Shown here one piece after another: positions 1-64,000 of a stretch of DNA of 64,000 bases; the stretch's first letter is position 1, and each line of letters begins with the position of its first letter. A model generated the notes under the pieces. It was not told the DNA's origin and made no database searches. It worked only from the letters and a program-made list of their open reading frames with translations. Made by a program: the position numbers and the translations under genes. The stretch is from a bacterium (GTDB taxonomy: Bacteria; Desulfobacterota; Deferrisomatia; Deferrisomatales; BM512): assembly GCA_004322275.1 (NCBI GenBank), contig SCTA01000001.1, positions 1 through 64,000 of the forward strand, in the 5' to 3' direction.

Positions 1-1
1 C

Positions 2-3000
2 TCTACCACCTTCACCTACACGGGCGACGTAGCCATAACCGGCACGACGTACAGCGCCTGCGCCACCAACGCCTGCCACAACAACGGCAAGAACGCCGCA
101 CCGCGCACGGCTGCTTACGCATGGGACGCCGCGGTGATAACCAACTGCGACGAATGCCACGGCGACGAATCCGCGACGCTCACCTCACAGTCTCACGTCG
201 CTCACCTTACCGCCGCCACCAACTTCGGAATAACGGTAACCTGCGCCAACTGCCACGCGGCGGCAACGACGGCGACGCACATCAACGGCACGATCAACAT
301 TCCTGCCATGACATACAGCGGCGACGTGCTTGTAACCGGCACGACTTTCGGCAATTGCGGCAACAACACCTGCCACAGGTCCGACGCCTCCGCCGGCACC
401 AACCCGGTAAATATGACCTACACCTGGGGCACCGCCTATGCGAACTGCACGCTGTGCCATAACGCGCCCCCGGCCAACGGCGGTCACGTCAACCACCTTG
501 CCTCCAACGCCATGCCCGGCGCCACGGCCATCAACGAGTGCTACATATGCCACAACGGCACGGCTACGAGCGGCGGCATCGCCAGCGGCGCATCGCACAT
601 AAACTCCACGGACAATCTCGCGTTCAACACCTCGGCGCAATACCAGGCTACGGCGGTCACGACCGCGGGTTCCGGCACAACCACCACCTGCACCAACGTC
701 AAGTGCCACAACGGCGTAGAGACTCCGACCTGGGCCACCACGCCCATCACCTGCGGCAAGTGCCACAACGAAACCTGGACCGCCTTGGGCACCGGCCCGG
801 CTCCGACAGGCAGCGCAGGCGTCGCGGGCAGTCATGCCATACACACCAACAACGACGCAGTATATAACGATTGCGCGGCTTGCCACGCTGGCGCTACGGC
901 TTACACCGCCGTTGGCCCCCTTGCCGGAACTCACCAGAACCTCACCGTCAACGTGAGCATGACGAGTGTTACCTATGCACCCGACGCAAATCCGGGCGGC
1001 ATTAACTACATCGCACCCGGCACCGACAACGGCACCTGCACCTCCGTGGCAGCCGGCTGTCACAACGTTGCCACTCCTGTATGGGGCGGCACCATAAGCG
1101 TTACATGTCTGTCATGCCACGTCGGCACCGAGCCCGCCACCGGCGCCAAACCGATTCCGACGGCCGACGCTACCCCCAACAGGGTCGCCAGCGCCCAGTA
1201 CGCAGGCGTCAGCGCCCTAGGTCACGGCAGGATAACCAATAACTACGCATCCGGCCTCCTCCCCGCGGCACTGACGGACACCACGGCAAGAGACACCACC
1301 AACGGCTGCCTGAAGTGCCACGATCAGGCGGCGGATCACTTCCCGAAGGATACGCTCGACCCCTACCGTCTCGGCGTCCTGGCGGCCACTACCGACAGCC
1401 TCTGCCTCGATACCAACAGGTTCGGCGCAGGCAGCTGCCATGAAGCGACTCAGGCCCAGACCCACTCCAAACTCAACGCCGGCGGCGCCGTACCCGCGAT
1501 CTGGCCCAACGGCGAATACGCCTTCAAGTGCGTTGACTGCCACGACCCGCACGGCGACGCAAACGTTTCCATGATCCGCAGCCACATCTCCGCGCCGACA
1601 TCGACGGCGGATACCAGCTTCGGTTCCGACAGCAACGGCACCCCGGCGGATACGGCCACGCTCTCCGCCGTCACCTTCACCTCCTACACAGGCAACGCGA
1701 CCAACAGCTACGGCGTGAACCTCGCGCCTAACGGCATCTGCGAAGTCTGCCACGTAGACCTTGCCGGTGTAGACTTTTACCGCCGCGCCCAGGCCGAAAA
1801 CAACACCCACAACACCGCCGGCACATGCACCACCTGCCACAAGCATGAGGAAGGCTTCAAGGGAGGCGCTTGCAACGGATGCCACGGCTTCCCGCCGGTA
1901 CTGGCTGATCAAAACTACGCGGGCGGCGGCGGCGCGCACGACGCGCACGTCAGTTTCCTGGCGGATGCCACCGGCGCCCAGTATCCGGCAACTACCTCGT
2001 TCCAGTCGGCCCTGCTGTGCGACCCCTGCCACGGAACCGGTTCCGGCAATACCGCGCACAACGGATCCGTTCAGGGCTCCGGCGCTTGGCCTGTCGCTAC
2101 GAGAACCTTCGTAAACATCGTCGCCAAGACCGGCGCGGATAGCTGGAATGTCGTTACCCCCGCAAGGTACAACGGCGTTGCGATAACCACCTCTGCCGCC
2201 ACCTCCGCGACAGGCATAAATGCGGTTGTATCCGCGGACAACACCGAATGCACGGCGGTTGATTGCCATTCGACGACAGCCGCCGAAGACGCTGAAAATC
2301 CGCCAGTAGTCAACTGGACGGCGATCACCGACACCTCGGCCTACAACGATGGCCTGGCCCGGTCCAAGGTCTGCAAGGCCTGCCACGACAGGACTCCGTC
2401 AAAAATGAAACTCTGGAATACCACGTTCCCGGTAGACGGCACTTACGACGCGGCTGTAGACGGCAACGCGGCCATCAACGCGGCGGACAGCTACTACGGC
2501 AACTTCACCCTGTACGGCAGGGGCGGACACGGCGATGCGGCGATACAGACGGAAGACCCGCTCGTCGATTCCGCCGCGGGCAGGACCACGCCCATAGACT
2601 GCACGGCCTGCCACGCCGCGGCCACGACGACGACCCATTACAACGCCAAGGCGGGCGCCAACCCGAACCGGCTGACGGGCCTCTCCACCGCCTCGACGGC
2701 GGACAACATGGTCGCCCGGTGCCAGGTCTGCCATGCCTCCACTTTCTACGGCAGCACCTCCACCCTCGCTCCCAGGCACCACCCGGCAGGCGACTTCTTT
2801 GCCGCCCCCGCAGGCACTTCGGAAATCATGACCGCGATCTCCGGCACCACCACCTGGGGCGAGGTAGCTCCCCCGGCCGGACATTACGAGCAGAACGCCT
2901 ACGGCTACAACATTAACTATCCCACTGGCGTCGGAAGCGCCAACGTAGACCGGTTCATCGACTACTGGGGTGGTGACTTCGAGACCACAAGAAGCGCCAC

Positions 3001-3250
3001 CAATCCGCCGAGACCCGTCTTCGTGGGCGAGCTCACCTCCGCGTCGCCCAAGGTAACGCTCCCTCTGGCGCAGTACGCAATCGGCGGCGGTACCAGCAAC
3101 AAGATTGTCTGCACCACCTGCCACAACCCGCATGGCACGGATCTCTACGTGTACGACACAACCGCCGGTCATTCGGGTAGAAGCATCGCCGACAACAACA
3201 TGCTCCGCCTGCGTGACGACGACAGCACACTGTGCAACGCCTGCCATTAA
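2..3250 (+). CDS. Large secreted multihaem c-type cytochrome, 3' part (CxxxxCH/CxxCH type)
   Basis: The frame is already open at the left edge, so the gene is 5'-truncated by the window; GTG at 134 is only an internal codon. About 1,080 residues are visible. I count 18 CxxCH haem sites, four CxxxxCH sites (one encoded before position 134), and two looser Cys...CH sites with 6 and 10 residues between the cysteines. Alternating CxxxxCH and CxxCH sites on a Thr/Ala/Asn/Gly-rich backbone is the pattern of the repeated cytochrome domain first described in Geobacter sulfurreducens. The protein ends exactly on a CxxCH. The expected role is electron storage or transfer at the outer surface or in the periplasm; the partner is unknown. 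Signal peptide and total haem number lie outside the window. A strong terminator follows directly. Confidence 0.9.
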   Translation, partial: STTFTYTGDVAITGTTYSACATNACHNNGKNAAPRTAAYAWDAAVITNCDECHGDESATLTSQSHVAHLTAATNFGITVTCANCHAAATTATHINGTINIPAMTYSGDVLVTGTTFGNCGNNTCHRSDASAGTNPVNMTYTWGTAYANCTLCHNAPPANGGHVNHLASNAMPGATAINECYICHNGTATSGGIASGASHINSTDNLAFNTSAQYQATAVTTAGSGTTTTCTNVKCHNGVETPTWATTPITCGKCHNETWTALGTGPAPTGSAGVAGSHAIHTNNDAVYNDCAACHAGATAYTAVGPLAGTHQNLTVNVSMTSVTYAPDANPGGINYIAPGTDNGTCTSVAAGCHNVATPVWGGTISVTCLSCHVGTEPATGAKPIPTADATPNRVASAQYAGVSALGHGRITNNYASGLLPAALTDTTARDTTNGCLKCHDQAADHFPKDTLDPYRLGVLAATTDSLCLDTNRFGAGSCHEATQAQTHSKLNAGGAVPAIWPNGEYAFKCVDCHDPHGDANVSMIRSHISAPTSTADTSFGSDSNGTPADTATLSAVTFTSYTGNATNSYGVNLAPNGICEVCHVDLAGVDFYRRAQAENNTHNTAGTCTTCHKHEEGFKGGACNGCHGFPPVLADQNYAGGGGAHDAHVSFLADATGAQYPATTSFQSALLCDPCHGTGSGNTAHNGSVQGSGAWPVATRTFVNIVAKTGADSWNVVTPARYNGVAITTSAATSATGINAVVSADNTECTAVDCHSTTAAEDAENPPVVNWTAITDTSAYNDGLARSKVCKACHDRTPSKMKLWNTTFPVDGTYDAAVDGNAAINAADSYYGNFTLYGRGGHGDAAIQTEDPLVDSAAGRTTPIDCTACHAAATTTTHYNAKAGANPNRLTGLSTASTADNMVARCQVCHASTFYGSTSTLAPRHHPAGDFFAAPAGTSEIMTAISGTTTWGEVAPPAGHYEQNAYGYNINYPTGVGSANVDRFIDYWGGDFETTRSATNPPRPVFVGELTSASPKVTLPLAQYAIGGGTSNKIVCTTCHNPHGTDLYVYDTTAGHSGRSIADNNMLRLRDDDSTLCNACH

Positions 3251-3267
3251 AAGCGGGCTGAAAAACA

Positions 3268-3303
3268 AGGGCGGCTCCGGGAAACCGGGGCCGCTTTTTT
3301 TCT
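3268..3303 (+). terminator. Rho-independent terminator of the large cytochrome gene
   Basis: GC-rich hairpin (GCGGC-CCGG, loop GAAA, CCGG-GCCGC) followed by a run of eight T residues, 20 nt after the stop codon. Confidence 0.85.
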
Positions 3304-3427
3304 TGGCGCGCCGGTTTGTTTCTTTAGCGGCCCTTCGGGTCTTTACTGTTGCGGCGGCTATTCAAGTATGTAAAAATCAAAATATCCTTATTGGAAATTT
3401 TTCGGGGAACAGGCACTGGAGGTTTAA

Positions 3428-4192
3428 ATGAACAGAAAATCTTTTCTCCTCGCCGGGGGGATAGTTTTTTTTCTTACCGCTTCGCTTTCGATGGCGGCGG
3501 ACCATCCCGGCAGCGATTCCAACTGCGCCGAGTGCCATTCGGTTGAGTCCTCGGCCGACGCCCCCAGGGTGATACCCGCCAAGCCCGGGCTTTTGGACAA
3601 GCTGTTCGGCGGCGCGCCAACCCCGAAATGGCACGAGAAAATCGGCTGCACCGGCACCGCCGGGGCCGACGGCTCTATAACCGGCTGCCACAGGCCCGAG
3701 GACAAAAAGAAGAATTATCTGGTCATGGACCTTTCCGGCAAACCCTCCGATCTGCTCTGCGCCAAATGCCACGCAAACGAAATGGATCCGGGGCTTCACC
3801 ACCCCTCTTATAAAATCGACAAAGACGGCAACGGAATTCCCGAGCACTTCGTAACGGTAATCGAAAACAAAGAGGCCGTAACCAAATTCGCCCCGGCGCT
3901 TCTCGGCGAGCCGCTGAAGAGCTACCCCGATTCGCTTTCGTTCGTAACGGGGGCCGACGGACAGCGCAAGCTTGTTTCCTCCGTTCCCCTCGGGAAATTC
4001 GTCGAGGTAGAGAAAAAAGAGACCAAGACCTACGAGAGGGTGGTCACCTGCTCAAGCTGTCACAATCCGCATTTCGGCTTTCAGGCCGAAAACGGAAAAG
4101 ACGAAGTTTTTGAAAAGACGGCCAGAAAGACCGGAGACGCCCTGCTCAGACTGCGCGACCAGAACAACACCCTTTGCCTTGTCTGCCACTGA
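3428..4192 (+). CDS. Secreted tetrahaem (or pentahaem) c-type cytochrome
   Basis: The product is 254 residues with a clear signal peptide (Lys/Arg N-terminus, hydrophobic core, cleavage near SMA-AD). It has four CxxCH sites (about residues 33, 116, 215 and 251) and a further isolated Cys...GCH pair near residues 75-90 that might hold a fifth haem with a long spacer. GGAGG lies 5 nt before the ATG. The protein ends on CxxCH, and its last 16 residues share LRLRD...TLC..CH with the end of the preceding large cytochrome. A terminator separates the two genes, so this one is probably transcribed alone. It is likely a periplasmic or surface electron carrier working with its large neighbour (inferred). 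The specific subfamily is not recognised. Confidence 0.85.
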   Translation: MNRKSFLLAGGIVFFLTASLSMAADHPGSDSNCAECHSVESSADAPRVIPAKPGLLDKLFGGAPTPKWHEKIGCTGTAGADGSITGCHRPEDKKKNYLVMDLSGKPSDLLCAKCHANEMDPGLHHPSYKIDKDGNGIPEHFVTVIENKEAVTKFAPALLGEPLKSYPDSLSFVTGADGQRKLVSSVPLGKFVEVEKKETKTYERVVTCSSCHNPHFGFQAENGKDEVFEKTARKTGDALLRLRDQNNTLCLVCH

Positions 4193-4196
4193 TTTA

Positions 4197-4238
4197 AACG
4201 GCCGGGTTAAAGTTTTTTCCTTTCCCGGCCGTTAATTT
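4197..4238 (+). terminator. Terminator after the small multihaem cytochrome
   Basis: Inverted repeat AACGGCCGGG ... CCCGGCCGTT with an AT-rich loop, followed by AATTTATTT. The rest of the gap to 4396 shows no clear riboswitch or promoter. Confidence 0.75.
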
Positions 4239-4396
4239 ATTTGGGGATTCCTTCCTTTATTGCCGCTATATTTTTGGGGTGAATAAAACGATTGCCTTCG
4301 CTTGTCCGCCAGCCCCTGGGAGACAGGCGCTTTTATTTCGTGATGACCTGAATTTGACGACACGCAGGATTGCTCTGATTGTATTGGAGATTTCCT

Positions 4397-7300
4397 TTGA
4401 GCGGTGACAGGGAACAACCATTGAGCCCCAAAAAACCATTCTCTCGCCTCGGATTTTCGCTGTTTTCCGGGTGTCTGCTGTCGGCGGCTGTTTCAACCGC
4501 CGCGCTGGCGGTAACTCCAGTCTGGTCGCCGTACCCTCCGGCCGACGGAAGCCATCCCGGCGGCGGGCCGTGGGGGGGAACGGTAACACGGCTGGTCTCG
4601 ACCTATGACGCCTCCGGCAACTCCATTGCCCTGTGGGCGGCGACGGCGGGCGGGATATTCAAATCCATCGACGGCGGCAGTTCCTGGACCCAGTCCCGGA
4701 CCGGGATCCTGGATCTGGACGTTACGTCCGTTGCGGTGTCCCCCCCGGGAGACCGCCTCCTTGCCTCCGTTCACGCTTACGCTTCCATCGACGCCGCAAA
4801 CGACGAGGGCGGCGGCATTTACTTGTCGAACGACGGCGGAGGCAGCTGGCAGAGATTCTCCCCGGGTCTTTTTGAATTTGATTTCTCGATACCCGGCGGG
4901 TTTGTCTCCGTGGCGATCGACCCAACCGACCCCACCCACTTTTTCGCGGCAGCCAATGACGCGGGCAGAAGCGTTACCGGCTACAAGGATGTCATTTTCG
5001 AGTCAAAAGACGGAGGCGTCACCTGGACAGGCCCGCAAACCGACGGCGGGAACGGGCCCCGCGTGGAGCTTGGCGATTCTTACAATATCACCGGGCTTCG
5101 CGCCATTTCCGGCGGCACCCTTTTCTTTTACGGGCGAAGCAAAGAGTTGTACAGGCTGAAAAGCGCCGACCAAAGCCCGTCGCTGATCGGTGCTTTTGTG
5201 GACGGAAGCGGAAATCCCTGCACGGTTGAGGACATCGCCGTCGTCGAAGTTCCTTCCCTGAAAATATACGCCGCGGCGGGAGCTTGCGGCTTGTGGGAGG
5301 GGGTTTACAACCTCACGAACGATAACTTTACCTGGACGAAACGCCAGTCCATTCCGGTCACCGCCAACGGCTACCCGCTGATAACGGCGGTGGGGGTAAC
5401 TCCGGGAGACCCCTCGCATCTCTACTACATGGTTTACGATTATCAGGACGAGGCGGTTTCAGAAATCTACGAGAGCCTTGACGGGGGCGTAACTTCAACC
5501 GGGATATTACTCCCCGAACGGGTAATGAACGTAAAGCAGATCCTTCCGGATGCGGGGGGCTCTTTCCTCGTGGAATCTTTCTCCGGGATTTACCGCCGCG
5601 CCCTCACCGGGAACTATCTTCATTCCAGCAAAGGACTTCGCGCCTTCGAGGCTAACGGTTTTGATTTCAAGCCCGGCGGCTCGGGGAGTTCCGGCGGTCT
5701 CGCCGAGCTTGCCGTCTCAGGCGGCTCCACTTCGTCCAGCAGCGGCATCGGCTGCGGCGGCGTATCCCTCTGGGATTACACCACCGGCTGGAAGCGCGCT
5801 TCGGATCAGTGGTACGACCCCGGGCGGGCAACGAGGCTCATAGCCTACGAAAACGCCCAGAGGCTGTGGCTTTCCGTCGAGGGTTTCAACATCTACGCGG
5901 GAGAAAAATCCCTCGCCACCAACGACATAGCCTGGGGCGAGATGACCCTCGGCATCGGCAGCTCCTCCACTTCGCTTAACACGGTCACTTCGCTTGCCTT
6001 TTCTCCCGACCCTTCCGACGTTTTATACACGGACAAGGCCATTATAGGCGGAACCAGCCTTATTGCGGGCAGGGGAGGGGTTCCTTACTGGCACTCGGGA
6101 AACCAGAGGATCGAGCTGTATCCCGAGGGGTGGAACCTGCCTGCGGGACTCCCCGGCGGGTGGCGGGACTGGCAGAACTGGATTACCCTTGGCGACCCCT
6201 TCAATCCGGGCGGATTTTACACGATAGCGGGCAGCGCCAGGGTAGATCCCCTCAATCAGGCGAATCTCGGCGCTTTTGTCGGCTACGCCGAATATGCGTC
6301 GGTGCCCTCTCTTGTCGAAACGGAATACGGAACGGAGATTTACGACATCTACGTGCCTCTCATCGTCCAGCGCTCGGCCTTTCCCGGCGTGCAGTTCCTG
6401 TCCGCCAGCGCCTCGCCGAATTCCAGCGGCAGCCTTTTGGCAGGGACAATGGGCGACGGGATGTGGAGAACCGCCGACGGCGGCAGAAACTGGAGCAAGG
6501 TCTATCTTCCGGTTATCGGTGACGCGCCCGAGGTTCCCTTCGTTGAAATCGGACCTTTACCCGGCGACGTACTGCTTGGAGCGTACGTAAACGGCAAGGG
6601 ATTTTATCTTTCCGGCGATGGCGGCATAAACTGGCGCTCTTTCGGAGAGGGGTTCGACTTCCCCTCCAGCCTTCCCGGGCTTCGGGCGATGAAATTCACC
6701 CCCGATGGCCGGGCTCTGGTGGCCGCGCTCGGCGGCGCGGGGCTTTGGTCCCTCTACCTCGGAGAGCCTCCCGAAATTTCGATCAATGGGCCTGTAACGG
6801 TCGACGTCGGCTCCACCCTGACCCTCGACATAATCGCTTTCGATCCGGACGGCGACGCCGTGACGCTCTCCTCCAGGATTCTTCCCGACGGCCCCGAAGT
6901 CGCAGGGGCGCATCCCGCCTGGACGGCCGGCAATACTCCCCCGGCGATAGCGTCTCCCGGGGACAAGGTCGTTACCGTGGGAGAGACCCTCTCCTTCGAC
7001 GTTAACGCGACCGACGCTGCCCCCTCCGCCACGATACGCATAACGAGCGGCGACGGTTTTTTCACCGTAAGCGAAGATATACTTCTATCCGCCACCGCCT
7101 CGTCCGTGGGAGTTCAGGCGGTAACCGCCGGGGGCGCGATATTCGACTCCGCTTACCCCAACAAGCCAACCTTCGACGGCAGAACCTTCACCTGGACTCC
7201 GGCTTACGCAGAGGGCGGGATCGACTACGAGGTGACCTTTACAGCCACCGACCTTCAGGGCGAGACGGACGTACAACCGGTACTGATAACCGTAAACAGA

Positions 7301-10300
7301 AAACCGGAGCTGAGTCTGCCTCCCCGGTTCGTATTCACCGTGGGCGCCGCCGAAACACTGGCGCTGCCGATAACCGAACCCGACGGAGACACCGTCTCCC
7401 TCGCCGCTCCGGGATTGCCCGGCTGGCTCACCCTCGATCCCACGGCTCTTACCATCGGCGGAACAGCGCCCTCGGCGGATGGCGGCAAGACCTTCAACCT
7501 GACCCTGACGGCTACCGACCAGCACGGAGCCTCCGCGCAGGGCGCGCTCGGCCTTCTGGTCAATCGCCCTCCCGTGCTTTCCCCGGTGGGCGACAAATAC
7601 ATCAGCGGAAACGAAACCGAGGTTTTCACCGTCTCAGCGACCGATGCTGACGGCGATACCGTGGCAATCAGCCTTTCGCCGCTCCCCTCCGGCGCAACCT
7701 TCGACGGAAGAACCTTCGTCTGGACTCCCGCCGGGTCCGCATATGGAACGAGGACGGTAGTCGTCACCGCTACCGACGAACATGGCGGCGCCGACTCAGA
7801 GACCATTTCCATAACCGTCGAAGAGCGCCCCAACTCGCTCCCCGTCCTTGGCGTCATAGGCTCAAAATTCATCAACGCAGGGAGCCTCCTGACCATATCC
7901 CTGTTCGCGACCGATCCCGACGGCGACCAGATAGTCTATTCGGCGGCCCCCATGCCCGCCGGAGCGAAGATAGAGGGGAACTCCTTCACCTGGACTCCCT
8001 CGGAAGCTGACGGCGGAACTTCGACCCTCACCTTCACCGCTTTTGACGGCAGAGACGGCACGGACACCGAAACGGTGGAGATTACCGTCAACCGCTCCCC
8101 CGCCCTTACCCTGCCGGGTGCTCAAAGCGGCGCTCCGGGGCAGAGCGTTGGATTCACCGTCCTGGTGAGCGACCCGGAAGGCGACCAGACCACGGTAACG
8201 CCGGTGGGGATGCCCTTCGGCGCCTCCTTTGTTTCCGGCACCTTCGCCTGGACTCCGGAGGGTGGGCAAAGCGGCGTCACAAACGTAAAATTCATAGCGC
8301 GCGACAGCTACGGGGCTTCAAGCGAGGGGATCGTACAGATAACGGTCGGCGCGACAAACGCGCCTCCCGTGCTCGCCCCCGTCGGCAACCACATTTACGA
8401 CTGGAGCCAGCCCAGCCTGCAGTTCTGCCTGAGCGCCACGGACCCAGACGGCGACGCGCTGGATTACACGATGACGCCGGTCGAGTTTAACGGCGGGGCC
8501 TCGGCGTTGCCGACGCCCATCGCCGGCGTGACCTTCGACACCAGCGTAAATCCGCCCTGCTTCACCATAGACCAGATGTTTGTCTTCAACCATCTGGATT
8601 ACGCCATCTACCCGACCTACCCCCAGACCCTTACGGTAAAATTCGAGGTGGCCGAGAGCCTGACCGCCGACAAAAAGAGCGACAGCGAGACGGTAGACAT
8701 CATTATCTGGGACGTTCCTCCGGCGAACGCTCCTCCGGCCATTCTCCCCCTCGATCCGAAAACGGCTTTTGTTGGAAGGACGATTTCCTTCGGGGTGGAG
8801 GCCACGGACATCGACGGCGACATCGTCACCGTAACGGCGTCGAACATGCCCGCGTGGGGCTCTTTTGCCTCGAACAGGTTTACCGGCACGCCGCAGCTTG
8901 CCGATCACGGAGCCGTTGCTTCGATAACCTTCACCGCAAGCGACGACAAGGGAAATCAGAGCCAGACAACCGTAGACGTAACGGTAAAGGGCGCTCCCTC
9001 TTTCACCGGTCTTTCAAACAAGGTCATTCCCGTCGGGGAAACCCTGACCTTCACAGTGACTACCGCCGATCTCGACGGGGACGCGGTGGTTGTCACCGCC
9101 GAGGGGCTGCCGGCGGGAGCCACCTTTGACGGCGCGCAGTTCTCCTGGACTCCCGGAGCCTCTTTGGTGGCGCCGGTGCGCTTCACCGCCGCCGACGGCT
9201 TGACCTCCACCGCCCGGACCATAGACATTATGGCCCACAACCCGCCGGTCTTTACGCCCATAGAGGACAAACTGGTCACCGTCGGCTCGCAGCTTAGTTT
9301 CGACGTAGCCCTCGCCGACGCCGATTACGATGTGGTATCCGTCGAAAGCACCGGGCTTCCCGTGGGAGCCCTTTACGCCAACGGGACTTTTTCCTGGGTG
9401 CCCGCCGTGGCGGACGGAGGAGCGGTCGTGGAGGTATCCTTCACGGCGACGGATTTTTACGGCGCTACCGCGACCGTGAGCTTTACGATTACCGTAAACC
9501 GGCTGCCGGTATTTTCTTGCCCGGCCGTATCCACGGCGGTCCTCGGGCTTCCCTTTACCCTCGGCCTCGACGTTCTCGACGCGGATGGCGACGCCGTCAG
9601 CGTTACTCCTCTTACGGCTTTTCCCGGAGATATGAGCTTTAACGCCGTAACGAATACCCTCTCGTGGACACCCGTCACGGAAGACCTCGCGGGAAGCCCC
9701 TACAGCCTTAGATTTCTCGCCGACGACGGTCGCGGCGGAACCATCGAGCACTCTCTCGTCGTCTTCCTGAATTCGCCGCCGGTATTTAACTGTCCTTCAA
9801 GCGTAACCGTAAACGCCGGAGAGCCGCTCGTTCTTGACCTCGGGGTAACGGACGCCGACCTTGAAGAGGTTACAGTCGAAGCCCTCACCGCGCTTCCGGG
9901 AACGATGCTCTTCGACGGAGGTTCGCTCCTGTGGACGCCCACGGCCGCCGATGCCGCAGCGTCACCCTACAACCTCACCTTCAAGGCTACCGACGCCAAT
10001 AACAACGCCGTGACGAAGGACATATCGATTGCGGTCAACAGGATTCCCGTCATTGCCGCTCCCTCCTCCGCAATGGGAATAGTGGGCGAAACCTTTACTC
10101 TGGTGGTGGGCGCGAGCGACGCTGACGGCGACACCGTAACCATATCGGCGGCCACGGGGCTTCTGGCCTCGATGACCTTCGAGGGAAACACCCTTCACTG
10201 GAATCCCGTCGCGGGAGACCTGCCCTCAATGCCCAAAGAAATCACCTTCACGGCCGGAGACGGAAGGGGAGGCGCCGCGCAGCACGTCCTTAGCCTTACC

Positions 10301-10654
10301 CTGAATCAAAGGCCCTACTTTACCTGTGCGCAGACAGTCGACGTTCTCGTCGGCAACGAACTGGTCTACGACGTGACGGTGACCGACCCCGATTCGGACG
10401 CCGTAACCGTAACCGCTACCTCGACTCTCCCGGCGGGCATGACCCTTCAGGACGGAGTTCTTTCCTGGACGCCTGTCAGGGCGGACAAGGAAGGCTCACC
10501 CTATACCGTTGACCTCGTGGCGACCGACGAACACGGCGCCGCCGCAACCTGGGCCCTCACCATAAACGTCTCGGAGATAGCCTCGGGCGGCGGTGGCGGC
10601 GGAGGTGGAGGCGGATGCTTCCTGGAAGCCCTGGGCGGTTCTATTTGGCGTTGA
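4397..10654 (+). CDS. Giant secreted BNR-propeller plus Ig/cadherin-like repeat protein
   Basis: I chose TTG at 4397 because GGAGA sits 6 nt upstream; the in-frame TTG at 4379 has no such site. This gives 2085 residues. A signal peptide covers roughly residues 10-40. Residues about 50-800 carry BNR-type Asp-box motifs of the form S-x-D-G-G-x-x-W (at least five), typical of sialidase/VPS10-like beta-propellers. From about 800 to 2065 there are some 14 repeats of 80-95 residues with a D-x-D-G-D-x-V motif and an F-x-W-T-P strand, resembling putative Ig (He_PIG) or cadherin-like domains; the Asp-rich loops probably bind calcium. The tail is SGGGGGGGGGGCF and 11 more residues, reminiscent of Gly-rich CFI-box C-termini that anchor proteins outside the cell. 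The likely role is surface adhesion or matrix. The end overlaps the next gene by 40 nt. Confidence 0.85.
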   Translation: MSGDREQPLSPKKPFSRLGFSLFSGCLLSAAVSTAALAVTPVWSPYPPADGSHPGGGPWGGTVTRLVSTYDASGNSIALWAATAGGIFKSIDGGSSWTQSRTGILDLDVTSVAVSPPGDRLLASVHAYASIDAANDEGGGIYLSNDGGGSWQRFSPGLFEFDFSIPGGFVSVAIDPTDPTHFFAAANDAGRSVTGYKDVIFESKDGGVTWTGPQTDGGNGPRVELGDSYNITGLRAISGGTLFFYGRSKELYRLKSADQSPSLIGAFVDGSGNPCTVEDIAVVEVPSLKIYAAAGACGLWEGVYNLTNDNFTWTKRQSIPVTANGYPLITAVGVTPGDPSHLYYMVYDYQDEAVSEIYESLDGGVTSTGILLPERVMNVKQILPDAGGSFLVESFSGIYRRALTGNYLHSSKGLRAFEANGFDFKPGGSGSSGGLAELAVSGGSTSSSSGIGCGGVSLWDYTTGWKRASDQWYDPGRATRLIAYENAQRLWLSVEGFNIYAGEKSLATNDIAWGEMTLGIGSSSTSLNTVTSLAFSPDPSDVLYTDKAIIGGTSLIAGRGGVPYWHSGNQRIELYPEGWNLPAGLPGGWRDWQNWITLGDPFNPGGFYTIAGSARVDPLNQANLGAFVGYAEYASVPSLVETEYGTEIYDIYVPLIVQRSAFPGVQFLSASASPNSSGSLLAGTMGDGMWRTADGGRNWSKVYLPVIGDAPEVPFVEIGPLPGDVLLGAYVNGKGFYLSGDGGINWRSFGEGFDFPSSLPGLRAMKFTPDGRALVAALGGAGLWSLYLGEPPEISINGPVTVDVGSTLTLDIIAFDPDGDAVTLSSRILPDGPEVAGAHPAWTAGNTPPAIASPGDKVVTVGETLSFDVNATDAAPSATIRITSGDGFFTVSEDILLSATASSVGVQAVTAGGAIFDSAYPNKPTFDGRTFTWTPAYAEGGIDYEVTFTATDLQGETDVQPVLITVNRKPELSLPPRFVFTVGAAETLALPITEPDGDTVSLAAPGLPGWLTLDPTALTIGGTAPSADGGKTFNLTLTATDQHGASAQGALGLLVNRPPVLSPVGDKYISGNETEVFTVSATDADGDTVAISLSPLPSGATFDGRTFVWTPAGSAYGTRTVVVTATDEHGGADSETISITVEERPNSLPVLGVIGSKFINAGSLLTISLFATDPDGDQIVYSAAPMPAGAKIEGNSFTWTPSEADGGTSTLTFTAFDGRDGTDTETVEITVNRSPALTLPGAQSGAPGQSVGFTVLVSDPEGDQTTVTPVGMPFGASFVSGTFAWTPEGGQSGVTNVKFIARDSYGASSEGIVQITVGATNAPPVLAPVGNHIYDWSQPSLQFCLSATDPDGDALDYTMTPVEFNGGASALPTPIAGVTFDTSVNPPCFTIDQMFVFNHLDYAIYPTYPQTLTVKFEVAESLTADKKSDSETVDIIIWDVPPANAPPAILPLDPKTAFVGRTISFGVEATDIDGDIVTVTASNMPAWGSFASNRFTGTPQLADHGAVASITFTASDDKGNQSQTTVDVTVKGAPSFTGLSNKVIPVGETLTFTVTTADLDGDAVVVTAEGLPAGATFDGAQFSWTPGASLVAPVRFTAADGLTSTARTIDIMAHNPPVFTPIEDKLVTVGSQLSFDVALADADYDVVSVESTGLPVGALYANGTFSWVPAVADGGAVVEVSFTATDFYGATATVSFTITVNRLPVFSCPAVSTAVLGLPFTLGLDVLDADGDAVSVTPLTAFPGDMSFNAVTNTLSWTPVTEDLAGSPYSLRFLADDGRGGTIEHSLVVFLNSPPVFNCPSSVTVNAGEPLVLDLGVTDADLEEVTVEALTALPGTMLFDGGSLLWTPTAADAAASPYNLTFKATDANNNAVTKDISIAVNRIPVIAAPSSAMGIVGETFTLVVGASDADGDTVTISAATGLLASMTFEGNTLHWNPVAGDLPSMPKEITFTAGDGRGGAAQHVLSLTLNQRPYFTCAQTVDVLVGNELVYDVTVTDPDSDAVTVTATSTLPAGMTLQDGVLSWTPVRADKEGSPYTVDLVATDEHGAAATWALTINVSEIASGGGGGGGGGGCFLEALGGSIWR

Positions 10655-12420
10655 GGACGGCTCTGGCTCTCGCCGGAGCCCTCCTGACCTTTTCTGTCTC
10701 CTTTGCCGGTCCCTTCGGCGGGTCGGTAAACTCCATACTTCTCGACAAAGACGAGGTGACGCCGCTTTATGCGGCGACGGAACGCGGGCTCTTTTCCTTT
10801 GGAGGAGGGAAATGGTCCCGTGTGCCCGCTTTCGGCGTGAACCGGGTGCGCTCGGTCCAGCGCGCCGGAAAAGCCTTTGTTGCCCTCAAGTCCCTCGGCG
10901 ATCTGTACGTCGGAGGAGGTGAGGATAAATGGCGTCCCTCCCGAACGGGACTTGAAGGCGCAACCGGCCACCTTGTCGATGAGATGAACACCATCACGGT
11001 AGACGCCTCCAACCCCAAACGGATCTACATGGGAAGCGCCGGGAAGGGGCCCTTCGTTACCCCCAATCAGGGGCGCGACTGGGATATCCTGTGGACCGGC
11101 CTTGAGGAGCGGCCCCCTGCCGCCGGGCAGGTCAGGGCCATTCTCTCTCCAAGAGAGCAGCGCCCCCTTATCATGGGCACCGAAGGGGACGGACTTTTTT
11201 ACTGGCGGGACAAAAGCTGGCGCTCTTTCGGTGAGGGTCTTCCCCAAAACCTCCGGGTCATGTCTCTGGCGGAAGATCCCGGCAACCCCGATCATCTGGC
11301 GATGGGCACGGGCGAAGGGCTCTGGGAATCGGCCGACGGCGCGAAAAGCTGGAAACTGCTCCGAAAAGGGGAGTTTAAACACGTAAACGTCGTTTCGATA
11401 GGATACGACGGCGCGATCCTTGGATTTTTCCCCGGCGAGGGGTTCGTCGTCGCGCGGGGGGGAAAAGCCGGAAAAATTCAAAAGGACCAACACCGCTACG
11501 TTCTCACTCTTACGCCTCACAAGGGCGGGGGATGGTACGCCGGGCTCAGGGACGACGGTATTGTAAAAATCGACGCAGAGGGCCAGGACGCGGGTTTTCT
11601 GAACGAAGGGCTTCTGGCCACCCAGATATATTCCATCCACACCGGGAAAGAGCCCGGAACCTTCTGGTGCGGGGACGCCAACGGCATGTTTTTCTCCCGC
11701 GACAAGGGGGTTACCTGGGAGCCCCGTGACAGCGGCCTCGTGGTCGGAGCCTCCAACGTAATCCTGGAGGACGGGGGCGAATACTTCATGGGCAGCCACG
11801 GCCTCGGCGTATACCTCTGGGACGAAGCGGCGGGGAAGTGGCTGGAGCGCATCCTGGGGCTCGGCACCTCAAACACCATCTACTCTTTCGTGAAAGACCC
11901 CAAAGGGCGCTTTTTCGTCGGCACGGAGGGGGGGATTCTCCGCTCCGATGACCGCGCGGGCAACTGGGTTAAAAAGCCGGAAGGACTCCCCGCGTCCAAC
12001 AAGTGGTTTCTGGCGGCCGAACCCGGTGAAAACGGCGGGCTCTGGGCGGCCTCCTCGGCGGGGCTCTACTATACCTCCGACGGCGGCGACAGCTGGAAAA
12101 GCGTAAAGTCCGGCGATTTAGGAAGAGTGAAACACATCGATGGAAAACTCTACCTCTCAAGGGCGGCGAGGGAGGTGATCGAGTGGGACGGGAGGGAGGG
12201 GATTCTTCTCTTCACGGCCCCTCAGAACGATTACGTAAACGATTTTGTCTTCGTGGGCAAGACGCTTATAGTGGCCACGAGCAAGGGACTCTGGGACGGG
12301 GAAAACGAAAAAAAGCCCCTGTGGGGAGAAGCCGGCGTGTTTACCCTCTATGAAACGGGCGACGGCCGGATTTACGCGGGCACTGACGGCATGGGCGTGA
12401 AATCGCTCAGGATACGGTGA
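10615..12420 (+). CDS. Secreted BNR/VPS10-like beta-propeller protein
   Basis: The product is 601 residues. The ATG at 10615 lies inside the last 40 nt of the giant upstream gene, in another frame. The GGAGG inside that gene's glycine-codon tract acts as its ribosome site, so translation is probably coupled. The first 31 residues form a signal peptide ending near SFA-GP. The rest carries Asp-box-like motifs (ESADGAKSW, SRDKGVTW, TSDGGDSW), as in the N-terminal propeller of the giant protein, so the two are probably related by domain duplication. No sialidase catalytic residues were identified; binding or scaffolding is more likely than hydrolysis. It is probably secreted together with, and may bind, its neighbour (inferred). 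Confidence 0.8.
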   Translation: MLPGSPGRFYLALRTALALAGALLTFSVSFAGPFGGSVNSILLDKDEVTPLYAATERGLFSFGGGKWSRVPAFGVNRVRSVQRAGKAFVALKSLGDLYVGGGEDKWRPSRTGLEGATGHLVDEMNTITVDASNPKRIYMGSAGKGPFVTPNQGRDWDILWTGLEERPPAAGQVRAILSPREQRPLIMGTEGDGLFYWRDKSWRSFGEGLPQNLRVMSLAEDPGNPDHLAMGTGEGLWESADGAKSWKLLRKGEFKHVNVVSIGYDGAILGFFPGEGFVVARGGKAGKIQKDQHRYVLTLTPHKGGGWYAGLRDDGIVKIDAEGQDAGFLNEGLLATQIYSIHTGKEPGTFWCGDANGMFFSRDKGVTWEPRDSGLVVGASNVILEDGGEYFMGSHGLGVYLWDEAAGKWLERILGLGTSNTIYSFVKDPKGRFFVGTEGGILRSDDRAGNWVKKPEGLPASNKWFLAAEPGENGGLWAASSAGLYYTSDGGDSWKSVKSGDLGRVKHIDGKLYLSRAAREVIEWDGREGILLFTAPQNDYVNDFVFVGKTLIVATSKGLWDGENEKKPLWGEAGVFTLYETGDGRIYAGTDGMGVKSLRIR

Positions 12421-12447
12421 TAATTTTACGGAGCCTCCCCGAAGCCC

Positions 12448-12476
12448 TTGAAAAAAGAATATTTGTGGTCTAAAGT
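12448..12476 (+). promoter_or_regulatory. Predicted sigma-70 promoter of the 20-codon peptide gene
   Basis: TTGAAA (12448-12453), 17-bp spacer, TAAAGT (12471-12476). The start codon lies about 50 nt downstream. The same type of pair precedes acnA and the gene at 46044. Confidence 0.45.
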
Positions 12477-12527
12477 ATAAAAAAGCCGGTAGAAAATTCC
12501 GTCAACTACTTTCGCAGAGGAAACGCC

Positions 12528-12590
12528 ATGAAAAAGACAACCTACGTTAAGCCCCGCGTCATCGGCGCATCCACCGTACACCCCTGCTGA
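12528..12590 (+). CDS. 20-residue peptide of unknown function (possible RiPP precursor)
   Basis: ATG with AGAGGA 6 nt upstream, 20 codons, then TGA; a perfect terminator palindrome begins 18 nt after the stop. The peptide is MKKTTYVKPRVIGASTVHPC. A Lys-rich start followed by Y-x-x-P-x-V resembles the leader motif bound by RiPP recognition elements in lasso-peptide and radical-SAM peptide systems, and a C-terminal His-Pro-Cys would suit modification or thioether formation. That is inference: no maturase, PqqD-like protein or transporter lies in the window, and I cannot assign a named family. Its own promoter, ribosome site and terminator, all in a 190-bp unit, argue that it is a real, separately expressed gene. 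An expressed leader or spurious ORF is the alternative. Confidence 0.5.
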   Translation: MKKTTYVKPRVIGASTVHPC

Positions 12591-12608
12591 AAAGCAAATA
12601 GCGAAATC

Positions 12609-12638
12609 AAAAAAGGGCCGGATATCCGGCCCTTTTTT
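12609..12638. terminator. Bidirectional terminator between the peptide gene and the decahaem cytochrome
   Basis: Perfect palindrome with A6 on the left, a GGGCCGGATATCCGGCCC core and T6 on the right. It can end transcription from both the plus-strand peptide gene and the minus-strand cytochrome gene. Confidence 0.85.
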
Positions 12639-12657
12639 ATTCCCCTGAGATACCTGA

Positions 12658-13770
12658 TCAATCGTAGTGGCATCTTTCGCAGAATTTCTTCTGCTCCTGG
12701 CTGTTTTCAAAGATATTTCTGGTCGTTATGTCCTTCCGGCCGTGAACCGTATGGCAGCTTATGCAGTTCATCGGACGGATTTTGCGCGCGGCGTCCGCCT
12801 TGTATGAAACCGGGTGGTTGTGCATCTCCGCGTGTTCTCCCTCCCTGACGTGCTCATGGCATTCGAGGCACATCTCCTCGACAGCGTCCTTTTTCAGAAA
12901 GCCGGGATTGTTCGCGCCGTGGGAGACGTGGCAGGCGTTGCAGGGGTTGTCGGCGTGAAGCCCCTCGGTCATATTCTGGTTGACGGTCTCGTAGTGGCAG
13001 CGGGCGCAGAGGTCTTTTATCTGTTCCTGCTCCAGCAGCTTTTTAAAGCCCGCGTGAGGGGTGTGGCAGGTATTGCAGCGGTCCACGGCGAGGGGGCCGT
13101 GGATGAACTGCTTCGAGGTGATCTCCTTTGCAATGTAATCGTCGTGACAGGTTCCGCAGCTCTGCTTTTCACCGTCGTTGACGGTGAAGCGGGAGGGCGC
13201 GTACTTCGGATCGTGGCAGTAGAGGCAGGTGAAGCCTCCGGCGGGCCTGTGAACCTCCTCGCCCGAGATTATGTCGCGGTGGCAGGAGGTGCAAAGAACG
13301 CCGGTGGGGAGCTTTCTGTCCACGGTTTCGAGGTCGGGGGAGAGCTCGTGGCAGCCGGAGCAGTTCTTTTCCAGTTCCGGGACGTGGAAAATGAAGGTTT
13401 TGGCGGCCGTATCCATCACTTTTCTGGTCGAGGACGCGGGAATCCTGTAAATGCTCAGGGATTTTATCCTCTGTTCGTTGGAAGGATCCACCCAGGTGAA
13501 TTTGTTAAGCCCCTCATTGAGCGGCAGGAGGAGGTGGACAAGGTCGGCGTCGTCTCCGGGCACCTTGTACCCTTCCTTGAACTGCTCCTTTTCTCCCCGC
13601 AGGACTACAGGAGAGAACCCCGGCGGAACCTTATAGATCACCATCGCCGATTTGGTGGAAAGGACCGCCTTGTCGAAGGGCAGCTCGATTGTGACCGAAG
13701 GTTCGGCCGCAAGCGAGGAAGCCGGGACGAAAGCCAAAACCCCGATAAGCAATGCAAGAAATCTTTTCAT
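12658..13770 (-). CDS. Secreted decahaem c-type cytochrome (doubled CxxCH type)
   Basis: I chose the ATG at 13770 because GGGAG lies 7 nt upstream and it starts a clean signal peptide (MKRFLALLIGVLAF..., cleavage near SLA-AE); the longer frame up to 13815 adds 15 unlikely residues. The product is 370 residues. Residues 20-130 form a haem-free, beta-rich N-terminal part. The remaining two thirds hold ten CxxCH sites in closely spaced pairs with extra histidines between them, as in doubled-CxxCH cytochromes where bis-His haems are chained. The protein ends two residues after its last haem site. Role: periplasmic electron transfer, possibly feeding the secreted cytochromes upstream. It is divergent from acnA. 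Confidence 0.88.
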   Translation of the reverse strand: MKRFLALLIGVLAFVPASSLAAEPSVTIELPFDKAVLSTKSAMVIYKVPPGFSPVVLRGEKEQFKEGYKVPGDDADLVHLLLPLNEGLNKFTWVDPSNEQRIKSLSIYRIPASSTRKVMDTAAKTFIFHVPELEKNCSGCHELSPDLETVDRKLPTGVLCTSCHRDIISGEEVHRPAGGFTCLYCHDPKYAPSRFTVNDGEKQSCGTCHDDYIAKEITSKQFIHGPLAVDRCNTCHTPHAGFKKLLEQEQIKDLCARCHYETVNQNMTEGLHADNPCNACHVSHGANNPGFLKKDAVEEMCLECHEHVREGEHAEMHNHPVSYKADAARKIRPMNCISCHTVHGRKDITTRNIFENSQEQKKFCERCHYD

Positions 13771-13864
13771 CAAACACTCCCTCGAAGACGAAAAACCAAA
13801 GCCTCCGGTTGCCATTGCGCTACAATTTTAGTACCCTTCAATACCCCGATGCGCAAGCGCAATA

Positions 13865-13893
13865 TTGAAAACTATTCTAGCGCAGTTTAAAGA
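13865..13893 (+). promoter_or_regulatory. Predicted sigma-70 promoter of acnA
   Basis: TTGAAA (13865-13870), 17-bp spacer, TAAAGA (13888-13893). GGAGA follows at 13899 and the start codon at 13912, so the leader would be very short. Confidence 0.4.
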
Positions 13894-13911
13894 ATACCGG
13901 AGAAATTCGCT

Positions 13912-16638
<2,727 letters not shown>

Positions 16639-16652
16639 GGTCCGGCTTCCTC

Positions 16653-16753
16653 TTTCGGCGAATGGCTGCGTCGTTTCTCGAGCGCGGGTCTTGGCGTAGT
16701 CACGCTACTGCCTGCGACCGCGCGCCCTGCGGACTCCTTGCCCTTCGCCGAAA
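16653..16753 (-). repeat. Intergenic repeat family, copy A
   Basis: A 101-bp element bounded by a perfect 10-bp inverted repeat (TTTCGGCGAA / TTCGCCGAAA). In minus orientation its core (CAAGGAG-CGCAG...CAGTAGC...ACGCC-AG...GACGC) aligns with the elements at 40273, 45021 and 45758. The central hairpin here is GTAG/CTAC. It lies 15 bp after the acnA stop codon. Confidence 0.6.
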
Positions 16754-16787
16754 TAGATTGCCGGATTGAAAAGATAAAAGACCATAA

Positions 16788-16817
16788 GGCGCCGTTCCCC
16801 AAGGGGCGGCGTTTTTG
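16788..16817 (+). terminator. Terminator downstream of acnA
   Basis: Hairpin GCCG-CCCC / GGGG-CGGC followed by TTTTTGTTT. Nothing further is recognised between here and recC at 16958. Confidence 0.65.
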
Positions 16818-16957
16818 TTTATCTGGCTGAAAGCTATTTACATACCCTTCCCAATCTCCCCCTTCCTTGACTCCCTCGACTGCCGCAATTAGAATCGGCT
16901 TTCGGCGGTGTGCCGCGACCTTCTGAATTCTCACGCAAACGACGGAAATCAACTGAC

Positions 16958-19900
16958 ATGGCGGGGATTACGCTTCACGCGGGAAATCGCATGGAACCTC
17001 TTGCCGAGGCGCTTTCCGGGGTGGTTGCGGCCCCGCTTGCGGACCCCTTCGCCGTCGAGCGGATAATAGTGCCCAACCGGGGCGTCGGACGCTGGCTCTC
17101 CCTCTATCTCGCCGAAAAGCGCTCCGTCTTCACGAACTTCTCCTTCCTGAGTCCCGACGGTTTCTTCGAGGAGGCAAAGGCCGCGCTCTTTCCCGGCGAA
17201 CCCCGGCAGGAGTATTTCTCTCCCGAGGTCATGACCTGGCGGCTGATGAGGAAGATCGGCGAACTTCAGTCCGGACCGTCTTTCGCCGAGGTGAGGGGGT
17301 ACACGCGGGCGGGCGAGACCGGCGCGGGGGATGAACTCTTCCGGCGGCTCCAGCTCTCCGGGAAACTCGCCCAGCTCTTCGAGCTTTATCAGGTCTTCCG
17401 CATAGGCAAATTGAAGGAGTGGGAGGCAGATCCCGGAGGGGACTGGCAGGGGGAACTCTGGCGGGAGCTTGCGCGCGAATACCCCGGCGGCGACAAGGCT
17501 TCGCGCTTCTTGCGGCTGGCGAACCTTCCCGACGGCTTCGTCCCGCCTCCGGGCGCTCTTCCCGAGCGGGTTTCTCTCTTCGGCACCGCCCTTCTGGCCC
17601 CGGTACGCCTTCAGATTCTCATCTCGCTCTCCCGCTTCATGCGGGTCGATCTCTTCATTCTGAATCCATCCCGCGCCTACTGGGGCGACATCGTCTCCGG
17701 GAAGGAGATGGCGAAGCTGGCCGCGAAAACGGGAATCTCGCCGGAGGAACTGGGTATGGAGAGGGGGCACCCGCTGCTGGCGTCTCTCGGGAAGCCCGGA
17801 AGGGAGTTCTTCGAGAGCGCCCTGTCTCTGGGGCTGGAGGCGGAGGAGTACTTCCGGAAGCCCAGTGGCGATTCGCTCCTCGCCATGATTCAGGGCGATA
17901 TCCTCGACCTCGCCGACCCCACCGTAGCGGGGGAAAAGAGAGTTTTGCCGGAAGAGGACAACTCTATCGACATCCGCTCCTGCCACGGTCCGGTGCGCGA
18001 GGTGGAGACCCTCCACGACTACCTTCTCGGCCTCTTCGAGAAAACGGAAGGGCTGGAGCCGAGAGACATCCTGGTGGCGGCGACCGACATAGAGACCTAC
18101 GCCCCGATAATAGAGGCTGTCTTCGGCGGCGAAAGAGACCCAGGCCGCCGCATACCCTACACCATCGCCGACCGCTCCGCGCGCTCCGGCGGAAAACTGG
18201 CCGGGATATTCCTACGCTTTCTGGAACTCCCCTCCGGGCGCTTCACCGTATCCGAGGTGGTCGAAATTCTCGAAACCGAAGAGGTCATGAAACGCTGGGG
18301 GTTCGAGGCGGGCGATTTGGAACTGATAAAAGGGTGGATTGAGGCCACAAGGATCAGGTGGGGCAGGGACGCCCTCCACCGCGAGAAAGAGCTCTCTTTC
18401 GCCTACGAGGAGAACAGCTGGCGCGCGGCTTTCGACCGCCTCCTCCTCGGCTACGCGATGGGCGGCGGGAGGGAGGAGTTCCGCGGGATTTTGCCCTCCG
18501 GCGAGATCGAGGGGAGCGAATCCCGCACCCTCGGGCGGCTCATCGAGTTTTGCGAATTCCTCTTTACCTGCGGCGATTCGTTTTCGGTTCCAAAGACCCT
18601 TTCGGAGTGGAGCGCGGCGCTGCTGGACTCCTTCGGAAACCTCCTCGAAGCAGGGGAGGAAGAGCTCGGCGAGGAGAGGACGATTCGGCAGGCGATAGGA
18701 AAGCTGGCCGAACTTGAAAGCCTTTCGGGGTTCGCCGGGCCGGTCGATCTTCGCTCCGTGAGGACCCTCCTGACAAAAAATTTCGAGGAGAGCGGTTCCG
18801 GGGGCGGGTATCTGCGGGGTCGCGTCACCTTCAGCGCCCTTCGGCCCTTCCGGAGCCTCCCCTTCAGGGTAATCGCCCTTCTGGGGATGAACGACACGGT
18901 TTTCCCGCGCGCCGAGCGCAGGCAGGGGTTCGACCTCCTCGCAAAAGAGCGTCTCCCGCAGGACCCCTCGATGAGGGAGGAGGACCGCTACCTCTTTCTG
19001 GAACTGCTCCTCTCCGCCAGGGACAACCTCTACGTCAGCTATTGCGGCCAGTCGCCGCAGGACAACTCCGAAAGGCAGCCCTCGGTGGTGGTGAGCGAGC
19101 TTGTCGACGCCGTGGAGGAGGGGTTTCGCCTCCCCAGAGAGGGGAAGGTGCGGGAAAAACTGGTGAGAAGGGAGCGGTTGCAGGGTTTCAGCCCCTCCTA
19201 CTTCGAGGACGGCGCTTTTCGCAGCTACTCGCGTGAAAATTTCGAGGGGGCGAAAGCCCTCGCGGGAGAGCGGAAGGCCCCCGCCTCCTTCCTCCCTTCG
19301 CCCCTTCCGGACCCCGGACCGGAGTGGCGGATTGCCTCGCCCGCTTCTTTCACTAAATTCTTTTTGAATCCCGCAGGGTTTTTCATGACCGGGAGGCTCG
19401 GCCTCCGCTTTTTGAGGCCGGAAGAAGGGCTGGAGGACCGCGAGACCTTCGCCCTTTCCGGGCTGGAGAACTACAAGCTCATCGGGGAGATGGTCGAGGC
19501 AAGGCTCAGGTGCGAGGTCCGTCCCGGAGAGCTTTCCCATCTCAGAAAGCGCGGCTTTCTGCCGCCCGGAAGCGCCGGGGAGGGGGTTTACTGCGAACTT
19601 CTGGAATCGGCGGCCTTGCTGACCGCCAAGGTCTCGGAGCGGATGGGCGGAGCCCTTCCCTCTACGTTGGAAGTTTCGGTCAGGGCGGGGGAGATTGAAA
19701 TTTCAGGTCCGCTTTCCGGCGTCACTCCCGGCGGCCTTCTCCTCTACCGGCCCGGCAAGCTGCGGGACAAGGATATCGTCGAAGGCTGGGTGCGCCACCT
19801 CCTCTGGAACGCCGCGGACACCGCCGCTGCTCCCAAACGGACCTTTTTCACGGCACGGGACAAGGAAATTTCCTTCCGGCCCGTTGACGGCGCTCAAGCC

Positions 19901-20188
19901 CTCCTCGACAGCCTGGGCGCGCTCTTTCTTCGCGGAGGGATGGAACCGCTTCATCTCTTTCCCTCGACCTCCCTGGAGTACGCGAAGAAGGTGCGAAAGG
20001 GGGAAACGCCCGAAAAGTCCTTTAAGGCTGCTCTGGAGAAGTGGGAGGGGAAAGAGCAAACCTCCGGGGAAGGACTCGATCCCTACATGCAGCGCTGTTT
20101 CGGCGAGACAGGCCCTTTCGCGGGCGATTTTGCGGCCATTGCCGAAACCTTCTTCTTTCCCCTTCTCGACCACATGGAAAAGCCGTGA
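16958..20188 (+). CDS. recC: Exodeoxyribonuclease V subunit gamma (RecC)
   Basis: I chose ATG at 16958 because it starts directly with the RecC-type N-terminus (HAGNRMEPLAEAL...DPFAVERIIVPNRGVGRWLSLYLAE); the GTG at 16910 would add 16 unsupported residues. The product is 1,076 residues, slightly shorter than E. coli RecC (about 1,120). RecC is the non-catalytic, helicase-like subunit that splits the DNA duplex and scans for the Chi sequence in the RecBCD complex, which repairs double-strand breaks and degrades foreign linear DNA in the cytoplasm. The segment near residues 610-680 (VIALLGMNDTVFPR) matches RecC. Its stop codon overlaps the recB start in GTGA, so the order is recC-recB-recD in one operon. 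Confidence 0.93.
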   Translation: MAGITLHAGNRMEPLAEALSGVVAAPLADPFAVERIIVPNRGVGRWLSLYLAEKRSVFTNFSFLSPDGFFEEAKAALFPGEPRQEYFSPEVMTWRLMRKIGELQSGPSFAEVRGYTRAGETGAGDELFRRLQLSGKLAQLFELYQVFRIGKLKEWEADPGGDWQGELWRELAREYPGGDKASRFLRLANLPDGFVPPPGALPERVSLFGTALLAPVRLQILISLSRFMRVDLFILNPSRAYWGDIVSGKEMAKLAAKTGISPEELGMERGHPLLASLGKPGREFFESALSLGLEAEEYFRKPSGDSLLAMIQGDILDLADPTVAGEKRVLPEEDNSIDIRSCHGPVREVETLHDYLLGLFEKTEGLEPRDILVAATDIETYAPIIEAVFGGERDPGRRIPYTIADRSARSGGKLAGIFLRFLELPSGRFTVSEVVEILETEEVMKRWGFEAGDLELIKGWIEATRIRWGRDALHREKELSFAYEENSWRAAFDRLLLGYAMGGGREEFRGILPSGEIEGSESRTLGRLIEFCEFLFTCGDSFSVPKTLSEWSAALLDSFGNLLEAGEEELGEERTIRQAIGKLAELESLSGFAGPVDLRSVRTLLTKNFEESGSGGGYLRGRVTFSALRPFRSLPFRVIALLGMNDTVFPRAERRQGFDLLAKERLPQDPSMREEDRYLFLELLLSARDNLYVSYCGQSPQDNSERQPSVVVSELVDAVEEGFRLPREGKVREKLVRRERLQGFSPSYFEDGAFRSYSRENFEGAKALAGERKAPASFLPSPLPDPGPEWRIASPASFTKFFLNPAGFFMTGRLGLRFLRPEEGLEDRETFALSGLENYKLIGEMVEARLRCEVRPGELSHLRKRGFLPPGSAGEGVYCELLESAALLTAKVSERMGGALPSTLEVSVRAGEIEISGPLSGVTPGGLLLYRPGKLRDKDIVEGWVRHLLWNAADTAAAPKRTFFTARDKEISFRPVDGAQALLDSLGALFLRGGMEPLHLFPSTSLEYAKKVRKGETPEKSFKAALEKWEGKEQTSGEGLDPYMQRCFGETGPFAGDFAAIAETFFFPLLDHMEKP

Positions 20189-23100
20189 GCGGGCGGCTCC
20201 AACCCGAATCCTGCCCTCTTTCGGGGGTGAACCTCGTCGAGGCGAGCGCGGGCACCGGCAAGACCTACGCCATAGCCGCCCTCTATTGCAGGCTCGTCGC
20301 CGAGGAAGGGTACAAGGTCGATGAGGTGCTGGTAGTAACCTACACCGAAGCGGCCACCGAAGAGCTTCGCGGTAGGATACGGGAGCGGCTTCGCGAGGCG
20401 CACGGGGCCTTCGGCGGAAAGGAGACAAAAGACCCCTTCCTGAAGGCCCTCATTGCAAGTTCCAAAGATCCCGAACGGGCGAAAAGGGCGCTCTGGTCCG
20501 CCCTCTGCTCCTTCGACGAGTCGGCGATACACACCATTCACGGCTTTTGCTTTCGCGCCCTCTCGGAGAGCGCCTTCGAGAGCGGTTCCCCCTTCGACGC
20601 CGAGCTGATGGAAGACGTGGACTCGGCTACAAGGGAAGTCGTTGACGACCTCTGGCGGCGGAAAATTTTCACCGCCGCGCCTCTCTTCGCCCGCTACGCC
20701 ATGAAAAACGCCGCGCCGGAGGAGCTTTTCTCCCTCGTCGGCCGGTGGGGGACGAGGGAGGGGCTGACGGTGATCCCCTCGCTGACCGGCACCACCCTCC
20801 AGCAGGCGGAGGAGCGCTTCAACCGGGTTTTCGAGGAGTTCCGGACGCTCTGGGAGGAGCGGCGCGAGGAAGCCTGCCGTCTTCTCGGCTCCGGCTGCCT
20901 CAAGGGAAACGTCTACAAGCCCGACAGCATTCCGGAATGGGGCCTGGACGTTGACCGCTACCTCAGGGAAGGGGGAACCGGAAAGCCGCCCGACAAGCTC
21001 GAAAAGTTTTCCACACCCTCCATCGAAAAGAACGTAAAGAAGGGGTTCGACGCGCCCCAGGATCCTCTCTTCGACCTCTGCCGGATATTTATTGAGGCGG
21101 CGGGGGAGCTTGAGAACGCGCTGGAAGGGGAGCTTCTTCTTCTGAAATCCGAGACTCTCAAAGAGGCGAGGCAGGCGCTTAAAAAGCTGAAAGGGGAAAG
21201 AAACCTCCGCCACTTCGACGACCTTCTGACCGACCTTCGCGACGCGCTACGCGGCGAAGGAAGGGAAAGGCTCGTCGAGAGCCTGCGGAAACGCTACCGG
21301 GCGGCCCTGATAGACGAGTTTCAGGACACCGACCCGGTACAGTACGAAATCTTCAAGACCGTCTTCGGCGGGGGGCCGCTCTTTTTAATCGGCGACCCGA
21401 AGCAGGCGATCTACGGTTTTCGCGGAGCGGACGTCAACGCCTATATCGCCGCCGCGACGGAGGCTTCGCGGAGCTACACTCTCGACGTCAACTGGCGCTC
21501 CGCGCCGGATCTCATAGGAGCGGTCAACTCCGTTTTCTCCAACGCCCCCGGCCCTTTCGGCAACGAGAGGATTCCCTTCCACCCCGCCTCGCCCGCCGAC
21601 AGGGATCACAAGCTCCTCGAATTCGACGGCGAGCCGGATAAGTCGCCCTTCAAGGTGTGGTTCATGCGAAGGGGCGAAAAGGAAAAACCGATAGGAAAGC
21701 TGGAGGGGAGGCAGTCCGCAGCCGCTGCGGTGGCGGGGGAGATTGTCAGGCTCCTTTCGGGAGGCAGGGAAGGAAGGGTTACCGTCGGAGGAGAGCCGCT
21801 CCTGCCCGGCGACATCGCGGTGCTGGTGCGGACCAACAAGAACGCCCTTCTGGTGAAGGACGCGCTGACGAACCGCCGCGTCCCTTCGGTCATCTGCACC
21901 GATGAGAGCGTCTTCGAGAGCCGCGAACCCCGGGAGCTTTTGCAGATCCTTCACGCGATAGCCAACCCCGCCGATTCCCGGATCGCCAGGGGAGCGCTGG
22001 CCACGGACATCCTGGGGGGCGACGGCGGATTGATCGCCCGTATGGAGGGGAGTTCGAGCGAGTGGTTCGGGCTTGCGGAGCGGTTTTACTCCTACAGGGA
22101 AGAGTGGCGAAACAAGAGTTTCGTCGCGATGGCGAGGAACTTTCTCTCGGCGGAAAAGGTCCGGCAAAACCTCCTTTCCTTCCCGGACGGCGAAAGAAGA
22201 CTCACCAACCTCCTCCAGTGCGTGGAGCTGCTGGAAAAGGCGGACGAGGAGGAGAAGCTGGGGGTCGAGGGGGTCATAAAGTACCTCTCGTCGAAGGTCG
22301 CGGACCCCGGAAAGAACCCCTCCGGCGAGCACCAGCTTCGCATCGAGACCGACGAGCGGGCGGTGAGGATAATAACGATCCACAAGGCCAAGGGGCTGGA
22401 ATATCCGGTGGTCTTCTGCCCCTTTGTCTGGGACTCCTCAAGCCGCCGTAAGGAGGCGGAGGTGGCCTGCCGCGACGAGGCGGACCCGCAAAAGGTGATT
22501 CTGGACCTCGGCAGCCCGCTACTGGAAGAACACCGGGAGCGGAAAAGACGCGAGGATTTCGCCGAGGAGATGCGCCTTCTCTACGTCGCCCTGACGCGCG
22601 CCTCCGCCGGTCTCTACCTCGTCTGGGGAGGGTTCAAGGAGGCCGGGGACCGCGCCCTGAACGGTCTCTTTCACCCCTCGGCAAAGACCTCCGGCGGCAA
22701 AAAGGATCTTTCCGACGATGAGATGCTGGCGGACCTTGAAAGCTTGTCGCAGCGGTCCGGCGGCAGGATTGCGGTAACGCCGATGCCGGAACCCTCCGGC
22801 GAGCCTCTTCCGGGGGAAACCGGCGTTAAGACCGGGCTCTCGCTGCCCGCGTTCAGGGGAACCATAGCGAGCGAATGGTCGGTGACCAGCTTTTCCGCCC
22901 TTTCCTCGGGAAGAGCCCACACCGAAGAATTGCCCGACCGCGACTACCTCGGCCGGGAGGCAGAGACAAAGACCGGCGGCGAGGAGGGTGGCCGGAGGAA
23001 TATCTTCGCCTTCCCGAAGGGGGCGAAGGCGGGCGATCTTTTCCACTCCATCTTCGAGATCGCCGGTTACGGGGGGGAGACGACGCTCGAGCTGCTCGAC

Positions 23101-23736
23101 CTTGCCGCCGGAAAACTCGATTTCTACGGGTTTTCGACCGCGTGGAGCGGGGTGGTGGCCGAAACCGTGAACAGGACCGTCAACGCCGTCATGGGCGGCG
23201 ACGGGCTGACCCTCCGGGGACTTTTGGAGCGTGACCGGATGAACGAGGTGGAGTTTCTTATCCGCCTCGGCAGGATTACCGTAAGGGACCTCTCGCGCTG
23301 GTATGAGAAGCACGGGGGCGGCGGATTTTCGCCCCAAATCCCGCAACTCGTGGAAAAACTGGAATTTTCGCCGGTAAAGGGAATTCTCCGTGGGTTCATC
23401 GACCTCGTCTTCCGGCGCGAAGGAAGGTATTACCTGCTCGACTGGAAATCCAACCACCTCGGAAACTCGCCCGAAGCCTATATACCCGAGAAACTCGAAA
23501 GGGCGATGGCCGGGAACTATTACTTTTTCCAGTCGCACCTCTACGCCGTGGCCCTTCACCTCCACTTGCGAAGGACCCTTCCGGGCTACGACTACGACAC
23601 CCATTTCGGCGGGATCGTCTACGCCTTCATCAGGGGCGCGGGCGGTTCGCCGGGGCAGGGGTTTCACCGCTCCAGGCCGACGAGGGAGTTCGTGGAGGGG
23701 CTCGCGGAGTTTCTCACCCGGGGAGGTGAAGCGTGA
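20185..23736 (+). CDS. recB: Exodeoxyribonuclease V subunit beta (RecB), helicase-nuclease
   Basis: GTG at 20185 overlaps the recC stop as GTGA and places the Walker A motif ASAGTGKT at residues 20-27, as in E. coli RecB; frames extending upstream to 20041 run inside recC and were not used. The product is 1,183 residues. Superfamily 1 helicase motifs follow: LIDEFQDTDP (about 375-384), GDPKQAIYGFRGAD and, near the end of the motor, LLYVALTRA. The C-terminal nuclease domain has GFIDLVFR...YYLLDWKSN (about 1070-1090) with the two metal-binding aspartates and the catalytic lysine, so both helicase and nuclease should be active. It works as the 3'-5' motor of RecBCD. Confidence 0.96.
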   Translation: MSGRLQPESCPLSGVNLVEASAGTGKTYAIAALYCRLVAEEGYKVDEVLVVTYTEAATEELRGRIRERLREAHGAFGGKETKDPFLKALIASSKDPERAKRALWSALCSFDESAIHTIHGFCFRALSESAFESGSPFDAELMEDVDSATREVVDDLWRRKIFTAAPLFARYAMKNAAPEELFSLVGRWGTREGLTVIPSLTGTTLQQAEERFNRVFEEFRTLWEERREEACRLLGSGCLKGNVYKPDSIPEWGLDVDRYLREGGTGKPPDKLEKFSTPSIEKNVKKGFDAPQDPLFDLCRIFIEAAGELENALEGELLLLKSETLKEARQALKKLKGERNLRHFDDLLTDLRDALRGEGRERLVESLRKRYRAALIDEFQDTDPVQYEIFKTVFGGGPLFLIGDPKQAIYGFRGADVNAYIAAATEASRSYTLDVNWRSAPDLIGAVNSVFSNAPGPFGNERIPFHPASPADRDHKLLEFDGEPDKSPFKVWFMRRGEKEKPIGKLEGRQSAAAAVAGEIVRLLSGGREGRVTVGGEPLLPGDIAVLVRTNKNALLVKDALTNRRVPSVICTDESVFESREPRELLQILHAIANPADSRIARGALATDILGGDGGLIARMEGSSSEWFGLAERFYSYREEWRNKSFVAMARNFLSAEKVRQNLLSFPDGERRLTNLLQCVELLEKADEEEKLGVEGVIKYLSSKVADPGKNPSGEHQLRIETDERAVRIITIHKAKGLEYPVVFCPFVWDSSSRRKEAEVACRDEADPQKVILDLGSPLLEEHRERKRREDFAEEMRLLYVALTRASAGLYLVWGGFKEAGDRALNGLFHPSAKTSGGKKDLSDDEMLADLESLSQRSGGRIAVTPMPEPSGEPLPGETGVKTGLSLPAFRGTIASEWSVTSFSALSSGRAHTEELPDRDYLGREAETKTGGEEGGRRNIFAFPKGAKAGDLFHSIFEIAGYGGETTLELLDLAAGKLDFYGFSTAWSGVVAETVNRTVNAVMGGDGLTLRGLLERDRMNEVEFLIRLGRITVRDLSRWYEKHGGGGFSPQIPQLVEKLEFSPVKGILRGFIDLVFRREGRYYLLDWKSNHLGNSPEAYIPEKLERAMAGNYYFFQSHLYAVALHLHLRRTLPGYDYDTHFGGIVYAFIRGAGGSPGQGFHRSRPTREFVEGLAEFLTRGGEA

Positions 23737-25544
23737 ACGGCGAATTCTCCTTTCAGGAGTCCGAAGGCGCCTTCTCCCCTCTGGCGAGGCGCTTTGCCGA
23801 TTTGCTGCTGCGCCTTTCCCCCGGGGCGTCCAGAGAGGCCGGGCTGGCGGCGATGCTGGTTTCGCGTGAGGTCGACAGGGGCAACGTCTGCGTGGAGTTG
23901 AAGAAGTACGCTTCGACTGTCCTTGAAAACGGCGAGAGCGCGCCGCCCTTCGGGGAATGGACCCGGATTTTGCTGGAAAGCGGCGTCGCGGGAGAGCCCG
24001 GAGAGTGGAAACCCCTCATTCTCGACGCGAAGGGCCGCCTCTACCTTCGCCGTTACCACGAGTACGAGACCTCTCTCGCCCGTTTCGTGGGCGAGGGGAG
24101 CTGCTTTAATCCTTCCGGCGCGGATACGGCGCTTCTAAAAGCGTCGCTCGGGCGGCTCTTCCCCGCTAGCGGCGAGAATCCCGATCTCCAGCGCGTTGCA
24201 GCCCTCGTCTGCGCCACGAGGCGCTTTTCCGTTATCTCAGGCGGCCCCGGAACGGGGAAGACCCACACCGTGGTGAAGGCGCTGGCGCTGATTCTGGAAC
24301 TTAACGGCAGGCCGCTGAAGATAGCGGTGTGCGCTCCCACCGGCAAGGCCGCCGGAAGGCTGGGAGAGGCGATACGGGCCACCGTCGGAGGTATCGACTG
24401 CCCGGAGTGGGTGAAAAACGCTATTCCGAGGGAGGTCTTCACGCTGCACAGGCTCCTCGGTTTCGGAAATCTGGCGGGTTCCTTCGCCCACGGGCCGGAA
24501 AATACCCTCGCTCACGACCTGGTGGTGGTGGACGAGGCCTCGATGGTCGATCTTCCCCTCATGGCGCACCTCGCCGGGGCTTTGAAGGGGTCTGCGAAGC
24601 TGATGCTGGTCGGCGACCGCGACCAGCTCGCCTCGGTGGAGGCCGGGGCGGTTCTCGGCGACATCTGCGGGGCCGGGGGCGCGGAGGGGTTTACCCCCAG
24701 GTTCGCCGGTTTCATACGAGAGGTCTCCGGCGACGGGGTCGAAACCACCGGCGAGGGAGGAAACAGCCTCTCCGACGCGATAACGATACTCAGGAAGAGC
24801 TACCGCTTCAAAGTCGATAGCGGCATAGGCGAGTGCGCCGGAGCGGTCAACCGGGGCGACGGCGAAGGGGCTCTCGCCCTCCTTTCCTCCGGCTCCCGCG
24901 AGGACGCCGTCTTTGAGGAGCTTCCCCCGGTAGCGGGTTTTCACCGCAAGCTCTCCGCGCTGGCGCTTTTGAAGTTCGAGAAGTTCCTCCGGTCCAAAAC
25001 GCCCGGCGAAGCTCTGGCCGAGTTCTCCTCCTGGAGAGTGCTTTGCGCTTTAAGAAAAGGACCCTACGGAGTCGAGGATATTAATTCTCTCATCGAGAGG
25101 GCGCTTTCGTCGCGGGGGCTTATCGACTCCCAAAAGCGCTGGTACGCGGGAAGACCGGTGCTGATAACCAGAAACGATTACAACGCGGGCCTCTTTAACG
25201 GGGACGTGGGCGTGACGATGTCCGACCCGGAAGCGGGCGGCGAGCTTCGGGTCTTTTTCCAGAGCCCCGGCGGGGGCCTTCGGGGGCTTCATCCGGCGAG
25301 GCTGGGCGAACACGAAACTGTCTTCGCCATGACGGTCCACAAGAGCCAGGGCTCCGAGTTCGAGGAGATACTCCTCGTCCTTCCGCCGGGAGAGAGGGCG
25401 GGGATTACCCGCGAGCTTCTCTATACGGCGATGACGAGGGCGAAAAGGAAAGTGGAGGTGTGGGGCGAAGGGGATTCCTTCGTGAGCGGTGTGAAGAAGC
25501 GGGTAGAGCGCTCCTCGGGCCTTCGTGACGCCCTCTGGGGCTGA
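23733..25544 (+). CDS. recD: Exodeoxyribonuclease V subunit alpha (RecD), 5'-3' helicase
   Basis: The GTG start overlaps the recB stop in GTGA. The product is 603 residues, the usual RecD length. Motifs seen: Walker A GGPGTGKT (about 170-177), DEASMVD (motif II), GDRDQLASVEAG (motif III), and AMTVHKSQGSEF (about 531-542) with YTAMTRAK near the end, all typical of superfamily 1B helicases. RecD is the fast 5'-3' motor of RecBCD and licenses nuclease activity before Chi. The last gene of the operon; the non-coding stretch before nifD begins right after its stop. Confidence 0.95.
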   Translation: MNGEFSFQESEGAFSPLARRFADLLLRLSPGASREAGLAAMLVSREVDRGNVCVELKKYASTVLENGESAPPFGEWTRILLESGVAGEPGEWKPLILDAKGRLYLRRYHEYETSLARFVGEGSCFNPSGADTALLKASLGRLFPASGENPDLQRVAALVCATRRFSVISGGPGTGKTHTVVKALALILELNGRPLKIAVCAPTGKAAGRLGEAIRATVGGIDCPEWVKNAIPREVFTLHRLLGFGNLAGSFAHGPENTLAHDLVVVDEASMVDLPLMAHLAGALKGSAKLMLVGDRDQLASVEAGAVLGDICGAGGAEGFTPRFAGFIREVSGDGVETTGEGGNSLSDAITILRKSYRFKVDSGIGECAGAVNRGDGEGALALLSSGSREDAVFEELPPVAGFHRKLSALALLKFEKFLRSKTPGEALAEFSSWRVLCALRKGPYGVEDINSLIERALSSRGLIDSQKRWYAGRPVLITRNDYNAGLFNGDVGVTMSDPEAGGELRVFFQSPGGGLRGLHPARLGEHETVFAMTVHKSQGSEFEEILLVLPPGERAGITRELLYTAMTRAKRKVEVWGEGDSFVSGVKKRVERSSGLRDALWG

Positions 25545-25570
25545 GGCTTCACGCAGAAAAACAAAAGGGA

Positions 25571-25670
25571 GCTAATGGGATGGTCGCCCCTTTCCCTGAC
25601 GGCATCAAAGTGCCAAAGTGGGAATGGTAAGTTCCACTTAACGGATGAAAGGGGCGACCATCCCATTAGC
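25571..25670. repeat. Perfect 24-bp inverted repeat with 52-bp loop
   Basis: The left arm (25571-25594, starting GCTAATGGGATGG) and right arm (25647-25670) are exact reverse complements. The loop contains a smaller hairpin (AAGTGGGAA at 25616-25624 and TTCCACTT at 25632-25639). No T-tract follows, so it is not a standard terminator. It sits 26 nt after recD and could be an mRNA end-protecting structure or a small non-autonomous palindromic element. Confidence 0.8.
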
Positions 25671-25678
25671 GCTTCGCG

Positions 25679-25808
25679 CGAGAATGACGAGTAGGTATTG
25701 TCGGCTTTCGTTCCTCAAGCGCGACCTACGCGACTACCCCTCGATTTCCGCATTCGTGGGAATGACGGTTAAGGTTTTGTCGCCTTTCGCTACGCTCAAA
25801 CGACCTAC
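25679..25808. repeat. Two diverged tandem copies of a 79-bp unit
   Basis: Each unit has GAATGACG followed by a 31-bp block of the form TGTCGsCTTTCG...CTCAA-CGACCTAC. The blocks lie at 25699-25729 and 25778-25808, a 79-bp period. The sequence resembles dispersed extragenic repeats rather than regulatory sites. Confidence 0.55.
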
Positions 25809-25845
25809 ATAATATTCCCTCTTCCTTTGTCTGAACCCACCAAAG

Positions 25846-25859
25846 TGTAGGAACCTACA
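25846..25859. promoter_or_regulatory. Palindrome upstream of the nif promoter, possible activator site
   Basis: TGTAGG-AA-CCTACA, a perfect 6-bp inverted repeat, about 113 bp upstream of the -24 element of the sigma-54 promoter. That is a usual distance for an enhancer-binding protein. The spacing is TGT-N8-ACA, not the classical NifA TGT-N10-ACA, so the bound protein is unknown. Confidence 0.4.
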
Positions 25860-25971
25860 AATTTGAGGGTACCCGCGTCGGCCGGTTATAAGGGGGCCTG
25901 TTTTTCTTCCGAATTAATTATTCCAATCATATCGAGTAGATGCGTCAAAGCGGGTTTCCGTAAAGGGGCCG

Positions 25972-25988
25972 TGGCACGGCGGTTGCTA
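25972..25988 (+). promoter_or_regulatory. Sigma-54 (-24/-12) promoter of the nif operon
   Basis: TGGCAC-GGCGG-TTGCTA is an exact match to the sigma-54 consensus TGGCAC-N5-TTGCW. It lies 66 nt before the nifD start and is the only such match seen in the nif region. It implies activation by an AAA+ enhancer-binding protein such as NifA or a two-component regulator. Confidence 0.85.
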
Positions 25989-26053
25989 TTAGTCTTGGCG
26001 AACCAGTCGTACACCACATCCAAAAAGCATTAGGCTCAAGGAGGCTCCCGGAA

Positions 26054-27688
26054 ATGTTTAAGAAGACGCAAAAACCGCCGACCCCCGAAGAGGTGAGAGA
26101 TTACCTCGTAGATAAGTTCCCGACAAAGATCGCCCGTAAGAGGGCGAAGCAGATCGTCGTCAATTCCTGCGAGGACGACGGCTCCGTGCCGGAGATTCTC
26201 TCCAACACCAGAACCACTCCCGGCGTCATCACCCAGCGCGGCTGTTCGTACGCGGGGTGTAAGGGCGTTATCCTCGGGCCGGTGCGCGACATCCTCACCA
26301 TCACCCACGGCCCGATAGGGTGCGGCTTCTACAGCTGGCTTACCCGCCGCAACCAGACCCTTCCCGATTCCCCCGAGTCGCCGAACTACATGACTTACGC
26401 GCTCTCGACCGACATGCAGGAGTCCGACATCGTCTTCGGCGGCGAGAAGAAGCTGAAGGAGGCCGTCCGCGAGGCCTACGGCCTCTTCCAGCCCAAGGCG
26501 ATAGCGATCTGTTCGACCTGCCCGGTCGGCCTCATCGGCGACGACGTTCACGCCGTCGCCCGCGACATGAAGGCGGAACTCGGCATCAACGTCTTCGCTT
26601 TCAGTTGCGAGGGCTACAAGGGCGTCAGCCAGTCGGCGGGCCATCACATCGCCAACAACGGCATCTTCGCCCACGTCGTCGGCACCAAGGAAGAGGGCGT
26701 ACCGGGCAAGTTTAGGATCAACATGCTGGGAGAGTACAACATCGGCGGCGACGCTTTTGAGATCGAACGCCTCCTGAAGGCCTGCGGCATCACGCTGGTC
26801 GCCAGCTTCAGCGGCAACGCCGATTACGACCAGTTCGCCAGCGCCCACACCGCCGACCTCAACTGCATCATGTGCCACCGCTCGATCAACTACGTGGCCG
26901 AGATGATGGAGACCAAGTACGGCATCCCGTGGATAAAGGTCAATTTCATCGGCGCCGAGGCTTCAGCAAAGTCTCTTCGCAAGATAGCCCAGTACTTCGA
27001 CGACCCGGACCTGAAGGCTCTTGTCGAGAAGGTCATCGCCTCGGAAATGCCGGAGGTCGAGAGGGTTGCGGCCGATATCGCCGCCCGCACCACCGGCAAG
27101 ACCGCGATGCTCTTCGTCGGCGGCTCCCGCGCCCACCATTATCAGGAGCTTTTCAAGGAAATAGGCATGAAGACGCTGGCCGCCGGTTACGAATTCGGCC
27201 ACCGCGACGACTACGAGGGGCGCGTCGTGCTTCCCTCCCTCAAGCCGGACGCCGACAGCCGTAACATCGAAGAGCTTGACGTACACCCCGACCCCGAAAA
27301 GTTCTCTCCGAGAAAGAGCGACGAGGAGATAAAGAAGCTCATCGCCGAGGGGCTAAGCCTGCACGACTACGAGGGAATGATGAAGGACATGGAGGAGAAC
27401 ACTCTCACCATCGACGACATCAGCCACCACGAGACCGAAAAGCTCATCGAGCTCTGGCGTCCCGACGTATTTTGCGCGGGCATCAAGGAGAAGTACGTGG
27501 TCCAGAAGAGCGGCGTGCCCTTAAAGCAGCTCCACAGCTACGATTACGGCGGCCCCTACGCCGGGTTCAAGGGTGCGATCAACTTTTACCGTGACATCGA
27601 CCGCATGACCTCTACCCGCATCTGGCGCCACATCAAGGCCCCCTGGCAGGTAAACCCGGAAATCACCGCCGAATTCGCAGCGGCCTGA
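26054..27688 (+). CDS. nifD: Nitrogenase MoFe protein alpha chain
   Basis: The product is 544 residues. With NifK it forms the MoFe protein that reduces N2 to ammonia in the cytoplasm. P-cluster ligands C64, C90 and C156 (CPVGLIGDD) and FeMo-cofactor ligands C274 (MCHRSINY) and H494 (QLHSYDY) are all present. The RGC-YAGCKGV block and the extra segment at about residues 385-440 match the clostridial/anaerobe type of NifD rather than the 490-residue Azotobacter type. AnfD and VnfD are excluded by length, motifs and the absence of a delta-subunit gene. AGGAGG precedes the ATG by about 11 nt. It is first in the operon, behind the sigma-54 promoter. Confidence 0.97.
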   Translation: MFKKTQKPPTPEEVRDYLVDKFPTKIARKRAKQIVVNSCEDDGSVPEILSNTRTTPGVITQRGCSYAGCKGVILGPVRDILTITHGPIGCGFYSWLTRRNQTLPDSPESPNYMTYALSTDMQESDIVFGGEKKLKEAVREAYGLFQPKAIAICSTCPVGLIGDDVHAVARDMKAELGINVFAFSCEGYKGVSQSAGHHIANNGIFAHVVGTKEEGVPGKFRINMLGEYNIGGDAFEIERLLKACGITLVASFSGNADYDQFASAHTADLNCIMCHRSINYVAEMMETKYGIPWIKVNFIGAEASAKSLRKIAQYFDDPDLKALVEKVIASEMPEVERVAADIAARTTGKTAMLFVGGSRAHHYQELFKEIGMKTLAAGYEFGHRDDYEGRVVLPSLKPDADSRNIEELDVHPDPEKFSPRKSDEEIKKLIAEGLSLHDYEGMMKDMEENTLTIDDISHHETEKLIELWRPDVFCAGIKEKYVVQKSGVPLKQLHSYDYGGPYAGFKGAINFYRDIDRMTSTRIWRHIKAPWQVNPEITAEFAAA

Positions 27689-27713
27689 AAAGAAACCAAA
27701 AGGAGAGATAAAA

Positions 27714-29090
27714 ATGCTTCTTCGCCATACCAACCCGGAAATAACCGAACGGCAGGCGCTGTCGGTAAACCCGGCAAAGACCTGCCAGCCCATCGGAGCG
27801 ATGTACGCGGCGCTCGGCGTCCGTAACTGCTTCCCCCACAGCCACGGCTCGCAGGGGTGCTGCGCCTACCACCGCTCCACCCTTACCCGCCACTACAAAG
27901 AACCGGTAATGGCCGGCACCAGCTCCTTCACCGAAGGCGCTTCGGTCTTCGGCGGCGGCGCGAACCTGACCCAGGCCATACAGAATATCTTCGCCCTTTA
28001 CGAGCCGGAGGTGATAGCTGTTCACACCACCTGCCTCTCGGAGACGATAGGCGACGATGTCCCCTCCTTCGTCCATCAGGCCACCGAAAAGGGTTTCGTA
28101 CCTGCGGGCAAGCGTGTCATCCACGCCAACACCCCCAGCTACGTCGGCTCGCACGTAACCGGCTTCGCCAACATGACGAAGGCTCTGGTTGACTACTTCG
28201 CCAAGAAGAGCGGAACCCCGAACGGCAAGGTAAACGTTGTTCCCGGCTTCGTCGAGCCCGCCGACATGGCGGAAATCAAGAGGCTTTCGGCGGCGGTGGG
28301 GGCGGATGTCATCCTCTTCCCCGACACCTCCGGCGTCCTCAACGCCCCCCTTACCGGCCATCACCGGATGTTCCCCGAGGGCGGCGTCACCACGGCCCAG
28401 CTCGCCTCCACCGGCGACAGCCTCGCAACCCTAGCGCTCGGCTACGAGGCCTCAAAGCCCGCCGCCGAGGCGCTCGACTCCAAGTGCAAGGTTCCCTCAA
28501 GGATTCTTGACCTTCCCATCGGCCTTCTGGCCACCGACCGCTTCATAGATGCGCTCCGCCAGGTCGCGGGCGTTGAGGTTCCCGACGCGGTGACGGTGGA
28601 AAGAGGCCAGCTCATCGACGTAATCGCCGACATGGAGCAGTACCTCCACGGCAAGAAGGTCGCGCTCTCCGGCGACCCCGACCAGCTCGTCGCTCTCACC
28701 GAGTTTTGCGTGACCCTCGGCATGATACCCGTCCACGTCGTCACCGGCACTCCGGGCAAGGCCTTCGAGCGCCGCATCGAGGAGATCGTCTCCGAGACCG
28801 GCCACAGTGTAAACGTCAAGGCCGGAGGAGACATGTACTACTTCCACCAGCTCATCAAGAACGAGAGAGTCGATCTCATCATCGGCAACACCTACTGCAA
28901 GTACATCGCCCGCGACGAGGACATCCCCCTTATCCGCCACGGCTTCCCCCTGATGGACAGAATCGGACACATCCTCTTCCCGACCGTCGGTTACCGCGGC
29001 GCGATGCGCCTTGTAGAAAAGATGCTTGACGCGATTCTGGACCGCAAGGACAGGGATTCGCCGGAAGAGAGCTTTGAGCTCGTAATGTAG
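27714..29090 (+). CDS. nifK: Nitrogenase MoFe protein beta chain
   Basis: The product is 458 residues, lacking the roughly 50-residue N-terminal extension of Azotobacter NifK, as in clostridial-type enzymes. P-cluster ligands are visible: C24 (AKTCQP), C49 (GSQGC) and C107 (TTCLSETIGDD). AAGGAG lies 8 nt before the ATG and the gap to nifD is 25 nt. It pairs with NifD and carries half of the P-cluster. Confidence 0.97.
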   Translation: MLLRHTNPEITERQALSVNPAKTCQPIGAMYAALGVRNCFPHSHGSQGCCAYHRSTLTRHYKEPVMAGTSSFTEGASVFGGGANLTQAIQNIFALYEPEVIAVHTTCLSETIGDDVPSFVHQATEKGFVPAGKRVIHANTPSYVGSHVTGFANMTKALVDYFAKKSGTPNGKVNVVPGFVEPADMAEIKRLSAAVGADVILFPDTSGVLNAPLTGHHRMFPEGGVTTAQLASTGDSLATLALGYEASKPAAEALDSKCKVPSRILDLPIGLLATDRFIDALRQVAGVEVPDAVTVERGQLIDVIADMEQYLHGKKVALSGDPDQLVALTEFCVTLGMIPVHVVTGTPGKAFERRIEEIVSETGHSVNVKAGGDMYYFHQLIKNERVDLIIGNTYCKYIARDEDIPLIRHGFPLMDRIGHILFPTVGYRGAMRLVEKMLDAILDRKDRDSPEESFELVM

Positions 29091-29135
29091 TGCAGTGATT
29101 CAAGAGAAGACCAACTGATTAATAAAGAAAGGTAG

Positions 29136-29966
<831 letters not shown>

Positions 29967-29990
29967 GCGCCGGCCCCAAGGAGAATCAAG

Positions 29991-30317
29991 ATGCTGATGA
30001 TACGAGCAATTGTACGCCCCGAAAAAGCCGCCGCCGTAATGCAGGCCCTGATGGACGCCGGTTACCCGGCCGTCACCAAGATGGAAGTCACCGGCCGCGG
30101 CAAGCAGAGGGGCCTCAAGGTAGGCGAAGTCACCTACGACGAACTGGCTAAGGAGATGCTGATGGCGGTCGTCAACGAATCCGACAAGGAGCTCCTCCTC
30201 AAGGCCATCACCCGCGCCGCCCGCACCGGCGAAAAGGGAGCCTACGGCGACGGCAAGATCTTCGTCAGCCCGGTTGACGAAGTCTACACCGTCTCCAGCG
30301 GCACCCGCGAAGCATAA
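29991..30317 (+). CDS. nifI1: PII-family nitrogenase regulator NifI1
   Basis: The product is 108 residues, a GlnB/PII-like ferredoxin-fold protein (MLMIRAIVRPEKAAAVMQAL; GDGKIFVSPVDEVYTV near the C-terminus). NifI1 and NifI2 form a complex that, in methanogens, binds NifDK and switches nitrogenase off when 2-oxoglutarate is low and fixed nitrogen is present. The pair is known from archaea and anaerobic bacteria. It lacks the uridylylated tyrosine context of GlnB. It follows nifH by 24 nt with AAGGAG before the ATG. In most organisms the pair lies between nifH and nifD; here it follows nifH but nifDK is upstream. Confidence 0.93.
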   Translation: MLMIRAIVRPEKAAAVMQALMDAGYPAVTKMEVTGRGKQRGLKVGEVTYDELAKEMLMAVVNESDKELLLKAITRAARTGEKGAYGDGKIFVSPVDEVYTVSSGTREA

Positions 30318-30332
30318 GGACAGGGGTCAAAA

Positions 30333-30740
30333 ATGAAAGAGATTCTTGCCGTAATACGGATGAACAAGATCAACCAGACCAAGGCTTCGCTGGTTCAGGC
30401 GGGCTACCCCTCGATGACGGCGGTGAGGGTGATGGGACGCGGCAGCAAACCGGTGGATTACGAGGTCGTGAAGGCCGCCTCCACCCAGACCGACCCCATC
30501 CCCGAGGTTCTGGACAGGCTTACCGCCCCGCCGCGCCTCATCGCGAAACGCATGATAAGCCTCGTGGTCCCCGACGAAGCGGTACCCGTCGTGGTCAAAA
30601 CCATAATCGAAGCCAACTCCACCGGGAGCGCCGGTGACGGAAAGATTTTCGTACTGCCTGTGATGGACGCCATGCGCGTTCGCACCTACGAGACAGGCGA
30701 CGCGGCCATCAGCGAAATGGCCGGGAACCAGGGAGGCTGA
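30333..30740 (+). CDS. nifI2: PII-family nitrogenase regulator NifI2
   Basis: The product is 135 residues, PII-like with the longer T-loop region expected of NifI2 (about residues 36-65) and the GDGKIFVLPVMDAMRVRT C-terminal strand. It partners NifI1 in sensing 2-oxoglutarate and ATP/ADP to block electron flow between NifH and NifDK (known for the family). The gap after nifI1 is 15 nt. Confidence 0.93.
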   Translation: MKEILAVIRMNKINQTKASLVQAGYPSMTAVRVMGRGSKPVDYEVVKAASTQTDPIPEVLDRLTAPPRLIAKRMISLVVPDEAVPVVVKTIIEANSTGSAGDGKIFVLPVMDAMRVRTYETGDAAISEMAGNQGG

Positions 30741-30742
30741 CC

Positions 30743-31039
30743 GTGGAAAAACCCAAGTTTCACATACTCGTCTGCGGCAGTTTCCGCGGCGCCGAAGCCA
30801 AGGGCGTCTGTCACCAGAAGGGGTCGCTGGCCCTCCTCCCCTACCTGGAGTCTGAGATAATCGACAGGGGCCTCGATGCGATGGTCTCTTCCACAAGCTG
30901 TCTCAAAGCCTGCGACCACGGCCCCGTTATGGTGGTCTACCCGCAGGGCGACTGGTACGGCAAGGTGGACGAGGAGGCGATAGACACCATCCTCGACGCG
31001 CTTGAAGCCGGCGAAACCGCCGGGGATTACCTTATCTGA
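30743..31039 (+). CDS. Thioredoxin-like [2Fe-2S] ferredoxin of the nif operon
   Basis: GTG start, 2 nt after the nifI2 stop. The product is 98 residues. Cysteines C11, C23, C53 and C57 fit the C-x11-C...C-x3-C ligand set of thioredoxin-fold [2Fe-2S] ferredoxins, and the HGPVMVVYP-GDWYG block is diagnostic. Related small ferredoxins occur in nif clusters of Clostridium and Geobacter relatives, where they bind the MoFe protein or protect it. The exact role here, electron donor or conformational protection, cannot be read from sequence. Confidence 0.85.
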   Translation: MEKPKFHILVCGSFRGAEAKGVCHQKGSLALLPYLESEIIDRGLDAMVSSTSCLKACDHGPVMVVYPQGDWYGKVDEEAIDTILDALEAGETAGDYLI

Positions 31040-31045
31040 AAGAAG

Positions 31046-31069
31046 TCCCCTGGGGGCGACCCCAGGGGA
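31046..31069 (+). promoter_or_regulatory. Intercistronic hairpin with GCGA tetraloop
   Basis: A perfect 10-bp stem TCCCCTGGGG / CCCCAGGGGA closed by a GNRA-type GCGA loop, just after the ferredoxin stop. No T-tract follows, so it more likely marks an RNA-processing or stability point inside the nif mRNA than a terminator. Confidence 0.7.
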
Positions 31070-31097
31070 ACTTCATCCCTAAAGTCAGGAAAAGAAA

Positions 31098-32459
31098 ATG
31101 GCAGCCGAAGAGATTTTAAAGGAAAGGGAAGGGCAGATCCGGGAAAAGGGAACCGGGGAGTTCGCCATCGAGTGCGACAAGCCCTCCCTTGCCGGTGCGG
31201 TGAGCCAGCGCGCCTGCGTATTTTGCGGGGCTAGAGTCGTGCTCTACCCGATAGCCGACGCCCTCCACCTCGTCCACGGCCCCGTCGGCTGCGCCTCCTA
31301 CACCTGGGACATAAGGGGAGCCCTCTCCTCCGGCCCCGAGCTTCACCGCCTGAGCTTTTCGACCGACCTTCGCGAGAAGGACATCATCTTCGGCGGCGAG
31401 GAGAAGCTCTACAAATCCCTCGTCGAGCTCATCGACCGCCACTCGCCGAAAGCCGCCTTCGTCTATTCGACCTGCATCGTCGGCATCATCGGCGACGATC
31501 TCGAAGCCGTCTGCCGCCGCGTCGAAGCGGAAAAGAAAATTCCCGTGATTCCGGTTCAGTCCGAAGGCTTCAAGGGCAACAAGCGCGCCGGCTACAACGC
31601 CGCCTGCCGCGCCATGTTCCGCCTCGTCGGAAGCGGTCCCACGGACAACATCTCCCCCGTCTCGGTAAACCTCCTCGGGGACTTCAACCTCGCCGGAGAG
31701 ATCTGGATAGTGCGCAAGTACCTCGAAAGGATGGGCGTCGAGGTAGTGGCCAACGTCACCGGAGACGGAAGGGTCGAGGATCTTCGCCGGGCCCACGGGG
31801 CGGCTCTGAACGTCGTCCAGTGTTCCGGCTCGACGATGGATTTCGCGAAGCTGATGCGGGACGAGTACGGGACTCCGATCCTTCGGGTCTCCTACTTCGG
31901 CATCGAGGACATGGCCCAGGCTCTTTACGACATCGCCGATTTTTTCGCCCCGAAAGACCCCGGCATAGTCCGGCGCACGCAGGAACTCGTCCGCGAGGAG
32001 ATCGGAAAGATACTTCCCGCGCTGGAGCGCTACCGCAAAGACCTCACGGGCAAGAAAGCCGCCCTTTACGTCGGCGGCGCTTTCAAGGCCTTTTCCCTCA
32101 TCAAGGCTTTCCGCCTTCTGGGTATGCAGGTCGTGATGGCCGGTTCCCAGACGGGAACCAGCGAGGATTACGAGGAGCTTCACAGCGTGGCGGACGAGGG
32201 GACGGTCATAGTGGACGACGCCAACCCGCTGGAGCTCGTCAAGTTCATCAAGGAAAAGGGCGTGGACGTGCTGGTCGGAGGCGTTAAGGAACGCCCAATA
32301 GCCTACAAGCTTGGCATAGGCTTTTGCGACCACAACCACGAGCGGAAGATCGCCCTCGAAGGGTTCGAGGGGATGGAGAATTTCGCCGCCGAGATACACC
32401 GCACGGTGATGAGCCCCGTCTGGCGCTTCGTGCCCCGGAAATGGGGCGAAAATGGGTAA
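31098..32459 (+). CDS. nifE: FeMo-cofactor scaffold protein NifE
   Basis: The product is 453 residues and homologous to NifD. It has C40, C65 (HGPVGC) and C126 (STCIVGIIGDD), equivalents of the cluster ligands that hold the [4Fe-4S] of NifEN, and lacks the NifD FeMo-co His context (here FCDHNHERKIALEGFEG). With NifN it matures the NifB product by adding molybdenum and homocitrate. The end overlaps nifN by 8 nt. No nifV for homocitrate synthesis lies in the window, so it must be elsewhere if FeMo-co is complete. Confidence 0.94.
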   Translation: MAAEEILKEREGQIREKGTGEFAIECDKPSLAGAVSQRACVFCGARVVLYPIADALHLVHGPVGCASYTWDIRGALSSGPELHRLSFSTDLREKDIIFGGEEKLYKSLVELIDRHSPKAAFVYSTCIVGIIGDDLEAVCRRVEAEKKIPVIPVQSEGFKGNKRAGYNAACRAMFRLVGSGPTDNISPVSVNLLGDFNLAGEIWIVRKYLERMGVEVVANVTGDGRVEDLRRAHGAALNVVQCSGSTMDFAKLMRDEYGTPILRVSYFGIEDMAQALYDIADFFAPKDPGIVRRTQELVREEIGKILPALERYRKDLTGKKAALYVGGAFKAFSLIKAFRLLGMQVVMAGSQTGTSEDYEELHSVADEGTVIVDDANPLELVKFIKEKGVDVLVGGVKERPIAYKLGIGFCDHNHERKIALEGFEGMENFAAEIHRTVMSPVWRFVPRKWGENG

Positions 32460-33804
32460 CACCGGCTACGTCTCGACAACCAACGCTTGCAGGGTTTGCG
32501 CGCCGCTGGGGGCCTGCATGGCCTTCAAGGGCGTCCGGGGAGCTGTCCCGCTCCTCCACGGCTCGCAGGGCTGCGCCACCTACATGCGCCGTTACATCAT
32601 AAGCCACACCAGAGAGCCGGTGGACATAGCCTCCTCCTCGTTGGGCGAAAAGGAAGCGGTTTACGGCGGAGCCGCCAATCTCAAGGAAGCGCTCACGAAC
32701 GTCATCAGGAAATACTCCCCCGAACTCATCGGCGTCGCCACGACCTGCCTCACCGAGACGATAGGTGACGACGTAAGAGCGATCGTCGGCGAATACCAAC
32801 GGGAAAACCCCGGCGAAAAGACCAGGATAGTCCGCGTTTCGACGCCGAGCTATCAGGGAAACCACGTCGAGGGATTTCACGCGGCGGTTCTCGCGCTGAC
32901 CGACGCCCTTGCGGTCGAGGGCGGCGAAAAGATTCCGGCTCAGGTCAACCTCTTCCCGGGGTTTCTCTCTCCGGCGGACATCCGCCACCTCGCCCTGATA
33001 CTGCGCGATTTCGGCCTCGACCCGATAATCCTTCCCGACTACTCGGAGACCCTCGACGGCCCCGCGGTAGCCGAATACAGAGCTCTTACGCCCGGCGGAA
33101 CCCCCGTGGAGCGAATCGCCGCGATGGGAAGAAGCGCCTTCAGCATCGAGCTCGGAAGGACGCTTTCGGGCGCGACACCGGCGGAGCTTTTGAAGGACCG
33201 CTTCGGCGTACCCTTCTTCCGGCTGGGCACGCCCGTCGGACTTCGTGAAAACGACGCCTTTTTTGAAGCGTTGTCGCTGATTTCCGGCCGCCCGGCGCCC
33301 GAAAGTTACGTCACGGACAGGGGCCGTCTCATAGACGCCTACGTTGACGGCCACAAGTATCTTTCAGGACGCCGGGCGGCCGTTTTCGGTGACGAGGACC
33401 TGACAGTAGGGTTCGTCTCCTTCCTCTCCGAGATCGGAGTGCAGCCCGTACTTTGCGCCACCGGCGCGGAAGGAAAGCGCTTCGGCGAAGTTATCGGGGC
33501 GGTGACGAAGGACCTTCTGCTTGAGCCGGTAAAGATCGCTTCCGGCGCTGATTTCGACGAGATAGCCCTCCTTGCCGAAGAGCTTTCGCCCGGTTTTCTG
33601 GTGGGAAGCTCGAAGGGATACCAGATAGCAAAGAAGCTGGACGTACCGCTCATACGGATGGGCTTTCCCATCCACGACCGCTTCGGCGGGCAAAGAACCC
33701 TCCACGTCGGCTACTCGGGCGCGCTGGGCTTTTACGACCGGATCGTCAACACCCTTCTGGAACGCGAACAGCAAAATAATGCCGTGGGTTACTCCTATCT
33801 TTAA
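32452..33804 (+). CDS. nifN: FeMo-cofactor scaffold protein NifN
   Basis: The product is 450 residues and NifK-like (NACRVCAPLGACMAFKGVRG, LLHGSQGCATYMRRY, TTCLTETIGDD). It forms the NifEN heterotetramer with NifE. The start overlaps the nifE end by 8 nt, implying coupled translation. NifN is assigned rather than a second NifK from the pairing with nifE, the shortened middle region and the lack of part of the P-cluster context. Confidence 0.93.
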   Translation: MGNTGYVSTTNACRVCAPLGACMAFKGVRGAVPLLHGSQGCATYMRRYIISHTREPVDIASSSLGEKEAVYGGAANLKEALTNVIRKYSPELIGVATTCLTETIGDDVRAIVGEYQRENPGEKTRIVRVSTPSYQGNHVEGFHAAVLALTDALAVEGGEKIPAQVNLFPGFLSPADIRHLALILRDFGLDPIILPDYSETLDGPAVAEYRALTPGGTPVERIAAMGRSAFSIELGRTLSGATPAELLKDRFGVPFFRLGTPVGLRENDAFFEALSLISGRPAPESYVTDRGRLIDAYVDGHKYLSGRRAAVFGDEDLTVGFVSFLSEIGVQPVLCATGAEGKRFGEVIGAVTKDLLLEPVKIASGADFDEIALLAEELSPGFLVGSSKGYQIAKKLDVPLIRMGFPIHDRFGGQRTLHVGYSGALGFYDRIVNTLLEREQQNNAVGYSYL

Positions 33805-33831
33805 TCTTGCGGCCGAGGATCGAGGTAAAAC

Positions 33832-35109
33832 ATGAACGCACAGCCAAAAACAGTCAAACACCCCTGCTTCGACAAGAGTTCCGAAGGCGTCTGCGGCCGC
33901 GTCCACCTGCCGGTCGCGCCCCAGTGCAACATAAAGTGCGGCTACTGCGACCGCCGCCACGACTGCGTTAACGAATCCCGCCCCGGCGTCTCCACCGCCG
34001 TCCTGACTCCGGCGCAGGCGGGAATCTACCTCTCGGGAATCCTCGCGAAAGAGCCCAGAATCTCGGTGGTGGGCATAGCCGGCCCCGGCGACCCTCTCGC
34101 CAATCCCGAGGAGACTTTCGGCACCCTTCGCGAGGCTAAAAAATTAAATCCCAACATCATCGGGTGTCTTTCCACCAACGGCCTGATGCTGCCGAAGTAC
34201 GCCGGCGAGATCGCGGAAAGCGGCGTGACCCACGTCACCGTTACTGTCAATGCAGTCGATCCCGAAATCGGCGCAAAAATCTACGCCTGGGTGCGCGACG
34301 GCAAGGTAATCCGCCGTGGCAGGGAGGCCGCCGAATACCTCCTCGAACGCCAGCTCGAAGGAATCCGCGCGGTAAAGGAAAAGGGATTGAAGGTGAAGGT
34401 CAACATGATCCTCATCCCCGGCGTGAACGACCATCACGTCGAAGCGGTCGCCGAGAAGATGGCCTCCCTCGGCGTGGACGTGCTGAACGTCATGCCGATG
34501 GCCCCGGTGGCGGGCACTCCCTTCGAGAACGTCCTGGAGCCCACTCCCGAAATGATGGAGGCGGCCCGCGCCAAAGCGGAAAAATTCCTCCCGCAGATGA
34601 GACATTGCAGGCGGTGCAGGGCGGACGCCGCCGGACTTTTGGGAGAGGACCGCTCCCGCGAGTTCGGCCCCTACCTGAAGGAGTGCGCCGAGATAATACC
34701 TATCGACCTCCGAAACCGCCCCAACGTCGCGGTCGCGACAAGGGAAGGACTCCTTATCAACCAGCACCTCGGCGAGGCCGATTCCTTCCAGATATGGTCC
34801 AAGGCCCCGGAGGGGTTCAAACTCGTCGAAACCAGAAAAGCTCCCCCAAGCGGCGGCAACGTCGAACGCTGGAAGGAACTGGCCTCCATTCTCTCCGACT
34901 GCCGGGCAGTGCTGGTAAGCGGTTTCGGGAAGGTCCCCGAAGCCGTTCTGGAAGCGGAAGGACTTACCCTCCTTGAAATGAGCGGCTTTATCGATATGGG
35001 CCTTAGCGCGGTCTACGAGGGGAAGGGGCTCGGAGCGCTTAAAAAGCGGTCTGCCTCGGGTTGCCGCAAAAGCTCCGGGTGCGGCGGCGACGGAGGCGGG
35101 TGCGGCTGA
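33832..35109 (+). CDS. nifB: Nitrogenase cofactor maturase NifB (radical SAM + NifX-like domain)
   Basis: The product is 425 residues. C32-x3-C36-x2-C39 (CNIKCGYC) binds the radical-SAM [4Fe-4S] cluster; residues about 1-290 are the catalytic part that fuses two clusters and inserts the carbide to make NifB-co. Residues about 295-405 form a NifX/NafY-like domain (VAVATREGLLINQHLGEADSF) expected to hold the product. The last 18 residues are Cys/Gly-rich with four cysteines, an unusual tail. It follows nifN by 27 nt and is the last recognised nif gene. Confidence 0.96.
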   Translation: MNAQPKTVKHPCFDKSSEGVCGRVHLPVAPQCNIKCGYCDRRHDCVNESRPGVSTAVLTPAQAGIYLSGILAKEPRISVVGIAGPGDPLANPEETFGTLREAKKLNPNIIGCLSTNGLMLPKYAGEIAESGVTHVTVTVNAVDPEIGAKIYAWVRDGKVIRRGREAAEYLLERQLEGIRAVKEKGLKVKVNMILIPGVNDHHVEAVAEKMASLGVDVLNVMPMAPVAGTPFENVLEPTPEMMEAARAKAEKFLPQMRHCRRCRADAAGLLGEDRSREFGPYLKECAEIIPIDLRNRPNVAVATREGLLINQHLGEADSFQIWSKAPEGFKLVETRKAPPSGGNVERWKELASILSDCRAVLVSGFGKVPEAVLEAEGLTLLEMSGFIDMGLSAVYEGKGLGALKKRSASGCRKSSGCGGDGGGCG

Positions 35110-35119
35110 GCCGTATTTT

Positions 35120-35147
35120 TTGACGGCCCCCGCCGTGGTGATAAAAT
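35120..35147 (+). promoter_or_regulatory. Predicted sigma-70 promoter of a small cytochrome gene
   Basis: TTGACG (35120-35125), 16-bp spacer, TAAAAT (35142-35147). It lies just after nifB and suggests that the next gene is transcribed separately. Confidence 0.5.
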
Positions 35148-35188
35148 AAAGGCAACCCCTTTTAGCGGCGCATTACAAGGAGAGAATC

Positions 35189-35455
35189 ATGAAGAAATTT
35201 CTTATTCCTGCGTTTGTTTTGGGTTTGGCCTTTGTTTTCACGGGCGCGCTGGCCGCCGAGCTGGACCCGGCGAAGAAACTTTTCGAGGAAAAGTGCGGCA
35301 ACTGTCACCCGACCGAGAAATCCGCGGCGGTCTCGAAAGATCCGAAGATTCTGGCGGATACTGTAAAGCTGATGATGAGCAAGAAAGTTGGTTTCATAAG
35401 CGACGCCGACGCCAAAATCATCACCGACTACCTGTTGAAGATCGGCGGGAAGTAA
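35189..35455 (+). CDS. Small secreted monohaem c-type cytochrome
   Basis: The product is 88 residues with a signal peptide (cleavage near ALA-AE) and one CxxCH (CGNCH, C36-H40). The mature part is about 65 residues and all-helical in character, like very small class I cytochromes; the distal ligand may be one of the Met residues near 62-63. AAGGAG lies 9 nt before the ATG. It is similar to the gene at 44689 in size, haem position (FEEKCGNCH versus FEKKCNFCH) and D-x-I-I-x-DYL ending, so the two are paralogues. Periplasmic electron carrier; the partner is unknown. Own promoter and terminator. Confidence 0.85.
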   Translation: MKKFLIPAFVLGLAFVFTGALAAELDPAKKLFEEKCGNCHPTEKSAAVSKDPKILADTVKLMMSKKVGFISDADAKIITDYLLKIGGK

Positions 35456-35480
35456 GCGGTCTCGCACGATTGAAAAAACA

Positions 35481-35512
35481 AAGGGGCCTCCCGAGCGGGA
35501 AGCCCCTTTCTG
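35481..35512 (+). terminator. Terminator after the small cytochrome
   Basis: AAAGGGGC-TCCCG / GGGA-GCCCCTTT hairpin followed by CTGTTTTTG. The A-tract on the other side means it may also serve the minus-strand rubrerythrin gene. Confidence 0.75.
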
Positions 35513-35531
35513 TTTTTGAAAAGTCCGTTTT

Positions 35532-36116
35532 TTACCCGATGTTCTCGCAGTGGAAGGCCTCGAAGTGGGCCTGCGGATGGAGGCAGGCGGGGCATTTTTC
35601 CGGGGCTTCCTCCCCCTCGTGAAAATAGCCGCAGTTGCGGCAGCGCCATCTTGTCTTTTTGTCGCGCTTGAAGACCCTTCCCTTTTCGATGTTTTCGGCG
35701 AGGGCGCGGTACCTTTCCTCGTGGTGTACCTCCGCGACGGAGACGTAGTCGAAAAGCTCCGCTATCTCCAGAAACCCTTCCTCTCTGGCGACGGCGGCGA
35801 ACCCCGGGTAGAGGCGGGAGTGCTCCAGAAGCTCGCCGTTGGCGGCGTGGATGAGATTTTCAAGGGTGTTGCCGAGCACCCCCGCCGGATAGGTGGCGGT
35901 AATTTCGAGATCGCCCCCCTTGAGGTACTTGAAAAACCTCTTGGCGTGCTCCTTTTCCTGATTGGCGGTCTCCTCGAAGATCGCGGCTATCTGCATGTAG
36001 CCTTCCTTTACCGCCGCGCTCGCGTAGTAGGTGTAGCGGTTTCGCGCCTGCGCCTCGCCCGCGAAAGACTTGAGCAGATTCTTTTCCGTTTTGCTGCCTT
36101 TGAGTCCCTTCATCAT
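35532..36116 (-). CDS. Rubrerythrin
   Basis: The product is 194 residues. The N-terminal ferritin-like four-helix part has E-x-x-x-R-Y and E-x-x-H di-iron motifs (GEAQARNRY, QEKEHAKRF, EVHHEERYRALA). The C-terminal rubredoxin-like domain has CRNC...CPAC for the FeS4 site. It reduces hydrogen peroxide in anaerobes using electrons from rubredoxin or flavodoxin. It lies 15 nt downstream of a flavodoxin gene, its plausible electron donor, in one operon. Two adjacent ATGs (36116 and 36113) are possible; GGGAG fits both. Confidence 0.95.
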   Translation of the reverse strand: MMKGLKGSKTEKNLLKSFAGEAQARNRYTYYASAAVKEGYMQIAAIFEETANQEKEHAKRFFKYLKGGDLEITATYPAGVLGNTLENLIHAANGELLEHSRLYPGFAAVAREEGFLEIAELFDYVSVAEVHHEERYRALAENIEKGRVFKRDKKTRWRCRNCGYFHEGEEAPEKCPACLHPQAHFEAFHCENIG

Positions 36117-36131
36117 TTTTCTCCCAGGGGG

Positions 36132-36563
36132 TCAGCCCCCGAATACCATCTTCATTCCGAAAGCCCGCGCCACGTCGAGGCCGCTGTCCCTTACCCCCTG
36201 CTGCACCTTGAGGGGTTCCGAGGCCATTTTCATGGAGCAATCCCTTTCGAGGTAGAGAGCTACGATATAGGGGGCTTCGCCGCTCCAGCCGCAGGAGCCG
36301 AAAGCACCGGCGTATTTGCCCTTTATGGAGGAGGCGATAAGCTTTTCCAGAAACTCACGCGCCGCCGGGACCTCTTTCCCCTCCTGCGTGGGAGTGCCCA
36401 CAGCAAGAGCGTCGAACCTTTCGAGTTCGAGGATATCCGAAAGATCTTCCATTTTGAAGAGCCTCGCTTCTCCTCCTGCGAGGGCGACCCCCTCGGCGAT
36501 AGCCTTTGCCAGCTTTCCCGTTTCGCCCGTCTGGGTGGTGTAAACTATAGCGACTTTTCTCAT
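36132..36563 (-). CDS. Flavodoxin-domain protein
   Basis: The product is 143 residues. YTTQTGETGKLA at 8-19 is the FMN phosphate-binding loop, and GTPTQEGKEVP with FGSCGWSGEAP are the isoalloxazine-binding loops. The length matches short-chain flavodoxins. It should carry electrons in the cytoplasm. The position just before rubrerythrin suggests that it feeds peroxide reduction; supply to nitrogenase is another possibility. Divergent from the ATPase gene at 36705. Confidence 0.9.
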   Translation of the reverse strand: MRKVAIVYTTQTGETGKLAKAIAEGVALAGGEARLFKMEDLSDILELERFDALAVGTPTQEGKEVPAAREFLEKLIASSIKGKYAGAFGSCGWSGEAPYIVALYLERDCSMKMASEPLKVQQGVRDSGLDVARAFGMKMVFGG

Positions 36564-36704
36564 GACTCCTCCGGTTCACAAAGATAAAATAAATATTTTT
36601 TAGCACCTGAAATCACCGAAGAAAATTGTAATCCGAAAATTGCAGTATATTTTAAACTAACGAGTTTTTTTTCCCTGGCCGCGCCGTCGCCGGAGAGGAC
36701 CGAT

Positions 36705-38531
36705 TTGAGAAAACGCATAGGTGAGGTTCTGATAGAAGCGGGTGTGATATCGGAGGAAGTGCTCACAGCCGCCCTCGACATAGGCAAGAGAACTCCGGGA
36801 AAGAGGCTGGGACGAGTCCTCGTCGCGATGGGAGCCGCCGACGACGTGGCGATAGCCAAGGCGCTCTCAAGCCAGCTTCGGCTGCCTCTCGTGGATCTTC
36901 GGGACAAGCGGTTTCCCCTTGAAGTCACAGGGCTTTTGCCCCGCAACCTGATCTACCGGCTTCGCGCCCTCCCCATCGAGGTCACCGGGGACACGGTTAC
37001 AGTCGCCCTGGCCGATCCCCTCGAAAAATACGCCCTCGAAGAGATACGTTTCGCCACGAGGATGAAGGTGACCCTAGCGGTCGCGCCGGAGAGCGAGATC
37101 GTAAAAGCGATAGAGGTCAACGTCCCCAACATAGGGAGCCTCAAGGCCGGTGACACCGCTAACGCTATCCACGACAAGGGAGTGGAATTTCTGGAGGTCT
37201 CCCAGCCCAAGGAGGCCATAGAGGATATCCAGAGTCTTGCTGCGATCTCCCAGCGGCCCCCTCTCATAAGACTCGTCAACGCCATCTTCGCCGACGCTAT
37301 CGAGATTGGCGTGAGCGACGTCCACATCGAGCCGAGCACCGATTCGGTGGTGGTGCGCTACAGGCTGGACGGAATTCTCCGGGTCGCCATGACCGTTGAC
37401 GCAAAACTCCATCCGGCGATTGTCTCAAGGATAAAAATTCTCTCCAACATGGACATTTCCGAACGCAGGAAGCCGCAGGACGGCAAGGCGCAGGTGCGTT
37501 TCGGCGAAAAGACCCTCGATCTGCGCGTATCGACAATCCCCACGACTCACGGGGAGAGCGTGACCGTCCGTATCCTCGACCCGAACCGCACGGCTATGGT
37601 CCTTGAAACCCTCGGCTTCGCCCAGCGGGAGTACGGCCTTTTTATCAACGCGCTTAAAACCCCGCAGGGAATAATACTGGTCACCGGCCCGACGGGAAGC
37701 GGTAAATCGTCTACCCTATACGCGGGCATAAATATCCTGAACGAGCCCACCGTGAAGATAATAACCGTAGAGGACCCGGTGGAGTACCATATCGACGGCG
37801 TGAATCAGGTGCAGATACTGCCCAAGGCGGGGATAACCTTCGCCTCGGGCCTTCGGGCGATACTCCGGCAGGATCCCGACATAGTGATGGTGGGAGAGAT
37901 ACGCGACAAGGAAACCGCCACGATAGCGATTCAGGCCGCGCAGACCGGCCACCTGGTCCTTTCGACCCTTCACACCAACGACGCGCCCTCAGCCGTGGTG
38001 CGCCTCCTCGATCTGGGGGTGGAGCACTTTCTGATAACGGCCGGGGTAATCTGCGTGGTCGGGCAGAGACTGGTGCGAAGGATTTGCCAGAGCTGCAAGG
38101 TGGAGGCGGTGATTGACAGCTACACCATTTCGAGGCTGGGAAGCCTCATAGACCCGCAGAATCCTCCGCCCTTCTACAAGGGCAAGGGCTGTCCGCTCTG
38201 CCGTGGAAGCGGCTTTATCGGAAGGGTGGGCATTTACGAGTGCCTTCCCTTCACCGAAAAGGTCACTGAAATGATAAATCCCGAAACCTCCGTCAAGGCT
38301 TTAAAGAGGGCGGCGTTCCCCGAGGGCTACAGACCGATGTTCTTTGACGGGTTCGAGAAGGCGCTAAAGGGGCTTACGGCGATAGACGAGGTTCTCCGGG
38401 TGACGGGAGGCACGACCCTTACTCCCGAGGACGTGAACATGCTGGACGAAGAGCCCTCCTGGCTTGAATCGACCCTGCCTCACATCTCGGAAACCTTCCG
38501 GGAAAGCATGAAGGCGCAAAAAACCCAATAA
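36705..38531 (+). CDS. Type IV pilus / type II secretion assembly ATPase (PilB/GspE family)
   Basis: TTG start with GGAGAGGA 6 nt upstream. The product is 608 residues. Residues 1-150 form the MshEN-type N-terminal domain, which binds c-di-GMP in some relatives. The motor has Walker A GPTGSGKSS (about 327-335), an Asp box (VEDPVEYHIDGVNQVQ), Walker B (DPDIVMVGEIRD) and the His box (GHLVLSTLHTNDA). A tetracysteine zinc site (CQSC...CPLC) follows. It powers pilus polymerisation or secretion from the cytoplasmic face of the inner membrane. No other pil or gsp gene is in the window, so its system is elsewhere. It converges with an HD-GYP gene. Confidence 0.92.
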   Translation: MRKRIGEVLIEAGVISEEVLTAALDIGKRTPGKRLGRVLVAMGAADDVAIAKALSSQLRLPLVDLRDKRFPLEVTGLLPRNLIYRLRALPIEVTGDTVTVALADPLEKYALEEIRFATRMKVTLAVAPESEIVKAIEVNVPNIGSLKAGDTANAIHDKGVEFLEVSQPKEAIEDIQSLAAISQRPPLIRLVNAIFADAIEIGVSDVHIEPSTDSVVVRYRLDGILRVAMTVDAKLHPAIVSRIKILSNMDISERRKPQDGKAQVRFGEKTLDLRVSTIPTTHGESVTVRILDPNRTAMVLETLGFAQREYGLFINALKTPQGIILVTGPTGSGKSSTLYAGINILNEPTVKIITVEDPVEYHIDGVNQVQILPKAGITFASGLRAILRQDPDIVMVGEIRDKETATIAIQAAQTGHLVLSTLHTNDAPSAVVRLLDLGVEHFLITAGVICVVGQRLVRRICQSCKVEAVIDSYTISRLGSLIDPQNPPPFYKGKGCPLCRGSGFIGRVGIYECLPFTEKVTEMINPETSVKALKRAAFPEGYRPMFFDGFEKALKGLTAIDEVLRVTGGTTLTPEDVNMLDEEPSWLESTLPHISETFRESMKAQKTQ

Positions 38532-38564
38532 TACCTTTTAGGGATGGGCAGGGATTCCGGCGGT

Positions 38565-40172
38565 TCAGATACCGTCGGTACTCCTGCGCCCCGCGCCCTT
38601 TTCCCTCTCGTAAAGCTCCTCGAACTTTTCGTGGATCCCCCTCTCGAAGAGAAGCTCCACGATCTTCGGGTCAAGCTCCCCATGCTCTCCGCAGCTCTTC
38701 ATAATCCTGTAGATTACTTCCGGGGGCATGGGCTTTTTGTAGGGGCGGTCTTTCGCGCTGAGAGCCTCGTAGAAATCCGCTACCGCAAGGATGCGCGACT
38801 GGAGCGGAAGGTCGGTTTCGGCGATTCCCCGGGGGTAGCCGGTCCCGTTGAGCTTTTCATGGTGCTGGGCGGCGTAAACCGGGACGTTTTTTAGTTTTCC
38901 GGTCTTGTCGAAGGGTACCTCGGCGAGGATTTTGGCGGTATCGACGACGTGCTGGCGCATTAGGGCTATCTCGTGCTCGTTGAGGCTCCCCTTGCGGATC
39001 GACAGGTTCAGCGTCTCCTCAGCGGTCAAAAGAGGCCCACCGCCGCTTACCACCCCCGACCTTCGCCTGTAGATATCATTCAGTTTCGCCAGCATCTCGT
39101 CGCTCATGAACTCGCTTGGCTGGTTCACACTCTCTATAAAAGAGTAATCGGCCATGAGGGCTTCGGTCTCCTCTTTGGCCCTCGCCATTTCCGGGCTTTC
39201 CTCCACCTTTTCGCCGTCGCCCGAGACTCTCGCCCCAAAAGCGCGGAGCGCCCGCGCTTCGGCTTCGAGTACGGCCGCCGTGAAGCGGCTCTTTACCAGC
39301 TCGATCCTGTCGAAGACGGTCTGGAGCTTGGTGGATTTGTCCATGACCCAGGTCGGCGTGGTTATCTTGCCTACGTCGTGGAGCCAGCCGGAGATGCGAA
39401 TCTCGCTCATCTGGTCTTCGGTGAAATGCACTCCGGCGAAAACGCCCTCGCCGCAGGCGTTTATCTCCTCCGCCAGCAGGGTGTTGAGTTTCGCGACGCG
39501 CTGCACGTGGTTGCCGGTGTAGGGCGATTTGGCGTCCACCGCCGTAGCCATGACGCGGATGAGCGACTCGAAGAGGTCTCTGACCTCTTTTATCAGCTTT
39601 GCGTTGGTGAGCGAAATCGCGGCCTGGCTCGCGAAGGCGCTTGCGATGGGCTCGACCTCCCGGGGGAAGGGGATAACCGTCTTTTGCGCCGGATCGGTGC
39701 AGTTGAGGAGCTGGAGGACGCCGATAATCGTTCCCTCGTGGTCGTGCATCGGGACCACGAGCATCGAGCGCGACCGGTAGCCGGTCTTCTCGTCGTAACG
39801 CCTTGGCCCGGTGAAATCGAAATCGCTCGATTCGTAGACGTCGGGGATGTTGACGAGCGTTCCCGTCAGCGCCGCGTAGCCGGAAACGGCGGACCTTGTT
39901 ATCGGAACGGGAGCGAGGGTTATCGGCTCGCTGCCGGGGCCGCCGAGGCGTATGCCGAGGGTGTCGTTCTGGATGATCTTGAAGTCCAGAAAACCGCCGT
40001 TCACCGTGTAAAGGGTGCCCGCGTCCGCCAGCGTAAGTTCCCTGGCGTAGCTGATTATCTTTTCGAGGAGTTTTTCGAGATTGGTCTCGGCCGAGAGGGC
40101 GATGCCGACCTCAACGAGCTTCGCCGTGCGGGAGGCGTCGAGAGTCAGACCGGCGGACTGGGTGAGGGGCAT
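38565..40172 (-). CDS. GAF-HD-GYP c-di-GMP phosphodiesterase
   Basis: The product is 535 residues; GGAGG lies 5 nt before the ATG. A GAF sensor domain covers about residues 20-190. The HD-GYP domain follows: H265-D266 (HDVGKI) and HHEKLNGTGYP (437-447). The GYP signature is intact, so hydrolysis of c-di-GMP is expected. An insertion of about 100 residues, charged and probably helical, separates the HD motif from the conserved GSLNEHE...H segment. No membrane segment is seen, so it is cytoplasmic. It could tune the PilB/GspE ATPase next door through c-di-GMP (inferred from adjacency only). Confidence 0.92.
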   Translation of the reverse strand: MPLTQSAGLTLDASRTAKLVEVGIALSAETNLEKLLEKIISYARELTLADAGTLYTVNGGFLDFKIIQNDTLGIRLGGPGSEPITLAPVPITRSAVSGYAALTGTLVNIPDVYESSDFDFTGPRRYDEKTGYRSRSMLVVPMHDHEGTIIGVLQLLNCTDPAQKTVIPFPREVEPIASAFASQAAISLTNAKLIKEVRDLFESLIRVMATAVDAKSPYTGNHVQRVAKLNTLLAEEINACGEGVFAGVHFTEDQMSEIRISGWLHDVGKITTPTWVMDKSTKLQTVFDRIELVKSRFTAAVLEAEARALRAFGARVSGDGEKVEESPEMARAKEETEALMADYSFIESVNQPSEFMSDEMLAKLNDIYRRRSGVVSGGGPLLTAEETLNLSIRKGSLNEHEIALMRQHVVDTAKILAEVPFDKTGKLKNVPVYAAQHHEKLNGTGYPRGIAETDLPLQSRILAVADFYEALSAKDRPYKKPMPPEVIYRIMKSCGEHGELDPKIVELLFERGIHEKFEELYEREKGAGRRSTDGI

Positions 40173-40272
40173 GTGACCTCCGCTATGAGTGACGGGATAT
40201 TTACATTTCGTTTCCTGCTATTTCACACGCTAGCATTTTGAGACCGTCGCGGTCAACGAGCCTGAAGTCACC

Positions 40273-40417
40273 GGGAGGCTGTTGAAAACGTCGCGAGAAG
40301 CCCCGGATTCAAGGAGACGCGCAACGAGAAGCGAGACATAACCGGGTGTTAGGCGAGCTTTGAGAGAGCACGCGACTAAGAAGGCGGGGCTCGCAGCAGT
40401 TTTTTGAGCAGCCTCCC
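40273..40417 (+). repeat. Intergenic repeat family, copy C
   Basis: A 145-bp element with terminal inverted repeats (GGGAGGCTG ... CAGCCTCCC), an inner stem GCGAG-CCCC / GGGG-CTCGC, and the shared core AAGGAGACGCG...CGAGACA...GGCGAG...GCACGCGAC. The central hairpin is TAAC/GTTA. It ends 3 bp from the nitroreductase stop codon. Confidence 0.65.
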
Positions 40418-40420
40418 CGA

Positions 40421-41050
40421 TTAAAACTCTACTACTATCTCCTCGATACCCTTCCTCCACTTCGGCGGCATAAGGGTCTTGTCCGGCGCGAAATAGCCGA
40501 CGGCCATGATGAGCGGTATCCAGAACCTGCCGGGGATGTTGAACTCCCTGCGTATCCCCTCGCGGTCGATGCCGTCCATCGGGTGGGTTTCGAGGCCGAG
40601 GCATTTACCGGCGTACATGAGGCTCATGGCGAAAAGACCCGCGTTCTTGCAGGCGAAGGCGAGCGAGGCGTCCGGGCTGTCGCCGTAGATGGATTTGCAG
40701 GCCTCCATGAACCAGTCGTGCTGGGCCTCCACCAGTCCCCCCACCGTGACCATGTTGTTGAAGACCTTCTCGGCGGTGGGGTGCCCGGCCTTCCACCCTT
40801 CCTTGTCCCCCAGCACGATGAAAACCACCGGAGCCTCGGAAACCTTCGGCTGGTCCCAGGCGACCTTCCTGAGCCGCATCTTCTTTTCCGGGTCCTTGAG
40901 GACGATAAGGTTCCAGGGCTGGAGGTTGAAACTCGAAGGGGCCTTGGAGGCGAGTAGAATCATCTGCTTCAAGGTCTCTTCCGGGACGGGGCGGTTCGGG
41001 TCGAAAAAGTTGACGGCCCTGCGGCCTTCAAAGATATCCCTGCAGTCCAT
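40421..41050 (-). CDS. Nitroreductase-family FMN oxidoreductase
   Basis: The product is 209 residues. RRAVNFFDPNRPVPEE and SSFNLQPWNLIVLKD near the N-terminus are the FMN-binding motifs of the nitroreductase fold, and the MYAGKCLGLETHPM segment matches the dimer and FMN site. It acts on nitro-compounds, quinones or flavins with NAD(P)H; the substrate is not predictable. The stop codon abuts repeat copy C. Confidence 0.9.
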   Translation of the reverse strand: MDCRDIFEGRRAVNFFDPNRPVPEETLKQMILLASKAPSSFNLQPWNLIVLKDPEKKMRLRKVAWDQPKVSEAPVVFIVLGDKEGWKAGHPTAEKVFNNMVTVGGLVEAQHDWFMEACKSIYGDSPDASLAFACKNAGLFAMSLMYAGKCLGLETHPMDGIDREGIRREFNIPGRFWIPLIMAVGYFAPDKTLMPPKWRKGIEEIVVEF

Positions 41051-41108
41051 GTCCTTCGCTCCTGAATGTCTGGTTTAACCACGGCGTCGTAAAAGAAATC
41101 TACACCCC

Positions 41109-41131
41109 GAAAAACCTCTCCGGAAGGAGAG
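41109..41131 (-). terminator. Terminator of the SprT-like gene
   Basis: On the minus strand: CTCTCC, loop TTCC, GGAGAG, then GTTTTT, 24 nt after the stop codon. Confidence 0.65.
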
Positions 41132-41154
41132 CGGGCAAAAAATGTTTTCTGAAG

Positions 41155-41916
41155 TCAGGGGGAGGAGGAGAGGCCGCCCAGCGGCACGTAGAATTTTCTG
41201 TATTTCCTGCCGTCGGAATAGAGGACGCCTTCCGGCGCTTCCACCAGAATCGTGGCCCTCTTCGTTATCCGGTTAAGCCTGCCGGAAAAAGGCTGCCCTT
41301 TATATCTGAAAGAGACCGTTTCGCCGATCCGAAGGCCGCTTTTCATGTGCGCCAGCCCGCGTGCGGTGGTCAGCCGGTGGGTCGTCTCGACGTGGCCGAA
41401 AAGCCGAAGGGCCGCTTCCCGGAACCATCTCCCCCGGCAGCTTGACTTGCCGCGAAGGAGGGTTTCGGCGAGGTGCAGCATCTCATGCTCCATAATCCGC
41501 AAAAGTCCGTCGAGCCTGTCCCTGCAGGGAACCCCGTTGACCTCCCTTTGCTCGCCCTCCCTGAAATTCAAAAAGAGAAGGTGGGAGGAGATTACGATCT
41601 CGAAGGTGTCGCTCTCCCATTTGCGCCTTCCCTTTTTTCTCCGAAGCATCCCCCCCGAGCTGGTCATCCTCTCCGAGAGGCGGAAGGTGAGGCGCCCGGC
41701 GGTGGCCTTCGAGAGCGAACCGCCGAAAAACCGCTCGTCGAGCACCGTAAAGACGAGCTGCAGTTCTTCGGCAAAAAGCGAGGTAAAGTTACCCTCCCGG
41801 ATGGTGGCGGAGAGCCTCAGGAGTCTGGCCCTAGCTTCCCTTTGGGCGTTGCGGTGGGGCGGGCGCGAGAAGATAGCCTTCGAGAGCTCCTCGAAGGCGC
41901 TTGAGAACAGACGCAT
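41155..41916 (-). CDS. SprT-like zinc metalloprotease-domain protein
   Basis: The product is 253 residues. HEMLH (144-148) is the HExxH zinc motif and lies in an L-x-x-I-M-E-H-E-x-L-H-x-A-E context as in SprT-like proteins. The preceding region (FTVLDERFFGGSL...RLTFRLSERMTSSGG) matches the SprT-like N-terminal part, and the C-terminal 60 residues form a small beta domain (FRYKGQPFSGRLNRI). The eukaryotic relative Spartan cleaves DNA-protein crosslinks; the bacterial substrate is unknown. The start codon overlaps the stop of the upstream membrane-protein gene in TGATG. Confidence 0.75.
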   Translation of the reverse strand: MRLFSSAFEELSKAIFSRPPHRNAQREARARLLRLSATIREGNFTSLFAEELQLVFTVLDERFFGGSLSKATAGRLTFRLSERMTSSGGMLRRKKGRRKWESDTFEIVISSHLLFLNFREGEQREVNGVPCRDRLDGLLRIMEHEMLHLAETLLRGKSSCRGRWFREAALRLFGHVETTHRLTTARGLAHMKSGLRIGETVSFRYKGQPFSGRLNRITKRATILVEAPEGVLYSDGRKYRKFYVPLGGLSSSP

Positions 41917-42581
41917 CAGCGGGCCGGAAGAAGGTTCAGCGCCCAGAGGGCGAGAAGGCCTGTAACGACGGTGCCGAAGATAGAGATGAAGGTCCGCAAG
42001 GGGGCTTTATCCTTTAACGAGAAAAGCAGGTGGGCCAAAGCCGCAGGCAGGGCGGCGGGCAGAAAAAACCACGAGAAATGGAGCAGCGCCACGAATACGA
42101 ATAAAATCCCCCTGAGCGTTTTCTCGGCCCCGGCCCTTTTTTTGTCGAAGGGGAATTCCGGGGAGAACTTGAAGAGGAAGTAGAAGATTCCGAGGGTTGT
42201 GACGGAGATTCCCGAGACGAAAACCTGGGCTTTGTAAAAGAGCGGAGCGATCTCATAGGCGTCAAGAAAGCCGAATCTTCCGAACAGCCACGTTGCAGCC
42301 GCTATCGAGACGATGTGGAGCGCCTGATCGGCGGCGAAAGGCTTCCAGGAAGGGCCGATTTTCTGTTTTGTGAAGTCAAGAAGGGTATGTACTCCCCCTA
42401 TGAAGAGGCAGAGCGGCCAGAGGGACAAATCCCACAGAAAAACCCACGAGGTCAAAAAATGCGTGAAGGAATGGGAAAGCAGGGGAATAGTCCTGGACTT
42501 GTTTTGCGCCATCCAGTTCGACTGCAAGAGAAAATCGGCCGTCATGTGGGCGCATAGGAGCACTACCAAGACCTGCATCAT
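41916..42581 (-). CDS. DUF3307-like polytopic membrane protein
   Basis: I chose the ATG at 42581, giving 221 residues beginning MMQVLVVLLCAHMTADFLLQ, which is where DUF3307 homologues start; the open frame extends upstream to 42626. A conserved H-x-x-A-D-F-L-L-Q and an LLSHSFTHF segment are typical of the family. About six hydrophobic segments are visible. Function is unknown. It is translationally coupled to the SprT-like gene, but no functional link is known to me. Confidence 0.7.
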   Translation of the reverse strand: MMQVLVVLLCAHMTADFLLQSNWMAQNKSRTIPLLSHSFTHFLTSWVFLWDLSLWPLCLFIGGVHTLLDFTKQKIGPSWKPFAADQALHIVSIAAATWLFGRFGFLDAYEIAPLFYKAQVFVSGISVTTLGIFYFLFKFSPEFPFDKKRAGAEKTLRGILFVFVALLHFSWFFLPAALPAALAHLLFSLKDKAPLRTFISIFGTVVTGLLALWALNLLPAR

Positions 42582-42716
42582 CCCGATTCGATCCTCGGCG
42601 GCTGTAAAGAACCGGCGCGGCTCCATGACGGCAGGCCGGGCCGAAAAGCGTGACCGGTAACATTATTCCACAGGACGCCCGATTTTTGAAGGCGGTTTGA
42701 CGAAAAGCCCGCGCAG

Positions 42717-43757
42717 CTATTTCAGGGTGGAGAGGTCGACGGCGAAACGGAAGCGGATGTCGCAGGCTATGATTCGCTCGAAAGCCTCGTTTATCTTTTG
42801 GGCGGAGATTACCTCCACATCCGCCGCCAGACCGTGCAGGGCGCAAAAATCCAGCATCTCCCGGGTCTCCCGTATTCCGCCCACCAGCGTACCGGCGAGG
42901 CTCCGCCGCTGCATGATGAGCGTATCGGGGGAAACGGGGGAGGGGTCGGGCGACCCTGTCACCACCATCGTGCCGTCGCGGCGAAGCAGCTCGAGGTAGG
43001 CGTTGTAGTTGTGGAGTACGGGAATCGTGTCGATTATCAGGTCGAAACGCCGGACGTACTTGTGAAAAGCGCCCTCGCGGGTGTCGATAAAGGTTTTCGC
43101 GCCGAGCCGGCGCGCGTCGGTACGCTTTCCGGGGGTATGACTAAGGACGCTAACCTTCGCCCCCATGGCGAGAGCGAACTTGACGGCCATGTGACCGAGG
43201 CCGCCAAACCCCGCCACGGCCACCTCGACGCCGGGACCGGCGTCGAAGCGTCTAAGCGGCGAGTAGGTGGTGATACCGGCGCACATCAGGGGGGCCGCCC
43301 TCTCAAGTTCCATCCCGGCCGGGATTTTGAGGACGTAATCCTCGTTTACCGTTATCCGGGTTGAATAGCCGCCGTAGGAGGGAATTTTTCCGTCGCTCTC
43401 GTAGCCGTTGTAGGTGGCGATCATCCCCTCCTCGCAGAACTGCTCCTCCCCCTCTTTGCACGCCCCGCACCTTCGGCACGAACCGGTCATGGGGCCCACC
43501 CCGGCGGAGTCGCCCGGGCTGAACTTCCTGACCTTGCCGCCGACTGCGGCCACAACCCCGGAAATTTCGTGGCCGGGCACCATCGGGTAGAGAGAGCCGC
43601 CCCACTCGTTGCGAACCTGGTGGATGTCGGAGTGGCATACCCCGCAGTAGCGGATGTCGATCAGAACGTCGTGCGGGCCGGGCTCGCGCCTGTTGATTGA
43701 AAAGGGGGCGAGCGGCGACTTTGGGGAAAGGGCTGCGCAGGCGGGAGTTTTAAGCAT
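42717..43757 (-). CDS. Zinc-dependent NAD(P)-alcohol dehydrogenase, YahK/cinnamyl-alcohol type
   Basis: The product is 346 residues. Catalytic zinc ligands C38 and H63-E64 (CGVCHSDIH, GHEISG) and structural zinc ligands C94, C97, C100 and C108 are present. A Rossmann motif GFGGLGH follows (about 165-171). It reduces aldehydes, probably with NADPH. It overlaps the end of the DJ-1/PfpI gene upstream by 8 nt, suggesting a joint role in aldehyde or electrophile detoxification (inferred). Confidence 0.92.
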   Translation of the reverse strand: MLKTPACAALSPKSPLAPFSINRREPGPHDVLIDIRYCGVCHSDIHQVRNEWGGSLYPMVPGHEISGVVAAVGGKVRKFSPGDSAGVGPMTGSCRRCGACKEGEEQFCEEGMIATYNGYESDGKIPSYGGYSTRITVNEDYVLKIPAGMELERAAPLMCAGITTYSPLRRFDAGPGVEVAVAGFGGLGHMAVKFALAMGAKVSVLSHTPGKRTDARRLGAKTFIDTREGAFHKYVRRFDLIIDTIPVLHNYNAYLELLRRDGTMVVTGSPDPSPVSPDTLIMQRRSLAGTLVGGIRETREMLDFCALHGLAADVEVISAQKINEAFERIIACDIRFRFAVDLSTLK

Positions 43758-44556
43758 GGACGGCTCCTTCTTTCCCGCGAAGAGCGCCCAGAAGCGCGTC
43801 GGCCAGCGCCTGGCCGGAGGCCGGATTCTGGCCGGTTATAAGTTCCCGGTCGCGAACCGTGAAAGGCTTTCTCGGCGGTCCGTTTTCGACAAGGCCGCCC
43901 GCGCCCGAAAGGGCGTCGGCGGCGTAAAAGGGCAGTCGCCCCCCAAAGACGTTTTTTTCGACGGATTTTTCCTCTTCGGTGGAGTAGACAGTCATCCGGT
44001 AATCCGCGTACTGCCAGCCGGAGGAGGCTTTCTTCGCCGCTTCGGCGTCGCCCGAGGCGAGGGCCCTGCGGTAATCAGCGGCGCGCTTCAGCGCGGCGAG
44101 CAGCGCGACGGGGCCGTGACAGAGGGAGGCGGTGGGCTTGCCGGTCTCGTGGAAATGGCGGAGTATCTTACCCAGTTCCGGGTCCGTCATGAGGTCGGCC
44201 ATCGGCCCGTGGCCGCCGGGTATGAAGAGGGCCGCGAAGCTTTCAAGCCGGCCCGAGGCGGCCTCGCCGAATCCGAGGGGCTTTAGCACGGAAGGGTGGG
44301 CGCGGACGAAAGCGAGCGCCCGGCGAAGTTTTTCCGGGTCACCGCCGAAGCGGGAGACTTTTTCCGAGCGCGCGTCCATGGCGGGCGCGACGCCGTTTGG
44401 CGTCGCCAAGGCGATTTCGTAGCCCGCATCGATGAGGGTGAGGGCGGGAACAGACAGCTCGTCCAGGTAAAATCCCGTGGGGACCGTTCGGCCGCCGGAA
44501 AGCTCCAGCGCTTTTGCGCCGGAGGCCGCGATGAGCACCGTACCCTTGCTCCCCAT
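43750..44556 (-). CDS. DJ-1/PfpI superfamily protein (Hsp31/glyoxalase III-like)
   Basis: The product is 268 residues with AGGAGG before the ATG. FIPGGHGPMADL and the nucleophile elbow SLCHGP (C146-H147) mark the class I glutamine amidotransferase-like fold. The 50-residue insert after the elbow and total length fit Hsp31-like members, which hydrolyse methylglyoxal to lactate or deglycate proteins. It shares an operon with an aldehyde-reducing dehydrogenase, in line with carbonyl-stress defence (inferred). Confidence 0.88.
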   Translation of the reverse strand: MGSKGTVLIAASGAKALELSGGRTVPTGFYLDELSVPALTLIDAGYEIALATPNGVAPAMDARSEKVSRFGGDPEKLRRALAFVRAHPSVLKPLGFGEAASGRLESFAALFIPGGHGPMADLMTDPELGKILRHFHETGKPTASLCHGPVALLAALKRAADYRRALASGDAEAAKKASSGWQYADYRMTVYSTEEEKSVEKNVFGGRLPFYAADALSGAGGLVENGPPRKPFTVRDRELITGQNPASGQALADALLGALRGKEGAVHA

Positions 44557-44688
44557 TAGCCGTCCTCCTTTCCCCGCTTTTCGTTACCCGGGCTTTCAAC
44601 TCCAGTTTAATACGGGAGGGACGGATGGCAATTTGAGGAGCTTGCCGTATTATCTGAATAAAGAGTCCCATTGAAAGGAGCTTTGAGG

Positions 44689-44961
44689 ATGTTTAGAAAA
44701 ATAATTTTCCCGGCGATGTTTACGGTTTTTACCCTTTCCGGTCTCTCATTCGCGGGCGAGGATTTGTCTGCGGCGAAGGCGCTCTTTGAGAAGAAGTGCA
44801 ATTTTTGTCACAGCATGGAAAGACCGCTTTCCAAGAACAAGGACAGGGCGGGCTGGACGGAGACCGTAAAGCGGATGCAGTCCAAAGAGCCTGACCGCTT
44901 GAGCGACAGCGACGTCGAGACGATTATCGACTACCTCACCGCGATACGGGGGAAGAAGTAA
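44689..44961 (+). CDS. Small secreted monohaem c-type cytochrome
   Basis: ATG at 44689 is preceded by AAGGAG with an 8-nt gap; the in-frame TTG at 44671 would add six residues before the Lys-rich start. The product is 90 residues with a signal peptide (cleavage near SFA-GE) and one CxxCH (CNFCH, C37-H41). It is a paralogue of the gene at 35189. Two Met residues (near 43 and 63) could be the distal haem ligand. Periplasmic electron carrier. Confidence 0.85.
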   Translation: MFRKIIFPAMFTVFTLSGLSFAGEDLSAAKALFEKKCNFCHSMERPLSKNKDRAGWTETVKRMQSKEPDRLSDSDVETIIDYLTAIRGKK

Positions 44962-44974
44962 GTTTTAAAAAAGC

Positions 44975-45007
44975 AAAAAGGCCGCCTTTTGAGGGGCGGC
45001 CCTTTTA
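44975..45007 (+). terminator. Terminator after the second small cytochrome
   Basis: AAAAGGCCGCC / GGCGGCCCTTTT hairpin ending in TTTTAAT, 14 nt after the stop codon. Confidence 0.8.
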
Positions 45008-45020
45008 ATGGATTAAAAAA

Positions 45021-45147
45021 CTTAAAAACGTAGTGAGCGGCCTGGAGGCAAGGAGACGCGGAGCGAGGCGCGAGACAGTATGCGTCAATACGGCGAGCGG
45101 CGAGCGAGCACGCGACGCCGCATCCGGGGCGCGTAATAGTTTTTACT
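45021..45147 (+). repeat. Intergenic repeat family, copy B
   Basis: A 127-bp element bounded by TAAAAACG and AGTTTTTAC. Its core AAGGAGACGCGGAGCGAG...CGAGACA...GGCGAG...GAGCGAGCACGCGACGCCG is close to copy D. The central hairpin is GTAT/ATAC. Its right end supplies the TAA stop codon of the gene at 45143-45691. Confidence 0.65.
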
Positions 45148-45691
45148 TGCCGAAAGAGCGCTTGAACAGATCCTTGATCGCGGCCTCTCCGGCGGCGTTC
45201 AGGTTTCTCGTGCCGGTTCCGCAGAAGGTCTTGTGGCGGATGACGGGGAGTTCGTGAACCCAGGAATCGCCGCGCCAGACGTACCAGTCGCCGCGCTCCT
45301 GATCGAAGACGTGAAGGGGGCGGTTGAACATTTTGCCGAGTTCGGCTGCCCAGCCGGTGCCGCCCTTGACGGTGCCGTCGGCCTGAATGGCGCCGACGAT
45401 GAAGATCTGGAGACCGTTGTTCACCTGATACCAGATGGACTGGAGGATTTTGCGCATCCAGGGGCTTTTGGAATAATCGCGCAGGAGGCGCTTGCCGACC
45501 TCTTCCATCATGACGTCGCTCTTCTCAAGCTCGGTCTCGGAGAGGAGGCGGGCGTTCTTTGAGCGCTTGATGTGGTGTCCGTCGAAGGTAAAATTGACTT
45601 CGGCGACGCCGTAAGCTTCGGCGGCTTCACCGAACGCCGTCTCGGTGCCTCTGGCGCCGCCGCTGTAAAGGGTGACTTCCTGTGGCTTCAT
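45143..45691 (-). CDS. SLOG-like putative nucleotide-binding protein
   Basis: The product is 182 residues. LYSGGARGTETAFGEAAEAYG near the N-terminus resembles the nucleotide-binding loop of SLOG/Rossmann proteins (YpsA-, LOG- and DprA-related), and the later GTGWAAELGKMFNRPLHVFDQ segment fits the same fold. I cannot place it in a named family and no enzyme activity can be assigned. The stop codon lies within repeat copy B. A weak AAAGGAAA site precedes the ATG. Confidence 0.6.
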   Translation of the reverse strand: MKPQEVTLYSGGARGTETAFGEAAEAYGVAEVNFTFDGHHIKRSKNARLLSETELEKSDVMMEEVGKRLLRDYSKSPWMRKILQSIWYQVNNGLQIFIVGAIQADGTVKGGTGWAAELGKMFNRPLHVFDQERGDWYVWRGDSWVHELPVIRHKTFCGTGTRNLNAAGEAAIKDLFKRSFGK

Positions 45692-45757
45692 CTATTTTCC
45701 TTTCCGTGCGGGATTTCCCGCAACGAATATCTTTGATATCTTCTCTCATAAGAAGTT

Positions 45758-45901
45758 AAGAGGTTGTTAAAAACGTCGCGAGAGACCCGTTTACAAGGAG
45801 ACGCGCAGCGAGGGGCGAGACAGTAGCAGCGCTACGGCGAGTCCCTGAGCGAGCACGCGACGCCGTAAAAGGGGCTCGCAGCAGTTTTTACACAATCTCT
45901 T
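45758..45901 (+). repeat. Intergenic repeat family, copy D
   Basis: A 144-bp element with imperfect terminal inverted repeats (AAGAGGTTGT-TAAAAAC / GTTTTTACACAATCTCTT) and an inner stem GCGAG-CCC / GGG-CTCGC. The central hairpin is GTAGC/GCTAC. It fills most of the gap between two divergent genes. Confidence 0.7.
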
Positions 45902-45982
45902 TAAAAGGGTAAGGGCTTTTATAGTAATTGCCAAGTCAGGTCAAGTTAAATTTCCTGTCAAGGCCATGAGAAATCAGGTTTT

Positions 45983-46010
45983 TGAAAGTATAAGAGTGTC
46001 TGGTAAAGTT
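45983..46010 (+). promoter_or_regulatory. Predicted promoter of the ferredoxin-nitroreductase gene
   Basis: TTGAAA (45983-45988), 16-bp spacer, TAAAGT (46005-46010) with a TG two bases before the -10 element. Confidence 0.4.
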
Positions 46011-46043
46011 CCGGATTGAGCTAATGAGTCTCAGGAGAGAGAA

Positions 46044-46862
46044 ATGGAAAGGTTCGCAGCCGACAGAAAACTTTGCACCAAGTGTTATTTGTGCCTGAAG
46101 ATTTGCCCGTGGTCGGCGATAGAGGCCGGAGAAGAGGGATACCCCGAGTCTTCGCCCGCAAGGGGCGGCCGCTGCGCGGCCTGCCAGCAGTGTTTCGCCC
46201 TCTGCCCCGAGGGCGCGATCTCGATAGAGGGAAAGAGCGCCGCGAAGAGCGTCTCGCCGGAAAATCTGCCCTCCCCCGAAGCGGTGGAAGCTCTGATCCG
46301 TTTCAGAAGGAGCGTGCGATATTACAAAAAGGAGTGCGTATCCGCCGCCGTGGTGGACAACCTCCTTCACATAACCGCCAACGCTCCGACCGGGACGAAT
46401 TCCCGAAAGCTCCGCTTTACCGTGCTGGAGGGAGATTCCCTCGAAAATTTCAAGAAGGCCGCCTACGAAAAGATAGAGGAGCTTGACGCCAAAGGGCTTT
46501 TGCCCGAAAAGCAGCGCTACCTGAAGGCGATGGCGGAAAGCTGGCGCTCGGGCCGGGACGTAATCTTCCGGGACGCTCCGCACCTCCTTCTCGCCTCCTC
46601 CGGCAAGACAGCCTCCACGCCTCACGAGGACGGCGTCATCGCCCTTTCGTACTTCGAGCTTATGGCGAACTCGGCGGGCCTCGGAACGCTGTGGGTAGGG
46701 TTTGTGATGCATGTCTTCAAGCTTTTGCCTGAACTGGCCGGGCTGATCGGAATCGGCGAAGACCGGCATCTCTCCTATGCGATGCTTTTCGGCTATCCGG
46801 CGATACGTTTTCGGCGCGGAGTCCAGCGCGACGAGGTCGAGATAGCGAGGCCGAAACTGTAA
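46044..46862 (+). CDS. Ferredoxin-nitroreductase fusion protein
   Basis: The product is 272 residues. Two complete CxxCxxCxxxCP clusters (C11/14/17/21 and C44/47/50/54) form a bacterial-type 2[4Fe-4S] ferredoxin domain. Residues about 80-270 are a nitroreductase domain (IRFRRSVRYYKKECV, APTGTNSRKLRFTVLEG). Such fusions let low-potential ferredoxin electrons reach the FMN site without NAD(P)H; they are common in strict anaerobes. The substrate is unknown. A good GGAGAG site precedes the ATG. Confidence 0.9.
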   Translation: MERFAADRKLCTKCYLCLKICPWSAIEAGEEGYPESSPARGGRCAACQQCFALCPEGAISIEGKSAAKSVSPENLPSPEAVEALIRFRRSVRYYKKECVSAAVVDNLLHITANAPTGTNSRKLRFTVLEGDSLENFKKAAYEKIEELDAKGLLPEKQRYLKAMAESWRSGRDVIFRDAPHLLLASSGKTASTPHEDGVIALSYFELMANSAGLGTLWVGFVMHVFKLLPELAGLIGIGEDRHLSYAMLFGYPAIRFRRGVQRDEVEIARPKL

Positions 46863-46884
46863 AAGGCGTAGAGAGAGGCGGGAG

Positions 46885-46911
46885 TTGTAATTAAAACCAA
46901 AATGGTATAGA
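46885..46911 (+). promoter_or_regulatory. Predicted extended -10 promoter
   Basis: TTGTAA (46885-46890), 15-bp spacer, TG-G-TATAGA (-10 at 46906-46911), about 30 nt before the start codon at 46942. Confidence 0.4.
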
Positions 46912-46941
46912 TTGGACTCTCCCTTTACAAGGAGGAGCAAG

Positions 46942-47709
46942 ATGAGATCTCTTTACGTATTTTTCATCGCGGTTTTTCTCGCTTTGCCCGCGCAGTCTCT
47001 CGCGGGCAAGCCGGTTCTGCTCATAGATCAGGGCCACGGGCAGCAGTTCCTGATAGAAAAGGAAGGCGCGCTCGATCTCTCGAAGCTCGCCAGGGTTTTC
47101 AGGGACGAGGGGTTCGAGGTCAGGGCTCTGACAGGGAAGGTCACCCCGAAAGACCTTTCGGGCGTCGACGCCTTCGTGACCTCGGGGCTCTTCGTACCCT
47201 ACGACAACGACGAGAGGAAGGAAATACTCGGATTTATCGAGCGTGGGGGCGCCATGTCGATGATGATCCACATAGCGCCCACTTACGGGGTGCTCCTCAA
47301 GGAACTGGGGATTGCGTCCTTCACCGCCCCGGTGAAGGAGACACAGGGAAACATAAACGACAGCCCCATAGACTTTCGGGTCGCGGTTTTTAACGGCCAT
47401 CCGCTCACCGAGGGGTTGAAGGGGTTTGGGCTTTACGGCGGCTGGGGCCTTTTCCCTTCCAGCAAAAGCTCACTGACGCCCGTCGCCACTACCTCTAAAA
47501 ATGCGTGGCTTGACATAAACAACAATCAGGTGAGGGACGCAAACGAGGCATATCGCGCCTTTACGATGGTATTCGCCGGGACGAAAGGGAAGGGGCGCTA
47601 CGCGATCTTCGGAGACGACGCCATCTTCCAGAACCGTTTCATGGACCCGGACAACTCGAAGCTGGCGAAAAACCTCGCACTCTGGCTGTCGCCCCCGAAA
47701 GCCCTCTAG
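46942..47709 (+). CDS. Secreted DUF4350/ThuA-like protein
   Basis: ATG at 46942 follows AAGGAGGAG by 5 nt and begins a signal peptide (MRSLYVFFIAVFLALPAQ, cleavage near SLA-GK). The product is 255 residues. The mature part has an amidotransferase-like alpha/beta layout (LLIDQGHGQQF, VDAFVTSGLFVPY, RGGAMSMMIH, GKGRYAIFGDDAIFQN) as in DUF4350 and ThuA-type proteins, but the nucleophile cysteine is missing, so it may bind rather than catalyse. DxNNNQVRDANE near residues 195-205 looks like a calcium loop. Periplasmic; no known partner nearby. Confidence 0.6.
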   Translation: MRSLYVFFIAVFLALPAQSLAGKPVLLIDQGHGQQFLIEKEGALDLSKLARVFRDEGFEVRALTGKVTPKDLSGVDAFVTSGLFVPYDNDERKEILGFIERGGAMSMMIHIAPTYGVLLKELGIASFTAPVKETQGNINDSPIDFRVAVFNGHPLTEGLKGFGLYGGWGLFPSSKSSLTPVATTSKNAWLDINNNQVRDANEAYRAFTMVFAGTKGKGRYAIFGDDAIFQNRFMDPDNSKLAKNLALWLSPPKAL

Positions 47710-47723
47710 ACACCCTCCGGGCA

Positions 47724-47753
47724 AAAAAAAGCCTCCGCTGCGGGAGGCTTTTT
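47724..47753 (+). terminator. Terminator of the DUF4350-like gene
   Basis: AAAAAGCCTCC, loop GCTGC, GGGAGGCTTTTT, 14 nt after the stop codon. Confidence 0.85.
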
Positions 47754-47769
47754 CATTTACGGCAAAAAG

Positions 47770-47940
47770 AATTCCAGGGAAACCCGGGCCGCCCCGAAAT
47801 GGGGGCGAAATCCGAAAGAATCGTCCTGGATTTTAAGTTTCTAGCCCCAGGGGAAAAAGAAAGTCAGCCGGAGAACCGGCGAGAAACAAACTTTTCGCTA
47901 AACTGACGGGGCCGAAGGGTTGAACCTTCAGGCCCCGTTT
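47770..47940 (+). ncRNA. Candidate structured non-coding RNA
   Basis: A gene-free stretch between two terminators shows dense nested pairing. 5' domain: AATTCCAGG (47770-47778) with CCTGGATT (47825-47832), enclosing CGCCCC/GGGGCG with loop GAAAT. 3' domain: GTCAG (47863) with CTGAC (47903), enclosing two hairpins (CCGG-AGAA-CCGG; CGAGAAA-CAAAC-TTTTCG), that is, a three-way junction. A hairpin GACGGGGCC...GGCCCCGTTT ends it. No ORF or known RNA family was recognised; strand is chosen from the final hairpin. Confidence 0.35.
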
Positions 47941-47954
47941 ATGGCCGAAACGTT

Positions 47955-47990
47955 AAATTATCCCGCGCGGCAAGCCTCGCGGGTTCTTCA
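47955..47990 (-). terminator. Likely terminator of the zinc-ribbon gene
   Basis: On the minus strand: CCCGCG...CGCGGG hairpin followed by ATAATTTAA, just after the stop codon at 47999. Confidence 0.5.
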
Positions 47991-47998
47991 AAGAGACC

Positions 47999-48292
47999 TT
48001 AGCCGCGGCGGCGGTTAAAGCATTCCTTGCAGTAAACCGGTTTATCCTGGCTGGGCTGGAACGGAACCTCCGTGGATACGCCGCATTCGTCGCATACCGC
48101 GGGGAAGGTCTGTCTGCGGGGACGGGTGTCGTCGCCACGGCGGGGTTTTGCGCCCTTGCGCGAATCCCTGCAAACCTTGCATCTGGTCGGCTCATTGCCG
48201 AAGCCCTTCGCGGCGTAGAACTCCTGTTCGCCGGCCGTGAAAATGAATTCCTGTCCACAATCCCTGCAGTTGATTGGCTTGTCCTGATACAT
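47999..48292 (-). CDS. Small double zinc-ribbon protein
   Basis: The product is 97 residues with four CxxC pairs: CRDC...CKVC in the first half and CDEC...CKEC in the second. The halves match two small zinc-ribbon families often fused in anaerobes (QDKPI-C-DCG-EF-FTAGEQEFYA-KGF and PF-P-QDKPVYC-ECF). The middle is Arg/Lys-rich and may contact nucleic acid. Function is unknown. GAGGAA lies 7 nt before the ATG. Confidence 0.8.
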   Translation of the reverse strand: MYQDKPINCRDCGQEFIFTAGEQEFYAAKGFGNEPTRCKVCRDSRKGAKPRRGDDTRPRRQTFPAVCDECGVSTEVPFQPSQDKPVYCKECFNRRRG

Positions 48293-48376
48293 CGTTGATT
48301 CCTCTTTTTCCCCTTATGGGTCCTTTTCTGGAGTTTTGCGGTTTATTTAGCATAAACCACGGGTTGAATCGGCAGG

Positions 48377-48404
48377 AGCATATCACAACAGACTGTAAAA
48401 ACAA
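48377..48404 (-). promoter_or_regulatory. Predicted promoter of the zinc-ribbon gene
   Basis: On the minus strand: TTGTTT (48404-48399), 16-bp spacer, TG-A-TATGCT (-10 at 48382-48377). The 325-bp gap between the two minus-strand genes otherwise holds only this promoter, its leader of about 75 nt, and the terminator at 48560. Confidence 0.4.
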
Positions 48405-48559
48405 CACTTTTTGAACCAATTTAATATTGAAGAGTTGCTCTTTTAATGTCCCGATACTTCCGGAGGATTGAAGTGGCGAAAAAAGACAAACAATAACGGG
48501 TAGTTATGCACTGGTCACGGCGGCTGCGGGGTTTTCGGCGAACACCCCCGGAAGACCCA

Positions 48560-48612
48560 AAAAAATACCCGGCCCCTGCTGGCGAAACTTGTTTCACCGC
48601 GCAGGGGTAGCA
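48560..48612 (-). terminator. Terminator of the tautomerase gene
   Basis: On the minus strand: CCCCTGC...GCAGGGG with an inner GAAAC/GTTTC stem, then GGGTATTTTTTT. Confidence 0.7.
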
Positions 48613-48617
48613 AAATT

Positions 48618-48803
48618 CTATCTGTCGCAGATAAGTTGGCCTCCTACGGCAACGTTTTCGGGCATGCTCTCCCTGATCTGAATGATTATCTTATCCTTGG
48701 GCATTCCATAGGCTTTAGCAGCCACCTCCGTCAGCCCTTCGGCGAGGAATCTCTTTACCGACAGATCTCCTATAGCCGGTCCTTCCACGGTTATTATGGG
48801 CAT
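48618..48803 (-). CDS. 4-oxalocrotonate tautomerase-family protein
   Basis: I chose the ATG at 48803 because GGGAGA precedes it and it yields the MP-I-I-T-V start in which Pro2 becomes the catalytic N-terminal proline. The product is 61 residues, exactly the 4-OT size, with the family's K-R-x-x-A-E-G-L-T-E and V-x-I-x-I-R-E motifs. It is a hexamer-forming tautomerase; the physiological substrate is not predictable. Monocistronic with its own terminator. Confidence 0.9.
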   Translation of the reverse strand: MPIITVEGPAIGDLSVKRFLAEGLTEVAAKAYGMPKDKIIIQIRESMPENVAVGGQLICDR

Positions 48804-48971
48804 TTTCTTTTCTCCCTTTTCGTTTCGCGTTTGCGGTTCCTGCGAATGGTTATAGTTTATTTGAAACGGAAATGAAATACTTCCGGGAATGCCGCGCAAA
48901 GGCGGAAGGTTTCAGAGAGAAATTTTTTTTGAAGTTGACACGAATTTGACGCGATAGTACTAAACCACCCC

Positions 48972-48980
48972 TGTTATAAT
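48972..48980 (+). promoter_or_regulatory. Extended -10 promoter of the polyamine operon
   Basis: TG-T-TATAAT (TATAAT at 48975-48980). Two TTGAC motifs (48935 and 48946) lie upstream but at non-ideal distances. The start codon is about 46 nt downstream. Confidence 0.5.
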
Positions 48981-49026
48981 TTAGCATTCAGGTATTTTTA
49001 CCCGAGTATTGCCGGCGAGGAAATTG

Positions 49027-50964
49027 ATGAGACTTACCGCACTTGAAAAGCTCCATGAAAAGTGGACCGTAGAGAACGCCCGCGAGCTTTACGGCGTCGA
49101 GAACTGGGGCTCCGGATATTTCAAGATAGATGAAAAGGGAGAGGTCTGCGTCTGCCCCGATTCGACCCGCGCGCACTCCTGCGCAAGCCTTCTTGACGTG
49201 GTGCGCGGGCTTAGGGAACGCGGCAGGGACCTGCCGGTGCTCCTTCGCTTCGAGGACATCCTTGCTTCGCGGATAATCCTCCTCAACGACAGCTTTAACG
49301 AAGCGATAAAGAATTACGGCTACAAGGGCGAATTTAGGGGCGTTTTCCCCATTAAGGTCAACCAGCAGCAGCAGGTGGTCGAGGAGATAACCACCTTCGG
49401 CAAGCGCTACCACCACGGCTTGGAGGCCGGGAGCAAGGCCGAGCTTATTGCGGCGATGGCTTACCTCGACGACCCCGAGGCGCTTCTCATCTGCAACGGC
49501 TACAAGGACGAGATGTTCATCCGGCTCGCCCTCTACGCCCGCATGATAAATCTTAACTGCGTCTGCGTCATAGAGACCCTGAACGAGCTTCCCCTCATCA
49601 TCAGCCTCTCGCGGGAGATGAAGGTGCGGCCGGTGCTGGGCGTGCGCATGAAGCTCTCCTCCACGGCGAGCGGCCTCTGGAAGGAATCGGGCGGCGACAG
49701 GTCGGTCTTCGGCCTTAACTCCTCGCAGATAGTGGAGGTCGTAGACATCCTCAAGAAGGAGGGGATGCTCGACTGCCTCAAACTCCTCCACTACCACATC
49801 GGCTCGCAGATACCCAACATCCGCCAGATACGAAACGGCCTGGTGGAGGCGTGCCGCGTCTACACCGGCCTCATCGAGGAGGGAGCGCCGATGGGCATGC
49901 TCGACCTCGGCGGCGGCCTGGCGGTGGATTACGACGGCTCCCACACCAATTTCGCATCGAGCTGCAACTATACGATTGACGAATACTGCCGCGACGTAAT
50001 CGAAGTGGTGATGGAGACCCTCGGTGAAACCGACACGCCCCACCCGATTATAGTCACCGAATCGGGAAGGGCCACCGTCGCCTACTACTCGGTGCTGGTC
50101 TTCAACATTCTGGACGCAAGCCGGTTCGCCGGAGACGACACCCTTCCTCCGCTCTCCGAAGAGCCCTCTACCGTCACGGCCAACATCCACGAGGCGGCCT
50201 CCAACCTTAGGGAAAAGAACCTTCAGGAGATCTACCACGACGCCATCTACTACCGCGACGAGGCGAGAGACCTCTTCAAGCGCGGCGACATAGGCATACG
50301 CGAGCGCGCCCTCGTCGAGCGCATCTTCTGGTACGCGATGCAGAAGATACAGCGGATACTGGAGGGGATGCGCTACGTGCCGGACGATTTCGAGGGTCTG
50401 GACGAGGCGATGAGCGACGTCTATTACGGAAACCTCAGCGTCTTCCAGTCGCTGCCCGACGTCTGGGCGATAAACCAGATTCTCCCGGTGATGCCGATTC
50501 ACCGCCTGGCGGAAGCCCCTACGAGGAACGCCATAATCTCCGACATCACCTGTGACTGCGACGGCAAGATAGACCGCTTCATCGACCTTCAGGACGTTGC
50601 GCGGACCCTTCCCCTTCACGAGCTCAAGGACGGGGAGGACTACCTCGTCGGCGTCTTTCTGGTGGGCGCTTATCAGGAGACGCTGGGCGACCTGCACAAC
50701 CTTCTCGGAGACACCAACGTCGCCTCCATACGGGTGGGCGAAAACGGCGAGATAGAGTACGTGCGCGAGCTGGAGGGCGATTCGGTTGAGGACGTTCTCT
50801 CTTACGTGGAGTACGACACCAAGGAGCTGATGAACCGCTTCCGCGAAAAGGCGGAGAAGGCCGTGCGCGAGGGAATCATCACCGGCCAGCAGCGAAGGGC
50901 GGTCACCAGCGCTTTCAACGCAGGGATGAGGGGCTATACTTATTACGAATCGGACGAGAGTTAG
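49027..50964 (+). CDS. speA: Biosynthetic arginine decarboxylase
   Basis: ATG at 49027 follows GAGGA; the TTG at 49009 is less likely. The product is 645 residues, normal for SpeA. PLP-binding lysine lies in GVFPIKVNQQQQ (K110), and HYHIGSQIP, LDLGGGLAVDY, ESGRATVA and VCVCPD-like motifs agree with the family. It decarboxylates arginine to agmatine in the cytoplasm. First gene of a three-gene operon with carboxy(nor)spermidine dehydrogenase 11 nt downstream. No agmatinase or agmatine deiminase gene lies nearby to complete putrescine synthesis. Confidence 0.96.
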   Translation: MRLTALEKLHEKWTVENARELYGVENWGSGYFKIDEKGEVCVCPDSTRAHSCASLLDVVRGLRERGRDLPVLLRFEDILASRIILLNDSFNEAIKNYGYKGEFRGVFPIKVNQQQQVVEEITTFGKRYHHGLEAGSKAELIAAMAYLDDPEALLICNGYKDEMFIRLALYARMINLNCVCVIETLNELPLIISLSREMKVRPVLGVRMKLSSTASGLWKESGGDRSVFGLNSSQIVEVVDILKKEGMLDCLKLLHYHIGSQIPNIRQIRNGLVEACRVYTGLIEEGAPMGMLDLGGGLAVDYDGSHTNFASSCNYTIDEYCRDVIEVVMETLGETDTPHPIIVTESGRATVAYYSVLVFNILDASRFAGDDTLPPLSEEPSTVTANIHEAASNLREKNLQEIYHDAIYYRDEARDLFKRGDIGIRERALVERIFWYAMQKIQRILEGMRYVPDDFEGLDEAMSDVYYGNLSVFQSLPDVWAINQILPVMPIHRLAEAPTRNAIISDITCDCDGKIDRFIDLQDVARTLPLHELKDGEDYLVGVFLVGAYQETLGDLHNLLGDTNVASIRVGENGEIEYVRELEGDSVEDVLSYVEYDTKELMNRFREKAEKAVREGIITGQQRRAVTSAFNAGMRGYTYYESDES

Positions 50965-50975
50965 AGGATATCGAT

Positions 50976-52178
50976 ATGAAGAAGGTTCTGATAATAGGGG
51001 CGGGCGGAGTGGGGAGGGTCGTCGCGCACAAGTGCGCTCAGGCCGCCGAAGCGGGCATTTTCGGCGAAATCACCTTGGCTTCCCGCACAAAGTCCAAGTG
51101 CGACGCGATAGCCGCTGAGATTAAATATCCCATAAAGACCGCGCAGGTGGACGCCGACAACGTCCCCGAGCTTACGGCGCTTCTGATCGCCGAGAAGCCC
51201 GCCATAGTGATAAACGTCGCCCTTCCCTATCAGGACCTGACGATCATGGACGCCTGCCTGAACGCCGGAGTCGATTACCTCGACACGGCCAACTACGAGC
51301 CTCTCGACGCCGCCAGATTCGAGTACAGCTGGCAGTGGGCCTATCAGGAAAGGTTCCGCGAGAAGGGGCTGATGGCCCTGCTCGGAAGCGGTTTCGACCC
51401 CGGCGTGACCAACGTCTTTACCGCCCGCCTCGTCAAACACCACTTCGACGAGCTGCGGGAGATTGACATAATCGACGCCAACGCGGGGAGCCACGGCCAG
51501 CCCTTCGCTACCAACTTCAACCCCGAGATAAACATCCGCGAGGTCACCGCCCCCTGCCGCCACTGGGAAAACGGCAAATGGGTGGAGACCGGGGCGCTGA
51601 AGACGAAGCGCGTCTTCGATTTTCCCGAAGCCATCGGCCCAATGAACATCTACAAGATGTATCACGAGGAGATGGAGTCGCTTGTAAAGCACTTCCCCTC
51701 GATTAAAAAGGCCCAGTTCTGGATGACCTTTTCCGACAATTACCTGAAACACCTCGAAGTGCTTCAGAACGTCGGGATGACCCGCATCGACGAGGTCGAA
51801 TACAACGGCGTGAAGATCGTCCCCCTCCAGTTCCTCAAGGCCGTCCTTCCCGATCCGGGAAGTCTCGGAGCGCTTACGAAGGGGCGCACCTGTATAGGCG
51901 TCGTCGGCAGGGGAGTGAAGGACGACAGGGAAAAGATGGTCTACGTCTACCAGATCTGCGACCACGAAGAAGCTTTCAAGGAGACCAATTCGCAGGCGAT
52001 AAGCTACACCACCGGCGTTCCCGCCGTGGTCGGCGCGATAATGATGGCTACCGGCAAATGGCGCGGCCACGGCGTCTTCAACATGGAGCAGTTCGACCCC
52101 GATCCTTTCCTCAAGACGCTCGGCGAATACGGCCTGCCCTGGGTGGAGATATTCCCGAAAGACCTGCCGGAGCTTTGA
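50976..52178 (+). CDS. Carboxynorspermidine/carboxyspermidine dehydrogenase (saccharopine dehydrogenase family)
   Basis: The product is 400 residues. An N-terminal Rossmann motif (LIIGAGGVGRVVAHK) is followed by the saccharopine-reductase-like domain (GSGFDPGVTNVFTARLVKHHFD, IDANAGSHGQPFATNF). The context between speA and nspC identifies it as the enzyme that condenses aspartate-semialdehyde with putrescine (or diaminopropane) using NADPH, rather than lysine metabolism. AGAGGA lies 8 nt before the ATG. Confidence 0.92.
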   Translation: MKKVLIIGAGGVGRVVAHKCAQAAEAGIFGEITLASRTKSKCDAIAAEIKYPIKTAQVDADNVPELTALLIAEKPAIVINVALPYQDLTIMDACLNAGVDYLDTANYEPLDAARFEYSWQWAYQERFREKGLMALLGSGFDPGVTNVFTARLVKHHFDELREIDIIDANAGSHGQPFATNFNPEINIREVTAPCRHWENGKWVETGALKTKRVFDFPEAIGPMNIYKMYHEEMESLVKHFPSIKKAQFWMTFSDNYLKHLEVLQNVGMTRIDEVEYNGVKIVPLQFLKAVLPDPGSLGALTKGRTCIGVVGRGVKDDREKMVYVYQICDHEEAFKETNSQAISYTTGVPAVVGAIMMATGKWRGHGVFNMEQFDPDPFLKTLGEYGLPWVEIFPKDLPEL

Positions 52179-52179
52179 T

Positions 52180-53334
52180 TTGTCGGAGATAAACGTCGAG
52201 AGGATCATGGAGCTGGCCCCGTCCCCGGCCTACGTCGTGGACATGGGCAAGCTGCGCGATAACCTCGAAACGCTGGACTCCGTCCAGAAGAGGAGCGGCG
52301 CGAAGATTCTCCTCGCGCTCAAGGGTTTTTCCATGTGGAGCGTCTTTCCGGAGATACGAAAGACCCTTCACGGCGTTTGCGCCAGCTCGCCGTGGGAGGC
52401 CCGCCTCGGGCGCGAGGAGTTCGGCAGGGAGGTGCATACCTTCGCCGCCGGTTTTCGCGAAAGGGACATCCCCGGCCTCCTTTCGACCTCCAACCACCTG
52501 GTCTTCAACTCCTTCGGCCAGTTCGAGCGCTTCCGGCCATTCTGGGAACCGGAGGCGGGCAGAGTCTCGATCGGCCTTCGCGTCAATCCCGAGCACTCGG
52601 AGGGTGCGACGCCCATCTACGACCCCTGCGCTCCCTGCTCGCGCCTCGGCATAAAAAGGGAGGAGTTCGAGGGAAGGTCGCTCGCCGGAGTCGAGGGACT
52701 CCACTTCCACACCCTCTGCGAGCAACTTTTCGAGCCGCTTTCGCGCACCGCGAAGGTTTTCGAGGAGAAGTTCGGGGAGTTTCTGCCGAAGATGAAGTGG
52801 CTGAACCTCGGCGGCGGCCACCACATCACCCGCGAAGGCTACGACCTTGAGGGGCTGGTGGAGCTCGTGAAACACTTCAGGGGGAAATACGGGGTCGAGG
52901 TCTACCTTGAGCCGGGAGAGGCGATTGCGCTTGGCACCGGCGTCCTCGTGGGAACCGTGCTCGATATCGTCAGGAACGTCTCGGAGATAGCAATTCTGGA
53001 CATCTCCGCCGCCTGCCACATGCCGGACGTGCTGGAAATGCCCTACCGCCCGCCCCTCCACAAGGGGTTTTCACCCGGAGAAAAGTCCAACACCTACCGG
53101 CTGGCCGGGCCTTCGTGTCTCGCGGGAGACGTGATAGGCGACTGGTCTTTCGAGGAACCCCTGCACATCGGGGGAAGGATCGCCTTCCTGGATCAGGCGC
53201 ACTACACGATGGTCAAGAACACCACCTTCAACGGGATCGAGCTCCCCTCCATCTGCACCTTCGAGCCCCTCACCGGAGAGCTGAAAACGGTAAGGACTTT
53301 CGGCTACGAGGATTTCAGGAACCGCCTCTCCTAG
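52180..53334 (+). CDS. nspC: Carboxynorspermidine/carboxyspermidine decarboxylase
   Basis: TTG start one base after the previous stop, with GGAG 7 nt upstream; ATG at 52207 is an alternative nine codons in. The product is 384 residues. PLP lysine is K48 (LLALKGFS). HFHTLCEQ, LNLGGGHHI and LEPGEA are the phosphate- and substrate-binding motifs of this alanine-racemase-fold decarboxylase. It releases CO2 from carboxyspermidine to give spermidine. Last gene of the operon; it converges with the membrane-TPR array, with only 12 bp between. Confidence 0.95.
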   Translation: MSEINVERIMELAPSPAYVVDMGKLRDNLETLDSVQKRSGAKILLALKGFSMWSVFPEIRKTLHGVCASSPWEARLGREEFGREVHTFAAGFRERDIPGLLSTSNHLVFNSFGQFERFRPFWEPEAGRVSIGLRVNPEHSEGATPIYDPCAPCSRLGIKREEFEGRSLAGVEGLHFHTLCEQLFEPLSRTAKVFEEKFGEFLPKMKWLNLGGGHHITREGYDLEGLVELVKHFRGKYGVEVYLEPGEAIALGTGVLVGTVLDIVRNVSEIAILDISAACHMPDVLEMPYRPPLHKGFSPGEKSNTYRLAGPSCLAGDVIGDWSFEEPLHIGGRIAFLDQAHYTMVKNTTFNGIELPSICTFEPLTGELKTVRTFGYEDFRNRLS

Positions 53335-53346
53335 ATTTTACAGCCT

Positions 53347-55449
53347 TCACTCCTGCCTGATCTTCCTCAGTTCTTCCACCGTTTCTCCGTCGCCGGGGTT
53401 CAGCCTCAACGCTTCTTCGAGGTGTTCAGCGGCTTCCTTCCTGTTTCCGGTCGCGGCGTACACCTTGCCGAGGTTAAGGTGGGCCACACTGTCTTCCGGC
53501 GCGAGCAAGAGGTACTTTTTGTATTGATCAATGGCGAGATTGTTTTCCCCAGTCTGCGAGGCGGCGAGGGCGAGGTAGAAATTTCCCTTAAGATGGGCGG
53601 GGTCGAGCCGTACCGCTTCCCGGAACTCCCCCACGGCTTCCCGAAGCTGTTTTAACCTCGCAAGCTCAAGTCCAGCGCCTATATGCGCCTCGGGGTCGTT
53701 CGGCTCTATCCGGGCGGCTTCCCTGAACTGGACCAGTGCTCCGGCGTGGTCGCCCTTTTTGGCCAGCATCTGCCCGTATTCGTACCGGCCCTTGAAACTG
53801 TCCGGATTTATCTCGAAAAGAGTTTTGAAGGGCTCCTCCGCCACCTCGAATTTCCCCGTTTCCGATACCGCCCTGCCGAGGTAGAGGATAGCGTTCTGGT
53901 TCGTCGGAGTCAGCTCCAGTGCTTTCAGGGCGCTTTCTTCCGCGTTGGGGTAAAACCTCTTTTCAAGGTAGATGCGGGCGTTTTCCTCGTATATCAGCGA
54001 AGGGTCGCTGCCGTTCAGTTCCGACGCTTTTTTGAATGCGGCGTCCGATTTCTTCATGTTCCCCATATTGGAATACAAAAAGCCGAGGTCCCGGTAGACC
54101 TCGGGATCGTCGGGATCTTTGGCTATGGAATCCTCATAGAGCCGTATCGCTTCTTCAAAATTTCTTGAGTTGGTTAGGGCCCCGGCGAGCATTCTTTCGG
54201 CGAAAACGCTTCCGGTCTCTTCGTAGGTGTATTTGAAAAATGTATAGCTGTCCTTCCAGAGTGAAAGCTGAAAGGAGGCGCGGGCCGTGAGGGCGACGAG
54301 GCAGATTACGAACACATACGTTGCCGCGCGGCGAAGTCTTTCCCGCTCGCCGATAATTCCGTCGATTCCCCATACCGCCATGAAGGAAAGCCCCATGGCG
54401 GGAAGATATGTAAAGCGGTCGGCTACCGTGTTCAGGCCGAGAGTCAGGATTCCGCTCACGGGGAGGAGGGCTGTAAGGTACCAGAGCCAGCCTGCCGGAA
54501 TTGCGTACGATATTCTGCGGGCTCTGAAGATTAAATAAGTCGCCGCCAGCAGAAAAAGCGCCGCCAAAAGAACCCAGAGGCCTGTCAGGATGAAGGAGTC
54601 GCCTCGCGGCAGCATAAAAAGTCTGGTGGGCCAGACAGTCTTGCCGACGTAATAGAGGTTCGAGGTTATGGCGTCGGTCAGATTGTCGGTCCAGGGGGGG
54701 GGATCACCGTCTCCGAGACTGACCTTCTGCGAAATCATGGTCGTGACGGAAAAGACCGCCGAAAGGACGAAAAAGGGGATCTTCCCGCGAAGTGACGCCA
54801 GGAGATTCTTCCGCGAGAAGCCTCCTTCATATTTTCGTATCGGCCAGAAATCCGTTATTACGAGAATCACCGAGAGCACGGCCACTGTGGGTTTGGCTGC
54901 GAGCCCGGCGAACATCGCCGCTACCGACGCGATATACCATGTCCATCGGTCCTTCTGGCGGTGAAGAAGGTAAAGGAGGAGGCAGAGAAGGAAGAAAAAG
55001 CCGGAAAGGGTGTCCTTCCTCTCGGTCACCCAGGCGACGGACTCAACCCGAAGGGGGTGGAGCGCCCAGAGAGAGGCCGCAAAAAAACTCTTCCAGGGCG
55101 AGCCGGTTGCGAGGTTGAGAAACGAGAAGAGCAAAAGCGCGTTCAAGGCATGCAAGATGAAGTTCGTGCGGTGATAGGCCCCCGGATTAACTCCGAAAAA
55201 TTCGGTATCCGCCATGAGGGACAGCCAGGTCATGGGCATCCAGAAATTGTTTCTCGGCTCGGTCAGGGCGGTTTTGACGCCGCTCCAGGTCAGTCCGCCC
55301 TTGACGACCTTGTTTTCCATCACGTATTCGGCATCGTCGACGTTGATGTAATCATAATTTCTGGAGGGAAGGTAAAGGGCGGCTACCGCGACAAAAAGGA
55401 GCGCCGCCAGAAGCAGGGGTTTATGCTGTTTTAAGGATTGATCAGTCAT
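53347..55449 (-). CDS. Membrane-TPR protein (TMTC-like), paralogue 1
   Basis: The product is 700 residues. The first 400 hold about ten hydrophobic segments; a luminal/periplasmic loop after the first has VDDAEYV (the acidic DD pair typical of GT-C glycosyltransferases), then TWLSLMAD, HRTNFILHALNALLLF and WALHPLRVESVAWVTERKD. The last 260 residues are about eight TPRs. The layout matches TMTC-type O-mannosyltransferase-like proteins; donor and target are unknown. The ATG overlaps the previous stop in ATGA. Last gene of the array. Confidence 0.8.
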   Translation of the reverse strand: MTDQSLKQHKPLLLAALLFVAVAALYLPSRNYDYINVDDAEYVMENKVVKGGLTWSGVKTALTEPRNNFWMPMTWLSLMADTEFFGVNPGAYHRTNFILHALNALLLFSFLNLATGSPWKSFFAASLWALHPLRVESVAWVTERKDTLSGFFFLLCLLLYLLHRQKDRWTWYIASVAAMFAGLAAKPTVAVLSVILVITDFWPIRKYEGGFSRKNLLASLRGKIPFFVLSAVFSVTTMISQKVSLGDGDPPPWTDNLTDAITSNLYYVGKTVWPTRLFMLPRGDSFILTGLWVLLAALFLLAATYLIFRARRISYAIPAGWLWYLTALLPVSGILTLGLNTVADRFTYLPAMGLSFMAVWGIDGIIGERERLRRAATYVFVICLVALTARASFQLSLWKDSYTFFKYTYEETGSVFAERMLAGALTNSRNFEEAIRLYEDSIAKDPDDPEVYRDLGFLYSNMGNMKKSDAAFKKASELNGSDPSLIYEENARIYLEKRFYPNAEESALKALELTPTNQNAILYLGRAVSETGKFEVAEEPFKTLFEINPDSFKGRYEYGQMLAKKGDHAGALVQFREAARIEPNDPEAHIGAGLELARLKQLREAVGEFREAVRLDPAHLKGNFYLALAASQTGENNLAIDQYKKYLLLAPEDSVAHLNLGKVYAATGNRKEAAEHLEEALRLNPGDGETVEELRKIRQE

Positions 55450-57629
55450 CTGCCCAGTTTCCTCAGCCAGTCTCTCGCTTCCTCGTCGGAAGGGTCGATA
55501 CGTACGACTTCTTCAAAATGGCGCGCCGCCTCCCCCTTGTCGCCCGCTTTTATGAGGAGCGCTGCCAGATTGTAGTGTGAAACGGCGTCGTTTGGAACAA
55601 GGGCGAGATGTTTTTTATAGTATTCCCTTGCCAGTTCGTCGCGGCCAAGGCGGGAAGCGGCGAGCGCGAGGTTGAAGTTCACCGCCGGGTCGTCAGGGGC
55701 TTTCTTTACCGCTTCTTTGAAACTCGCAAGGGCTTGCTCGATGTTCCCTTCTCCGGCGCTTATCAGGCCGAGCTGCAGATGAGCCTGGGGGTGGGTGGGA
55801 GACGCCCGCAGCACCTCGCCGAACCTCTCCCGCGCCTCGGCGGCCCTGCCCAGCCTGACCAGCAAAAGACCGTAATTGAAATTTGAGCCTACGTCGCCGG
55901 GGGTCAGGGAAAGGGCTTTTTTGTATAAGCGCTCCGCTTCGGGGAAATCCCCTCTTGCTTCGGCGTTCTCAGCCAGATAGAAATCCGCGCTGCCCGGATC
56001 CATCCCGTTCGCTCTTTCAAGAATGGCTACAGCATCGTCGAAGCGGCCCGTTTTTGTAAAGACCTGGCCGAAGATAAGCAGCGCGTCGGAATATTGCGGA
56101 TCTATGTCGAGGGCTCTTTGAGCGTGGTCCAGCGCCATTTTATAGTTTTTGAGCTTGATCGCGCAAAAGGCGATGTTGTAATGGGCTTCCAGGTTTTCTG
56201 GATCCAGTGCCAACATCTCCATGAAGGAGGCGACGGCATCGACGTAGCGCTCTTTTTTCCGCAGGTACGTGCCCATGAAAAGGTGGGTGGCGGGGTCGTC
56301 GGGCTGTTTTTCCAGAGAGCTTTTGAGATACTTTTCGGCCTGATCCAGCTCGTCGTTGACGAGGTAATAATTCCCGAGGAGCTTTTCGGAAAACGCATCG
56401 CTCCTCGTGACCGAGAGGTTGTGACTAAAAAAGGTAAGTCCATTCTTCCAGTAGGAGAGTTGGACGACGGAAAGGTAAGAAAGAAATCCCACGGCGAAAA
56501 GAGCAAGGGCCGCGAGAGGTTTTCTAAGCCCGTGGTTCTCGCCCGCCAGGGCGTCGATTCCCCAGACTGCGGCGATGGCGACGCCCATGTGGGGCAGGTA
56601 GGTGAAATGGTCGGCCACCATGTAGAGGCCGACCGCCACTACCCCGCTGACGGGGAAGAGGGCGGTAAGGTACCAGAACCACCCCGCGAGCACTCCGGGA
56701 GATGACTTTCTCGCTCTCCACGCCCCGAGGGAAATTGCGGCGAGCGCCAGTACGGCCGCAACGAACCAGACCCCGGTGTATTTCGTCGCGGTTGACCTGT
56801 CCTGCATCACGAGATCGAAGGGCCAGACGGTGCGGAAGAGGTAGTGGAGGTAGGAAGTCGCCACGCTGACCGCGCGAGAGTCGAGTGGAACCCTTCCGAG
56901 AGGGTGGATGTAGGCTTTCAGCAGGAAAACCGTGGCAAGGGAAAGAACTATCGAGAGGGCGAAAAAGGGCGCTTTTTCCAGCAGAAGTTTTTTCGGATTT
57001 TCGCGGCCGATTCTTCCAAGGGGCCAGAAATCGACGGCGAGAAGAACGAGGGGCATTATGACGAGAATCGGTTTCGCGCCGTAGCCGAGAAACATCATGA
57101 GGAGCGAGGCGGCGTACCAGGCGATTTTCTTGTTCTTCGCGTATTCGAGATACGAAAGGAGGCAAAGGAGAAAAAAGAATCCCGAAACCAGATCCTTTCT
57201 CTCCGCTACCCACGCCACGGATTCGACTCTCATGGGGTGAAGAGCCCACAGGGCAGCGGCGAAAAAACTCTTCCACGGGGATTTCGTCGCCCCGTACAGA
57301 AAAAGGAAAAACAAAAGTCCGTTCAGCGAGTGGAGGATTGCGTTAGTCCTGTGAAACCCTCCCGCTTTTATACCGAAAAATTCCGAGTCCGCCATCAGGG
57401 TGAGCTGGGTCATCGGAGCCCACAGCTTCTGGTGGAGTTGGGTGAAAGCCTCCCTGACTCCGGAGAGGGTGAGCCCTCTTTTTACCAGAGAGCTGTCGGT
57501 CACGTAATCGGCGTCGTCCAGATTGATGAAATCGAAACCGGACGACCTTAAGTAAACCAAAAGCACCGCGATCGCCAGAAAGCCGGCCAGGACAAAGGGC
57601 AATTTTTTGGAGGAAAGGAGGGCCTTCAA
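55446..57629 (-). CDS. Membrane-TPR protein (TMTC-like), paralogue 2
   Basis: The product is 727 residues; TTG is the only reasonable start and no clear ribosome site was seen. The same architecture as its neighbours: NLDDADYV in the first loop, HRTNAILHSLNGLLFF, LWALHPMRVESVAWVAERKD, about ten membrane segments, then about nine TPRs from residue 420 on. The gap to the upstream paralogue is 19 nt, so one transcript is likely. Presumed GT-C-type transferase with a TPR module facing a protein partner (inferred). Confidence 0.8.
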   Translation of the reverse strand: MKALLSSKKLPFVLAGFLAIAVLLVYLRSSGFDFINLDDADYVTDSSLVKRGLTLSGVREAFTQLHQKLWAPMTQLTLMADSEFFGIKAGGFHRTNAILHSLNGLLFFLFLYGATKSPWKSFFAAALWALHPMRVESVAWVAERKDLVSGFFFLLCLLSYLEYAKNKKIAWYAASLLMMFLGYGAKPILVIMPLVLLAVDFWPLGRIGRENPKKLLLEKAPFFALSIVLSLATVFLLKAYIHPLGRVPLDSRAVSVATSYLHYLFRTVWPFDLVMQDRSTATKYTGVWFVAAVLALAAISLGAWRARKSSPGVLAGWFWYLTALFPVSGVVAVGLYMVADHFTYLPHMGVAIAAVWGIDALAGENHGLRKPLAALALFAVGFLSYLSVVQLSYWKNGLTFFSHNLSVTRSDAFSEKLLGNYYLVNDELDQAEKYLKSSLEKQPDDPATHLFMGTYLRKKERYVDAVASFMEMLALDPENLEAHYNIAFCAIKLKNYKMALDHAQRALDIDPQYSDALLIFGQVFTKTGRFDDAVAILERANGMDPGSADFYLAENAEARGDFPEAERLYKKALSLTPGDVGSNFNYGLLLVRLGRAAEARERFGEVLRASPTHPQAHLQLGLISAGEGNIEQALASFKEAVKKAPDDPAVNFNLALAASRLGRDELAREYYKKHLALVPNDAVSHYNLAALLIKAGDKGEAARHFEEVVRIDPSDEEARDWLRKLGR

Positions 57630-57648
57630 TATGGTAAATCCCTGGGGT

Positions 57649-59757
57649 TCAAGGGTTAGCGCTCATTCTGCCACGGGCCGGCGCGGAAAATTCTCCGCCG
57701 GGGTCGAGTTTCTGGACTTCGAGATACTGCTCGTCCGCCTCGGCTCTTCGCCCTTCCTTTTCGAGGAGGACGCCGTAATTGTAGTGAGCCGAAGGATTCC
57801 CAGGGCTCAGTTCCAGCGCTTTTTTGAAAAAACCTTCCGCGCGCGAGGTTTGGCCCGCTTCGAGAAGCGCCAGCGCCATGAAGAGGTTGCTGGAGAAGTT
57901 TTCCGGGTCTCGTTCGAGCGCCAGAGCGAAATATTTTTGCGCTTCATCCATCCTTCCGGCTTTGGCGAATAAAAGCCCGAGTTCCCCGGGGGCGTCGGGA
58001 TTTTCGGGGTTTTGCTCATGCGCTTTTTGGAAGGCTTCGATCGCCTTGTCGTCTTGCCCCTCTCTTTTGTACAGTTTGCCGAGGTTGTACCAGGCGCGGA
58101 AGTATTCGGGGCGCAGGGAGAGCTCTCTTTCAGGACTCACGATAGCAGCCACGTTGCCGCTCACTGCGACCCCAGGGCAGTATGCCGCTCCCGCTCCCGG
58201 ACCGGGTTTCAGCGCTCTAGAGAAGGCTTCGATCGCCTCGGGGTATTTCCCGGCTTTTTCGTAGGTTACCCCCAGATTGTTCCAGACCGAGGGGTTGCAG
58301 TTGTGGGTGTCGACCGTATCCGGCCGCAGTTCCAGAGACTTTTTAAAGGCTTCTATCGCCTCGGGGTATCTCCCGGTTTTCTCGTACTTTACTCCGAGGT
58401 TGTTCCAGACCGAGGGGCTGAAGGGATTTTTTTTAATCGACTCTTCAAAGTACCGGATGCTCAGCTCGTCGTTACCCGCGGCGCCGTAAGCGTTCGCCAG
58501 CGCGTTCGCGGCGAAGGCGCTCCCGGTGGTGTCGAAATGATAGGCAAAGAGGGTGACCCCGTCCTTCCACCGGGAAAGCTGGAGACTCGAAAAGGCGAAG
58601 AGGATCCCGAGGATAAGAGCGCCGGAAAAAGCCGCTGATTTACCCGGAACACCCTTTAGAGATGGGAGTGAACCAATCCCCCAGACGAGTCCGAAAAAAA
58701 GCCCCATGTGGGGAAGGTAGGTGAAACGGTCCGCCATAGTGTTGAGGCCGACGGACACGATCCCGCTGACGGGAAAAAGGGCCGCGACAAACCAGAACCA
58801 GCCGGAGGCAAGGGCCGGGGAGAATATGCGCCCTTTAAAAGCCAAAAAGGTCAGGGCCAGAAGCAACGCCGTTCCCGTGAGAATCAGGATTACGGAGGGG
58901 GCGGTATCGGCTCTGTTTTCGATGACCAGGTTTACGGGCCAGATGGTTTTCCAAAGGTAGTGGGCGTAGGAAACCGGCACCTCCGAAAGCCTCTGCGACA
59001 GCGGGGTTGTCTCGGGCAGGGCGATGTTTCGTTTCTGGAAATAGAGGGTGAGGAAGGAGAAGAGCGCTGAGAGGGCGAAAAACGGAATCTTCTCCGGCAG
59101 GAGTTTTTTAAGGCCGGAGCCCCGTTCGTTTTCCCTGAGCCTTCCGAGGGGCCAGTAGTCAGCGGCGAGAAGTATGAGGGGCATGATTACGAGAACAGGC
59201 TTTGAGGCGAGCCCCGCGAGCATCGCCGCAAGCGAGGCCAGGTACCATCCCTTGCTCTTTTCCTTCGAGTATTTGAGCCAGGAGAGCAGGCAAAGGAGGA
59301 AGAAGAGCCCCGAAAGGAGGTCTTTTCTTTCGGTTATCCACGCCACCGATTCCACGCGCAGGGGGTGGAGCGCCCACAGCGCGGCGGCGAAAAAGCTCTT
59401 CCAGGGCGAGCCCGTGGCCCTGTAGAGGAAGGCGAAGAGCAAAAGCCCGTTAATCACCTGTAAAATCGTATTAGTGAGGTGAAAACCGCCCGCGTCGATG
59501 CCGTAAAACTCGGAATCGGCCATGAGCGACAGCCAGTTCAGCGGAACCCAATAATCCTGATGGGACTCGGTGAAGGCTTTTCTGACCCCTTCAAGGGAAA
59601 ATCCGCCCTTTACCAGCTCGTTTCCGTAAACGTATTCCGAGTCATCGAGAACTATGAAATCAAAGTTTCTTGACGGCAGGTAAAGCGCCGCGATGGCCAG
59701 AGCCAGAACCGCGGCGAGAATTACCGGAATGCTTCTTTTTCGGGTCGTAAATTTCAA
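57649..59757 (-). CDS. Membrane-TPR protein (TMTC-like), paralogue 3, with duplicated and interrupted TPR
   Basis: The product is 702 residues, TTG start with GAGG about 9 nt upstream. The N-terminal membrane part has VLDDSEYV and LWALHPLRVESVAWITERKD. In the TPR half, one repeat (SVWNNLGV-YEK-G-YPEAIEAF) is nearly exactly duplicated with a 123-bp period, and the following repeat is broken by about 29 residues of Gly/Pro/Ala/Val (KPGPGAGAAYCPGVAVSGNV) before the consensus resumes at LRPEYFRAWYNLG. The frame stays open, so the gene should still be functional. Confidence 0.78.
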   Translation of the reverse strand: MKFTTRKRSIPVILAAVLALAIAALYLPSRNFDFIVLDDSEYVYGNELVKGGFSLEGVRKAFTESHQDYWVPLNWLSLMADSEFYGIDAGGFHLTNTILQVINGLLLFAFLYRATGSPWKSFFAAALWALHPLRVESVAWITERKDLLSGLFFLLCLLSWLKYSKEKSKGWYLASLAAMLAGLASKPVLVIMPLILLAADYWPLGRLRENERGSGLKKLLPEKIPFFALSALFSFLTLYFQKRNIALPETTPLSQRLSEVPVSYAHYLWKTIWPVNLVIENRADTAPSVILILTGTALLLALTFLAFKGRIFSPALASGWFWFVAALFPVSGIVSVGLNTMADRFTYLPHMGLFFGLVWGIGSLPSLKGVPGKSAAFSGALILGILFAFSSLQLSRWKDGVTLFAYHFDTTGSAFAANALANAYGAAGNDELSIRYFEESIKKNPFSPSVWNNLGVKYEKTGRYPEAIEAFKKSLELRPDTVDTHNCNPSVWNNLGVTYEKAGKYPEAIEAFSRALKPGPGAGAAYCPGVAVSGNVAAIVSPERELSLRPEYFRAWYNLGKLYKREGQDDKAIEAFQKAHEQNPENPDAPGELGLLFAKAGRMDEAQKYFALALERDPENFSSNLFMALALLEAGQTSRAEGFFKKALELSPGNPSAHYNYGVLLEKEGRRAEADEQYLEVQKLDPGGEFSAPARGRMSANP

Positions 59758-59834
59758 ACCTGAACCCTCGTTCCGGACAGGAATTTTTTAGAGTCAACCT
59801 TATAAAATAAGGCTTTTTGCAGACAGGCGCAAAG

Positions 59835-61721
59835 CTATCTTTGAAGCCTTGAAAGCCATTCCATCGTAGCGGGATCGCCGGGATTTTGCCTTCGCGCCTC
59901 GCTAAAATGCCGGTACGCCTCCGCTTTTTGCCCCGTCCCCGCGAGGAGTACGCCGAGATTGTAATGGGCGTTCGCGTCGTTCGGATTGAGGAGAAGGTAC
60001 GCCCTGAACTGCTCTACGGCGAGTTCGCTTTGCCCTGTCTGGGCGGCGGACATGGCGAGATTTAATCTCGCCGCCGCGCTCCCGGGGTTGCTCTCAACCG
60101 CGTCCTTGAAGCGTGGTACAGCCTCGCCGGGGCGTCCCATTTTGGCGAGGGTGATTCCGAGCTGGAAACTCGCGTTGAAATTTTTGGGAGAGAGCCGGAG
60201 CGCCTCCTCGAAATACCTCACAGCCTCGCCGGGTCTCCCGGTATTGGCGAGAATGAGGCCGTAATTGTAGAGACCGGGGGCGTAGTCGGGCTTAAGCGCG
60301 AGGGCCTTTTTCAGGTAAGCCTCGGCTGGCCCGGTTTCGCCCAGTTCCATCAGCGCCTCGGCCATGCAGAAGTTCGCCGGAATGTTGGAGGGGTTATGGG
60401 CAAGGGCGATGGCGGCGCTTTCCTTCGCCTTTTGGAACTCTCGCCTCATTATGTATTCAAAACCGCGAAGTTCGTTCGCGTAGGCGGCGTTGGAGGAGAC
60501 GGCCTCGATCCTGTCGGCCATGGCAAGAGTGCTCTGCCAGTGGGGAAGCTGCGCTACGGTGATAAAAGCCAGAGCCCCGACAGGCAGCGTCGAGGCGAGA
60601 AAGACCAGCTTTTCGCGCTTTTGAAAAATTATTTCCCCCGCCTGTTCAATTCCCCAGACGAAGACGACCGATACCCCGATAAGCGGGATATAGGTGAACC
60701 TGTCGGCCATGTAATTCAGCCCCACGGGTATTATGCCGCTGTTCGGCAGGAGCGAGACGGCGTACCAGAGCCAGCCCGTGAGAATAAAAGGCGAAGAGTT
60801 CCGGGTCTTCCAGGCGAACGCCGTTATCGAGACGAGGACGAGCGCAAAAATAAGAAGAGCGAGGTCTACCGGTGTTGAAACTTCTCCGGTTCTCGGCAGG
60901 AAGGCGAGGCCGAGCGGCCAGACGAATTTCTGGAGGTAGTGGGAATACGACGCGGTCGCGTCGGCGAGTTTGCTCTGCGCCGAGATAGCCCCGGCGGGCG
61001 CGATGCTGGTGCTCTGGGTCGCCAGCGTAATTGCCGAAAAGATTATCGAGAGCGCGAAAAAAGGGATTTTTTCCAGAAAGAGGTTTTTAAGTCCGGCGAA
61101 AGTACCGGCTCTTCCAAGCGGCCAGTAATCCAGAAGGATGAGCAGAAAGGGTACCGTTACCAGAACGGGCTTCGCCATAAGGCCGATGAGAAGCGACGCA
61201 AAAGCCAGAAGATACCATAACGGCCTTCTTGTCCTTGCGTACCGCTCCCAGGAAAGGAGGCACAGGAAAAAAAAGGCGCCGGAAAGCAGATCCTTTCTGG
61301 AGGTAATCCACGCCACCGATTCGACGCGAAGGGGGTGCAGCGCGAAGATTGCCGCCACGGCCAGGCTTTTCCAGAGCGAACCGGTCATCCTTTTCATCAC
61401 CCAGAAAAGCAGAAAGCCGTTCAAGGCGTGGAGAAGGACGTTTGTCCGGTGAAAGGTTCCGGCGGCCGGGCCGAAGAGAGCGCTATCGGCCATGAAGGAA
61501 ATCCACGTGGCGGGTATCCAGTAGTTGAAGAAGGGTTTTGAAAACACGGTCGCGACGGACTGCCAGTTCAGACCCAGGCTTACCAGCGGGTTTTCGGCGA
61601 TGTATTCGTAATCGTCCACCGCGAAAAAGCCGTACCCCGTCGCGGGCCAGTAAACGACCGCGGTCAGGAGCAGCAGGGCTGCCCCGAGAAGCAGGGGGAG
61701 ATTTCCTTCGGGCTTTTTCAA
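59835..61721 (-). CDS. Membrane-TPR protein (TMTC-like), paralogue 4
   Basis: The product is 628 residues, the shortest of the five. The start is uncertain: TTG at 61721 is the best in-frame codon, and the nearby ATG at 61732 is out of frame. AVDDYEYI, HRTNVLLHALNGFLLF and FALHPLRVESVAWITSRKD mark the family; the Glu-Arg of the ERKD motif is Ser-Arg here. About seven TPRs follow. It is the most divergent member. A 77-bp gap separates it from paralogue 3. Confidence 0.75.
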   Translation of the reverse strand: MKKPEGNLPLLLGAALLLLTAVVYWPATGYGFFAVDDYEYIAENPLVSLGLNWQSVATVFSKPFFNYWIPATWISFMADSALFGPAAGTFHRTNVLLHALNGFLLFWVMKRMTGSLWKSLAVAAIFALHPLRVESVAWITSRKDLLSGAFFFLCLLSWERYARTRRPLWYLLAFASLLIGLMAKPVLVTVPFLLILLDYWPLGRAGTFAGLKNLFLEKIPFFALSIIFSAITLATQSTSIAPAGAISAQSKLADATASYSHYLQKFVWPLGLAFLPRTGEVSTPVDLALLIFALVLVSITAFAWKTRNSSPFILTGWLWYAVSLLPNSGIIPVGLNYMADRFTYIPLIGVSVVFVWGIEQAGEIIFQKREKLVFLASTLPVGALAFITVAQLPHWQSTLAMADRIEAVSSNAAYANELRGFEYIMRREFQKAKESAAIALAHNPSNIPANFCMAEALMELGETGPAEAYLKKALALKPDYAPGLYNYGLILANTGRPGEAVRYFEEALRLSPKNFNASFQLGITLAKMGRPGEAVPRFKDAVESNPGSAAARLNLAMSAAQTGQSELAVEQFRAYLLLNPNDANAHYNLGVLLAGTGQKAEAYRHFSEARRQNPGDPATMEWLSRLQR

Positions 61722-61750
61722 AAGCGTCTCATGTCTGGCCGCCGTCCGTT

Positions 61751-63961
61751 TCAGTTTCCTTGCCAGCCTTCGCCGGTTCTCTTGAGTGCTTTTAGCACCT
61801 CTTCCTGACCGGGGTATTGTTTCAGAACTTCCCTGAAAAGTCTTTGAGCTTCTTCTCTCCTGCCTGTCTTTTCAAGCAGAAGGCCGTAATTGAAGCGTGC
61901 GGCGGTGTTGGAGGGATCGATGAGCAGGATTTTTTTGAAAAGAGTTGCGGCGCGGCTCTTTTGCTCCGTATCTGAAAGGGCGAGAGCCAGGTTCAAATTG
62001 TAATCCGGATTTTCGGGCTCAAACCTTGCGGCCTTTTCAAAATAACCTACCGCTTCCTTTGTACGGCCTCCTTGCGCAAGGGCGACGCCAAGGTCCGAGA
62101 GAACCTCGCCGTTTTCCGGGTCAAGGTCAGACGCCCTGAAGAGATATTCCAGCGCCTTGTCCTTCTTTCCGGCTTTCGAGTAGTAGATTCCCGCGCTGCG
62201 TAGCGACGGGACGTGCTGTGGAGACAGCGCCAGCGCGGTTTCAATCTCCTTTATCGCCTGCTCCGGCCTGCCGAGGGCGTCCAGGGCCACCGACAGGTTG
62301 AAGTGCGCCTCGTGGTTATAGGGATAGATTCCGATGGCTTTTTCAAGCGCTTCGACGGCCTTGGGGTATTTTCCCGTTTCGTTGTAGATATAGCCCATAA
62401 GGATGAGAGATGCATAACGTTCCGGGTCCAGTTCGAGGGTTTTGTCCAGGTGATACATCGCAAGGTCGAAGCGCCTGAGCCATATGGCGCTGTCGGCCAG
62501 ACGGTAGTGAGCTTCGAGATAGCCCGGTTTCAGCCTGAGAGCCTCTTCATAACAGGAAACAGCTTCCTTGTAGCGTTTTGAATTTTCAAAATACGAGCCT
62601 TTGTCCAGCCAGGTTGACGGGTAAAGAGGACGTGTTTTTAGCGATTCCTCTATTAGCGCCATTGCTTTATCAGGCTCGCCATTGCTGAGATAGGCGTTCC
62701 AGAGAAGCTTCTCGTTGAACGAATCTCCCCCGGTGACGGAGAGGTTGTGAGAGAAAAGCGTCACCCCGTCTTTCCACCAGGAGAGCTGATTGAAGGAGAT
62801 ACAGCCGAGGAAGGCGAGGGCCAGAACCGCCATCCACGCGGTTGTTCTCCTTAGAAATGCATTCTCTCCTGCCGGACCGCCGATCCCCCAGACCAGCAAG
62901 ATCGCGATGCCCATATGCGGCAGATAGGTAAAGTGGTCGGCAACCAGATAGGTTCCGGCGGGTATGATTCCGCTTACGGGAAAAAGAGCGCACAGGTACC
63001 AGAACCAACCGGCGAAAAACGCCGGAGAGACCTTCCTCGCTTTCCAGCTGAAAACGGATATTCCCAAAAGCGACAGGACGGCCGCAAAAAACCAGACGCC
63101 GGTAAACCTCGTGGCGGTGTTTATGTCGCTCATTACGAGGTCCACGGGCCAGAAGGTACGGTAAAGGTAGTAGAGATACGAGGTCGCCACGTTGACAAGG
63201 CGCGCGGTGTAGGAAACCTCTTCCCACGCCTGAATGGCCCCCTTCTGAAAGAAGAGGGTGAGGGGGACCAGAACAAGGGACAGAGCAATAAAGGGAGCCT
63301 TCTCGCGCAAAAGTCCCTTCAGGTTTTCCCGTTCCCCCGTAAACCTTTTAAGGGGCCAGATATCCACCGCGAGAAGGATCGCGGGCATGACTACGAGGAT
63401 GGGTTTCGCCCAGTAGCCGAGGAGCATCATAAAAAGCGCGGCGAGGTACCAGAGGGGCTTTTTGTCTTTGACGTACCGGAGGTAGGCGAGAAGGCATAAA
63501 AGAAAAAAGAACCCCGAGAGAAGGTCCTTCCTCTCCGTTATCCAGGCCACCGATTCCACGCGCAGCGGATGAAAAGCCCAGAGAGCCGCAGCGAAAAAGC
63601 TTTTCCAGAGCGAATTCGTAGCGAGGTAGAGAAAGGCGAAAAAGAGCAGGGTGTTAAGCGCGTGCAAAAGGGTGTTGGTCAGGTGAAAGCCGCCCGCTTC
63701 CATGCCGTAGAACTGCGCGTCGGCCATGTAGGAGAGCCAGGTCATCGGCGCCCATAATTTCATATAGGTTTCGGTGAAAGCGCGCTGAATCCCCTGGCCG
63801 GTGAAACCGCGGGCGACAATGTCGTTCTTGACGACGTAGTCGACGTCGTCGAGATTGATAAAATCGAAAGAGGCCGATTTGACGTAGAGCGCACCGACCG
63901 ACAGCGCGAGAACCACGGCGAGACAAATCGCCCTGTAACGGGCTGATATATGAGCACTCAT
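61751..63961 (-). CDS. Membrane-TPR protein (TMTC-like), paralogue 5
   Basis: The product is 736 residues, ATG start near the right edge. NLDDVDYV, HLTNTLLHALNTLLFF and LWAFHPLRVESVAWITERKD are the family motifs; about ten membrane segments are followed by about nine TPRs. It is the first gene of the visible array; whether another paralogue precedes it cannot be seen because the window ends 39 nt upstream. Confidence 0.8.
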   Translation of the reverse strand: MSAHISARYRAICLAVVLALSVGALYVKSASFDFINLDDVDYVVKNDIVARGFTGQGIQRAFTETYMKLWAPMTWLSYMADAQFYGMEAGGFHLTNTLLHALNTLLFFAFLYLATNSLWKSFFAAALWAFHPLRVESVAWITERKDLLSGFFFLLCLLAYLRYVKDKKPLWYLAALFMMLLGYWAKPILVVMPAILLAVDIWPLKRFTGERENLKGLLREKAPFIALSLVLVPLTLFFQKGAIQAWEEVSYTARLVNVATSYLYYLYRTFWPVDLVMSDINTATRFTGVWFFAAVLSLLGISVFSWKARKVSPAFFAGWFWYLCALFPVSGIIPAGTYLVADHFTYLPHMGIAILLVWGIGGPAGENAFLRRTTAWMAVLALAFLGCISFNQLSWWKDGVTLFSHNLSVTGGDSFNEKLLWNAYLSNGEPDKAMALIEESLKTRPLYPSTWLDKGSYFENSKRYKEAVSCYEEALRLKPGYLEAHYRLADSAIWLRRFDLAMYHLDKTLELDPERYASLILMGYIYNETGKYPKAVEALEKAIGIYPYNHEAHFNLSVALDALGRPEQAIKEIETALALSPQHVPSLRSAGIYYSKAGKKDKALEYLFRASDLDPENGEVLSDLGVALAQGGRTKEAVGYFEKAARFEPENPDYNLNLALALSDTEQKSRAATLFKKILLIDPSNTAARFNYGLLLEKTGRREEAQRLFREVLKQYPGQEEVLKALKRTGEGWQGN

Positions 63962-64000
63962 CCGTCAGCGCCTTCACCCGTTCGGAGAAGAGCTTTTAGC

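Follow-up and report, generated by a model that had tools for sequence, protein, structure and literature searches.

RiPP precursors that have a PqqD-type recognition protein and a SPASM radical SAM enzyme as partners are a known kind. In the mycofactocin system (MftA/MftB/MftC), the modification sits at the C-terminal residues of the precursor, and the C terminus of MftA is Val-Tyr. For the GeoRSP system (TIGR04302/TIGR04303/TIGR04304), a literature search, of incomplete coverage so that an earlier mention is possible, found no paper. Because in addition no Pfam or NCBIfam model matches the peptide described below, the substrate of GeoRSP appears to be unnamed so far.

The DNA analysed here is a stretch of 64,000 nucleotides (the window) with a gene for a 20-residue peptide, a candidate substrate for this radical SAM system, of which only the enzymes are known. 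In one locus, L066, the peptide lies between TIGR04303 and TIGR04304, and its co-occurrence with GeoRSP is near perfect, but most copies, including that of the window, lie away from the maturase. Mycofactocin likewise has a short precursor, a PqqD-type recognition protein, and a SPASM radical SAM enzyme, and among other families MftC scores best with the maturase of the window's genome (207 bits). In contrast, the GeoRSP peptide ends in His-Pro-Cys and the precursors are multiple and dispersed; identity with MftA was rejected, as all copies read end in HPC and not in Val-Tyr. A PqqD-like recognition protein is shared with PQQ biosynthesis (PqqA/PqqD/PqqE), and the solved structure closest to the maturase by sequence is PqqE (6c8v), although the peptide has no Glu/Tyr pair. 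The YxxPx[V/I] motif is that of lasso leaders and their discrete RREs (TbiB1), but the putative core has only about 7 residues. A lasso peptide was rejected, with no B2 protease or C cyclase among the L066 cassette genes. The dispersal of so small a precursor behind giant cytochromes makes this an unusual variant.

A conserved short gene in the window

The peptide gene and its surroundings comprise the following features.

10615 to 12420, + strand: Reg_prop/BNR-type propeller protein of 601 residues, the upstream partner, with a hydrophobic, export-like N terminus
12448 to 12476, + strand: promoter-like TTGAAA-17-TAAAGT, a sigma-70-like consensus match (9/12), uncertain
12516 to 12523, + strand: ribosome-binding site AGAGGAAA upstream of the peptide open reading frame
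12528 to 12590, + strand: predicted precursor peptide gene MKKTTYVKPRVIGASTVHPC, ATG to TGC TGA, 20 codons, intact
about 12609 to 12639, no strand assigned: terminator palindrome, probably bidirectional, between the peptide gene and the convergent cytochrome gene
12658 to 13815, - strand: multiheme c-type cytochrome (Paired_CXXCH_1, Cytochrome_C7), convergent to the peptide gene

An earlier note on this DNA had described a stand-alone peptide gene with its own promoter, ribosome site, and terminator. The ribosome site is present, and the claimed terminator corresponds to a perfect palindrome, AAAAAAGGGCCGG-ATAT-CCGGCCCTTTTTT, 3' of the gene, with a folding z score of -4.35 against shuffled sequences. 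A simple terminator scan gave no match at this palindrome, probably because its T-run pairs with its A-run. The promoter is a consensus match only. A separate transcription unit is uncertain: the stop codon of the propeller gene on the same strand lies only 107 bp before the peptide start, and copies in relatives that lie away from a maturase gene usually follow a same-strand gene at about 60 bp, so that the end of an operon is an equally possible place for the peptide gene. Rfam gave no match over the window, so a known riboswitch or RNA element does not explain the peptide unit, and a tblastn search of a plasmid collection with the peptide found no match. The order propeller, peptide, convergent cytochrome, and aconitase is kept in another genus, where the identities are 40, 36, and 66% for the propeller, cytochrome, and aconitase and 80% for the peptide.

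Farther upstream on the + strand, the window starts with a large multiheme cytochrome with MtrC/MtrF-like domains (2 to 3247). It also contains a protein of 2091 residues (4379 to 10654) with repeated Ig/cadherin-like segments, as judged by eye. The C terminus of the latter is (G)10-CFLEALGGSIWR, a similar end, GGGGGGGCFLQMLPR, is found in an open reading frame of locus L034, and this Gly-rich Cys end is possibly a sorting tail.

The peptide belongs to a family of 17–21 residues with the pattern M-(K/R)n-[YF]xxP-x-[VI]-V-G-x3-VHPC-stop. The earlier note had suggested looking for amino acid conservation in relatives, and a tblastn-like search found it: the peptide is present in 15 of 59 related genomes, often in several copies, with best E values per genome mostly from 1e-4 to 1e-7. 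A degenerate DNA pattern run over named genomes gave at least 118 stretches with the peptide, partly from the same genomes as the first search, and the two together yielded at least 137 distinct copies that were read. Among the matches listed, the hosts are Desulfuromonadales, Geobacter, Pelotalea, Geomobilimonas, Geoalkalibacter, Deferrisomatales, and Nitrospirota; the cultured strains Geomobilimonas luticola JCM 17780 and Pelotalea chapellei DSM 13688 are among them. One copy (L085) lies in a contig labelled Phycisphaerae, which may be misbinned; that genome has no GeoRSP maturase.

Because Y, K, P, G, V, H, P, C, and the stop were prescribed by the degenerate pattern, their invariance is partly built in. 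An unbiased profile search recovered extra copies with altered leaders, for example MKKIRFAAPKVVGSSTVHPC and MKKRYVPPRVVGSAAVHPC; the leaders vary ([YF]xxP), yet all strong copies read end in VHPC. Third codon positions vary freely (pN/pS about 0.23), and strong purine-rich ribosome sites precede nearly all homologous copies. The peptide family is thus a real and strongly conserved gene, of a size under the usual gene-calling limits.

Linkage to the GeoRSP maturase

The proposal that relatives be scanned for radical SAM/SPASM or PqqD-like genes near the peptide proved fruitful. Among the 137 listed copies, 30 have a GeoRSP-like radical SAM/SPASM gene directly upstream, usually with a gene for a PqqD-type recognition protein ahead of it. 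These 30 loci match the NCBIfam GeoRSP system (TIGR04303, TIGR04302), and TIGR04304, the GeoRSP SPASM protein, comes after the peptide where read. The order in L066 is YedE, PqqD, radical SAM enzyme, peptide, SPASM protein, and cysteine desulfurase. The radical SAM enzyme of L066 scores 432 bits with TIGR04303, whereas its PqqD (TIGR04302, 94.7 against 100 bits) and TIGR04304 protein (109 against 300 bits) fall under the curated cut-offs, and the radical SAM enzyme of the window's own genome reaches 399.1 bits against the TIGR04303 cut-off of 400. At its edges, GeoRSP membership therefore rests on similarity and gene order. The TIGR04304 protein of L066 has no CxxxCxxC within its first 60 residues. 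The L066 cassette extras are the YedE-type sulfur/selenium transporter, a PhnD-like binding protein, a TPR protein, a beta-helix protein, and the cysteine desulfurase.

No GeoRSP radical SAM gene was detected in the DNA read near the other 107 of the 137 listed copies (orphans), the window's included, some of these stretches ending early at contig ends. The earlier note had correctly seen no maturase next to the window copy; the genome has its GeoRSP cassette on a different contig (G000:C41), where a second peptide copy forms part of locus L021, one of the 30 with an adjacent maturase. In Geobacter sp. AOG1, the order is GeoRSP cassette, multiheme cytochrome, and peptide. The GeoRSP neighborhood of this strain (L176, 14683 to 16469) also has ResB-like and membrane transport-like genes, as judged by eye, and L173 is similar.

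Peptide and maturase occur together across genomes. Among 345 genomes of the window's phylum, 26 have both, 2 the peptide only, 1 the maturase only, and 316 neither (p = 1e-35). For 148 genomes of Nitrospirota the corresponding numbers are 10, 3, 0, and 135 (p = 3e-13), both p values being optimistic since the genomes are phylogenetically related. Within the first phylum by itself, the pattern extends over 11 families. The mismatches in the two surveys, five peptide genomes in which no maturase was detected and one maturase genome (G009) in which no peptide was detected, may be explained by incomplete assemblies.

Among solved structures, the GeoRSP PqqD comes closest to TbiB1 (5v1u/5v1v), a recognition protein for lasso peptides. 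The leaders that discrete lasso RREs bind have the form [Y/W]xxPx[L/V/I/F/A] (PMC13381572), and PqqD has been placed among the RREs whose target sequences are W/Y/LxxP/L/I (PMC12710340). The leader-like YVKPRV of the window peptide, which ends in VHPC, is a YxxPx[V/I] sequence and fits the lasso-RRE motif, and [YF]xxPx[V/I] is present in the peptide copies read. Judged by sequence, the peptide appears to carry the type of leader motif that PqqD- or lasso-type RREs bind.

The peptide as a candidate GeoRSP precursor

We consider the window peptide to be a precursor, that is a RiPP substrate, of the GeoRSP radical SAM system, with a probability of about 0.85. The earlier note had likened the YxxP motif and the terminal Cys to the leaders and cores of ribosomally made modified peptides, and this guess is supported by the conservation, the 30 maturase-adjacent loci, and the co-occurrence in two phyla. 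The N-terminal YxKPxV would serve as the leader motif that is bound by the PqqD-type recognition protein, and the C-terminal S/T-x-x-VHPC would form the core. The radical SAM/SPASM enzyme TIGR04303, presumably assisted by the SPASM protein TIGR04304, would modify the core, probably at or next to the C-terminal Cys. We infer chemistry at this end from the invariant C-terminal Cys and from the similarity of the enzyme to those of mycofactocin and PQQ (PqqE). The sulfur/selenium supply module in the GeoRSP cassette suggests sulfur chemistry. The window copy itself is probably an orphan precursor that would be matured in trans by the cassette on G000:C41.

The invariant C terminus right at the stop codon of so short an open reading frame would also suit a regulatory leader or arrest peptide, whose nascent VHPC end stalls the ribosome and controls a neighboring gene. 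We regard this as highly improbable, because a terminator and then a convergent gene come after the window copy, and no regulated gene lies directly downstream on the same strand. More generally, the genes downstream of the copies differ in strand and distance, a terminator-like hairpin lies within 110 nucleotides of the stop in 73 of 105 orphans (a count made with no shuffled control), and ribosome arrest would leave unexplained why the peptide occurs together with a radical SAM enzyme that modifies peptides. Reading the TGA as selenocysteine would make the peptide a selenopeptide, similar to the thio(seleno)oxazole (SbtA) precursors, and could account for the TGC-TGA end of the window copy and for two genes of GeoRSP cassettes, that of the putative YedE-type selenium transporter and the one that resembles desulfurases or selenocysteine lyases. 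This reading is scarcely credible given the stop codons, which are TGA in 81, TAA in 49, and TAG in 7 of the 137 listed copies; TAA or TAG directly follows the Cys codon in 56. Since all three stop codons are used, the last residue is cysteine. This rules out selenocysteine encoded at the TGA stop, as distinct from selenium introduced post-translationally. The loci were also searched for a variant with another last codon, and no family member was found.

Decayed starts in some Deferrisomatales copies, and the duplication of units of partner plus peptide in one genome, might be expected of a repeated element or chance open reading frame without peptide function. The protein level conservation with synonymous change, the strong ribosome sites, and the maturase linkage make this explanation next to negligible. 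A mobile repeat was rejected for the window's genome, where the DNA flanking the two copies has no detectable match. A variant that keeps the peptide as a GeoRSP precursor would make its product a free signal or self-regulating pheromone and not a redox or metal ligand. Several scattered precursor copies per genome with a single maturase are consistent with such a signal, as is the response regulator gene that precedes the peptide at three Nitrospirota loci (L042, L075, L126). It is nevertheless unlikely, as the core is near-constant across phyla, unlike strain-specific signals, multiheme cytochromes are the dominant company of the peptide, and no dedicated exporter or sensor was recognized in the annotated L066 cassette.

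Partners of the orphan copies and a possible role of the product

In 74 cases, a gene on the same strand ends within 200 bp upstream of an orphan, with a median gap of about 62 bp. At least five CxxCH motifs are present in 35 of these 74 genes, compared with 23 of 428 other open reading frames of the same loci (p = 2e-18), and an export-like (signal- or membrane-like) N terminus in 25 of 32 complete partners, compared with 174 of 386 open reading frames (p = 4e-4), both p values being optimistic because the loci are phylogenetically related. The partners have up to 51 CxxCH motifs. The location next to cytochromes that had been remarked on for the window is thus a pattern that recurs in the family. 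Other partners are FG-GAP/ASPIC proteins, Big_1 proteins with a biotinyl-lipoyl-like domain, carboxypeptidase-regulatory proteins, and propeller proteins; some, namely HD-domain proteins, response regulators, and a cobalamin-type radical SAM protein, are neither cytochromes nor exported. The idea that all upstream partners share a C-terminal tag was rejected, as a W[NG]..TxW-like end occurs in about 24 of the 74 and is absent from many.

As a GeoRSP product, the matured peptide might be a small thiolate/imidazole redox or metal ligand or cofactor for extracytoplasmic redox proteins, above all the giant multiheme cytochromes. That it serves such proteins is a tentative suggestion, drawn solely from gene company. 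A more specific proposal, possible if somewhat doubtful, is a peptide-derived redox or metal cofactor for extracellular electron transfer. Cytochrome or surface-protein operons would carry their own precursor copy, one radical SAM cassette would mature the copies in trans, and the product, made in step with the cytochrome, would act as a new ligand, cap, or assembly factor. By its genomic company, the peptide family connects a RiPP pathway with the giant multiheme cytochromes found in metal reducers, and a peptide of 18–20 residues makes the GeoRSP chemistry directly testable.

Two kinds of partner stand apart. The cobalamin-type radical SAM protein, recognized by eye, is encoded directly upstream of one Geobacter orphan (L032, 6724 to 8238, - strand), several kb from the GeoRSP cassette; it was rejected as a general partner, since it is not directly upstream of other copies. 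In L026, L027, L036, and relatives, the peptide follows large exported Big_1 Ig-like proteins that end in a biotinyl/lipoyl-like domain, which is odd for an extracellular protein, and a partner-peptide unit is duplicated within one genome (G006).
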